This document shows positions 1-37,569 of a DNA stretch of 37,569 nt, in pieces. Under the pieces are notes generated by a model. That model searched no databases. It saw only the letters and a list, made by a program, of their open reading frames with translations, and was not told the DNA's origin. The DNA is from Oscillospiraceae bacterium (GTDB lineage: Bacteria; Bacillota; Clostridia; Oscillospirales; Oscillospiraceae), in assembly GCA_017561205.1 (NCBI GenBank), contig JAFZDL010000085.1:1-37569 (forward strand). Reading direction: 5' to 3'. Positions within the stretch are counted from its first letter, which is position 1. Every line of letters starts with the position of its first letter. A program made the translations under genes and the position numbers.

Positions 1-3000
1 AATAACTGTAACCTCAATCTGAATGATAATAAATCTGGCAAAGCTTACCCCTTGGCCCAAGGCAAAACCTTGAACATCACTAATTCCAATGTGACCATGG
101 AATCCGGTTCTTACGTTACCCTGGGTGGCACCATGAACGCCTACTATGACGCGATCTCTGCAGCTGTCTACCTAACCGTCAATGGAAATAGCAACGTGAA
201 GATTATTAACAACTGCACTACTGCTCCTAATGGCGATTCCCTTATTGGTATTGGTATCGCGAACAATGATCCAAACAGAGTTGTGGTAAATGGCGGTACC
301 CTGGAGGTTCAAGGCGCCCAGATAGCTATGAATAAGGCTCCCGCTATGACGGATTATGTTAAGAGCTGTGATATGTTCACCGCTGATGGCAAAGTAGATG
401 AGTATGCAGAATCCACCTACTTCAAGGTAGCACCTCCCAGCGCAGTGCCCGAGGAGCCCGCTTGCAAGCACACTGGTGCGATCGAACACGAGGCAAAGTC
501 CGCTACCTGTAAGGAAGCCGGCAACACTGCTTACTGGCACTGCGAAGCCTGCAATAAGTACTTCTCCGATGCGGCTTTCGAGAACGAGATCCCGGTAGAC
601 TCTTGGGTGCTGCCGCAGACCAACGATCACACTCCCGCAGAGGATGACGGCGACTGCACCACAGCAGTCGAGTGCACCGTCTGCGGCGCAGTGACCACTG
701 CGGCAAAGGACGACCACACTCCCGCACTGGACGACGGCGACTGCACCACTCCCATCAAGTGCACCGTCTGTGACACAGTGACCACCCCTGCTGCCTCCCA
801 CACCGGCGGCACTGCTACCTGTAGTGCACTGGCCAAGTGTGACAACTGTGGCAAGGAATACGGCAATCTGGATGCTTCCAACCACAAGTACACCAATTAC
901 AAGTACAACAACGATGCCACCTACAATGCAGATGGCACCGAGACCGCTACCTGTGACAACGGCTGCGGCGAAACCGACACCCGTACCAAAGCAGGTACTA
1001 TGCTCACCGGCGCAGTTGCCGAGGCAAATGGTGTTAAGTACGGCACTCTGACCGAGGCTCTGGCAGCCGGCGGCGTGATCAAGCTGCTGGCCGATGCATC
1101 CATTGATGCAGAGACAGTGCTGACTGCCGGCAATACCTACATTATCCCCGCAGGTCTGACCCTGACTGTAAATGCCAAGGTCACTGCTGACGAAGGCGCT
1201 ATTTTGAACTGCTACGGCACCATCGTAGTAAACGCAGCTACCGATATCTCCAAGCTGGTTTACGGCGAGACCTTTGGCGCTTGCGGCGGTAAGCTGACCG
1301 TTAAGGCAAACGGCTCCGTTGCTATGCTGGACGAGTGGGTTGGCGTATGGACTCCCCTCAACGATGCTAAACTGGGCGCAATGCTGAAGGATTGCGAGAC
1401 CGGCGCAACGATTACTGTCGGCACGCAGAACTGGCAGCTGGCTGAATCCGGCTGGGAGCACTTGAACCATGTTGGTGGCACTGCTACCTGTAGTGCACTG
1501 GCCAAGTGTGAAATCTGCGGCAAGGAATACGGCGAGCTGAATGCTAACAACCACAAGTTCACCGATTACAAGTACAACAACGATGCCACCTACAATGCAG
1601 ATGGCACCGAGACCGCTACCTGTGACAACGGCTGCGGCGAAACCGACACCCGTACCAAAGCAGGTACTATGCTCACCGGCGCAGTTGCACAGATCGGCGA
1701 GACCAAGTACGGCACTCTGGCCGATGCTCTGGCAAAGGTTGAGGATGGCCAGACCGTTACCCTGCTGGAAGATGTAACCACAGCGTTGATCACGGTTGAC
1801 GGCATCAAGCTGACCATCGACCTGGGCGGCAAGACTCTGACCCGCGATGGCAACAGCATCTTCTATATCATCAACGGCGGCGAGCTGACCGTCACCGACG
1901 GTACGCTGGTCTCCACCGGCGGCAATGCTGCTATTTACTCTTACGGCGATGGCGTTAAGAAGAATGCTATCAAGCTGAATGGCGTTACGCTGAACAGTGC
2001 TTGGTTTGGCGTATACCACAATGGTCTCAGCTACGGCGTCGATGTACAGATTATAAATTCCAACATCACTGATACTAAGGATGATGGCGCAGGTGTGTTC
2101 CTGTCCGGCAATGCTGCTTGGGGCGCTGAAAATCAGAACACGCTGAGAATTTCCGCAGGCTCCACCATTAAGGGTGCTACCGCAGTGGAAGTGAAGTACA
2201 CTGATGTGACTGTTGAAAACAGCGAACTGATTGCTACCGCTGACAAGACTGTTGCGGACAACGCCAACGGCAGCTGCACCACCGGCTATGCTCTGGCATT
2301 GACCAACAACGGCAACGAAGCCACCATCGGCTCCATTACCCTCGAAGGCACCAACACGCTGACCGGCGGCGCTATGGTTAAGGCTGGCAACACCGTGAAT
2401 GTCACCACCAACGCTCCTGAGAAGGTTGAAGCTCCCGCTGATTACAAGTGGGTCGGCGAAGTTCTGACTGCTAAGGACTATGTTGCACAGGTCGGCGACA
2501 CCAAGTACGAGTCCCTGCAGACTGCTATCAACGAAGCTGAGTCTGGCGCAACTGTTACCCTGCTGGATGACATTACCATTAGTGCCTACATCAATATCAC
2601 TAAGAGCATTACTCTGGATCTGGTCGAGCACACCATTACCCGTGAAGACGGCACTGGTCTGTATATTAACAATGCAGACGCAGAAGTCGTTATCAAGAAC
2701 GGTACGATTGATGCAAGCAAGAATGCTATCTTTGTCGGTGCTGCAAAGAAGGTCGAAATCACCGACTGCACTGCAATCTGCCTGACTGAGGATGATGCAA
2801 TGGCCGCGATCTATATTTTGGGCGGCGAAGTCGTCATCACCAACGCCAATGTTACCGCATACGGCCCCGCTGTTTGGGCACAGGGCAATAGCGCAGTGAC
2901 CATCGTGAGCGGCGACTTCGTAGGCGGCAACCACGCTGCTTATGCAAAAGAAAATGCTTCTATCGATATCGAAGGCGGTAAGTTCTCTATTAACAGAGAA

Positions 3001-4347
3001 GGCGTTGGTCACTACGTAGTGAACAAGTATGACTCTGACATAGAAACTGCATCTATCGTTATTAAGGGCGGCGAGTTCAAGGACTTCGATCCTGCTGACA
3101 ACAAGGCAGATGGCGCGGGCACCAACTACCTGGCTGACGAGACCCAGCACACCGCAGTTGATGCATACGGCTACTATGCAATCTGCACCAAGACTGCTAA
3201 GGATCCTGTTAAGGATGCTGAGAGCGAAGTTGCAGCTGACTGCACCAACGCAGGCTCCTACGATATGGTTGTTTACTGCGAGTGCGGTAAGGAACTGTCC
3301 CGTGAGACCACCACTGTTCCTGCAACCGGCCACGTCAATACCACTACCACTGAGACTATTGTTGACGCAACCTGTACTACCGCTGGTAGCAAGACCACTG
3401 CTGTGACTTGCGCTTGCAGCGAGGTCGTCAGCACCACCACCGATGTGATCCCCGCAAAGGGCCACATCGACGAGAACGGCGACGATTACTGCGATAACTG
3501 CAGTAATAAGATCGGCGGTATCATCAATGGCTTCTACTACGAGAACGGCGAGATCGTCAAGAGTAAGGGCTTGGTCGAAATTGATGGCAACATCTACTAC
3601 ATCGACAACAATGGCCAGGTAGCTAAGGGTGAGGTCTATGTAGCTGCTGCAAAGACCAATAGTTTTGTGTGTGCTGGCTATTACGTATTCGATGAAGAAA
3701 CCGGCGCTATGAAGCCGCATAATGGCATCTATAGAGGATTCTACTATGTAAACAACGAGATCGCTATTCTCAATTCTTTGATTGAAATCGATGGAAAAAT
3801 TTATTTCATTGGTAGCAAGGGCCAGGTTGCCAAGGGTGAATACTATGTATCTGCCGAAAAGGCCAATAATCTGGTGCAGGCTGGTATTTACAAATTCGAC
3901 GCAGACACTGGTGTTATGGAGATGAACCATGGCATCGTTAACGGTGTCTACTACGAGAACGGTAGCATTGTTGCCAATAAGGGCCTAATTAAGGACGGCG
4001 AGGAATATTTCTACGTTGGTAGCAAGGGCCAGCTTGTCAAGGGTGAATACTATGTATCCGCTGCAAAGACCAATGGTTTTGTGAGTGCTGGCTATTACGT
4101 ATTCGATGAAGAAACCGGCGCTATGAAGCCGCATAATGGCATCTATAGAGGATTCTACTATGTAAACAACGAGATCGCTATTCTCAATTCTTTGATTGAA
4201 ATCGATGGAAAGATTTATTTCATTGGTAGCAAGGGCCAGGTTGCCAAGGGTGAATACTATGTATCTGCCCAAAAGGCCAATAATCTGGTGAAGGCTGGTA
4301 TTTACAAATTCGATGCAACCACTGGCGAATTGGTCACTGGTAACTAA
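1..4347 (+). CDS. Large repeat-rich cell-surface protein (5' end outside window)
   Basis: The reading frame is open from base 1, so the true start and any signal peptide lie upstream; only the last 1448 codons are visible. The protein has beta-helix-like stretches (regular Gly/Asn/Val/Thr rungs, roughly 1690-3100), several Cys-rich segments with CxxC pairs (for example HTGGTATC...CDNCGKEYG), and four C-terminal units of 69 residues starting at 3529, 3736, 3943 and 4150, each opening with GFYY or GVYY. The Cys segments and beta-helix resemble secreted Firmicute adhesin-like proteins; the aromatic/Gly terminal repeats resemble cell-wall-binding repeats, which suggests wall attachment. I see no LPxTG motif. 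Codon use is strongly biased (GGC, ACC, AAG, CTG), unlike the AT-rich polysaccharide genes downstream. The exact function is unknown; adhesion or surface-layer roles are inference. Confidence 0.8.
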   Translation, partial: NNCNLNLNDNKSGKAYPLAQGKTLNITNSNVTMESGSYVTLGGTMNAYYDAISAAVYLTVNGNSNVKIINNCTTAPNGDSLIGIGIANNDPNRVVVNGGTLEVQGAQIAMNKAPAMTDYVKSCDMFTADGKVDEYAESTYFKVAPPSAVPEEPACKHTGAIEHEAKSATCKEAGNTAYWHCEACNKYFSDAAFENEIPVDSWVLPQTNDHTPAEDDGDCTTAVECTVCGAVTTAAKDDHTPALDDGDCTTPIKCTVCDTVTTPAASHTGGTATCSALAKCDNCGKEYGNLDASNHKYTNYKYNNDATYNADGTETATCDNGCGETDTRTKAGTMLTGAVAEANGVKYGTLTEALAAGGVIKLLADASIDAETVLTAGNTYIIPAGLTLTVNAKVTADEGAILNCYGTIVVNAATDISKLVYGETFGACGGKLTVKANGSVAMLDEWVGVWTPLNDAKLGAMLKDCETGATITVGTQNWQLAESGWEHLNHVGGTATCSALAKCEICGKEYGELNANNHKFTDYKYNNDATYNADGTETATCDNGCGETDTRTKAGTMLTGAVAQIGETKYGTLADALAKVEDGQTVTLLEDVTTALITVDGIKLTIDLGGKTLTRDGNSIFYIINGGELTVTDGTLVSTGGNAAIYSYGDGVKKNAIKLNGVTLNSAWFGVYHNGLSYGVDVQIINSNITDTKDDGAGVFLSGNAAWGAENQNTLRISAGSTIKGATAVEVKYTDVTVENSELIATADKTVADNANGSCTTGYALALTNNGNEATIGSITLEGTNTLTGGAMVKAGNTVNVTTNAPEKVEAPADYKWVGEVLTAKDYVAQVGDTKYESLQTAINEAESGATVTLLDDITISAYINITKSITLDLVEHTITREDGTGLYINNADAEVVIKNGTIDASKNAIFVGAAKKVEITDCTAICLTEDDAMAAIYILGGEVVITNANVTAYGPAVWAQGNSAVTIVSGDFVGGNHAAYAKENASIDIEGGKFSINREGVGHYVVNKYDSDIETASIVIKGGEFKDFDPADNKADGAGTNYLADETQHTAVDAYGYYAICTKTAKDPVKDAESEVAADCTNAGSYDMVVYCECGKELSRETTTVPATGHVNTTTTETIVDATCTTAGSKTTAVTCACSEVVSTTTDVIPAKGHIDENGDDYCDNCSNKIGGIINGFYYENGEIVKSKGLVEIDGNIYYIDNNGQVAKGEVYVAAAKTNSFVCAGYYVFDEETGAMKPHNGIYRGFYYVNNEIAILNSLIEIDGKIYFIGSKGQVAKGEYYVSAEKANNLVQAGIYKFDADTGVMEMNHGIVNGVYYENGSIVANKGLIKDGEEYFYVGSKGQLVKGEYYVSAAKTNGFVSAGYYVFDEETGAMKPHNGIYRGFYYVNNEIAILNSLIEIDGKIYFIGSKGQVAKGEYYVSAQKANNLVKAGIYKFDATTGELVTGN
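622..784 (+). repeat. Tandem 87-bp (29-residue) Cys-containing repeat, about two units
   Basis: Within the surface-protein gene, two adjacent units share the pattern DHTPA-x-DDGDCTT-x3-CTVC. The CACACTCCCGC block recurs at 628 and 715, an 87-bp period. Each unit carries a CTVC pair. Confidence 0.8.
808..1688 (+). repeat. Two near-identical 212-bp direct repeats in the surface-protein gene
   Basis: Bases 808-1019 and 1477-1688 match almost base for base with an offset of 669. The differences cluster in two short patches after the CxxC motif and before the NHK motif. Each copy encodes a Cys-rich module ending at TRTKAGTMLTGAVA and is followed by a different beta-helix segment. High nucleotide identity suggests recent duplication or gene conversion. 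Confidence 0.9.
3529..4347 (+). repeat. Four 69-residue C-terminal repeats in two alternating types
   Basis: Units begin at 3529, 3736, 3943 and 4150, exactly 207 bp apart. The sequence from about 3646 to 3905 recurs almost identically at 4060-4319 (offset 414), so the higher-order unit is a pair of 69-residue repeats (A-B-A'-B). Motifs include GFYY, GQVAKGE and YVSA. The pattern suggests duplication of a two-unit block in a cell-wall-binding tail. Confidence 0.9.
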
Positions 4348-4396
4348 TCGGAAATCTTTCCGAATGTAAGGTTATCTAGCATAATTTAACCCTGGG

Positions 4397-4425
4397 TCCG
4401 CCCGTCGAAAGACGGGCGGATCTTT
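4397..4425 (+). terminator. Rho-independent terminator after the surface-protein gene
   Basis: A perfect 10-bp GC-rich stem (TCCGCCCGTC/GACGGGCGGA) with a GAAA tetraloop is followed by TCTTTT. It lies 50 bases after the stop codon and separates the surface protein from the polysaccharide operon. Confidence 0.9.
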
Positions 4426-4564
4426 TACTTTCCAGTGGAGTGCAGAGGGTGTAAGTGAAGGGTACCCCTTTCAGAATAAATTTAGATTATTTTGGGATAA
4501 AATCATAAAATGTTGAAATTCACGCTACTTTGAAAGGTGATGCGGGTAATTCCTGTATTTTCTA

Positions 4565-4593
4565 TTGAAAATAAGAAGATAATGGTTTATAAT
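4565..4593 (+). promoter_or_regulatory. Sigma-A promoter of polysaccharide operon 1
   Basis: TTGAAA at 4565-4570, a 17-base spacer, and a perfect TATAAT at 4588-4593. Transcription would start near 4600 and run through the glycosyltransferase remnant into the pyruvyl-transferase-family gene. Confidence 0.75.
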
Positions 4594-4604
4594 ATAAGTA
4601 ATGC

Positions 4605-4645
4605 AAATGGGCTTTCCGGGTGGGATCATGCGGGAACGCCCATTT
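4605..4645 (+). promoter_or_regulatory. Inverted repeat at the expected 5' end of the operon-1 transcript
   Basis: AAATGGGC (4605-4612) pairs with GCCCATTT (4638-4645), with an inner TTCC/GGAA pairing. It would form a hairpin almost at the transcript start. There is no U tract, so it is not an ordinary terminator; RNA protection or operon control are possible roles, unproven. Confidence 0.5.
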
Positions 4646-4786
4646 CGAAAGTATGAAAAGGAATATGACGTCAAAACCTGCATGAAACGAACCGCCCGGG
4701 ATAGCAACAAACTGGTAGCCTTGGCGTCCAGGTTGTATTTGGTGCATCCGATGCTGTTCTACCATGTTGTTAGACTGAAAAGGTAA
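4640..4786 (+). pseudogene. Remnant of a GT2 glycosyltransferase C-terminus
   Basis: This stretch encodes a tail with YDVKTCMKRTARDSNKLVAL and HPMLFY, matching the last ~45 residues of the intact GT2 at 25138-26085 (YDVRPCMKRTAKDNNKLVAL, HPMLFY). The N-terminal GT-A catalytic domain is absent, and the open frame starts inside the promoter hairpin. It ends at TAA 15 bases before the pyruvyl-transferase-family gene, reproducing the GT2-to-pyruvyl-transferase junction seen at 26085/26100. By eye about three quarters of bases match, so the duplication is not recent. A small translated peptide cannot be excluded, but a remnant is the simplest reading. Confidence 0.85.
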
Positions 4787-4801
4787 AATAAAGGGGGATT
4801 T

Positions 4802-5626
4802 ATGAAAACGATCAAATTATCCTATGCGCCGCTTCATAACGCGGGGGATTTGTTCAACAAGGATCTGGTTGAAAAGCTCTCCGGAAAAGAAGTGGTTAAT
4901 TCCAAAATGTACAATGCCGATATGATCGCCATTGGCGGTGCGTTGATCGGCGCTCAGTATTCCGGCGGTTTATCTCGCAGAATGTGCCAAAGGGTATTGA
5001 GTGTTATCTATGGGAATAAGCCTCTGTATGTGTGGGGCAGCGGTTTTTGTTGGGAGGACAACAACAGCCCCCTGTACCGCACAAATTTAAAGGTTTGTGC
5101 ATTGAGAGGCCGGAAGAGCCAGGAAAAATTGTCCAGCCTCACCGGTGTGCAGTATGATGTGCCATTGGCGGATGCGGGATTGCTGGCGGATCTGTTTGTG
5201 GATCCCAATGTACAAAAGGAATATGAGATCGGATTAATCCCTCACATGTCTCAGTTGGAGGATCCGGCGATAAAAAAACTGTTGGAGCGGGGCGGTGTGC
5301 AACTGATTGATATTCGCAGACCGGCTGAGGAAGTTATAGACGATATTGCAAAATGCGAATGCATCCTTTCCAGTAGCCTCCACGGACTAATCTTTGCTGA
5401 TAGCTTGCATATTCCTTCGCTGCATGTGATGGGAAGTCAGCCTCTCTACGGCGGAAACTTTAAGTTTGAGGATTATTATTCCAGCTTTGGTCTTGCGGAC
5501 AATTCGTATCTTTTGGAGGGGGCAGAGCGGCCAGATAAAAAGATGATCCTGGAGCGTTATCGTATTTCCACGGAACAAGTGGAAGAAAAAAAGAAACAAC
5601 TGATAGATTGTTTCCCAAAATTTTAG
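4802..5626 (+). CDS. Polysaccharide pyruvyl transferase family protein
   Basis: A 274-residue member of the pyruvyl transferase family (PF04230 type), whose members transfer pyruvate from PEP to form a ketal on a sugar. Visible landmarks are the N-terminal HNAGD (residues 12-16), ADMIAIGGALIG (39-50), ALRGRKS (100-106) and the C-terminal SSLHGLIFAD block with H194, a family hallmark. GGGGG six bases before the ATG is a good ribosome site. It is the first intact gene of operon 1, and its stop codon overlaps the ribosome site of the next gene. At 274 residues it is shorter than many family members, but both ends look complete. A truncated paralogue lies at 26100. The acceptor sugar is unknown. 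Confidence 0.85.
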   Translation: MKTIKLSYAPLHNAGDLFNKDLVEKLSGKEVVNSKMYNADMIAIGGALIGAQYSGGLSRRMCQRVLSVIYGNKPLYVWGSGFCWEDNNSPLYRTNLKVCALRGRKSQEKLSSLTGVQYDVPLADAGLLADLFVDPNVQKEYEIGLIPHMSQLEDPAIKKLLERGGVQLIDIRRPAEEVIDDIAKCECILSSSLHGLIFADSLHIPSLHVMGSQPLYGGNFKFEDYYSSFGLADNSYLLEGAERPDKKMILERYRISTEQVEEKKKQLIDCFPKF

Positions 5627-5637
5627 GAGATTTTGCC

Positions 5638-6795
5638 ATGGAACTTTGCGTTATTGCATCCAATTATCCCACACCCAACCGGCAGGTCCATGTGTTTCTG
5701 GATAATGTTGTGGTCAAACTGGTGGATCGTGGGATCGCCTGCAATGTGATCGCGCCCCAAAGCAGTTTTGCATATTTGACCAAAAAGAAGATTCGCAGGG
5801 AGTTTGTTTCGGAGCGTACTACCCCCAACGGAAACAAGTACATGGTCTATTCGCCACTCTACACGGTTTATCCGGCGAAAACTGTCGGCAATGTCCATCT
5901 GGCTGACCAAAGTAAGAAGTCTTACTTCAGGGCAATTAAAAAGATTTATAAAAAATACAACATGAATGCCGATGCAGTGTATTCCCACTTCATTCAAGCG
6001 GGCATTCCTGCGGTGAAGCTGGCAAAAGAACTGGAGATTCCTTCTTTTATAGCAAACGGAGAGGCGGAGACCATCCGCGAAACCTCCAGCATCAGCCCCG
6101 GCCTTTTGAAAAAGACACTGGAGGATGTCAGCGGCATTATCTCTGTGTCCACCAAGAATAAAGATGAGATTTGCCAACTTTGCGGCGGTGATGCGGTTAT
6201 AATGGATAAGGTCACCGTTATTCCCAATGCTACGGACAGTACCCGCTTTTTCAAAAAAGATCAGGCGCAGTGCCGGGAAAAACTGGGTTTGCCCAAAGAT
6301 GCGTTTATCGTTGCGTTTACAGGCTCGTTTATTGAGCGCAAGGGAATCGGCAAGCTGTGCGCCACTTTGGACCGGTTTGAGGATGTTTATTCTATGTTTA
6401 TCGGCGTAGGAGAGCAGAAACCAACCTGTAAAAATATTCTGCACACAGGTAGGGTTCTCAATTCTCAGATGTGCGATTACTTAAATGCTGCGGATGTTTT
6501 TGTGCTGCCTACGCTGGCAGAGGGCTGCTGCAATGCCATTGTAGAGGCAGTAAGCTGCGGTTTGCCGGTGATCTCCTCGGACAGACCGTTCAACTACGAT
6601 ATACTGAATGCAACCAATGCAGTTCTGATCAATCCGACGAGCGAAGAGGATATTTACCAGGCAATCAAAATGCTGAAGGAGGATTCTGCTAAGCGGGCTG
6701 CGTTGGCAGCGGGTTGCCTGGAAAAGGCGAAGGAATTAACGCTGGACAATAGAGTGCAAAATATTGTCAACCTGATCAAAAGGAAATGCAGATGA
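5638..6795 (+). CDS. GT4-family glycosyltransferase
   Basis: A 385-residue GT-B enzyme that would transfer a sugar from a nucleotide donor to a lipid-linked glycan on the inner membrane face. The C-terminal donor domain shows VIPNATD, FTGSFIERKG and the retaining GT4 E-x7-E motif at E295 and E303 (AEGCCNAIVEA). The chosen ATG at 5638 follows TAGGAG by nine bases; an upstream in-frame TTG at 5608 lies inside the preceding gene and lacks a ribosome site. The N-terminus MELCVIASNYP suits a GT4 opening strand. Donor and linkage cannot be read from sequence. Confidence 0.87.
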   Translation: MELCVIASNYPTPNRQVHVFLDNVVVKLVDRGIACNVIAPQSSFAYLTKKKIRREFVSERTTPNGNKYMVYSPLYTVYPAKTVGNVHLADQSKKSYFRAIKKIYKKYNMNADAVYSHFIQAGIPAVKLAKELEIPSFIANGEAETIRETSSISPGLLKKTLEDVSGIISVSTKNKDEICQLCGGDAVIMDKVTVIPNATDSTRFFKKDQAQCREKLGLPKDAFIVAFTGSFIERKGIGKLCATLDRFEDVYSMFIGVGEQKPTCKNILHTGRVLNSQMCDYLNAADVFVLPTLAEGCCNAIVEAVSCGLPVISSDRPFNYDILNATNAVLINPTSEEDIYQAIKMLKEDSAKRAALAAGCLEKAKELTLDNRVQNIVNLIKRKCR

Positions 6796-6869
6796 TCTTA
6801 GCAGTCAGCATTACGTTGAGTGCGTCGTCAAGATGCGAAGCGAAGAGACGATTTTGAAACGGAGAAATT

Positions 6870-8018
6870 ATGGAATCCAGAATTAGAGTGTTACAATTAG
6901 TATGGCGCTTCAATACCGGTGGCGCGGAGCGAATGGTCGTAAACTTCCATAACCATTTCAAGAATAGTGATAAGGTTGAAATAAGGACACTTTCCTTTAC
7001 TCCGAGCAAGCAGGATCTATATGAGGAAGAACTAAAGGAGGATGAAACCGTCTTCTTTATTAATCGTTTTTGGGGGGATAGATTTCCCGGCATCCTTTCT
7101 AAAATTCTTCGACGGATATTCTATAAGAACTTTAGGAAAAAATGGTTAATAAAGCAGATTAGCGATTTCTCTCCAGACATTATTCATATTCATTTGGCAA
7201 ATTTAGCGGCTGAAATGTATGGTGTTTGCAAAAAATTACCCGCTAACATCAAAGTGATATATCACTTACACAGCATGCCGGAGGCGATAGATCCCAAAAG
7301 ACGCAAGGTAATTAAAAAAGCGGTACAAGAGAAAGTGTATCATCCTCTTTGCGTTACAGAGCTTCAGCGCTCCAGCGCAGTAAAGTATTATGGAATTTTG
7401 CCAGAGACCCCAATCATATATAATGGAATAGATCAGGCTCCTTTTTTGCTCACTGATATGACACAGGAGCAAACTTCTGCCCTCAAGAAGGAACTGGGAA
7501 TCAAAGAAGATGCGTTTGTTATTGGTTGTGTTGGTAGGGTGACGGCGATCAAGAACCATAGCTTGTTAGCCAAAGCGGCGGAGATACTGGCGGAAAAGCG
7601 GCCGGTGGCCCTGTTGATTATTGGAGCATGTGACCAGAATCTTGCATCTAAGATAACAGCGAATATAAAAAACGCAAAGGTTGTCTTTACAGGTGTCAGA
7701 AATGATACCAACAGATTATATAGGATTATGGATGTTTTTGCGTTGGCATCTTTTCACGAGTCCAGTTCTATTGTTACGGTTGAAGCGCAATTATCCGGAA
7801 TTCCGTGCGTAATAGCCAGCAGCATATCAGATGAAGTGATTGTCTCCAATGGCGTAGAAAAAATATCCCCATATGCGGATCCCAATCAATGGGCGAGAGC
7901 AATTGAACTGGCAGAGGGCAAACGCGTTATTCTGAAGGATTGCGACCGTTTTTCCTTTATTTCCTCGATGGATACGTTGTATGATATATATACAAAAGTA
8001 AAGGGCTTAGATATATGA
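6870..8018 (+). CDS. GT4-family glycosyltransferase
   Basis: A 382-residue GT-B glycosyltransferase. The N-terminus carries the acceptor-side GGAER motif (residues 17-21); the donor domain has VGRVTAIKNH (221-230) and the E-x7-E pair E297/E305 (HESSSIVTVEA). A ribosome site (CGGAG) precedes the ATG. A 74-base gap separates it from the previous gene, and its stop overlaps the next start (ATGA), so it is translationally coupled to the acetyltransferase. Base composition becomes more AT-rich from here on. Sugar specificity is unknown. Confidence 0.87.
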   Translation: MESRIRVLQLVWRFNTGGAERMVVNFHNHFKNSDKVEIRTLSFTPSKQDLYEEELKEDETVFFINRFWGDRFPGILSKILRRIFYKNFRKKWLIKQISDFSPDIIHIHLANLAAEMYGVCKKLPANIKVIYHLHSMPEAIDPKRRKVIKKAVQEKVYHPLCVTELQRSSAVKYYGILPETPIIYNGIDQAPFLLTDMTQEQTSALKKELGIKEDAFVIGCVGRVTAIKNHSLLAKAAEILAEKRPVALLIIGACDQNLASKITANIKNAKVVFTGVRNDTNRLYRIMDVFALASFHESSSIVTVEAQLSGIPCVIASSISDEVIVSNGVEKISPYADPNQWARAIELAEGKRVILKDCDRFSFISSMDTLYDIYTKVKGLDI

Positions 8019-8593
8019 TTAAATGCAAAGAAGATTATCTTAGATATATAGCTGCAGATGCTAAGGCGCTAGGGAAGACATATAAAAACCCTAAAATCTT
8101 TGGTGACAAGATCTGGAAGTTCGAAAGATTGATGCGCAAGTGTGAATATGGTTTAACGTGGAAGGGATTAAGAAAACTATTAGCAAAAGTATTGAAATAT
8201 AGATACTTGAAAATGGCAGAGAAACTCAACTACTCCATTCCGCTAAATGTGTTTGGCCCGGGATTGGCGCTGGTTCATCTTGGCCCTGTTGTTGTAAGCC
8301 CTTATGCCAAAGTGGGTTCTAATTGCAGATTGCAAACCATGACGGTGATTGGAGCGACAAACGGCAAAAAAACAGCACCCATAATAGGTGACAATGTATA
8401 TATTGCGGTGGGCGCCAAAATAATAGGGGATGTTACTATTGCAAACAATGTCGCCATTGGTGCAGGTGCTGTTGTAGTAAAGTCGATTTCTGAAGAAAGC
8501 AGCACATGGGGTGGTGTCCCTGCAAAAAAAATAAGTGACAATGGATCTTCTGTGCATATGCAATGGATCAGAGAAAATGGTGAGGAGAAATGA
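8015..8593 (+). CDS. Serine acetyltransferase-like hexapeptide-repeat acetyltransferase
   Basis: A 192-residue protein with a left-handed beta-helix of hexapeptide repeats (about residues 80-165, for example IGDNVYIAVGAKIIGDVTIA) in the CysE-like subgroup. H88 in LVHLGP is the likely catalytic histidine, and GGVPAKK (166-172) is the usual acetyltransferase tail. In a polysaccharide operon it more likely O-acetylates a sugar than serine. It overlaps the genes on both sides by four bases (ATGA), implying coupled translation. Confidence 0.82.
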   Translation: MIKCKEDYLRYIAADAKALGKTYKNPKIFGDKIWKFERLMRKCEYGLTWKGLRKLLAKVLKYRYLKMAEKLNYSIPLNVFGPGLALVHLGPVVVSPYAKVGSNCRLQTMTVIGATNGKKTAPIIGDNVYIAVGAKIIGDVTIANNVAIGAGAVVVKSISEESSTWGGVPAKKISDNGSSVHMQWIRENGEEK

Positions 8594-9549
8594 AAAAATT
8601 TCTAATTTCAATAGATACAGAAGGTGACAACCTCTGGAATTGGAAAGCTGGAGATCAAATACTTACAGAGAATGGAAAATATTTGGATAGATTCCAGAAT
8701 CTGTGCAATCAATATGGATTTAAGCCTACATACCTAACAAATTATGAAATGATTACTGATGATCAATTTCGTTCCTGGCTGAAAAGAAAGGCGCATAGTA
8801 AGGAATGTGAGGTCGGAATGCATCTGCATGCGTGGTCAACACCACCATATGTAAAGTTGGGTCATCAAAGCGGTACCCCTGCTCAACCGTATCTTATAGA
8901 ATACGAAACAGAAATTATTAATTTGAAAGTATCTGCAATGACAGAGACCTTATCTCAGGCTGTAGAATTGAAAATCACTACACACCGCTCTGGACGTTGG
9001 GCAATGGATGACCGGTATTTTGCTGCATTAGCAGCCCATGGGTATAAAATAGACTGTTCTGTAACACCACATGTTGATTGGAGCGCACATGCGGGAGAGA
9101 CAGAAGGAAGCAAGGGTTCAAACTATTCGGATTGTCCGGAATATCCCTACATTGTAAGCTGTGAAATAGGCAATATTCTTGAAATTCCGGTGACTGTCAG
9201 GAATACAAACCATTTATTTTTAAACCATGTTAGCCCAAGAGCGATTGGTTCTGCTGTAAAGAAGGCGTTAAACGGACAAAAGATATGGTTGCGCCCGAAT
9301 GGACACAACCTGAAACAGATGATGTGGCTGGTTGAACAAATTGCTAATGATTCTGAATCCGACTATATTATGTTTATGTTGCATTCATCCGAGCTTATGC
9401 CTGGTGGAAGTCCTACGTTTCAATCAAATGAGAGTATAGAACATCTATATGAAGATTTGAATGTGGTGTTTAAGGAAGCATCAAAAAAATTTGAAGGATG
9501 TACAATAGACGAATACGGTAGTAACTTGCTATCTAAGGGAATATCATAA
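8590..9549 (+). CDS. Polysaccharide deacetylase-like (WalW-type) protein
   Basis: A 319-residue protein resembling the NodB/polysaccharide deacetylase fold in its WalW-like variant. SIDTEGD (residues 7-13, D9) replaces the usual TFDDG, GMHLHAWSTPP (H78, H80) fits the metal-binding motif, and HRSGRWAMDD (R133, D140) fits the later catalytic motif. Such enzymes remove acyl groups from amino sugars using a divalent metal. No signal peptide is visible, so it may act in the cytoplasm on a lipid-linked precursor or nucleotide sugar. The start overlaps the acetyltransferase stop. The substrate is inferred only from context. Confidence 0.65.
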   Translation: MKKFLISIDTEGDNLWNWKAGDQILTENGKYLDRFQNLCNQYGFKPTYLTNYEMITDDQFRSWLKRKAHSKECEVGMHLHAWSTPPYVKLGHQSGTPAQPYLIEYETEIINLKVSAMTETLSQAVELKITTHRSGRWAMDDRYFAALAAHGYKIDCSVTPHVDWSAHAGETEGSKGSNYSDCPEYPYIVSCEIGNILEIPVTVRNTNHLFLNHVSPRAIGSAVKKALNGQKIWLRPNGHNLKQMMWLVEQIANDSESDYIMFMLHSSELMPGGSPTFQSNESIEHLYEDLNVVFKEASKKFEGCTIDEYGSNLLSKGIS

Positions 9550-9574
9550 AAAGCGTGATATTGGAGGAATGAAT

Positions 9575-10882
9575 GTGAATTTATCAGACATAAAAATAAA
9601 ACCCAGAACTTTAGGTGGAGGAGTTTTACTAGGGTATTACTGTGTATACACATTTATTGCTCGATTTTCTCCTATAGGCGGAAGGAATGTCGACTTAATA
9701 GTCATTGGTGTGACTGCAATTTCCGCGTTCTTACTTCTTATTACTTTATTTATAAATAAAAGTGCTTCCGCCGAAAACAGACTAAATCATGTATTTGTAT
9801 ATTGGTTGCCTTTTTTGGGAGTTTTGCTGTTTCAGTACCTGAAAGGATACTGCAACACCTCTTACCTATTGCTATTTATTTTGTTTGTTTTGTCGCTAAT
9901 GTTAACAAATACGAATTATTTGATGTGTAATAGGATGGCAAAGTCCTTTAAAATTATGGCTGTTATTGCAGTATTGGGAACATTTTCTCAATTTGTGATA
10001 CCGTCGGTTCATAAAATCATTATCTCTGTTTTGTATTCAAGTGAAGGAGTGAAATATATTCAGTCATATGCCCAGCGAGGGTATTATTCGGGTTTTTTTT
10101 ATCAGGTCGGAGATGCAGCGTTTTATTTATCGGTAGGTATTCTTGCTGTGTTTTTGGTGAAACAAGACTCCAAAAGAAAAACTGTTACTTGCCTGCTTTT
10201 CACATTGTTTATGATTTTAGAAGGCAAGCGATCATTGGTCGTGCTCGTACTTGTAATTCTACTGTATACATATATTATCCAAGCCAAAGGGCATAAGCGT
10301 GCAATGCGCTTTGCGGTGGCCGGACTCGTTGTAATGCTGAGCTGGATTGTGGTAAAAGAGATCTCTGCTAATTTAAGTAATATAATTCTCTTCAAAAAAT
10401 TAGCGACAACAATATCCTTCCTGGAAGGCGGGGATGTTGAAGGAGTTTTGTTTAGCAGCGGAAGATCTTGGCTATATGATCTGGCAGAAAAACTATTTCA
10501 TGAAAATCCGATTACAGGAATTGGATGGGCTGAGTTTTCAAAGATTTCAGGAAGAGTCAATAACCAAGTAACATCTGTACACAATATTTATTTGCAGCTA
10601 TTATGTGAAACAGGAATAGTTGGATTTGGCAGCTTTATCTTAGCTGCAGGTACAACAGCAGTTCGTACCATAAGGGCATATATTTCCGGCAGAAGTGCAA
10701 AGCAGTTGGAAGATGGTGTTTTACAGAAATTTCTCCTGCTATCAATTGCAGGTCAGCTTTTGTTTCTCCTTTTTGGATTGGTGGAGAATCCTCTTTATAA
10801 TGGCAACTGTTTAGCATTTTATTTTTTGATGGTTTTAATGGGAGAATCCATCATGTTAAAGTTAAGAGGAAAGCAGTTGTAA
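9575..10882 (+). CDS. wzy: O-antigen polymerase/ligase-like membrane protein (Wzy type)
   Basis: About 435 residues with roughly ten or more hydrophobic segments and a larger polar loop in the C-terminal half containing GRSWLYD, GIGWAEF and HNIYLQLLCETG, a pattern typical of the Wzy/O-antigen ligase superfamily. It would polymerise lipid-linked repeat units on the outer membrane face. GTG 9575 is preferred because GGAGGA at 9563-9568 sits six bases upstream; the in-frame ATG at 9569 abuts that site and would be poorly spaced. A single Wzy in the locus fits a Wzx/Wzy pathway. Sequence divergence is normal for this family, so the call rests on topology, the loop and context. Confidence 0.8.
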   Translation: MNLSDIKIKPRTLGGGVLLGYYCVYTFIARFSPIGGRNVDLIVIGVTAISAFLLLITLFINKSASAENRLNHVFVYWLPFLGVLLFQYLKGYCNTSYLLLFILFVLSLMLTNTNYLMCNRMAKSFKIMAVIAVLGTFSQFVIPSVHKIIISVLYSSEGVKYIQSYAQRGYYSGFFYQVGDAAFYLSVGILAVFLVKQDSKRKTVTCLLFTLFMILEGKRSLVVLVLVILLYTYIIQAKGHKRAMRFAVAGLVVMLSWIVVKEISANLSNIILFKKLATTISFLEGGDVEGVLFSSGRSWLYDLAEKLFHENPITGIGWAEFSKISGRVNNQVTSVHNIYLQLLCETGIVGFGSFILAAGTTAVRTIRAYISGRSAKQLEDGVLQKFLLLSIAGQLLFLLFGLVENPLYNGNCLAFYFLMVLMGESIMLKLRGKQL

Positions 10883-10977
10883 ACGCACAGCTACGAGCAA
10901 AAATGAATCACCGTAAAACCGACAGTGAGAGATTAAGTTGTGTGTAGATTATCCTAGGTATACGAAAGGTGATAATT

Positions 10978-12132
10978 GTGAATAAAATTCTAATTATTGG
11001 TGGCGACCACCATAATGGGTTGAATTTGGCTCGGATAATTGGAAAAAACGGCTATGATGTAATAGCTTATGTTGTGGCAGATCATAGTGACAGTTTTGTT
11101 GCAAAGTCAAGATATATAAAGCAGGCATATGTATTCGAAACATACAAAGATGCTTATAACGAAATTAAAAAAATGAAATGCAACGAGAAACCGATTCTGA
11201 TTCCATATTCAGATGGAGCAGAGATGGAACTTGACTTAAGATTGTCGGAATTTGAGAGTGATTTTATTTGTCCTTCGATTAATCAGATTCAAGGCGAAAT
11301 TGCCAGATTGATGGATAAAAAGAACCAGTATGAGTGGGCGTGCGCTCATGGTATCCGTATGGCATTTTCTGAAGAAATAAAGTTGAGCGAACAGGGCTGT
11401 GACCTTCCGGAGGGGATCAACTTTCCGGTCATTTTGAAGCCGGCAGTTAGTGCTTTGGGACAAAAAGGCGATATTGTTATTTGCAATGACATAACAGCGT
11501 ACAATCAAGCAATACAGATGTTGCTGGAAAAACAATATGAAAGAGTTGTTATTCAACCTTATCTTAAGGTGGATTATGAGATTGATGTATTTGGATGTAT
11601 TTGTAAAAATGCTCCACACATATACTTGGTGCCAACGAAAACGCTTAGACAATGGCCGCCTCTAAAGGGAACGAATTCCTTTTCTCAGATTATCGTTAAC
11701 CAGGATCTTGTGAATCGTTGTAAAGAAGTTATAATGGCCTTGAAATCATATGGGTTTTATGGTCTTTATGATATAGAATTACTTGTTGTCGATGGCAAAA
11801 TATATTTGAACGAGATTAACTTTCGAAATTCTGGTGATGACTATATGGTCCTATCTCAAGAATTTTATTATCCAGTTTATTGGATCCAGGATGTTTTGGG
11901 GCAAAAAAGAGATACTTTGGAGTCCAATCCGAGTGTTGACTCCTTCGCGATGACACCTGTTGCTGATATCATGAATGTAAGAACGCATCGACTTGGGGTT
12001 GTGAGATGGCTGAAAGATTTTTGTAAGACGAAGGATTATGCTCTTTGGCTCTTTGGTGACAACAAGCCAATGCTAGCTTATTATGCAAATCGATTAAAGA
12101 AAAGTCTAAAGAAAAGGATATTTGGTCGATAG
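10978..12132 (+). CDS. ATP-grasp superfamily ligase
   Basis: A 384-residue ATP-grasp protein, joining a carboxylate to an amine or thiol through an acyl-phosphate. It opens with a Rossmann-like ILIIGGDHHNGLNLAR, then FPVILKPAVSALGQKGD (ATP-binding Lys and glycine-rich loop), YLKVDYEIDVFG, and YLNEINFRNSGDD with the metal-binding Glu/Asn set. GTG 10978 is chosen because AAGGTGAT lies just upstream; an in-frame GTG at 10969 falls inside that ribosome site. In surface-glycan operons such ligases may attach amino acids to sugar acids; the substrate is not known. Confidence 0.75.
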   Translation: MNKILIIGGDHHNGLNLARIIGKNGYDVIAYVVADHSDSFVAKSRYIKQAYVFETYKDAYNEIKKMKCNEKPILIPYSDGAEMELDLRLSEFESDFICPSINQIQGEIARLMDKKNQYEWACAHGIRMAFSEEIKLSEQGCDLPEGINFPVILKPAVSALGQKGDIVICNDITAYNQAIQMLLEKQYERVVIQPYLKVDYEIDVFGCICKNAPHIYLVPTKTLRQWPPLKGTNSFSQIIVNQDLVNRCKEVIMALKSYGFYGLYDIELLVVDGKIYLNEINFRNSGDDYMVLSQEFYYPVYWIQDVLGQKRDTLESNPSVDSFAMTPVADIMNVRTHRLGVVRWLKDFCKTKDYALWLFGDNKPMLAYYANRLKKSLKKRIFGR

Positions 12133-12143
12133 AAGGTGAAGAG

Positions 12144-13037
12144 ATGTTTTTATCTTTAAAGGATATACACGAATTACGAAACAGTATTCGAAACGAATAT
12201 AGAATCAGAAGATTTATTAGAGAGAATCCTGAAATAAAGGGATTATTATCGCCGAACAAGCTGTTCCGAGACAAATACAAAGGACAGCGGTGTTTTGTTT
12301 TGGGGAATGGGCCTTCGTTGAAAAATGTAGATTTTAGCCTTTTACAGGATGAAATTGTATTTACAGTAAATCAGCTGCCCAGAAACAAAGAATACGAAAA
12401 ATTAAAATCCAATTTCCATTTTTGGGCAGATGAAAGATTCTTTAATATCGATGAAACAAAACCGGAGGATTTAGAATTACTTGATGTAATGAAAAGTGTT
12501 AACACGCCAGGAAATAAGCCGGTCGTATTCTACGAATATTGCGCAAAACAAATGATAGAAAAATATGATCTAGATAAAGTGTTGGATATTCATTATTTTG
12601 CTCTTGTTCATTTGGATTTTGACGCTTATACAAAGAGGCACAAAATAGAAGTCGATAAATGCTTTCCTAATTTACCAACTGTAGTGCATAGTATTATTGC
12701 CATGGCTGTTGATATGGGCTTTTCGGAGATTATTCTACTTGGATGTGATTGTACAGGGTTTATAACAACAGCCCAAGCGAAAATGAAAAATTGGAACAAT
12801 GATATTTTATATGGCTATAAAATCTCAGAGAATGAAAAAAAACGTTTAGAAAAATCGAACAATATGTTTTCTATCGAAAATGAATTGAGATTTTACGCTA
12901 ACATATTCGCTACATATTCTAAATTGAATAAATTAGCAGAAAAAAATGGTGTAAAAATTTATAATGCTACGGAAGGCGGTCTTCTTGATTGCATTCCACG
13001 TGTTGATTATAACTCGCTTTTTAACAAAAATGATTGA
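12144..13037 (+). CDS. DUF115/MptE-like Rossmann-fold protein
   Basis: A 297-residue protein with the DUF115 (PF01973-like) signature: RCFVLGNGPSLKN (residues 49-61), HSIIAMAVDMGFSEIILLGCD, and a C-terminal YNATEGGLLDCIPRV. Relatives occur in surface-glycan and flagellin-glycosylation loci; the fold is shared with 6-hydroxymethylpterin pyrophosphokinase. It lies 11 bases after the ATP-grasp gene with an AAGGTGAAGAG ribosome site. The C-terminal domain of the aldolase at 16389 looks distantly similar (GKSIS, TIGLN). Codons are markedly AT-rich. A transferase role on a glycan is plausible but unproven. Confidence 0.7.
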   Translation: MFLSLKDIHELRNSIRNEYRIRRFIRENPEIKGLLSPNKLFRDKYKGQRCFVLGNGPSLKNVDFSLLQDEIVFTVNQLPRNKEYEKLKSNFHFWADERFFNIDETKPEDLELLDVMKSVNTPGNKPVVFYEYCAKQMIEKYDLDKVLDIHYFALVHLDFDAYTKRHKIEVDKCFPNLPTVVHSIIAMAVDMGFSEIILLGCDCTGFITTAQAKMKNWNNDILYGYKISENEKKRLEKSNNMFSIENELRFYANIFATYSKLNKLAEKNGVKIYNATEGGLLDCIPRVDYNSLFNKND

Positions 13038-13052
13038 TTTAAAGTCAAATAT

Positions 13053-13070
13053 TGTAATTTAGAAATTACA
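13053..13070. promoter_or_regulatory. 18-bp palindrome before the flippase gene
   Basis: TGTAATTT-AG-AAATTACA is a perfect 8-bp inverted repeat just upstream of the AAGGTGA ribosome site for the flippase gene. It may be a binding site or hairpin, or a chance event in AT-rich DNA. Confidence 0.35.
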
Positions 13071-13083
13071 TATAAGGTGAAAA

Positions 13084-14529
13084 ATGGAAAATGATTTAAA
13101 AGGCAAAACCATCTCAGGAATTTTTTGGAAGTTTATGGAGCGAATAGGCGCAAAGGTAATAAGTTCTATTGTATCAATAGTTTTGGCGAGATTACTGCTT
13201 CCTGAAGATTATGCAGCAATTGCCTTAGTAATGGTATTTATAAATTTAAGTGATATTTTGATAAACTCAGGATTCTCAAGTTCACTTGTGCAAAAAAAAG
13301 ATGCTGATGATGTTGATTTTTCATCAGTATTTTATATAAGTTTGATATTAAGTATAGTATTATACATTGTCATCTTTATTTGTGCTCCATTAATATCCGT
13401 TTTTTATGATATGCCTATTTTAACTCCTGTAACAAGAGTAATTGGAATAAAGGTTATAATTTCGGCTATAAATGCAACCCAGCAGGCGTATGTATCGAGA
13501 GAAATGACATTTAAGAAATTCTTTTTTGCCACACTTATTGGTACATTAATTTCTGCATTCATAGGTATCATAATGGCATATAATGGGCTTGGTGTATGGG
13601 CATTAGTTACACAGCACTTATCCAATTTGACAATTGATACTATAGTGTTGTGGTTTACAGTAAAATGGAGACCGCAAAAAACGTTTTCTTTTAAACAAGT
13701 TAAGAAACTGTTGAATTTTGGGTGGAAAATATTAGCATCAGACTTACTAAATGCAGTGTTTAATGATTTAAGGACGATACTAATAGGAAAAAGCTATTCT
13801 GCAGATCAGCTGGCATATTATTCTAAAGGCAAAGAATATCCCAATACAATAGTTACATCTATAAACAGCTCTTTGAATATGGTTTTGTTTTCTGCAATAT
13901 CAAAAGAGCAGGAAAACATTGATGTTGTCAAGTTAATGGTCAGACGATCGCTAAAATTGGCATCTTATATTATTTTCCCTGTTATGATAGGCTTTGCTGC
14001 TGTAGCCGAGTCTTTTGTTCATGTTTTTTTAACGGAAAAGTGGTTGACGGTTATTCTATTTTTACAGGTATATTGTTTTGCATTTGCCTTTTCCCCATTA
14101 TTATCGATAAATTTACAATTAATAAAAGCCATGGGAAGAAGCGATTTATCAATAAAGATTGAAATAATAAAAAAAATAGTAGGACTTGCAATACTTTGTG
14201 TAACACTTTTTATTGGTGTAGAGGCAATAGCAATAGGCTCTTTAGTATCTCAAATTCTGTATTATTTGCTCAATAGTTTTCCAAACAAAAAATTAATAAA
14301 ATACAGCGTCTTGGAACAGTTGAAAGATATTTTTCCTAATTTTTTAATTTCGATAATAATGTTTATTGCAGTTTATAGTTTAGGTTTTTTGATGGAATAT
14401 GGAATGGGATTGATGATTTTGCAAATATCACTTGGGGTTTTGGTATATTTGTTAATGTCTTTGATTTCAAAAAACGAGTCGTTTTTTTACATATTGAATA
14501 TGGTTAAAAACAAATTTATAAAAAAATAA
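13084..14529 (+). CDS. wzx: Polysaccharide flippase of the MOP superfamily (Wzx/PST type)
   Basis: A 481-residue membrane protein with about 12-14 hydrophobic segments. The N-terminus has the WzxC-type GKTISGIFWKFMERIGAK followed by LARLLLPEDYA, characteristic of PST-type exporters. It would flip undecaprenyl-linked repeat units across the membrane for the polymerase at 9575. An AAGGTG ribosome site lies five bases before the ATG. The gene is strongly AT-rich (many AUA, UUA, AAA codons), like its neighbours and unlike the flanking chromosome, consistent with horizontal acquisition. Confidence 0.9.
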   Translation: MENDLKGKTISGIFWKFMERIGAKVISSIVSIVLARLLLPEDYAAIALVMVFINLSDILINSGFSSSLVQKKDADDVDFSSVFYISLILSIVLYIVIFICAPLISVFYDMPILTPVTRVIGIKVIISAINATQQAYVSREMTFKKFFFATLIGTLISAFIGIIMAYNGLGVWALVTQHLSNLTIDTIVLWFTVKWRPQKTFSFKQVKKLLNFGWKILASDLLNAVFNDLRTILIGKSYSADQLAYYSKGKEYPNTIVTSINSSLNMVLFSAISKEQENIDVVKLMVRRSLKLASYIIFPVMIGFAAVAESFVHVFLTEKWLTVILFLQVYCFAFAFSPLLSINLQLIKAMGRSDLSIKIEIIKKIVGLAILCVTLFIGVEAIAIGSLVSQILYYLLNSFPNKKLIKYSVLEQLKDIFPNFLISIIMFIAVYSLGFLMEYGMGLMILQISLGVLVYLLMSLISKNESFFYILNMVKNKFIKK

Positions 14530-14557
14530 ATTGCTGATGAATCTACGGAGATAAAGC

Positions 14558-15714
14558 ATGAAGTATGGGATAATTACACTTTTTCAGAATTATAATTATG
14601 GCGCAACTTTGCAGAGTTATGCCTTGCAAAGAATTGTTAAAGAATATGGGTATGATGTTGAAACGATTCAATATGAACGTACGGCGATTAATACAAATAA
14701 AACTGGTATTTTCAATAAATTAACGCCTAGAAAAATTTTTTGTTTTTTAGCAAAAAAAATAAAAAGCACAAAGATAAAAAAGGATAATAGTATATTTATT
14801 GAAAATGATGACTCTATTAGAAGATATTTATTTGACAGTTTTATAAAAGAAAATATGCTTATAAGTAAGCATGCATATACAAAATCTACTATAGCGGAAT
14901 CTAACAGAATATATCAAGGTTTTATATGTGGCAGTGATAACATTTGGAATAAAAATTTGTTTGACTCCTCATTTATGCTTGATTTTGCCGATGAGAAAAA
15001 AAGAAAAATTGCATATGCCCCTGGGATGAGTACCGATCATTTATCAAAAAAACAACAAGATTTATTTTTGCCACCAATAAGAAGGCTTGATTACTTGTCT
15101 TGTAGGGAAAAAATAGGGGCATCCCTTTTGGAGAAATTGATAAAAAAGGAGGTAAAAGTTGTTTTAGATCCAACGTTATTATTAAGCAAAGAACAATGGA
15201 GTGAAATATCCGTATCTCCTGATATTAATCTCCCCCCCAGATATGCTTTCGCATATATATGTGATCATAATACATTGACTGATATTAAAATTAAAGAAAT
15301 ATCGAAACGGTTGAATTTGCCAATAGTGCTTGTTCCAAACATGGGCGGCGAATTTAAGTTGTTTGGTGCGGAGTCTGTTTTTAAGGTGAATAATGTTGGA
15401 CCAGCAGAATTTATTTATTTAGTAAAAAATAGCAATTTGGTTTTGACAGATTCGTTTCATGGCACTGTGTTTGCATGTTTGTTTGAAAAAATTTTTATGC
15501 TTTTAGAAGATTTTCCGATACAAATAGAATGCAGTTGAATTATCGAATAGACAATCTTTTGGATTTGGCAGGGATAAGCTCTTCTCGTATAATAAAAGAA
15601 GTAGAAGATGAGTTCAATGAAGAATCAATAAATTGGGATAATACAAAGAGATTGATTAACCAAAAGAAAAATGAAAGCCTGTTGTATTTAAAAAACGCTT
15701 TGAAGAATAATTAG
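14558..15714 (+). pseudogene. Polysaccharide pyruvyl transferase family gene with a frameshift
   Basis: The first 326 codons encode a PF04230-type pyruvyl transferase: ITLFQNYNYGATLQSYAL at the N-terminus, GSDNIWN, YAPGMS, and LTDSFHGTVFACLFEK at the C-terminal active-site block. At about 15515-15517 (ATTTTCCGATACA) the frame breaks and stops at 15538. The next frame continues through DTNRMQLNYRIDNLL (bases 15517 onward) to 15714, which fits the usual family C-terminus. One missing base would restore about 385 residues, a normal family length. The lesion may be genuine inactivation or an assembly error. The protein is a distant paralogue of the one at 4802 and differs in length. Confidence 0.82.
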
Positions 15715-15728
15715 TTTTGGAGATTGTT

Positions 15729-16373
15729 ATGACAATTGTTGCAGTAATGCCTATAAAATTAAACAACGAACGCCTTCCAGGAAAAAATACAATGTTATTG
15801 GGAGGAAAACCATTGCTTCAGCATGAATTGGATGGGTTGAAATCTACCAATTTGATCGAAAGCATAAATGTTTTTTGCAGCAACGAGGATGTTATCCCGT
15901 TTTTGCCTGAAGGTGTGAATTTTGTAAAGCGTCCTGAATATTTGGATTTGCCTACATCGAATTTCAATCAGATATTTGAGGCATTTATGGATACTATGAA
16001 TGCGGATATATATGTCTATGCGCATGCCACAGCTCCGTTTATTTCGGTTGAAACCATGAAAGAGTGCATAGAGGCTGTTATGTCTGGCGAATATGACTCT
16101 GCTTTTTGCGCCGTGAAATTACAGGATTATTTGTGGCAAAATGGCGAGCCGTTGAACTTTGATGCATCAAATCTGCCGAGAACGCAAGATCTTCTGCCAA
16201 TTTATCAAGAAACATCCGGCGTATATGTATTTAGAAAAGAAACATATGAAAAGTACAGACGAAGAATAGGAAGGAAGCCATTTATAAAGGAAGTCTCATT
16301 TAAGGAGTCTGTAGATATAGATAACCCCGAAGATTTTGAGCTGGCAGAAGCGCTTGTAAATATAAATATTTAA
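15729..16373 (+). CDS. Acylneuraminate-type cytidylyltransferase (CMP-sugar synthetase)
   Basis: A 214-residue member of the NeuA/KdsB-like cytidylyltransferase family, which activates a sugar acid with CTP to give a CMP-sugar. Key marks are the nucleotide-binding NERLPGKN (residues 13-20), GGKPLLQH, ATAPFIS (the usual TsPl position), and VDIDNPEDFELAEAL at the C-terminus. ATG 15729 follows TTGGAG; an in-frame TTG at 15717 is part of that ribosome site. It is followed by an aldolase and a KdsC-type phosphatase, pointing to an ulosonic-acid-like substrate. Related enzymes also activate other acids, so the exact sugar is open. Confidence 0.83.
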   Translation: MTIVAVMPIKLNNERLPGKNTMLLGGKPLLQHELDGLKSTNLIESINVFCSNEDVIPFLPEGVNFVKRPEYLDLPTSNFNQIFEAFMDTMNADIYVYAHATAPFISVETMKECIEAVMSGEYDSAFCAVKLQDYLWQNGEPLNFDASNLPRTQDLLPIYQETSGVYVFRKETYEKYRRRIGRKPFIKEVSFKESVDIDNPEDFELAEALVNINI

Positions 16374-16388
16374 AGGGGAGTAATACGA

Positions 16389-17972
16389 ATGAATTCATTA
16401 AAAGTTCTTGATGTAACCCTTCGTGATGGCGGATGTGTAAATGAGTTTAACTTCGGACAATCATACATGGAAAAAATCCTTGCCGCTCAAGAAGCTGCAG
16501 GTATAGATATTATCGAATTAGGCTATATTGATGAGAATAAGGGTTCTTCTGTTGGCAGAACTCAATATTCTGATGAACAGGTGATAAAAAAATCTATTTT
16601 AAAGAATAAGAAAACTGGAATTACATATGTCGCAATGATAGATTATGGCAAATTCAATATCGATAATTTGCATGACTATACGGAAGATGGAATTGATGGA
16701 ATCAGACTAGCGTTCCATAAAAAAGATCGTTTTGATGTGATTGAATTAGGCAGAAAAATCATATCGAAAGGATATAAGTTTTTCGTCCAACCAATGATAA
16801 CTTTAAGATATGACGATAGGGAACTTATAGAATTTATTGAATTAGTAAATAGTAAATTGCCTGATGCTGCAGGATTTTATATTGTAGATACGTTTGGTGA
16901 GATGAGACCAAATGATATGAATAGAATTTTGCATCTTGTAGATAATAACCTAAATTCGGACATACCGTTAGGATTTCATTCTCACAATAATCTGCAGATG
17001 TCATATTCAAATGCGATTTCTTTGTTGCAATTTCCAACAAATAGAGATTTGATGTTAGATTGTTCTATTATGGGAATGGGAAAAGGTGCTGGCAATCTTA
17101 ATACGGAGCTTCTATTGGAACACCTGAATTTATTCTATGGAAAGAAGTATGAAATATCCCCTTTGCTTGAAGTAATAGATAAAGTTATTAATCAGCTTCA
17201 TGATGAATTTTATTGGGGATATGCTCCGGAATATTATCTTTCGTCTGCAAACGGATGCACTCCAAGTTATGCAAGTCATTTTTATAATAAACACATGCTT
17301 CCTATTGATCAAGTAGGCGAATTGCTTGCTATGATTAGCGAGGAAAAGAAGATATCTTTCGATAAGAATTACGCTGAAGAAATATATCGTCAGTACAATG
17401 AAAGTAAGGCGGTGAACGATGCTACTGTTGTTGAAGAACTGACAGCCGCATTTGCTGGGAAAACAATATTGTTAGTTGCTCCGGGAAAAAGTATTTCTGA
17501 GCATAAGGAAAAAATAGTAGCGGTTTCTGAAGCTGATGATGTTGTTACCATTGGGTTGAACACCGTGACAGATAGTAATGATTATCTACTGACTACACGT
17601 AAAGATATCTATGATTCTGCGGTTGCAAGTGGAAAGAATGTTATAGTTTGCTCTAATATATCCAAGGGCGGAAGGGGTAATGTAAGGATTCTCAATTACA
17701 GTAACTGGATTGATGTTGATGATAGAACACACGATTCCTCTTCTGTTATTGCATTAAATCTATTGAAAGCCTGTGGTGTAAAGTGTGTAAAGCTGGCTGG
17801 CTTTGATGGATTCTCTGCAAATATAAATGAAAACTATTTTGATCCCAATATGCGTCGACCGGTCACTATTGAGCAGGCTGAAAGAAGAAATAAATACTAT
17901 AAAGAGTTTATTAATAGGATAAAAGAAGGTGGAGTTAATGTTGAATTTATTACGCCTTCCAAATATGAATAA
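16389..17972 (+). CDS. HMGL-type pyruvate aldolase fused to a DUF115-like domain
   Basis: A 527-residue two-domain protein. Residues 1 to about 300 form a DRE-TIM aldolase domain (4-hydroxy-2-oxovalerate aldolase/HMG-CoA lyase type) with TLRDGG (10-15, metal ligand D13) and HSHNN (H197, H199 metal ligands); these enzymes make or break bonds to pyruvate or acyl-CoA enolates using a divalent metal. Residues about 355-520 form a Rossmann-like domain (TILLVAPGKSIS, VTIGLN, KCVKLAGFDGF) resembling DUF115. A GGGGAG ribosome site precedes the ATG. Position after the CMP-transferase suggests aldol formation of a 2-keto-3-deoxy sugar acid, which is inference. Domain calls are solid; the reaction is not proven. 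Confidence 0.8.
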   Translation: MNSLKVLDVTLRDGGCVNEFNFGQSYMEKILAAQEAAGIDIIELGYIDENKGSSVGRTQYSDEQVIKKSILKNKKTGITYVAMIDYGKFNIDNLHDYTEDGIDGIRLAFHKKDRFDVIELGRKIISKGYKFFVQPMITLRYDDRELIEFIELVNSKLPDAAGFYIVDTFGEMRPNDMNRILHLVDNNLNSDIPLGFHSHNNLQMSYSNAISLLQFPTNRDLMLDCSIMGMGKGAGNLNTELLLEHLNLFYGKKYEISPLLEVIDKVINQLHDEFYWGYAPEYYLSSANGCTPSYASHFYNKHMLPIDQVGELLAMISEEKKISFDKNYAEEIYRQYNESKAVNDATVVEELTAAFAGKTILLVAPGKSISEHKEKIVAVSEADDVVTIGLNTVTDSNDYLLTTRKDIYDSAVASGKNVIVCSNISKGGRGNVRILNYSNWIDVDDRTHDSSSVIALNLLKACGVKCVKLAGFDGFSANINENYFDPNMRRPVTIEQAERRNKYYKEFINRIKEGGVNVEFITPSKYE

Positions 17973-17994
17973 ATTAAGTGATCAAAATAGATAG

Positions 17995-18102
17995 TTGGAA
18001 GTTGATATTGCCCGAGAAGCGGCAAGAAGCATTTCGGTTCTTGTGAATAGTCGGGTTGAACTTAACAATAACATAATAGGTAATCCAGCGTTGTTTTATT
18101 GA
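17995..18102 (+). other. Short open frame of unknown origin between aldolase and phosphatase genes
   Basis: The 214-base gap between the aldolase stop and the next gene holds an open stretch of 35 codons (EVDIAREAARSISVLVNSRV and onward) ending in TGA. It has protein-like composition but no ribosome site and no recognisable family. It may be the 3' remnant of a lost gene, or chance. Confidence 0.25.
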
Positions 18103-18186
18103 GATCACTATATTTGAGTATGTTTGTTATTATGACATTAGGTATAACGGTTATTGTGTATGGCAAGACGAAGGAGTATTTAAGAA

Positions 18187-19068
18187 ATGGTAAAATATCT
18201 CGTGATGGATGTTGATGGGACGCTCACAGATGGAAAAATTTATATGGGGCAAGAGGGAGAGCTGTCAAAAGCCTTTGACATAAAAGATGGCTGTGGAATT
18301 GCCCAAATTCTTCCTAAGTATGAGATTACACCGATTATTATCACGGCTAGGAAAAGTAAAATACTTGAAAATCGGTGTAAAGAGCTTGGAATTGTTGAGT
18401 TGCACCAGGGCGTAAGCGATAAATTGATAAAACTAAAAGAAATCGTAGGAGAGGATTTCAGCACTGTTGCTTATGCAGGAGATGATTTGCCCGATATACC
18501 TTGCATGGAAGCAATAAAAAAGGCAGGGGGGCTTGTGTTATGCCCATCAGATGCTATTCCGGAGATTAAGGCGCTATCAAATTATGTGTCTGTATGCAAA
18601 GCGGGCGATGGAGCAATTAGAGATTGTATCAATTTTCTTGTTCAAAAGAGTGGAGACTCAAATATAGAAAAACGAATAAGGGATACTATGAACATCATTC
18701 TTAGTGGTAAGTACCTTTCTTTTCGTGATGGAACCCTGCCTGATGGTACACAATTCGTAATTCATGAATATATGACCAAGGATGAAGCTGACTGTGTCAT
18801 CGAAAGTCATAGAATGCATATTGATATACAATACATTATTGAGGGGCATGAAGAGTTTGCGACATATATGCCGGCAATGCTGACCAGTAGCGGTATCTAT
18901 AATGCAGAAAAAGATGTAGAGTACTGGCGGGATGGGTTTGTGTCATCCTATAATATTTTGAATCCCGGGAGTTTGATTGTTGTTTATAATGGGCAACCGC
19001 ACAAGGGGGCAATTAAGCACGGAAAAACGGAAAAGGTAAAAAAATTGGTATGTAAAATAGAGATTTGA
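18187..19068 (+). CDS. KdsC-type HAD phosphatase fused to a YhcH/DUF386 domain
   Basis: A 293-residue fusion. Residues 1-152 are a KdsC-like HAD phosphatase: MDVDGTLTDGKIY (D8, D10 nucleophile pair), KAFDIKDGCGI (28-38), T54 in TARKS, K79, and YAGDDLPDIPCM (96-107), close to Kdo-8-phosphate phosphatase. Residues about 168-293 match the YhcH/YjgK/YiaL family: ESHRMHIDIQYIIEGHE (206-222, H211, D213) and YNGQPHKGA (267-275, H272). YhcH proteins are cupin-like and tied to sialic-acid and other sugar metabolism, possibly as anomerases. AAGGAG ten bases upstream supports the start. The fusion suggests dephosphorylation of a 2-keto-3-deoxy sugar-acid phosphate coupled to anomer control before CMP activation. 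Substrate is inferred. Confidence 0.85.
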   Translation: MVKYLVMDVDGTLTDGKIYMGQEGELSKAFDIKDGCGIAQILPKYEITPIIITARKSKILENRCKELGIVELHQGVSDKLIKLKEIVGEDFSTVAYAGDDLPDIPCMEAIKKAGGLVLCPSDAIPEIKALSNYVSVCKAGDGAIRDCINFLVQKSGDSNIEKRIRDTMNIILSGKYLSFRDGTLPDGTQFVIHEYMTKDEADCVIESHRMHIDIQYIIEGHEEFATYMPAMLTSSGIYNAEKDVEYWRDGFVSSYNILNPGSLIVVYNGQPHKGAIKHGKTEKVKKLVCKIEI

Positions 19069-19107
19069 TGTCTAGTAAATAACCCTATCTGATACAAAGT
19101 GCGGGGG

Positions 19108-19560
19108 TATGTAACTATATCAAACACCGGGTCATGGCGAGCTGCCGGCGGTTACGATGTATATGTTTGTGAGCTTCAAAGTAGACGGCGAGACTAAGTC
19201 TGTTTCCCAGTATGTGCGTGTTGACAACATTACAAAGCCTGGTATCACACTTGAAAATGGCAAGGTCAATGTGGAGATGTACAATTATGAATTCTCCAAG
19301 GCTTATGTGTTCTACTTGAGCGATGCTGCATCTGTTAATACTAACAACTGGACTCAGGTAAAGGATGCTGCTGCAAAGGAGCAGAACAATCCTTACGCAA
19401 GCACGACCAAGAACGGCTTTATGACTTATCGGCAGTCTTCTAAGAAGAACCATAAGGATGCGATTTATCTCCCCAATGTGGCAGCACTTATGTTGTGTTC
19501 GTAAGCTACATCGACGAGGACGGTGCCATCGTGCAGGTTTCCGAGACTTTTGTGGTATAG
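19108..19560 (+). pseudogene. Decayed 3' end of a secreted/surface protein gene, frameshifted
   Basis: From about 19108 a frame reads GHGELPAVTMYMFVSFKVDG and continues through SQYVRVDNITKPGITLENGK to about 19480. There it shifts; the other frame continues STYVVFVSYIDEDGAIVQVS to a TAG at 19558-19560. Restoring one G in the GTGGCAGC at 19478-19485 would rejoin them. There is no start codon with a ribosome site, and the upstream frame is closed by TAA near 19099. The GGC/AAG-rich codon use and beta-sandwich-like Val/Tyr pattern resemble the surface protein at 1-4347 more than the neighbouring AT-rich genes. It looks like the remnant of a second large surface protein cut by insertion or deletion. 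Confidence 0.75.
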
Positions 19561-19595
19561 TAAGCTCTGTATCCAAATAGCATAAATTCCAACGG

Positions 19596-19629
19596 CTTCG
19601 GCCCGCCATTCCGGCGGGCCGAAGTTTTT
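19596..19629 (+). terminator. Strong Rho-independent terminator before operon 2
   Basis: A perfect 12-bp stem (CTTCGGCCCGCC/GGCGGGCCGAAG) with a 5-base loop is followed by TTTTT. It lies 35 bases after the surface-protein remnant and insulates operon 2 from upstream transcription. Confidence 0.93.
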
Positions 19630-19672
19630 GCTTTGGAAAAGTGTGTAAACGCTTAAAATATACCTCTAAACA

Positions 19673-19700
19673 TTGACATATAGCAAAAAAATGCTATAAT
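19673..19700 (+). promoter_or_regulatory. Near-consensus sigma-A promoter of operon 2 with embedded palindrome
   Basis: TTGACA at 19673-19678, a 16-base spacer, and TATAAT at 19695-19700. The spacer and -10 box contain a perfect inverted repeat, TATAGCA (19679-19685) and TGCTATA (19692-19698), separated by six A. Its position suits a repressor operator. The leader to the ATG at 19788 is about 80 bases and holds a small CACCG/CGGTG hairpin (19738-19760). Confidence 0.85.
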
Positions 19701-19787
19701 TGTTATTGTGTGAAATATTGATTGTCCCCCAGTTAAACACCGGCAAACAGGCGAACGGTGGCGCAATCGTGCAATGAGAGGTATTTT

Positions 19788-20537
19788 ATGAATCAGGAAG
19801 ATCGTGAAATTGAAATAGACCTGCTGCAGCTGGGAAGAGCGCTGTGGGAAAAAGCAATATACATCCTGTTGGTGGCAGTGATATTCGGCCTGCTGGGTTT
19901 TGCTGGAAGCAAAATGTTTGTAACGCCGGTTTATCAAGCCAGCGCGAAAATGATCGTCAACAACCGTAAGGACGATACCCAATATGTTACCAATGATCAG
20001 TTGAATTCTGCCAAAAGTCTGGTGGATACCTATGCCATTATCATTCGCAGCCGGAATGTTCTGAATCAGGTGATTGCGGAACTGGAACTACCGGAAACCT
20101 ATGGCCAGTTGTACAGCCGTGTTAGCGTGCAGGCTGTGAACGACACACAGGTTATGAAAATCACTGTTCAGCATACGGACGTGTCAACTGCCTTTGCGAT
20201 AACGGAGAAGATCCTGGATATTGCCCCGAATATGATAATGGATGCTGTGGAGGCTGGTTCGGTAAAAACCGTGGAGCAGGCCTATGCCAGTTCTGCCCCT
20301 GTATCGCCCAGTGCGCAAAGAAATGCGATTCTGATGGCAATGGTTGGCTTTGCCCTGGCCTGTGCAGTAGTTGCGATTAAGTTCTTGGCAGATAACACCT
20401 ACAAAACAGATCTGGATGTTCAGAACGATTTTGACTTGCCTGTGCTGGGTGTGATTCCCACTTTGGAAAGCTGCGGGGCGCGTTCTAAGTATAGTTATGG
20501 CTATGGTTATGGCCGTTCTGCAAAAAAGGGGGGGTGA
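19788..20537 (+). CDS. cpsC: Wzz/CpsC-type chain-length and kinase-adaptor membrane protein
   Basis: A 249-residue polysaccharide co-polymerase. It has two membrane segments (about 24-40 and 179-200) flanking an extracellular domain, and the Pro-rich PVSPS before the second. In Firmicutes this protein activates the separate tyrosine kinase encoded next and controls chain length or wall attachment. The C-terminal tail is unusual: YSYGYGYG (235-242), a tyrosine cluster like that normally found on the kinase. ATG 19788 follows GAGAGG; an upstream in-frame GTG at 19758 would add ten non-family residues. It is the first gene after the strong promoter. The next start overlaps or nearly overlaps its stop. 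Confidence 0.88.
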   Translation: MNQEDREIEIDLLQLGRALWEKAIYILLVAVIFGLLGFAGSKMFVTPVYQASAKMIVNNRKDDTQYVTNDQLNSAKSLVDTYAIIIRSRNVLNQVIAELELPETYGQLYSRVSVQAVNDTQVMKITVQHTDVSTAFAITEKILDIAPNMIMDAVEAGSVKTVEQAYASSAPVSPSAQRNAILMAMVGFALACAVVAIKFLADNTYKTDLDVQNDFDLPVLGVIPTLESCGARSKYSYGYGYGRSAKKGG

Positions 20538-20542
20538 GTGGT

Positions 20543-21262
20543 ATGATAAAGAAGAAACAGTCAATTGTACCCAACAATGGGCCGCATTTGATTACGGATA
20601 ATGTGCCGTTTGAGTATGTAGAGGCCTATAAGGCTATGCGTACAAACTTCAATTTTGTCACAGCGAACGGCAAGGCTCAAAAAATTATTGTTACCAGCTC
20701 TCTTCCCAATGAGGGAAAATCCACCGTTGCGATCAACCTGGCTATATCTCTGGCCCAGGCGGACAACAAGGTCCTTTTGATAGATGCGGATCTGCGCAAT
20801 CCGGTTCTGCGCCGGTATCTGTGCCTGAAGGTTGATCACCAGCTGGGACTGAGTGCGCTGCTGAACGGCGATGTGAAGGTAGGTGACTGCCTTATAAAGA
20901 CGGAGTATGACGTGGATGTGATTGCCAGCGGTCCCACTCCACCCAACCCGGCAGAGTTGATTCGGTCAGATGCGATGCGCAGCCTTTTGGAGGGGGCTGC
21001 AGAAAACTACGATTACATTATTTGCGATACACCGCCGGTAGGTGTCATTACCGATGCGGCAGCGCTAAGTCCTTTATGCGACGGTGTGCTGTATGTAATT
21101 CGTCAAAAATACTCCAATAAGAGCCAGGTTCGAAACGCAATCAAGAAGCTGCAGGCGGTAGATGCGAAAATTCTGGGCACAATTTTGTGCCAGTATGAAA
21201 TTCCCAAGCGCCTGGGTAAAGGTTATGGCTACTATCATAGCTACAGATATAGGACAGAGTGA
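20543..21262 (+). CDS. cpsD: CpsD/CapB-type bacterial tyrosine kinase
   Basis: A 239-residue BY-kinase. Walker A is SSLPNEGKST (52-61), Walker A' is LLIDADLR (78-85), and Walker B is IICDTPP. The C-terminus GYGYYHSYRY is the tyrosine cluster that is autophosphorylated and then dephosphorylated by the CpsB phosphatase encoded next. ATG 20543 is favoured because the G-rich AAAGGGGGGGTGAG ends about six bases upstream; GTG 20534 overlapping the previous stop is an alternative. It should control polymer length and export with the preceding CpsC homologue. Confidence 0.9.
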   Translation: MIKKKQSIVPNNGPHLITDNVPFEYVEAYKAMRTNFNFVTANGKAQKIIVTSSLPNEGKSTVAINLAISLAQADNKVLLIDADLRNPVLRRYLCLKVDHQLGLSALLNGDVKVGDCLIKTEYDVDVIASGPTPPNPAELIRSDAMRSLLEGAAENYDYIICDTPPVGVITDAAALSPLCDGVLYVIRQKYSNKSQVRNAIKKLQAVDAKILGTILCQYEIPKRLGKGYGYYHSYRYRTE

Positions 21263-21266
21263 TTAT

Positions 21267-22016
21267 ATGAAGCAGTCGCTGACGGATCTGCATACCCACA
21301 ATTTGCCGGAGTTTGATGACGGCGCAAAGAGCCTGGATATTGCCTTGCAAATGCTTCGCATGCAGAAGAAAAGCGGTGTGGACCGGGTCGCTTTGACACC
21401 CCATTATTATCCCTTGCGGGAGGAGCTCCAGCCCTTTCTGGAAAGGCGGCAGCGGGCGTATGATATGCTGCTGTCTCGATGGGACGGGGAGACTATGCCC
21501 GATTTGCGCTTAGGAGCAGAGGTTCGCTACTCGCCACTTCTGGCAGATATGAATTTGCGCGCTCTGACAATTGGGGAAAGCGACTATTTGCTCTTGGAGC
21601 TTTCTGATACAGAGACACCTACTCACATCGAAGAAGTTTTGAAACGGATGCTGCAGCAGGGGATTACGCCGATATTGGCACACGTGGAGCGGTGTTATTA
21701 TTTTCGGCAGATGCCGGATCGACTGTTCGACCTGATTGCAATGGGTGCCTTAGCACAAGTTACCGCTAAGGCGCTGGTGGATAGAAAAGATCAAAAATTT
21801 GCGGCAGCCTGCATAAAAAACGGCAATGCCCAAATTATTGCCTCGGATATTCACGATTCGTCTGAGGGGAAGGCCTGCATAGGCAATTTTTCGGCGAAGC
21901 TGAATGAAGGGTGGATCCTCCGCGGGGAGGAATTTGCCAAAGCTGTGTGGGAGAATAACCTCCCCCCGGCATTTACCATAAAACCAATTACAAAAACGCT
22001 GTTCGGCTACGGCTGA
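21267..22016 (+). CDS. cpsB: CpsB/YwqE-type PHP tyrosine phosphatase
   Basis: A 249-residue PHP-domain, metal-dependent phosphatase of the CpsB/YwqE family that dephosphorylates the CpsD tail. Metal-binding motifs are DLHTHNLPEFDDG (7-19, H9, H11), TPHYYP, LAHVERC and ASDIHD. The N-terminal DLHTHxLPxxDDG pattern is diagnostic. ATG 21267 lies four bases after the kinase stop. The order CpsC-CpsD-CpsB differs from the pneumococcal B-C-D order but occurs in other Firmicutes. Confidence 0.9.
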   Translation: MKQSLTDLHTHNLPEFDDGAKSLDIALQMLRMQKKSGVDRVALTPHYYPLREELQPFLERRQRAYDMLLSRWDGETMPDLRLGAEVRYSPLLADMNLRALTIGESDYLLLELSDTETPTHIEEVLKRMLQQGITPILAHVERCYYFRQMPDRLFDLIAMGALAQVTAKALVDRKDQKFAAACIKNGNAQIIASDIHDSSEGKACIGNFSAKLNEGWILRGEEFAKAVWENNLPPAFTIKPITKTLFGYG

Positions 22017-22064
22017 AACAGGTGTCGAGATATTGACCGAAACTGGGAAGGTTGAGATTTGCGG

Positions 22065-22586
22065 ATGGATAAGAATTTGTTGATCGTGGGAGCGGGCTCG
22101 TATGCGCAGGTTGCCTTTGAGATTGCGACGGATATAGGATGCTTTAAAAAGATAGGCTTCGTTGATGATAAAATCAAGAGCCTGAAAAATGGCATTGCTG
22201 TGATTGGTACCACCCGGGATATTGACTGTTTGACAGGGGAGTACAGTGATATTATTGTCGCTATCGGCAATCCGGAAGTCAGACTTTCCTTACTGACGAG
22301 AATCAAAGAAAAATTTCCGCAAAACATCGTATCTTTGATTTCGCCAAGAGCATATATTTCATCTGCGGCAAAAGTTATGCCTGGATGCATTATTGAGCCT
22401 ATGGCAGTTGTCCACTCCCAGTGCGTGCTGGAAGAAGGGTGTATTATTTCGGCTGGTGCTGTGGTAAATCACGAAAGCACCTGCGGTAGAGGTGTCCATG
22501 TGGACTGCAATGCAACTGTTGCAGCGTATGCTTGTGTTCCTGTGGGAACGAAAATTTGCAGTGGAGAGGTGTATTGGGATGTATAA
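22065..22586 (+). CDS. PglD/NeuD-type sugar O/N-acyltransferase
   Basis: A 173-residue protein with the PglD_N-type Rossmann start LLIVGAGSYAQVAFEIA, then left-handed beta-helix repeats (for example ISSAAKVMPGCIIEPMAVVH). His residues around VVHSQ and VVNHES match the catalytic region of PglD/NeuD enzymes, which acetylate UDP-amino sugars or sialic acid. ATG 22065 starts the family-like N-terminus; TTG 22059 is an alternative with better spacing to GGGAAGG. The next gene begins eight bases before its stop. Pairing with the phosphoglycosyl transferase resembles PglC-PglD pairs, suggesting acylation of the first sugar. Confidence 0.82.
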   Translation: MDKNLLIVGAGSYAQVAFEIATDIGCFKKIGFVDDKIKSLKNGIAVIGTTRDIDCLTGEYSDIIVAIGNPEVRLSLLTRIKEKFPQNIVSLISPRAYISSAAKVMPGCIIEPMAVVHSQCVLEEGCIISAGAVVNHESTCGRGVHVDCNATVAAYACVPVGTKICSGEVYWDV

Positions 22587-23247
22587 GCGCTTTGTGAAAA
22601 GAGTGCTGGATTTGATTTTTTCCGGTGTGGCGGGTGTGCTGCTGATACTGCCTATGTTGATCGTTGCCGTTGCTATTAAAGTAGATGATCCCGGGCCTGC
22701 TTTGTTTAAGCAAAGACGTGTGGGTCAAAAGAAAAATGGCGAAATTACATATTTTATGATGAGGAAATTCCGCAGCATGAAGATGTGCACACCTCACGAT
22801 GTGCCTACCCATCTGCTGGAAAACCCAGAGCAGTATATCACTCGTGTTGGCAAGTTTATTCGTAGGACCAGCATTGATGAGCTGCCCCAAATCTATCAGG
22901 TCTTTGCTGGCAAGCTGTCTTTTGTCGGTCCCAGACCTGCGCTGTGGTCACAGGATGACTTGATTGCAGAGCGGGAAAAGTACGGCGCAAACGAGATGAA
23001 GCCCGGTATTACCGGCTGGGCGCAGATTAACGGCCGGGACGAGCTGGAAATTCCTGTAAAAGCTAAGCTTGACGGTGAATACGCTGCGGCGCTGAACGCA
23101 GGAAAATGCAAGGGCTTGGCAATGGATTTAAAATGTCTCTTTGGCACCGTTACCAGCGTGCTGAAAGGCGACGGCATTGTAGAAGGCGGCACCGGCAGAA
23201 TGAAGAAGGAAGAAACTGAGAAACAGAAGGAAGTTGTGAGTCAATGA
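22579..23247 (+). CDS. Initiating phosphoglycosyl transferase (bacterial sugar transferase, PglC-like)
   Basis: A 222-residue monotopic phosphoglycosyl transferase that places a sugar-1-phosphate on undecaprenyl phosphate, the first step of repeat-unit assembly. It has an N-terminal membrane segment (11-34), DDPGPALFKQRRVG (36-49), KFRSM (63-67), the Asp-Glu catalytic dyad in TSIDELPQI, SFVGPRP and PGITGWAQINGRD. The length fits PglC/WecA-independent small members rather than the large WbaP form. This is the only initiating transferase visible, so operon 1 probably depends on it. The end overlaps the next start (ATGA). Confidence 0.93.
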   Translation: MYKRFVKRVLDLIFSGVAGVLLILPMLIVAVAIKVDDPGPALFKQRRVGQKKNGEITYFMMRKFRSMKMCTPHDVPTHLLENPEQYITRVGKFIRRTSIDELPQIYQVFAGKLSFVGPRPALWSQDDLIAEREKYGANEMKPGITGWAQINGRDELEIPVKAKLDGEYAAALNAGKCKGLAMDLKCLFGTVTSVLKGDGIVEGGTGRMKKEETEKQKEVVSQ

Positions 23248-24119
23248 AAAAAATTCTGATTACCGGCGCAAACAGCTTTATAGGCACCTCGGTTGAAACA
23301 TATCTCCGGGAGAACTTCCCTAGAGAATATGTAGTCGATACGGTGGATATGATTGACGGAAGCTGGCGGGAAAAGGATTTTTCTGACTATGACAGCGTGT
23401 TTCACGTTGCAGGCATCGCGCACTCGGACAGTGGTAAGATCAGTGAGGAAAAAGCTAAGCTTTATTATGCGGTCAACACCGATTTGACAGTGGAAACAGC
23501 GAAGAAAGCAAAAGCGGACGGCATAAAGCAGTTCGTTTTTATGAGCTCTGCTATAGTTTATGGCGAAAGCGCCCCTATTGGAAAAAACCGGGTGATTACC
23601 AAAGATACACCTACCAGCCCCAAAAATTGCTACGGTGACAGTAAGGTGCAGGCAGAAAACGGTATCCGCCCCTTAAATGACGATTCTTTCAAGGTGGTAA
23701 TCCTCCGCCCGCCGATGATTTACGGCAAGGGCAGTAAGGGAAATTACCCCCTTTTGGCAAAATTGGCCTTAAAGACCCCTGTTTTTCCAGATGTGAAGAA
23801 CCAACGGTCTATGCTCTATGTGGGCAACCTCTGTGAGTTTGTCCGGCTGATGGTGGAAAATGAGGAAAGCGGCACCTTCTGGCCTCAGAACGCAGAGTAC
23901 AGCAATACCGGAGAAATGGTGAAAATGATTGCAACAGCCCACGGGAAGAAGCTGTTGCTGGTAAAGGGCTTTGACTGGGCACTGAAGCTGATGAGCCATC
24001 TGACAGGCTTGGTAAACAAGGCCTTCGGCAGCCTTTGTTATGAGAAAGAGTTGAGCGAATATAAAGCGGATTACAGGATAAAGAGTCTGCAAGACTCCAT
24101 CGAGGAGACGGAAAAATGA
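23244..24119 (+). CDS. NAD-dependent sugar epimerase/dehydratase (extended SDR)
   Basis: A 291-residue short-chain dehydrogenase/reductase. The NAD-binding motif is ILITGANSFIG (4-14); the active site has MSSAIVYG and CYGDSKVQAE (the Y-x3-K pair, read as YGDSK); RPPMIYGKG follows. It probably interconverts a nucleotide sugar such as UDP-HexNAc at C4 for the initiating transferase just upstream, with which it overlaps by four bases. Exact chemistry (epimerase or 4-keto reductase) cannot be decided from sequence. Confidence 0.85.
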   Translation: MKKILITGANSFIGTSVETYLRENFPREYVVDTVDMIDGSWREKDFSDYDSVFHVAGIAHSDSGKISEEKAKLYYAVNTDLTVETAKKAKADGIKQFVFMSSAIVYGESAPIGKNRVITKDTPTSPKNCYGDSKVQAENGIRPLNDDSFKVVILRPPMIYGKGSKGNYPLLAKLALKTPVFPDVKNQRSMLYVGNLCEFVRLMVENEESGTFWPQNAEYSNTGEMVKMIATAHGKKLLLVKGFDWALKLMSHLTGLVNKAFGSLCYEKELSEYKADYRIKSLQDSIEETEK

Positions 24120-24178
24120 TTGATGGGACAAAGCACAATGGCCAGAAAGTAATCCTCAGAAACAAGACAGAGAAAAAA

Positions 24179-24622
24179 ATGAAATTGTGTTTAATATCTT
24201 CTTCTGGGGGACATTATGAGCAGTTGAGCATGCTGAAAAGGCTTGAAGATAGATATGATTTATTTTGGGTAACAGAAAAAACGGATTATAAAGGAAACGC
24301 CGATTATTACCTAAATCAAACCGGCTTGAATGATGTGTTGATGCCATTTAAGCTTGTAGGAAACTGTTTCAAAACATTAAGATTTTGGTTAAAAGAAAAG
24401 CCACAAGCAGTAATTACAACAGGGACGGTCATTGCTTTGCCAGTCTGCTTGCTTGCTAAATTCTGCGGAAAAAAAGTGGTCTACATAGAAACATTTGCTC
24501 GCGTCCGAGATTGTACAAGAATGGGCAAGCTCATGTATAAAATAGCTGATTTGTTCATTTATCAATGGGAGTATTTGAAAGAGTATTACCCAAAAGGCGT
24601 ATATGGGGGTAGTATATATTGA
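24179..24622 (+). CDS. Alg14-like (CpsF/PssD-type) glycosyltransferase subunit
   Basis: A 147-residue Alg14-like membrane-anchoring acceptor subunit. The N-terminus MKLCLISSSGGHYEQL has the family SSGGH motif, and AVITTGTVIALPVCLLAKFCGKKVVYIETFARV is the typical core. It pairs with the Alg13-like subunit encoded next to form one GT28-type enzyme. ATG 24179 begins the conserved region; ATG 24116, overlapping the epimerase stop, would add 21 unconserved residues but has a GAGGAG ribosome site, so translation may start there. The genes overlap by four bases. Confidence 0.85.
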   Translation: MKLCLISSSGGHYEQLSMLKRLEDRYDLFWVTEKTDYKGNADYYLNQTGLNDVLMPFKLVGNCFKTLRFWLKEKPQAVITTGTVIALPVCLLAKFCGKKVVYIETFARVRDCTRMGKLMYKIADLFIYQWEYLKEYYPKGVYGGSIY

Positions 24623-25095
24623 TTTTTGTGTGTGTCGGATCAAGGGATTACCAGTTTGATCGCTTGTTAAAGAAGATAGATGAATTGGTTGCAAGTGGAG
24701 AAATACAAGATAAAGTAATTGCGCAAATAGGTCAATCTGAATACGAACCACAGCACTATGAGTGGCACAGGTTTGTCGATCGTGATTGCTTTAAAAAGTA
24801 TCAGAATGAAGCGGATATAATTATCTCACACGCAGGAACAGGTGCATTGATAGGCGCATTAAAGCTTGAAAAACAGGTTATTGCGGTCCCTAGATTGGCA
24901 AAGTTTGGTGAAGCTCTTGATGATCATCAGACACAGATTTCCCGCGTACTTGCGGAGGAAGGCTATTTGCGTGAAGTCTTAGATATGAAAAACCTAGGGG
25001 AAGCTGTGCGCTTGGCATATGCGGATCCTATTGTGAAAAAATATGATAGACCATCAAATATAGTTGAGATAATAGATATGTTTTTGAGCAAATAA
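24619..25095 (+). CDS. Alg13-like (CpsG/PssE-type) glycosyltransferase catalytic subunit
   Basis: A 158-residue GT28 C-terminal domain that binds the nucleotide-sugar donor. Marks are IFVCVGSRDYQFDRLLKKID at the start, and ISHAGTGALIGALKLEKQVI plus HQTQISRVL, the donor-binding core. The TTG start overlaps the Alg14-like stop, with GGGGG about ten bases upstream. Together the two subunits resemble split enzymes that add the second sugar (for example galactose on glucose) in streptococcal capsules. Specificity here is inferred from family only. Confidence 0.87.
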   Translation: MIFVCVGSRDYQFDRLLKKIDELVASGEIQDKVIAQIGQSEYEPQHYEWHRFVDRDCFKKYQNEADIIISHAGTGALIGALKLEKQVIAVPRLAKFGEALDDHQTQISRVLAEEGYLREVLDMKNLGEAVRLAYADPIVKKYDRPSNIVEIIDMFLSK

Positions 25096-25137
25096 TTGCG
25101 TGAAGACTTTCGCGTGGTTGTATAAGGAGGGAAGGCA

Positions 25138-26085
25138 ATGGTTAGCGTTATTGTTCCGTGTTATAATTGCGAATCGACAATTGACGATACTATGCGCAGT
25201 CTTCAAAAACAAAAATACAAGGATTTTGAAGTCATCTGTGTAAATGACGGTTCAAAGGATAATACATTGAAATGCTTGGAAAAATGGAAAGCTTGTGAGA
25301 ATTTCAATGTGGTTATCGTTAACAAGGAAAATGGCGGAGTCAGCAGTGCGAGAAATTCTGGCATAGATGTTGCAAAAGGTAACTATATTACTTTTTTGGA
25401 TGCGGATGATGAATACCATGAGCAATATATAGAGTTGCTTGTAAATGCGGTTGAGCAACAAAATGCAGACGCTGCTTATTGCTATTATGATAGAGAGCGC
25501 AATAACGTTATGCGGCAGCAAGAACCAAAAACCATCGTCCAAAACCAAGAGGACGCAATGCATGATTTGCTGTTTCGCATGGCTGAAATTGCTTTTTTCT
25601 GCTATATATACAGACAGGATATTATTCAAAGCAATCATATTCGTTTTGAGTTAAATGCCAAGTTTGGTGAAGATAGAGAGTTTATTTGGAAATACATATC
25701 AAATTGCAATAAAGTCTGCCAAGTGGATGCGCCTTTGCATTGGTATCGCATTACTGAGAATTCCGCAACGAACGGAAAATCATCTTGGAGTAGAACAGAT
25801 ACTCTTTTGGCGGTCAAACGTATTGAACAGTATATGGAAGATAGGAGCATTTCTTTTTTGCCATTGCTGAAGGATTATATGTTTGCAAGACATATGTGGG
25901 CTGTAGCAAAGAAATTTGCTGTAACACACAATAAGGAATTGTTTGTGCGTTTAAGAAAAGAATATGATGTTAGGCCATGTATGAAACGCACAGCCAAGGA
26001 CAACAATAAGCTGGTTGCCTTGGCGTCAAGGCTGTATTTGATTCATCCGATGCTGTTTTATTGGATCGTGGGATTGAAAAAATAA
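25138..26085 (+). CDS. GT2-family glycosyltransferase
   Basis: A 315-residue GT-A glycosyltransferase. The N-terminus VSVIVPCYNCESTIDDT, VNDGS (36-40) and LDADDEY (87-93, DxD-type metal site) are standard; GEDREFIWKY lies in the acceptor region. AAGGAGG precedes the ATG. The last ~45 residues (KEYDVRPCMKRTAKD through HPMLFY) recur as a remnant at 4640-4786, and both copies are followed by the start of a pyruvyl-transferase-family gene. This is the intact copy of the duplicated junction. Donor and linkage are unknown. Confidence 0.9.
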   Translation: MVSVIVPCYNCESTIDDTMRSLQKQKYKDFEVICVNDGSKDNTLKCLEKWKACENFNVVIVNKENGGVSSARNSGIDVAKGNYITFLDADDEYHEQYIELLVNAVEQQNADAAYCYYDRERNNVMRQQEPKTIVQNQEDAMHDLLFRMAEIAFFCYIYRQDIIQSNHIRFELNAKFGEDREFIWKYISNCNKVCQVDAPLHWYRITENSATNGKSSWSRTDTLLAVKRIEQYMEDRSISFLPLLKDYMFARHMWAVAKKFAVTHNKELFVRLRKEYDVRPCMKRTAKDNNKLVALASRLYLIHPMLFYWIVGLKK

Positions 26086-26099
26086 CACATAGGTGGCCT

Positions 26100-26213
26100 A
26101 TGAAAACTATCAAATTGTCTTATGTGCCGATTCATAATGCCGATATGATTGCCATTGGCGGCACATTGATCGGCGCGCAGTGTTCCGGCGGCTTTGCTGA
26201 AAAATGCAAATAA
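26100..26213 (+). pseudogene. Truncated pyruvyl-transferase-family gene remnant
   Basis: A 37-codon frame opens with MKTIKLSYVPIHN and jumps to ADMIAIGGTLIGAQCSGGF, matching residues 1-13 and 39-56 of the intact protein at 4802. An in-frame 75-base deletion removed residues 14-38, and everything after about residue 57 is lost; TAA ends the frame at 26211. The deletion edges share a short AA-T/C-G word, so slippage or end joining is plausible. No family active-site residues remain. It follows the intact GT2 by 14 bases. Confidence 0.9.
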
Positions 26214-26275
26214 GTTTATCCTGATAAGGGACAGTTGTTTGCATATACGCAAGGAGAATATAATCAGCATATTTG

Positions 26276-26318
26276 ATATACACCCCAAAAGTTAGACACT
26301 TTTTGGGTGTATATTTTT
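26276..26318 (+). terminator. Palindromic terminator, possibly an IS3-type end
   Basis: ATATACACCC (26276-26285) pairs with GGGTGTATAT (26305-26314), with AAAAG/CTTTT extending the stem inward, followed by a TTTTT run. It would end operon-2 transcription. The word CACCCCAAAAGTTAGACA resembles the terminal inverted repeats of IS3-family elements; no transposase is present. Confidence 0.7.
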
Positions 26319-26352
26319 ATAGGATAAAATTGTGTGCAAATCAAATAGTTAC

Positions 26353-26381
26353 TTGCAATTCGGCGCATTATGTGCTACACT
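26353..26381 (+). promoter_or_regulatory. Promoter of the sugar-acid gene block
   Basis: TTGCAA at 26353-26358, a 17-base spacer and TACACT at 26376-26381, with the ATG at 26428 preceded by TGAGG. A reasonable sigma-A promoter for the LarA-family gene and its followers. Confidence 0.6.
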
Positions 26382-26427
26382 AACAATGCATAAATTTGGC
26401 CCTTTATAAGGGAGAAATGAGGCTTTT

Positions 26428-27678
26428 ATGATTTACGAACGCGAAGGCGGCATTTCCGAACAGGAATTGCGGGAAGCTTTGGCGAAATCCCTGGAAGGTC
26501 GGAAACTGAGCAAGGTTCTGATCCTGCCCCCGGATTTTACCAGAATGTATTCCGGCGCCGGTAAGATTACCGAGATTTATTATGACCTGTTGAAGGACAC
26601 CTGCCAGGTGGACATTATGCCTGCTTTGGGCACCCACGTGCCTATGACCGAGGAGGAGTGGGAGGCTTTCTTTGGGAGCGTGCCTTTCGATAGAATGCTG
26701 GTTCATAACTGGCGTACCGATGTGGTGAAGGTTGGTGAAGTTCCCGGCGAATTTGTTTCCCAGGTTTCTGAAGGCCTTGTGACCACCGGTATCGATGTGG
26801 AAGTCAACAAGCGCCTGCTGGATCCTTCCTATGACTTGATCCTGTCCGTTGGCCAGGTTGTTCCTCATGAAGTGGTTGGTATGGCTAACTACGGTAAGAA
26901 TATCTTTGTGGGCTGCGGCGGTTCTTCTATGATCAACTCCTCCCATATGCTGGGTGCTTTCTACGGCATGGAGCGGATTATGGGTAAGGACTTCTCTCCT
27001 GTGCGCCGTGTGTTCGACTATGCTGAGCAGAACTTCCTGATGCACATTCCTCTTTTGTATGTGCTGACTACCACCACCAACAAGGGCGATGAGGTTACCA
27101 TCCACGGCCTGTACATCGGCCGGGAACGGAGTAACTTCGAGGCTGCTGTGAAGAAGAGCCAGGAAATCAACCTGACCCATATGTCTAAGCGCCTGCAGAA
27201 AGTTGTTGTCTATCTGGATCCCCGTGAGTTTAAGAGCACTTGGCTGGGCAATAAGGCTATTTACCGCACTCGTATGGCAATTGCTGACGGCGGTGAGCTG
27301 ATCGTGCTGGCCCCCGCCATTGCCCACTTTGGCGAGGACGCTGAGAACGATAAGCTGATCCGCAAGTACGGCTATGTGGGCCGTGAGAACGTGCTGAAGC
27401 TGGTGGATGCCCCCGAGAATGCAGACCTCCGGGAAAACCTGTCCGTTGCTGCACACTTGATCCACGGTTCTTCTGATGGCCGTTTCAAGATCACCTACTG
27501 TGCAGGCAAGCTGACAGAGGAAGAAGTTCGCGGCGCTGCCTTCAATTACGCTCCCTACGAGGAGATGGCCGCCAAGTACGATCCCAAGAAGCTCGTTGAC
27601 GGCTTCAACACCGTGGATGGCGAGGAGATCTTCTACATCTCCAATCCCGCTCTGGGCCTGTGGGTCTGCGACGACTAA
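26428..27678 (+). CDS. LarA-family nickel-dependent hydroxyacid racemase/epimerase
   Basis: A 416-residue LarA/DUF2088-type protein; characterised relatives racemise lactate or epimerise other 2-hydroxyacids, including sugar acids, with the nickel-pincer (NPN) cofactor. DFTRM (36-40), ALGTHVPMT (H70), VVPHEVVG (H147), YGKNIF (K157) and SSHMLG (H173) are visible. The spacing H147-K157-H173 is +10 and +16, exactly that of H174, K184 (NPN tether) and H200 (nickel ligand) in lactate racemase. Cofactor genes larB/C/E are not in the window. Neighbouring Gnd and PfkB genes suggest a sugar-acid substrate such as gluconate or mannonate rather than lactate; this is inference. Codons are highly biased, as in well-expressed genes. 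Confidence 0.82.
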   Translation: MIYEREGGISEQELREALAKSLEGRKLSKVLILPPDFTRMYSGAGKITEIYYDLLKDTCQVDIMPALGTHVPMTEEEWEAFFGSVPFDRMLVHNWRTDVVKVGEVPGEFVSQVSEGLVTTGIDVEVNKRLLDPSYDLILSVGQVVPHEVVGMANYGKNIFVGCGGSSMINSSHMLGAFYGMERIMGKDFSPVRRVFDYAEQNFLMHIPLLYVLTTTTNKGDEVTIHGLYIGRERSNFEAAVKKSQEINLTHMSKRLQKVVVYLDPREFKSTWLGNKAIYRTRMAIADGGELIVLAPAIAHFGEDAENDKLIRKYGYVGRENVLKLVDAPENADLRENLSVAAHLIHGSSDGRFKITYCAGKLTEEEVRGAAFNYAPYEEMAAKYDPKKLVDGFNTVDGEEIFYISNPALGLWVCDD

Positions 27679-27690
27679 GGAGTGCCTTTC

Positions 27691-28545
27691 GTGAAGAGAA
27701 TTGATTTACACACCCATTCTCTGTGCAGTGACGGTGCCCAGGTTCCGGCAGATGTTGTTCGCACAGCTGCCGAGGCCGGTTTGGCTGCCATCGCCCTTTC
27801 CGACCACGACTGTATTGACGGCGTGCAGGAAGCAATGGATGCCGGTAAGGCTTTAGGTGTGGAAGTGATTCCCGCTGTGGAGCTTTCCGCGCAATCCGAT
27901 ACGGAATTGCACATTTTGGGTTATTTCATTGACATCCACAACAAAAAATTACAGGATATGATGGCCTACGCCCTGCAGGTGCGGGAAGAGCGCCAGGAGG
28001 AAGTCTGTCGCAAGCTCAACGAGCAGGGCTTCGACATTACAATGGACGAGCTTCGGGAGGAGGCCAACGGCAAAGTCCTTTGCCGGGCCCACTTCGCCAA
28101 AATTATGGTGCGTAAGGGCTATGCTGAATCCGTGAAGGATGCCTTTAACCGGTACTTGAGTGTAGGCTGCCATGCCTACTCTAACCGGCAGGCCCTCACC
28201 GGCCCGGAAGCCGTGTCCCTTATTCATGAGGCAGGCGGCATCGCTGTGGCGGCCCACCTGCACCTGATCAAAATGCCCGATGCAGAGCTGAAGGAATACC
28301 TCAAAAGCTTGATTCCTTACGGCTTAGACGGCATTGAAGGTTACTACACCGACTATACCCCCGATATGGAGCGCCGCTACCGCGCAATGGCGGAAGAGTT
28401 AGGACTGGTGATCTCCGGTGGCACCGATTATCACGGCAGCAACAAGCCCCATATCTGCATCGGCAAGGGCAAGGGCGATTTAGAGATCCCTTACTCTGTG
28501 CTGGATGGCCTCCGTGCCCGGCACGCAGAAATTTACGGAAAATAA
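27691..28545 (+). CDS. PHP-domain phosphoesterase (TrpH/YciV-like)
   Basis: A 284-residue PHP-family metal-dependent phosphoesterase. Motifs are RIDLHTHSLCSDG (3-15, H7, H9), ALSDHDCIDG, PAVELSA, AAHLHL and SGGTDYHG, closest to the TrpH/YciV group that includes 3',5'-nucleoside bisphosphate phosphatases. GTG 27691 is preferred, eight bases after AAGGAG; GTG 27682 overlaps that ribosome site. It follows the LarA-family stop by 12 bases, so it is co-transcribed. Whether it acts on nucleotides or a sugar phosphate of this pathway cannot be decided. Confidence 0.8.
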   Translation: MKRIDLHTHSLCSDGAQVPADVVRTAAEAGLAAIALSDHDCIDGVQEAMDAGKALGVEVIPAVELSAQSDTELHILGYFIDIHNKKLQDMMAYALQVREERQEEVCRKLNEQGFDITMDELREEANGKVLCRAHFAKIMVRKGYAESVKDAFNRYLSVGCHAYSNRQALTGPEAVSLIHEAGGIAVAAHLHLIKMPDAELKEYLKSLIPYGLDGIEGYYTDYTPDMERRYRAMAEELGLVISGGTDYHGSNKPHICIGKGKGDLEIPYSVLDGLRARHAEIYGK

Positions 28546-28572
28546 TTTAATGAAAATAAAGGAGCAAGTACT

Positions 28573-30036
28573 ATGAGCAAAGCAAACATTGGTCTGATCG
28601 GCCTGGCCGTTATGGGCGAAAACCTGGTTTTGAATATGGAGTCCAAGGGCTTCACCGTGGCCGTTTACAACCGCACCACCGAGAAGGTGAAGAACTTTGT
28701 GGAAGGCCGTGGCGCCGGCAAGAACATCATCGGCGCATACTCTCTGGAAGAGCTGGTTGCCAGCGTTGAGAAGCCCCGCAAGATCATGATGATGATCAAG
28801 GCAGGCGGCGCTGTTGATGCTACCATCGAGTCTCTGCTGCCTTTGCTGGATGACGGCGATATCATCATCGACGGCGGCAACTCCCACTTCCCCGACACCA
28901 TCCGTCGTACCGAGTATGTGGAATCCAAGGGTAAGCTGTATATCGGCTGCGGTGTTTCCGGCGGTGAAGAGGGCGCTCTGAATGGTCCTTCTCTGATGCC
29001 CGGCGGTTCTCCCGCTGCTTGGGAAAGCGTAAAGCCCATCCTGCAGGCTATCTGCGCTAAGGTTGAGGACGGCTCTCCCTGCTGTGATTGGGTTGGCGAA
29101 AACGGTGCAGGCCACTTTGTGAAGATGGTTCACAACGGCATTGAGTACGGCGATATGCAGCTGATCTGCGAAGCCTACCACCTGATGAAGAATATGCTGG
29201 GGATGTCCGACGACGAGATGCACGAAGTGTTTGCTGAGTGGATGAAGGGCGACCTGGACAGCTACCTGATTGAGATCACCCGGGACATCCTGGCTTACAA
29301 GGATACCGATGGCGAGCCCATCGTGGAGAAGATCCTGGACACCGCCGGCCAGAAGGGTACCGGCAAGTGGACCGGCATTGCTGCTCTGGACGAGGGTGTG
29401 CCTCTGACTCTGATCGGTGAGGCTGTGTTCTCCCGCTGCCTGTCCGCTATGAAGGACGAGCGTGTGGCTGCAGCTAAGGTTCTGCCCGGCGCTGCTGAGG
29501 CTGCTCCCAAGTTCACTGCCGAGGAGAAGGCACAGTGGATCGAGAATATCCGCTGCGCTTTGCTTGCCTCCAAGCTGATCTCCTACGCACAGGGCTACAC
29601 CTTGATGCGTGCAGCTGCCAAGACCTACGGCTGGAATCTGAACAACGGCGGTATCGCTCTGATGTGGCGTGGCGGTTGTATCATCCGCTCCGTATTCCTG
29701 GGCAAGATTAAGGACGCTTTTGATGCCAACCCCAACTTGACTAACCTGCTGCTGGATCCCTACTTCACCAAGCTGATCGCAGACCTGCTGCCCGGCTGGC
29801 GTAAGGTTGTCGCACAGGGCGCAATGACCGGTATGCCCACTCCCGCATTCTCCTCCGCACTGGCTTACTACGATGGCTACCGTTGCGACCGCCTGCCCGC
29901 AAACCTGCTGCAGGCTCAGCGTGACTACTTTGGTGCGCACACCTATGAGCGTATCGATGCTCCTCGCGGCCAGTTTTTCCACACCAACTGGACCGGCCAC
30001 GGTGGCAACACCTCCGCTACCCAGTACGACGTGTAA
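28573..30036 (+). CDS. gnd: 6-phosphogluconate dehydrogenase, decarboxylating
   Basis: A 487-residue enzyme converting 6-phosphogluconate to ribulose-5-phosphate and CO2 with NAD(P)+. NAD(P) binding: GLIGLAVMGENLVLNM (7-22) and NRT (33-35). Substrate and catalysis: IDGGNSHF (99-106), GVSGGEEGA (127-135), and KMVHNGIEYGDMQ with K184, N188 and E191. The C-terminus has GHGG near the end. Length matches the long homodimeric class. AAGGAG precedes the ATG. Codon bias is strong, suggesting high expression. It sits between the PHP gene and a sugar kinase, making 6-phosphogluconate the probable entry metabolite of the block. Confidence 0.97.
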   Translation: MSKANIGLIGLAVMGENLVLNMESKGFTVAVYNRTTEKVKNFVEGRGAGKNIIGAYSLEELVASVEKPRKIMMMIKAGGAVDATIESLLPLLDDGDIIIDGGNSHFPDTIRRTEYVESKGKLYIGCGVSGGEEGALNGPSLMPGGSPAAWESVKPILQAICAKVEDGSPCCDWVGENGAGHFVKMVHNGIEYGDMQLICEAYHLMKNMLGMSDDEMHEVFAEWMKGDLDSYLIEITRDILAYKDTDGEPIVEKILDTAGQKGTGKWTGIAALDEGVPLTLIGEAVFSRCLSAMKDERVAAAKVLPGAAEAAPKFTAEEKAQWIENIRCALLASKLISYAQGYTLMRAAAKTYGWNLNNGGIALMWRGGCIIRSVFLGKIKDAFDANPNLTNLLLDPYFTKLIADLLPGWRKVVAQGAMTGMPTPAFSSALAYYDGYRCDRLPANLLQAQRDYFGAHTYERIDAPRGQFFHTNWTGHGGNTSATQYDV

Positions 30037-30053
30037 TAGAAAGGAAAAAACTT

Positions 30054-31127
30054 ATGAAGATTCGTGAAAATTGCAAGTATGCTCTGGTAGTTCCCACCAG
30101 TATGGGTGTTCGTATCACCCCTCCCAACGGCCAGCCCGTTGCTTCTTCCAATATGTTTATGATGCAGGCCACCTCCGCTGAGACCAATGTGGCTTCCATC
30201 TCTGCGTACCTGGGCCTGCCCACCAAGGTGCTGACCACCTTCGTGAAGGACAGCCCCATCGCTGACTTCATCAAGCGCGACCTGCGCTCCCGCGGTATGG
30301 ACTACGAAGGCAAGGAAGTAGAGCAGGGCGATCCCTGGGGCTACCGCCATCAGTTCAACATCGCTGACTCCGGCTACGGCTCCCGTGGCCCCCGAGTCTG
30401 CAACGACCGCGCCGGCGAAGTTGGCCGTACCCTGAACATCAAGGACTTCGACCTGGAGCGTATCTTCGGCCAGGAGGGCGTTGGTATTCTGCACCTGTCC
30501 GGTCTGATCGGCGCTCTGTCCCACGACACCTCTGTGTTCTGTCTGGAGCTGGCCCGCGCTGCTAAGAAGTACGGCACCCTGATCTCCTTTGACCTGAACT
30601 ACCGGGCTTCCTTCTGGAAGGGCCGTGAGCAGGAGCTGCACGACATCTTTACCGAGATCGCTTCTGTTGCTGATATCCTCATCGGTAACGAGGAAGACTT
30701 CCAGCTGTGCCTGGGTGTCAAGGGCCCCGAGGCCGGCGGTAAGGATATCGCTGCCAAGATCGACTCCTTTAAGGAGATGATCAAGCGCGTGAAGGAGCAG
30801 TTCCCCAACGCATCCGTATTTGCTACCACCCTGCGTCAGGTTGAGAATGTTAACTCTCACCTGTGGGGCGCAATTATGCTTGCTGGCGACGAGTGGCATG
30901 TCGTTGAGCCCCGTCGGATCACCGTTCTGGACCGCATTGGCGGCGGTGACGGCTTCGTGGGCGGTATGCTCTACGGCATCCTGCGTGGTTGGGAGTCCGA
31001 GAAGTGGATCCAGTTCGGCTGGGCATCCGGCGCGCTGGCTACCACCTTCCTGACTGACTATGCGCAGCCCGCTGACGAGGACGTGGTTTGGAGCGTCTGG
31101 GGCGGCAACGCAAGAGTTAAGAGATAA
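30054..31127 (+). CDS. PfkB-family sugar or sugar-acid kinase (KDG kinase-like)
   Basis: A 357-residue ribokinase-fold kinase. ISFDLNYRASFW (177-188) matches the N-x-R substrate motif of 2-keto-3-deoxygluconate kinases; DRIGGGDGFVGG (293-304) is the PfkB ATP/anion-hole signature with D299 as catalytic base. A GAAAGGA ribosome site lies before the ATG, 17 bases after gnd. Next to gnd it could phosphorylate a gluconate-type acid, giving 6-phosphogluconate, or KDG; context favours a sugar acid. No membrane or signal sequence. Confidence 0.87.
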   Translation: MKIRENCKYALVVPTSMGVRITPPNGQPVASSNMFMMQATSAETNVASISAYLGLPTKVLTTFVKDSPIADFIKRDLRSRGMDYEGKEVEQGDPWGYRHQFNIADSGYGSRGPRVCNDRAGEVGRTLNIKDFDLERIFGQEGVGILHLSGLIGALSHDTSVFCLELARAAKKYGTLISFDLNYRASFWKGREQELHDIFTEIASVADILIGNEEDFQLCLGVKGPEAGGKDIAAKIDSFKEMIKRVKEQFPNASVFATTLRQVENVNSHLWGAIMLAGDEWHVVEPRRITVLDRIGGGDGFVGGMLYGILRGWESEKWIQFGWASGALATTFLTDYAQPADEDVVWSVWGGNARVKR

Positions 31128-31138
31128 TGAAACTTTAT

Positions 31139-31164
31139 GGGGCACAGGCATCCGCCTGCGCCCC
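31139..31164 (+). terminator. Intercistronic hairpin after the kinase gene
   Basis: An 11-bp stem with one mismatch (GGGGCACAGGC/GCCTGCGCCCC) and an ATCC loop lies 11 bases after the kinase stop. No U tract follows, so it may lower read-through or protect the mRNA rather than terminate fully. Confidence 0.5.
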
Positions 31165-31184
31165 ATTGACATAAGGAGAAATTT

Positions 31185-32132
31185 ATGGAAAAGCTCCGTT
31201 ACGGTATATTAAGTACATCTTCTATCGCACCCCGGTTCATTGCCGCTGTGCGAGCCACCGGGGCGGGGGAGATTGTCGCCCTGTCCTCCCGCACCTTGGA
31301 AAAAGCCAAGGAAAAAGCAGCTTTGTGGGAGATCCCCAAAGCCTACGGCGACCACGCAGAACTGCTGGCAGATAAGGATGTGAATATCGTCTATATTTCC
31401 TCCGTGAATGCCCAGCATTATGCAATGGCAAAGGCGGCCATTTTGGCCGGAAAACACGTGGTTTGCGAAAAGCCCTGTACCACCTCTGCCGCCAACACCC
31501 GGGAACTGTTTGCCTTGGCCCGGGAAAAGGGCGTGTTTCTGATGGAAGCGGAGAAAATGCTGTTCTTGCCGGCAATTCTGGAGGCAAAAAAACGCATTGA
31601 CTCCGGAGAATTGGGTGAAATCTATATGGCAGAGATGTCGCATTCCTTCTCTGCCGGATACAATACCTGGCTCTTTGATCCGGCAGCCGGCGGTGGCACA
31701 CTCCTTTCCAGTGGTATCTATGCAGTGCAGCTACTCCAATGGCTCTTTGGTCCGATGAAATCCATCGGTGGTGTACGGTCTGTGACAGAAAACGGCGGTG
31801 AATGGCAGTATGCTCTTTCCGGGGAAATGGAAAACGGCATATTGTTTCATATTAAAAACAGTACCCGGGTGAATTTGGAGAATACAGCCCGTTTCTACGG
31901 TGCAAAAGGTATTGTGGAGATTCCGGAATACTGGAAAGCCCGCAAAGCGGTCTTCCACATTGATGGCAAAACAGAAGTCGCCGAGTTCCCTTGTGAGCAC
32001 GAACTGTCCTACGAGGCGGCTCATATTGCAGAGTGTATCGAAAACGGTCTACTCACCAGCCCGGTAGTGACCGAGGAACTCTCCGTTGCCGGCATCACCG
32101 CCCTAGAAACTGTAAAATTCCAATGGAAATAA
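31185..32132 (+). CDS. Gfo/Idh/MocA-family NAD(P)-dependent oxidoreductase
   Basis: A 315-residue oxidoreductase. The N-terminal Rossmann fold (YGILSTSSIAPRFIAAV) lacks the classic GxGxxG but has the related G-x-STSSIA form; CEKPCTT (94-100, E95-K96-P97) is the family signature. The C-terminal sheet domain starts near residue 120. It probably oxidises or reduces a sugar or cyclitol. An AAGGAG ribosome site precedes the ATG after the hairpin; codon bias is weaker than in gnd and the kinase. The substrate is not recognisable. Confidence 0.87.
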   Translation: MEKLRYGILSTSSIAPRFIAAVRATGAGEIVALSSRTLEKAKEKAALWEIPKAYGDHAELLADKDVNIVYISSVNAQHYAMAKAAILAGKHVVCEKPCTTSAANTRELFALAREKGVFLMEAEKMLFLPAILEAKKRIDSGELGEIYMAEMSHSFSAGYNTWLFDPAAGGGTLLSSGIYAVQLLQWLFGPMKSIGGVRSVTENGGEWQYALSGEMENGILFHIKNSTRVNLENTARFYGAKGIVEIPEYWKARKAVFHIDGKTEVAEFPCEHELSYEAAHIAECIENGLLTSPVVTEELSVAGITALETVKFQWK

Positions 32133-32140
32133 CCTACCTC

Positions 32141-32174
32141 GTCATTGCGAGGAGCGTAGCGACGTGGCAATCTC
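32141..32174. repeat. REP-like intergenic palindromic repeat, copy 1
   Basis: GTCATTGCGA...GTGGCAATCTC flanks a short centre (GGAGCGTAGCGAC). ATTGC (32144-32148) pairs with GCAAT (32167-32171). A second copy with the same ends and a different centre lies at 33933-33971. Both follow an ACCTCGT word. This motif is widespread as a dispersed bacterial intergenic repeat. Confidence 0.8.
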
Positions 32175-32190
32175 CATGGAAATTCCTTAG

Positions 32191-32219
32191 TTGACAGAAC
32201 TAAAAAACTTCGGTAAAAT
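32191..32219 (+). promoter_or_regulatory. Sigma-A promoter for the AllA-type cupin gene
   Basis: TTGACA (32191-32196), a 17-base spacer and TAAAAT (32214-32219), then AGGAGG before the ATG at 32256. The gene can be transcribed independently of the upstream block. Confidence 0.8.
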
Positions 32220-32255
32220 AGACCTATAAATCCATACATACAGGAGGAAATTATA

Positions 32256-32747
32256 ATGCGTACAATTAAAGTTGAAGCCTTAACAAACGAGGCTTTTGCC
32301 CCTTTTGGCCAGTTTTATAATATGGAGAAGCCCCAGGGTCACGCCCTGTGTGGTGAACTGCACCGTTTCTTCCCCGACCGCGTGAATGCTGATAGCAACC
32401 ACCGGGTGGGCTACTCTCCCATTTTGGTGAAGAAACCTGAGAAGATGATCATTACCCAGCAGGAGTACCATACTACCACTTGGGAAATGATCCTGCCTAT
32501 GAATGATGACATGATCCTGCACGTGGCTCCCGCCTCTGCCGGCACTCCCGTCACGGAGCAAGCTAAGGCATTCCTGGTGCCCAAGCACACACTGGTTAAG
32601 ATGAATGCCGCTATCTGGCACTTGGCACCTCTGCCTGCAAATGAAGACCAGCTGGCTGCTATGATCATTCTGCCTGAGTGCACCTACGCCAACGATTGCA
32701 CTGTGGTAGACCTGACTTCCGAACAGCAGTTCGAGATTGTAAAATAA
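32256..32747 (+). CDS. Ureidoglycolate lyase (AllA)-type cupin protein
   Basis: A 163-residue cupin-like protein. LTNEAFAPFGQFYNM near the N-terminus is the typical opening of the ureidoglycolate lyase/AllA family (PF04115), and WHLAPLP (120-126) resembles its C-terminal motif. No other allantoin-degradation genes are present, so a role in ureide breakdown is doubtful; these small cupins often act on hydroxy- or sugar acids, which would fit the neighbours. It has its own promoter, an AGGAGG ribosome site and a strong downstream terminator. The exact reaction is unknown. Confidence 0.6.
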   Translation: MRTIKVEALTNEAFAPFGQFYNMEKPQGHALCGELHRFFPDRVNADSNHRVGYSPILVKKPEKMIITQQEYHTTTWEMILPMNDDMILHVAPASAGTPVTEQAKAFLVPKHTLVKMNAAIWHLAPLPANEDQLAAMIILPECTYANDCTVVDLTSEQQFEIVK

Positions 32748-32756
32748 TATAAATGT

Positions 32757-32790
32757 AAAACAGCGACAGGTATTACCTGTCGCTGTTTTT
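32757..32790. terminator. Bidirectional terminator between convergent genes
   Basis: A perfect 11-bp stem, CAGCGACAGGT (32761-32771) with ACCTGTCGCTG (32775-32785), has AAAA before and TTTTT after. It serves the cupin gene on plus and the cysteine desulfurase on minus, whose stop codon is at 32792-32794. Confidence 0.93.
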
Positions 32791-32791
32791 A

Positions 32792-33919
32792 TTATCTTGC
32801 TCGGGGGAGAAGTTCTTTTTCAATAACCTCAGTCAAAAGATCTAATTCTTCTTTGGTGGTATCCTTGCAGATGGACACCCGGAAAGAGCCGTCGATAATT
32901 TCCGGGCTTAAACCCATAGCGGTCATCACGTGGCTGCGATGACCCTTTGCACAGGCAGAACCTGCGGAAACGCAAATGCCTGCATCCTGCAAGAGATTGA
33001 TGGAATTTTGAGTGGGAAGTCCTGCAATCGCCAGGGAGAGAATGTGGGGTGCTTGATGGGAGCCGTTGATGGTCAAACCGCTGAGTTTACATAACTTCTC
33101 AACAAGGCTGTCCAACAGCAATTTTTCTCTGGCGATATCTTCTGCAAAAGTAGCCTTGCCCGCCTCACAGGCAGCTGCAAAACCGAAGATAGCAGGCGTA
33201 CCCTCTGTGCCGCTGCGGAAACCACTCTCTTGTCCACCGCCCAACAGCAGGGCGGGAAAGGACTTGTGCTTGGGACTAATGTACAAAGCACCCGCGCCCT
33301 TAGGGCCGTGGATCTTATGGGAGGAAACAGAAATCAAATCTGCGCCCAAAGTCTTAGCCGCAAAGGGCACTTTCAAAAATCCCTGTACCGCATCGGTGTG
33401 GAACAACGCATCGGGTGAGAGCTTGTGGGTCAGCTTTGCCATTTGAGCAATGGGCATTACTGCGCCAGTTTCGTTGTTGACCATCATAATGGACACTAAA
33501 ATGGTGTCCTTCCTTAATGCAGCCTTTAGGGATTCCAAAGAGATATTGCCAAGTTCGTCCGGCTGTAAATAGGTAATTTCGTAACCTTGATGCTCCAATT
33601 CGTTCATACACCGCAGCACCGCGGGATGTTCAATGGCGGTGGTGATGATGTGCTTGTTCTTTTTGCCGTAGCGCTTTACTGTGCCGAAAATGGCCCAGTT
33701 ATCCGCCTCGGTGCCACCGGATGTGAAGAATACCCGTTCCGGCTCTGCGCCCATAGCGGCAGCAACCTTATGCCGGGCGCTGCGAAGCATTCCTGCGGCA
33801 TCAATGCCGAAACCGTACAGCGCGCTGGGATTACCCCAGTTTTCTGTCAGCGCGGCAGTCATAGCCTCGTAAGCCTCCTTACAAGGCTTGGTGGTGGCAG
33901 AATTGTCCAAATAAATCAT
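32792..33919 (-). CDS. Cysteine desulfurase (NifS/IscS family)
   Basis: A 375-residue PLP-dependent aminotransferase-fold enzyme that takes sulfur from cysteine for Fe-S clusters or tRNA thiolation. MIYLDNSATTKP starts the protein; EHPA (H98), SVSSHKIHGPKG (PLP lysine K202), SGTEGTP and SAGSACAKG (sulfur-carrying C323) are visible. The short loop around C323 is closer to the NifS/class I type. It lies 56 bases after mnmE on the same strand with a REP-like element between; the GAGG ribosome site uses the CCTC of the repeat-flanking ACCTCGT. Coupling with mnmE suggests sulfur supply for tRNA U34 modification. Confidence 0.94.
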   Translation of the reverse strand: MIYLDNSATTKPCKEAYEAMTAALTENWGNPSALYGFGIDAAGMLRSARHKVAAAMGAEPERVFFTSGGTEADNWAIFGTVKRYGKKNKHIITTAIEHPAVLRCMNELEHQGYEITYLQPDELGNISLESLKAALRKDTILVSIMMVNNETGAVMPIAQMAKLTHKLSPDALFHTDAVQGFLKVPFAAKTLGADLISVSSHKIHGPKGAGALYISPKHKSFPALLLGGGQESGFRSGTEGTPAIFGFAAACEAGKATFAEDIAREKLLLDSLVEKLCKLSGLTINGSHQAPHILSLAIAGLPTQNSINLLQDAGICVSAGSACAKGHRSHVMTAMGLSPEIIDGSFRVSICKDTTKEELDLLTEVIEKELLPRAR

Positions 33920-33932
33920 AAAACCTCGTTGT

Positions 33933-33971
33933 CATTGCGAACCAGTGCGAACACTGGTGTGGCAATCTCTT
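33933..33971. repeat. REP-like intergenic palindromic repeat, copy 2
   Basis: GTCATTGCGA at the left and GTGGCAATCT at the right match copy 1 at 32141. The centre is a perfect hairpin, ACCAGTG (33943-33949)-CGAA-CACTGGT (33954-33960), absent from copy 1. It fills the gap between mnmE and the desulfurase. Confidence 0.8.
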
Positions 33972-33975
33972 GTAA

Positions 33976-35337
33976 TTATTTTCCTACACAAAATCTTTCA
34001 AAAATTCTTGCTGTGATGTCCTCGCGGACAGTGCGGCCGGTGACCTCGCCCATAGCCTCCATGGCGGCCTCGATATCGGTGAGAACCGCATCCGGGGTCT
34101 GCCCTAATTTTAGTGCCTGTAAGGCAGAAAGCATTGCCTCGTAGGCTCTGCGAATAGCATCAAATTGCCGGGGGTTGGTGAGAATAGAACCGTCGCAGGG
34201 TGTTTCGTTTGCAAACATCACATCCACCGCATCGGCAAGCAAATCTAAGCCCTCGCCGGTCTTGGTGGAGATGTGGATCACCTGCATAAAGGGCAGATCA
34301 GAGGGCTCTACCGCAGACCCGAGATCGGACTTGTTAATAAGGGCGATGGCGTTATCTGCATCCAAACAGACGTTGATAACTTCCTTATCTTCCTCGGTCA
34401 GGGGTTTCGATCCGTCGCAGACAAACAAAACTAGGTCAGCATTCTCCACAGCTGCCTTGGACCGTTCCACACCTATGGCCTCAATCTTGTCTTCGGTTTC
34501 CCGAATGCCGGCGGTATCAATGAGCCGCAGCCGGGTAGCGCCCAGCATCACAGTTTCTTCCACGGTATCCCGGGTAGTGCCGGCAATCTCCGTGACGATT
34601 ACTCGGTCATAACCAGCCAAGGCATTCAGCAAACTGGATTTGCCCACATTGGGTTTGCCTACGATAGCCGCAGCAACGCCTTGCCGCAAAATGCGACCCT
34701 GTCCATAAGTCTGCAAAAGAGCATATAAGGACTTAGCATTGCTTTGTAAAGAGGAGGCATAGCTGTCCAGACCAAAATCTTCGATATCCTCATCGGGATA
34801 ATCCAAAACTGCGTGGAAGTGGCTACACAGATTGGTTAGATCCTCGTAAATAGGGGAGAGTGTCTTTAGTAGTCGGCCGCCTACCTGTCCGGCAGCGTTG
34901 GCGGCAGCATTGGCAGTTTCTGCTTCAATCAGGTCAATGACTGCCTCTGCCTGGGTTAGATCCAACTGCCCGTTCATAAAAGCCCGCTTGGTAAACTCGC
35001 CCCGCTTGGCAGGCACAGCGCCGGCAGCGAACAGAGCATTGAGACCCTCTGCCAGTACCGCAGGAGAGCCGTGGCATTGAATCTCTACCGTGTCCTCACC
35101 GGTGTAGCTGTGGGGCGCCCGGGTGTACACTGCCATACATTGGTCAATGATGCGACCTTGGGTGTCCCGCAGTGTACCCAGCATCAGCTTTCGGTTGGGG
35201 GCTTCTTGTAGAGGCGTTCCGTTATTTAATGTAAAGACCTTGCCGGCAATCTCAGCGCAGCCGTCACCTGTCAGCCGCAAAATGCCAATGGCGCTGACCT
35301 GGTTGCCGGTGGAAACCGCCGCAATAACCTGGGACAT
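33976..35337 (-). CDS. mnmE: tRNA modification GTPase MnmE
   Basis: A 453-residue GTPase that, with MnmG, adds the carboxymethylaminomethyl group to U34 of certain tRNAs. The N-terminal domain starts MSQVIAAVSTGNQVSAIGIL; the G domain has GKPNVGKSSLLN (P-loop), the DTAG switch and NKSD; the C-terminus ends FCVGK, the invariant formyl-folate-pocket Cys motif. The start at 35337 is chosen by GGGAGG eight bases upstream and by the family N-terminus; 49 further upstream codons are open but unlike the family. Transcribed from 35366-35394 on minus, followed by the cysteine desulfurase. No mnmG neighbour here. Confidence 0.97.
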   Translation of the reverse strand: MSQVIAAVSTGNQVSAIGILRLTGDGCAEIAGKVFTLNNGTPLQEAPNRKLMLGTLRDTQGRIIDQCMAVYTRAPHSYTGEDTVEIQCHGSPAVLAEGLNALFAAGAVPAKRGEFTKRAFMNGQLDLTQAEAVIDLIEAETANAAANAAGQVGGRLLKTLSPIYEDLTNLCSHFHAVLDYPDEDIEDFGLDSYASSLQSNAKSLYALLQTYGQGRILRQGVAAAIVGKPNVGKSSLLNALAGYDRVIVTEIAGTTRDTVEETVMLGATRLRLIDTAGIRETEDKIEAIGVERSKAAVENADLVLFVCDGSKPLTEEDKEVINVCLDADNAIALINKSDLGSAVEPSDLPFMQVIHISTKTGEGLDLLADAVDVMFANETPCDGSILTNPRQFDAIRRAYEAMLSALQALKLGQTPDAVLTDIEAAMEAMGEVTGRTVREDITARIFERFCVGK

Positions 35338-35365
35338 AAACAATCCTCCCAAATGTGTTTTTGCT

Positions 35366-35394
35366 ATTATACCACTACGGGGAAATAATTGCAA
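35366..35394 (-). promoter_or_regulatory. Promoter of mnmE
   Basis: On the minus strand, TTGCAA (35394-35389), a 17-base spacer and TATAAT (35371-35366). It lies in the 131-base gap shared with the divergent germination operon, for which I see no clear sigma-A promoter, as expected of a sporulation-sigma gene. Confidence 0.75.
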
Positions 35395-35468
35395 TAAGAA
35401 AGGGCGGTGTGCAATCTCGTTGGTATAAGTCGTGCTGTTCGGGATAAACTGGTAAGAGAGGTGATACG

Positions 35469-36893
35469 ATGCCGGAGAAGACATATTTTGGAGAAATAAC
35501 CGACGAGAACATCAGCGGTATCTTTCAGGGAGCGGCGGATTTTATCCGCCGGGAGGTACGCTGTGGAGAGCATACATTGTATGCCTATGCAATTGATGGG
35601 CTTATCGCATCGGCCTATGCATCCGATTATATTTTTAAGCCCATTACGAACCACCTGCAAGGCGATACTATGGAGGAACTCTACAAGGGCGCTTTGGACG
35701 GTATGATATATAATAATGTAGCCAAACCCTGTGTGGGCCTGGATATGGTGGCGCTTTTGCTGGTGAACGGCTTTTGTGTGGTGCTGTTTCCGGGGGTGGG
35801 CGCGGTAGCTTATGAGGTGCGAACACCGGACAAGCGGGGCACATCTGCCCCGGAGGTGGAGAATACCGTCAAGGGTGCTAAGGACGCCTTTGTGGAAACC
35901 ATTCGCTCCAATACCAGTTATGTTCGCCGTCACTTGCGCAGCCCGGACCTGAGGCTCTACGAAACCCAGGTGGGTAAACGAAGTCTTACCAATGTGAGTG
36001 TGGTTTGGCTGGAGGGGATCACGGATCTGGAGCTGGTGGAGAGAATGAAAACCCGCTTGGCAGCGATTGATATTGATGGTCTGCTCAGCCCATCTTCTGT
36101 GGAGGAGTATGTCACCGGCTCCCGGGCCACAGCCTTTCCATTGCTGCAATACACGGAGCGGCCGGACCGGTTCAGCCAGGGAATTTTAGATGGCAGAGTG
36201 GGTCTGCTGGTAGATGGTTTGCCCTTGGGTTATCTTGCACCGGTGGACCTTATGTATCTGATGGAAAGCCCCGAGGACCGGGGGCGGGACTATATCGGCG
36301 CATCGGCAGTACGGGTGCTGCGATACTTGGCGCTACTGGTAGGTCTGCTGTTGCCGGGATTATATATTGCCCTTGCAGCCTACCACCAGGCGATGTTTCC
36401 GTTGCCCCTCTTGCGTTCCATTATCGAGAGCAAACAGGCAGTGCCCTTTACCACTACCGCAGAGGTTTTGGGGCTGTTGGTAGCCTTTGAACTGTTGCAG
36501 GAATCCGGCATCCACTTACCACAAGCCATCGGACAATCTGTTTCTGTAATCGGTGGTATTGTTGTGGGTACTGCGGCTGTGGAAGCGGGAATTATTTCTC
36601 CGGTGGCGCTGATTGCCGTGTCTGTGGCAGGGATTTGCGGTTTCGTTTTGCCAAACCGTGACTTGGCCAACGCTTTGCGAATATGGCGTTTCGTGATTGC
36701 CGGGCTGTCGGCAGTAGGCGGCCTGTATGGCACATTAGCGGGTTTGGTGATCTTGATCATCCATTTGTCCGGGCTGAAATCTTTGGGAATCGGTTATTTG
36801 GCTCGTACCGGAAAAGTCCTCCGTCGTAGATTGGTGAAAACAAAATTTCGCAACAAAAAGCTGAATCCTCAGGACGGGAGGAATCAAGCGTGA
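35469..36893 (+). CDS. GerA-family spore germination protein (GerKA/SpoVAF-like)
   Basis: A 474-residue inner-membrane germinant-receptor A-subunit-type protein. The N-terminal hydrophilic half contains [12 protein letters not shown] and [12 protein letters not shown]; the C-terminal half has several membrane segments from about residue 275, including [17 protein letters not shown] and [20 protein letters not shown], hallmark GerA motifs. AGGTGAT precedes the ATG. Only a small protein follows; full GerB and GerC genes are absent, so this may be an incomplete or minimal receptor, or a SpoVAF-like protein. Its presence indicates an endospore-forming lineage. Confidence 0.93.
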
Positions 36894-37303
36894 GAAGAGT
36901 GTTGTATGCAGCGTTGTTGATCCCATTGCTCTTTGTGCCGCTGAAGCGGGTGAATGTGGCTGATCTTCTGCCCATAGAGGCGGTTGCGATTTATAGGAAT
37001 GGCGACCAAGTGGTTTTGGAAACGGACACAGAGCATAAGGGTGTGGGAGAGAATGCGGAAAAGGCTCTTGCATCGCTGAAACAAAATACCCCGGCGGTGG
37101 TGTACCTGGATACAGCGGAATATTTGCTGGTTGCACCGGATGCGGTGGAGCAGGTAGAAAGTCTGCGCCCGCATCTAAAACCATCCGTAAAAGTATGTGT
37201 CTGGAAAGCTGCCGGGATGGTGAAAGATGCGGCAAAATACCTGGAGATTCATAGGAATTTGCCGACCCTGAAAACCTGGAAAAAAGAAAATGTAAAAAAG
37301 TGA
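36890..37303 (+). CDS. Small exported protein, GerC N-terminal-domain-like
   Basis: A 137-residue protein starting at GTG 36890, overlapping the GerA-type stop (GTGA). An N-terminal hydrophobic segment (3-17, [15 protein letters not shown]) looks like a signal or anchor, without a lipobox cysteine. The remainder ([49 protein letters not shown]) has a pattern like the first domain of GerC subunits (beta strands, then A-x3-L helix). It is far shorter than GerC (about 370 residues). Translational coupling suggests it works with the GerA-type protein. The GerC relation is weak similarity by eye; otherwise treat as unknown. Confidence 0.65.
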
Positions 37304-37313
37304 AAAATACCTC

Positions 37314-37342
37314 TTGACAAACCGAAAACCTTTTGGTATCAT
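37314..37342 (+). promoter_or_regulatory. Strong tandem promoter P1 (likely rRNA operon)
   Basis: TTGACA (37314-37319), a 17-base spacer and TATCAT (37337-37342). A hairpin (GCGCTTCC/GGGAGCGC, 37349-37368) follows. It lies 79 bases upstream of P2's spacer region. Confidence 0.7.
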
Positions 37343-37420
37343 AAGCGAGCGCTTCCGACAGGGAGCGCAAAAATATGCTACTAAGTCACGAAAAAATTTT
37401 GAGAAATTAGAAAAAAGTTC

Positions 37421-37449
37421 TTGACATTTGATTGACGTTGTAGTATACT
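37421..37449 (+). promoter_or_regulatory. Strong tandem promoter P2 (likely rRNA operon)
   Basis: TTGACA (37421-37426), a 17-base spacer and TATACT (37444-37449), preceded by an A-rich UP-like tract (37390-37416). Two consensus promoters in tandem are typical of rrn operons in Firmicutes. Confidence 0.75.
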
Positions 37450-37569
37450 CATAAAGCTGACCGCTTGGCGGAGGGCGTATGTACCTTGTAAATTGAATAA
37501 CGCAAAGACGAACAAACACCTTGGACAATTATTAATTGTTTAAGTTTCGAGTAAAATCGAATTTAAGCC
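37450..37569 (+). other. Probable rRNA operon leader, cut by the window end
   Basis: No protein frame is visible. ACCTTGTAAATTGAATAACG at 37482-37501 resembles words found in rRNA leaders and spacers of Clostridia. The 16S gene, if present, would begin just past 37569. This is inference from promoter strength and leader composition. Confidence 0.5.

Follow-up and report, generated by a model that had tools for sequence, protein, structure and literature searches.

Can the carbon skeleton of an ulosonic acid be made by a pyruvate aldolase? Ulosonic acids (sialic acids, Kdo and their kin) are a mark of CMP-sugar biology, and classically their skeleton is formed by PEP-dependent synthases of the NeuB/KdsA type. 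The question is raised by three consecutive genes in the window, the 37,569-nucleotide stretch of an Oscillospiraceae contig that was analysed here, in which a first-pass annotation had recognized a cytidylyltransferase, a DRE-TIM aldolase fusion and a fusion of a KdsC-type with a YhcH-type domain; domain searches confirm this description. The three genes are real, as first described, and lie on one strand; their order is repeated across many genomes, which makes a chance arrangement unlikely. We consider it likely that their product is a CMP-activated 3-deoxy-2-ulosonic acid destined for the surface polysaccharide of the surrounding cluster (Table 1).

The three genes and their domains

Table 1. 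Coordinates of the three-gene set, its domains and the neighbouring polysaccharide genes in the window.
Feature	Position	Strand	Remarks
Wzy/O-antigen ligase-type protein	9569-10882	+	PF04932 2.2e-16
MptE-like (PF01973) protein, candidate CMP-ulosonate transferase	12144-13037	+	PF01973 3.2e-11
Wzx-type flippase	13084-14529	+	PF13440 7.1e-94
NeuA/KdsB-family cytidylyltransferase (CTP_transf_3) gene	15729-16373	+	ATG start; predicted CMP-ulosonate maker
Aldolase fusion gene	16389-17972	+	527 aa
DRE-TIM aldolase domain	16389-17393	+	residues 1-335; predicted pyruvate aldolase yielding 3-deoxy-2-ulosonate
C-terminal domain of aldolase protein	17406-17972	+	predicted MptE/GT42-like fold
Phosphatase fusion gene	18187-19068	+	293 aa
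KdsC-type HAD phosphatase domain	18187-18657	+	residues 1-157; TIGR01670
YhcH/NanQ-like anomerase domain, phosphatase-fused	18670-19068	+	residues 162-293; TIGR00022, PF04074
Initiating bacterial sugar transferase	22492-23247	+	PF02397 1.9e-48

The cytidylyltransferase matches PF02348 (CTP_transf_3; 2.3e-19, 70.5 bits, above the cut-off of 22.6), and its top sequence match in the PDB is NeuA 9t4z (43 bits). It reaches no equivalog cut-off (KdsB, PseF); the top equivalog model, PseF, gives 55 bits with a cut-off of 205.7. A TTG codon at 15717 is also in frame.

The aldolase domain is HMGL-like (PF00682, 6.4e-18). Its top NCBIfam model is 4-hydroxy-2-oxovalerate aldolase, at 103 bits and under the cut-off of 229, and it falls below the TIGR03217 equivalog cut-off as well (95.1 vs 286 bits). 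In HOA aldolases the metal ligands are an Asp and an HxH motif, the Arg of the RD motif is functional, and a catalytic His follows the RDG motif. R12, D13, H197 and H199 of the window aldolase are invariant across 26 aligned rows and align with the same residues of DmpG (1nvm). In the alignment to DmpG the position of the catalytic His is taken by Cys16, and in 117 relatives it is mostly Tyr (90; Cys in 6, His in 1); HOA chemistry is thus not simply transferable to this family. BVU_2661 (3dxi) is both the top fold match of the domain and the closest solved structure by sequence (103 bits), and we found no characterised member of the family in the literature searched.

The C-terminal domain had been labelled DUF115-like. 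This guess was close, because the predicted structure (pLDDT 90) has a fold matching MptE/HPPK and the GT42 sialyltransferases, although the domain searched alone against Pfam gives no match at E 0.1. A profile of the domain run against PDB sequences finds SteA (0.019) and HPPK (0.056), and no GT42 protein up to E 10; its sequence link to the MptE-like neighbours appears after profile iteration and is absent in the first pass. At a guess, the domain may bind or transfer CMP or a CMP-sugar.

A gap of 214 bases separates the aldolase fusion gene from the phosphatase fusion gene. The phosphatase domain exceeds the cut-off of the KdsC-type model TIGR01670 (129.4 bits; cut-off 106.95) and scores 104.5 bits against E. 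coli KdsC (2r8e). The YhcH-type domain exceeds that of TIGR00022 (57.9 bits; cut-off 45.5), matches PF04074 at 2e-19 and does not reach equivalog NF040884 (44.5 bits vs a cut-off of 160); residues 192-292 of the fusion match YhcH 1jop. Among 391 genomes of the class, the KdsC-YhcH fusion is found at E 1e-15 in the window's own genome only, so that the anomerase step proposed below would rest on one protein. Another 14 genomes of the class have KdsC-type matches, and 7 of these genomes also have an aldolase relative; if the matches are limited to the 8 below E 1e-30, 6 come from such genomes.

Recurrence of the gene set and absence of the classical synthases in many carriers

Our comparison covered 121 loci (the window, L033-L072 and L073-L152), of which 117 remain, since the ORF caller used gave no aldolase ORF in L039, L088, L109 and L124; L048 and L150 are identical in sequence and are both counted. 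By the co-occurrence check that the first-pass annotation had proposed, the aldolase is tightly associated with both partners: in 51 of 115 loci the gene directly upstream of it encodes a cytidylyltransferase (median gap of -4 bases over the 51 pairs), and in 46 of 112 the one directly downstream encodes a phosphatase. For the second locus set, a cytidylyltransferase is directly upstream in 36/76 loci vs 7/894 other places within 8 genes, and for set 1 alone in 15/39 vs 2/512; the second set was found with an alignment mostly of cytidylyltransferase-type members, which inflates the proportion of this type, the position counts being less affected. Labels such as NeuA-like, KdsB-like, KdsC and HAD across loci come from our own profiles, with NCBIfam/Pfam checks for some of the proteins.

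On a quick tree (117 rows), we count at least 14 changes of cytidylyltransferase family, compared with at least 4 switches of context between cytidylyltransferase and ThDP enzyme. Natural fusions join the aldolase to KdsB-like (L123), KdsC-like (L059) and IspD-like domains (L047, L049, L050, L149). Outside our sample, a Leisingera plasmid is annotated with aldolase, 3-deoxy-manno-octulosonate cytidylyltransferase and HAD hydrolase genes in this order. The route had been thought unusual for a Gram-positive; Gram-negative phyla have the arrangement too, so it is not confined to Gram-positives.

In the window's own assembly (1.8 Mb in 114 contigs, 83% complete) we found neither NeuB nor KdsA, in line with the first-pass reading. 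The only protein in it that matches NeuB (PF03102; 45 bits) or DAHP_synth_1 (PF00793; 271 bits) is a DAHP synthase, which has 117 bits with TIGR01362 (cut-off 314) and whose gene adjoins a prephenate dehydrogenase gene; a classical pathway with its synthase in this assembly was ruled down on these grounds. Among other carriers, synthases were counted for 53 of the 59 cytidylyltransferase-type loci, leaving out L122, L135 and the four IspD fusions. Both synthases are missing in 35 of the 53 genomes, NeuB at 200 bits or more being absent from 44 and KdsA over its cut-off from 42; 18 carriers do have NeuB (9) or KdsA (11). Completeness is not given for 38 of the 53, and of the 14 carriers with a stated completeness of 90% or more, 11 have neither synthase. 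These counts support an aldolase-based route, the catalytic steps and product of which we infer.

Genes for polysialyltransferase-like or MptE-like proteins lie near 42/58 cytidylyltransferase-type loci vs 1/37 ThDP-type aldolase loci, an enrichment that is not free of kinship effects (a sign test cannot reach 0.05 with the 2 to 4 independent contrasts that exist). The two kinds occupy locus sets without overlap: polysialyltransferase-like genes are near 22/58 vs 1/37 loci, and MptE-like genes, after profile iteration, near 20/58 vs 0/37, with 18 of these 20 loci already matched in the first pass.

The neighbours also bear on the nature of the product. The best Kdo-like case is L063, where a KdsD-type arabinose-5-phosphate isomerase gene directly follows the pair; its genome gives no KdsA match and has three NeuB genes, one of them ~20 kb off on the same contig. 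In L102 such an isomerase gene lies six genes upstream. KpsF/KdsD exceeds the cut-off in 11 of the 53 carriers, just one of which is without KdsA, so the product in general is not Kdo itself. 2-Keto-3-deoxygluconate-kinase-like genes are found in L035, L077 and L090, and also in the ThDP-type L132; together with the IspD-aldolase fusions, they do not agree with one simple product.

We also considered an arabinose-5-phosphate link in the window's own genome and rejected it: the one protein that matches KpsF is a short SIS protein encoded on a different contig (model positions 5-157 of 268, 124 bits, cut-off 203.7), and the genes beside it have no evident tie.

A proposed aldolase-based route and its alternatives

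Based on these data, we suggest the following scheme. The DRE-TIM aldolase would stand in for the PEP-dependent NeuB or KdsA and add the enolate of pyruvate to a sugar aldehyde that carries a phosphate, and the product would be a 3-deoxy-2-ulosonate phosphate; the aldehydes probably differ between carriers. From its family, the KdsC-type domain would then remove the phosphate, and the fused YhcH-type domain may speed the exchange between the open chain formed by the aldolase and the ring anomers needed by the next enzyme. The NeuA/KdsB-type enzyme would make the CMP sugar, the phosphatase and CTP cleavage together pulling the reversible aldol reaction forward. We speculate that the sugar is finally attached by an MptE/GT42-like transferase, either the MptE-like protein upstream or the aldolase's own C-terminal domain. 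YhcH itself gives an aldolase the open form of Neu5Ac, and KDN is also accepted (accessible part of PMC8141875).

It is unlikely, in our view, that the 2-oxo acid of the aldolase is used elsewhere (for example as the donor for a sugar-branching ThDP enzyme), with the cytidylyltransferase and phosphatase serving another acid sugar, with a precursor that is taken up or made by a NeuB or KdsA missing in the assembly. The 83% completeness of the assembly and the 18 carriers with a synthase would allow for this, and acetolactate-synthase-like ThDP genes adjoin the aldolase in 37 of the 117 loci, with no cytidylyltransferase there; acetolactate-synthase-like models matched the one such neighbouring gene checked. 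However, the window and 57 other cytidylyltransferase-type loci have no ThDP gene within the 3 genes before and the 4 after the aldolase, L062 being the single locus with both; the fusions of the aldolase to KdsB-like and KdsC-like domains, as well as the near-complete genomes without either synthase, argue in the same direction.

An RfbH-like gene is present in 24 of the 37 ThDP-type loci, by a profile that may catch other DegT-family genes too. A further 21 loci have neither a cytidylyltransferase nor a ThDP gene. The short stand-alone relatives in L065-L072 form a separate clade with no gene of either kind near, and a Priestia plasmid copy of the aldolase is also outside any glycan cluster.

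Still less probable is a CTP-activated acid other than a CMP-ulosonate, for instance a 3-deoxy-aldonate phosphate that arises by reduction of the 2-oxo acid and is turned into a CDP compound as in teichoic-acid chemistry. Such a product is suggested by the IspD/TarI-like fusions: L047 exceeds the cut-off of NF001183 (D-ribitol-5-phosphate cytidylyltransferase; 212 bits, cut-off 166) and has a 2-hydroxyacid dehydrogenase gene two genes downstream, genes of the same BLAST cluster as this dehydrogenase lie directly downstream in L049 and L050, and the fusion clade shares a starred 12-row tree group with the window. Against this, YhcH, the one studied DUF386 protein in the literature consulted, acts on 2-ulosonic acids (PMC8141875, same part). 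In the window, the cytidylyltransferase is a CTP_transf_3 enzyme, and the phosphatase, being of the KdsC type, would remove the phosphate instead of keeping it.

Phosphonomethylmalate synthase is an HMGL-type enzyme too, and PntC is a phosphonate-activating cytidylyltransferase. A phosphonate pathway built on two such activities, an alternative that the first-pass annotation itself had named, is very improbable: PepM belongs to the cluster in one relative (G370, locus L038), and 7 further carriers have it at some place in the genome, but no PEP mutase exceeds the cut-off in 45 of the 53, the window's own assembly gives no match to TIGR02320 at E 1e-10, the top model of the aldolase is a pyruvate aldolase and not an acyl-CoA synthase, and neither 'HMGL' nor 'aldolase' turns up by word find in PMC6697681, a paper on phosphonates.

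Possible wider role and comparison with known systems

If the aldolase-based route to CMP-ulosonates is true, a pyruvate aldolase is a non-homologous replacement of the committed reaction of ulosonic acid synthesis; genome surveys keyed to NeuB/KdsA overlook its carriers, an orphan structural-genomics family gains a function, and acid sugars are predicted in many Clostridia. It would also provide a donor source for branched-sugar ThDP enzymes. We found no account of the route in the literature searched, which took in few subscription papers; by word find, 'aldolase' is absent from PMC12409901.

We lean slightly towards a broader view, in which the large, uncharacterised family of BVU_2661-like aldolases serves bacterial surface glycans in general as a source of 3-deoxy-2-oxo sugar acids, in both CMP and ThDP contexts. 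Paired with a cytidylyltransferase and phosphatase, the aldolase would replace NeuB/KdsA in Gram-positives and Gram-negatives alike, and the resulting CMP-ulosonates would probably have several chain lengths; where its partners are ThDP enzymes, it would furnish the 4-hydroxy-2-oxo acid as donor for sugars with long branches, of the erwiniose/caryophyllose type. The C-terminal domain may then be a built-in CMP-sugar transferase or a sensor. The ThDP enzymes ErwE and MMAR_2332 favour hydroxylated 2-oxo-acid donors, ErwE preferring 4-hydroxy-2-oxo acids (accessible part of PMC12247030); these are the expected product class of the aldolase, and we thus count the preference of ErwE for the aldolase reading. 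The accessible part of PMC7821131 describes caryophyllose and does not describe its making.

The branched-sugar ThDP enzymes ErwE, MMAR_2332 and YerE have possible counterparts in the acetolactate-synthase-like ThDP genes beside the aldolase in the 37 ThDP-type loci; the window differs in having no such gene and represents the other context of the family. The structure closest to its aldolase domain, the Bacteroides vulgatus 'putative aldolase' BVU_2661, was deposited as the N-terminal domain only and under a putative name, and our literature search found no paper on it. With the HOA aldolases DmpG and BphI the window aldolase shares the DRE-TIM fold, the R-D-G start motif and the HxH metal site, and pyruvate-type aldol chemistry is expected of it too; it differs in scoring far under the family cut-off, in the change of the catalytic His to Cys/Tyr and in its partners, which are cytidylyltransferase and phosphatase genes. 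Another Gram-positive with genes of the Kdo type is Bacillus coahuilensis, whose Kdo island, with kdsA and kdsD, differs in following the classical route (accessible part of PMC4744853). Compared with the classical CMP-Kdo (KdsD-KdsA-KdsC-KdsB) and CMP-nonulosonate (NeuB, phosphatase, NeuA) pathways, the window likewise has a KdsC-type phosphatase and a NeuA/KdsB-type cytidylyltransferase, and is also alike in its nearby candidates for CMP-sugar-type transferases and in its polysaccharide cluster. The fused YhcH-type domain is an extra of the window, and the place of KdsA/NeuB is taken by a DRE-TIM metal aldolase that presumably uses pyruvate.

The trio and its polysaccharide cluster

The trio of cytidylyltransferase, aldolase and phosphatase fusion lies in the window within a Wzx/Wzy-type polysaccharide cluster, together with a flippase, a Wzy_C protein, an initiating sugar transferase and glycosyltransferases. 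In the trio's own assembly (1.8 Mb, 83% complete), of which the window is contig C85 in its entirety, no match to LpxC was found.

Upstream of the trio, a polysaccharide pyruvyl transferase gene (14558-15714) reads as interrupted: its ORF ends at 15538, and a C-terminal-like stretch continues in another frame, so that either the gene is broken or the assembly is in error here. Downstream of the phosphatase fusion and before the next operon begins, a remnant-like coding stretch (19115-19560) resembles, from a reading of the sequence alone, a surface-protein repeat fragment. Near the contig start, a 1431-aa ORF (52-4347) has a weak similarity to choline-binding repeats, below cut-off, and is overlapped over most of its length by a long antisense ORF.

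Coordinates of the trio and of the kinase genes that follow the cytidylyltransferase-aldolase pair in three compared loci
Feature	Locus	Coordinates	Strand	Basis
CTP_transf_3 cytidylyltransferase	window	15729-16373	+	domain match
HMGL-like aldolase, nearest 4-hydroxy-2-oxovalerate aldolases	window	16389-17972	+	domain/family models
KdsC-type phosphatase fused to YhcH-type domain	window	18187-19068	+	family models
PfkB kinase after pair	L035	10273-11295
PfkB kinase after pair	L077	11590-12612
PfkB kinase after pair	L090	4227-5249

Spread, gene order and exchange of partners

Relatives of the aldolase (E 1e-20 or better) occur in 59 of 391 genomes of the class, and the match spans at least 480 of 527 residues in 24 of these; both counts include the trio's own genome. 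A scan of named genomes yielded at least 553 relatives, and the 80 loci retained come from Clostridia, Bacilli, Negativicutes, Bacteroidota, Fusobacterium, Treponema, Campylobacterales, Gastranaerophilales and one archaeal MAG. Short stand-alone relatives of about 320-370 aa (L065-L072) form a separate clade; a similar copy on a Priestia plasmid (L169) lies outside any glycan cluster.

ORFs were called in 121 loci, with the aldolase ORF found in 117, and neighbours were scored by profiles built from the first set of loci. A same-strand cytidylyltransferase lies directly upstream of the aldolase in 51 of 115 loci, and no other single position up to six genes away has one in more than 2; in the second set alone, the figures are 36 of 76 directly upstream vs 7 of 894 other places. 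The gap between the two genes has a median of -4 bases (n = 51 pairs), and a phosphatase, KdsC-type or HAD_2-type, directly follows the aldolase in 46 of 112 loci. Natural fusions join the aldolase to KdsB-like (L123), KdsC-like (L059) or IspD-like domains (L047, L049, L050, L149); among the 391 class genomes, at E 1e-15, the fusion of phosphatase and YhcH-type domain was found in one protein only. Outside the sample, a plasmid of the alphaproteobacterium Leisingera caerulea carries genes annotated as aldolase, 3-deoxy-manno-octulosonate cytidylyltransferase and HAD hydrolase consecutively, and our profiles agree. The gene set is a recurrent, coherent module.

The aldolase tree shows at least 14 changes in the kind of cytidylyltransferase, vs at least 4 between the cytidylyltransferase and ThDP contexts, a pattern in which partners are exchanged while the activity stays. 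The IspD/TarI-like fusion loci possibly make a CDP-activated 3-deoxy-aldonate. Two of these fusions (L047, L050) lack the C-terminal domain; L047, L049 and L050 each have a gene of the 2-hydroxyacid dehydrogenase type a short way downstream. The PfkB kinases of L035, L077 and L090 do not fit a simple dephosphorylation route; the models nearest to the L035 kinase are those of 2-keto-3-deoxygluconate kinase, below cut-offs.

Candidate transferases also accompany the pair. Matches over cut-off to the alpha-2,8-polysialyltransferase family lie near it in L033, L080, L042 and L037. By profile, uncorrected for kinship, 22 of 58 cytidylyltransferase-type loci have a polysialyltransferase-like gene no more than eight genes from the aldolase, vs 1 of 37 ThDP-type loci. 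For MptE-like genes, the figures are 20 of 58 vs 0 of 37; a kinship-paired test offered only 2 to 4 contrasts, which puts significance out of reach. The two kinds never share a locus, and the window has the MptE-like kind (12144-13037). The pair's cluster in L038 encodes a PEP mutase-type protein (G370:C9:61758-62609), so its polysaccharide may also carry phosphonate.

Classical synthases, and the likely aldehyde in L063

In the trio's own assembly, 83% complete, the NeuB/KdsA search with PF03102 and PF00793 matched one gene only, a DAHP synthase beside prephenate dehydrogenase, which scores 117 bits with TIGR01362 vs a cut-off of 314. We surveyed whole genomes for these synthases in 53 carriers of the pair (from 53 of 59 cytidylyltransferase-type loci). 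NeuB reaches at least 200 bits in 9 and KdsA passes its cut-off in 11, with both in 2 and neither in 35; where completeness is known to reach 90% (14 carriers), neither was found in 11. The scores are two-peaked: the remainder reach at most 48 bits for the NeuB model, if a 60-bit fragment from an already counted genome is set aside, and at most 139 bits for KdsA. By the named genome records, all 11 KdsA carriers belong to outer-membrane groups, in which KdsA works for lipopolysaccharide.

KpsF/KdsD passes its cut-off in 11 of the 53 carriers, all but one of which also have KdsA. The exception is the genome of L063, where KdsD directly follows the pair; because of this adjacency, D-arabinose-5-phosphate is the likely aldehyde there. 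This genome is not free of classical synthases: of its three NeuB genes, one shares the contig with the pair, at a distance of about 20 kb. In L102, a KdsD-type gene lies six genes upstream of the trio, and the genome also has KdsA. As most carriers lack KdsD, the product elsewhere need not be Kdo.

Aldolase chemistry and the proposed pathway

When aligned with DmpG (1nvm), the aldolase keeps the Arg, Asp and HxH positions, and the catalytic His position is Cys16; this position is Tyr in 90 of 117 relatives. The nearest structure is 3dxi (BVU_2661), labelled 'putative aldolase', on which our literature search found no paper.

In 37 loci the aldolase occurs without a cytidylyltransferase and with an acetolactate-synthase-like ThDP enzyme, accompanied in 24 by an RfbH-like gene. 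ErwE, a branched-sugar ThDP enzyme, has been described as preferring 4-hydroxy-2-oxo acid donors (PMC12247030). Because such acids are the products of a pyruvate aldolase, this context, judged from neighbourhood, would support the chemistry assigned to the aldolase. The ThDP-type loci (L041, L043, L051, L054, L061, L098, L108, L146 and others), which often hold RfbH-like and HAD phosphatase genes, are candidate long-branched sugar clusters. Split transketolase-like gene pairs, annotated directly before the aldolase on a Desulfobaculum plasmid (L167:7191-8989) and, from a reading of the sequence alone, located upstream by some 8.5 kb in L073 (1-1448), possibly supply the aldehyde or represent another branching enzyme.

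YhcH, acting for an aldolase, has been shown to convert Neu5Ac and KDN between their ring and open forms (PMC8141875). The YhcH-type domain on the phosphatase therefore suits an aldolase route, because the direct product of the aldolase is the open form. The first-pass annotation had proposed such a route, and the best reading remains a CMP-ulosonate pathway, each catalytic step of which we infer, in which a DRE-TIM aldolase replaces the classical PEP-dependent synthases NeuB and KdsA.
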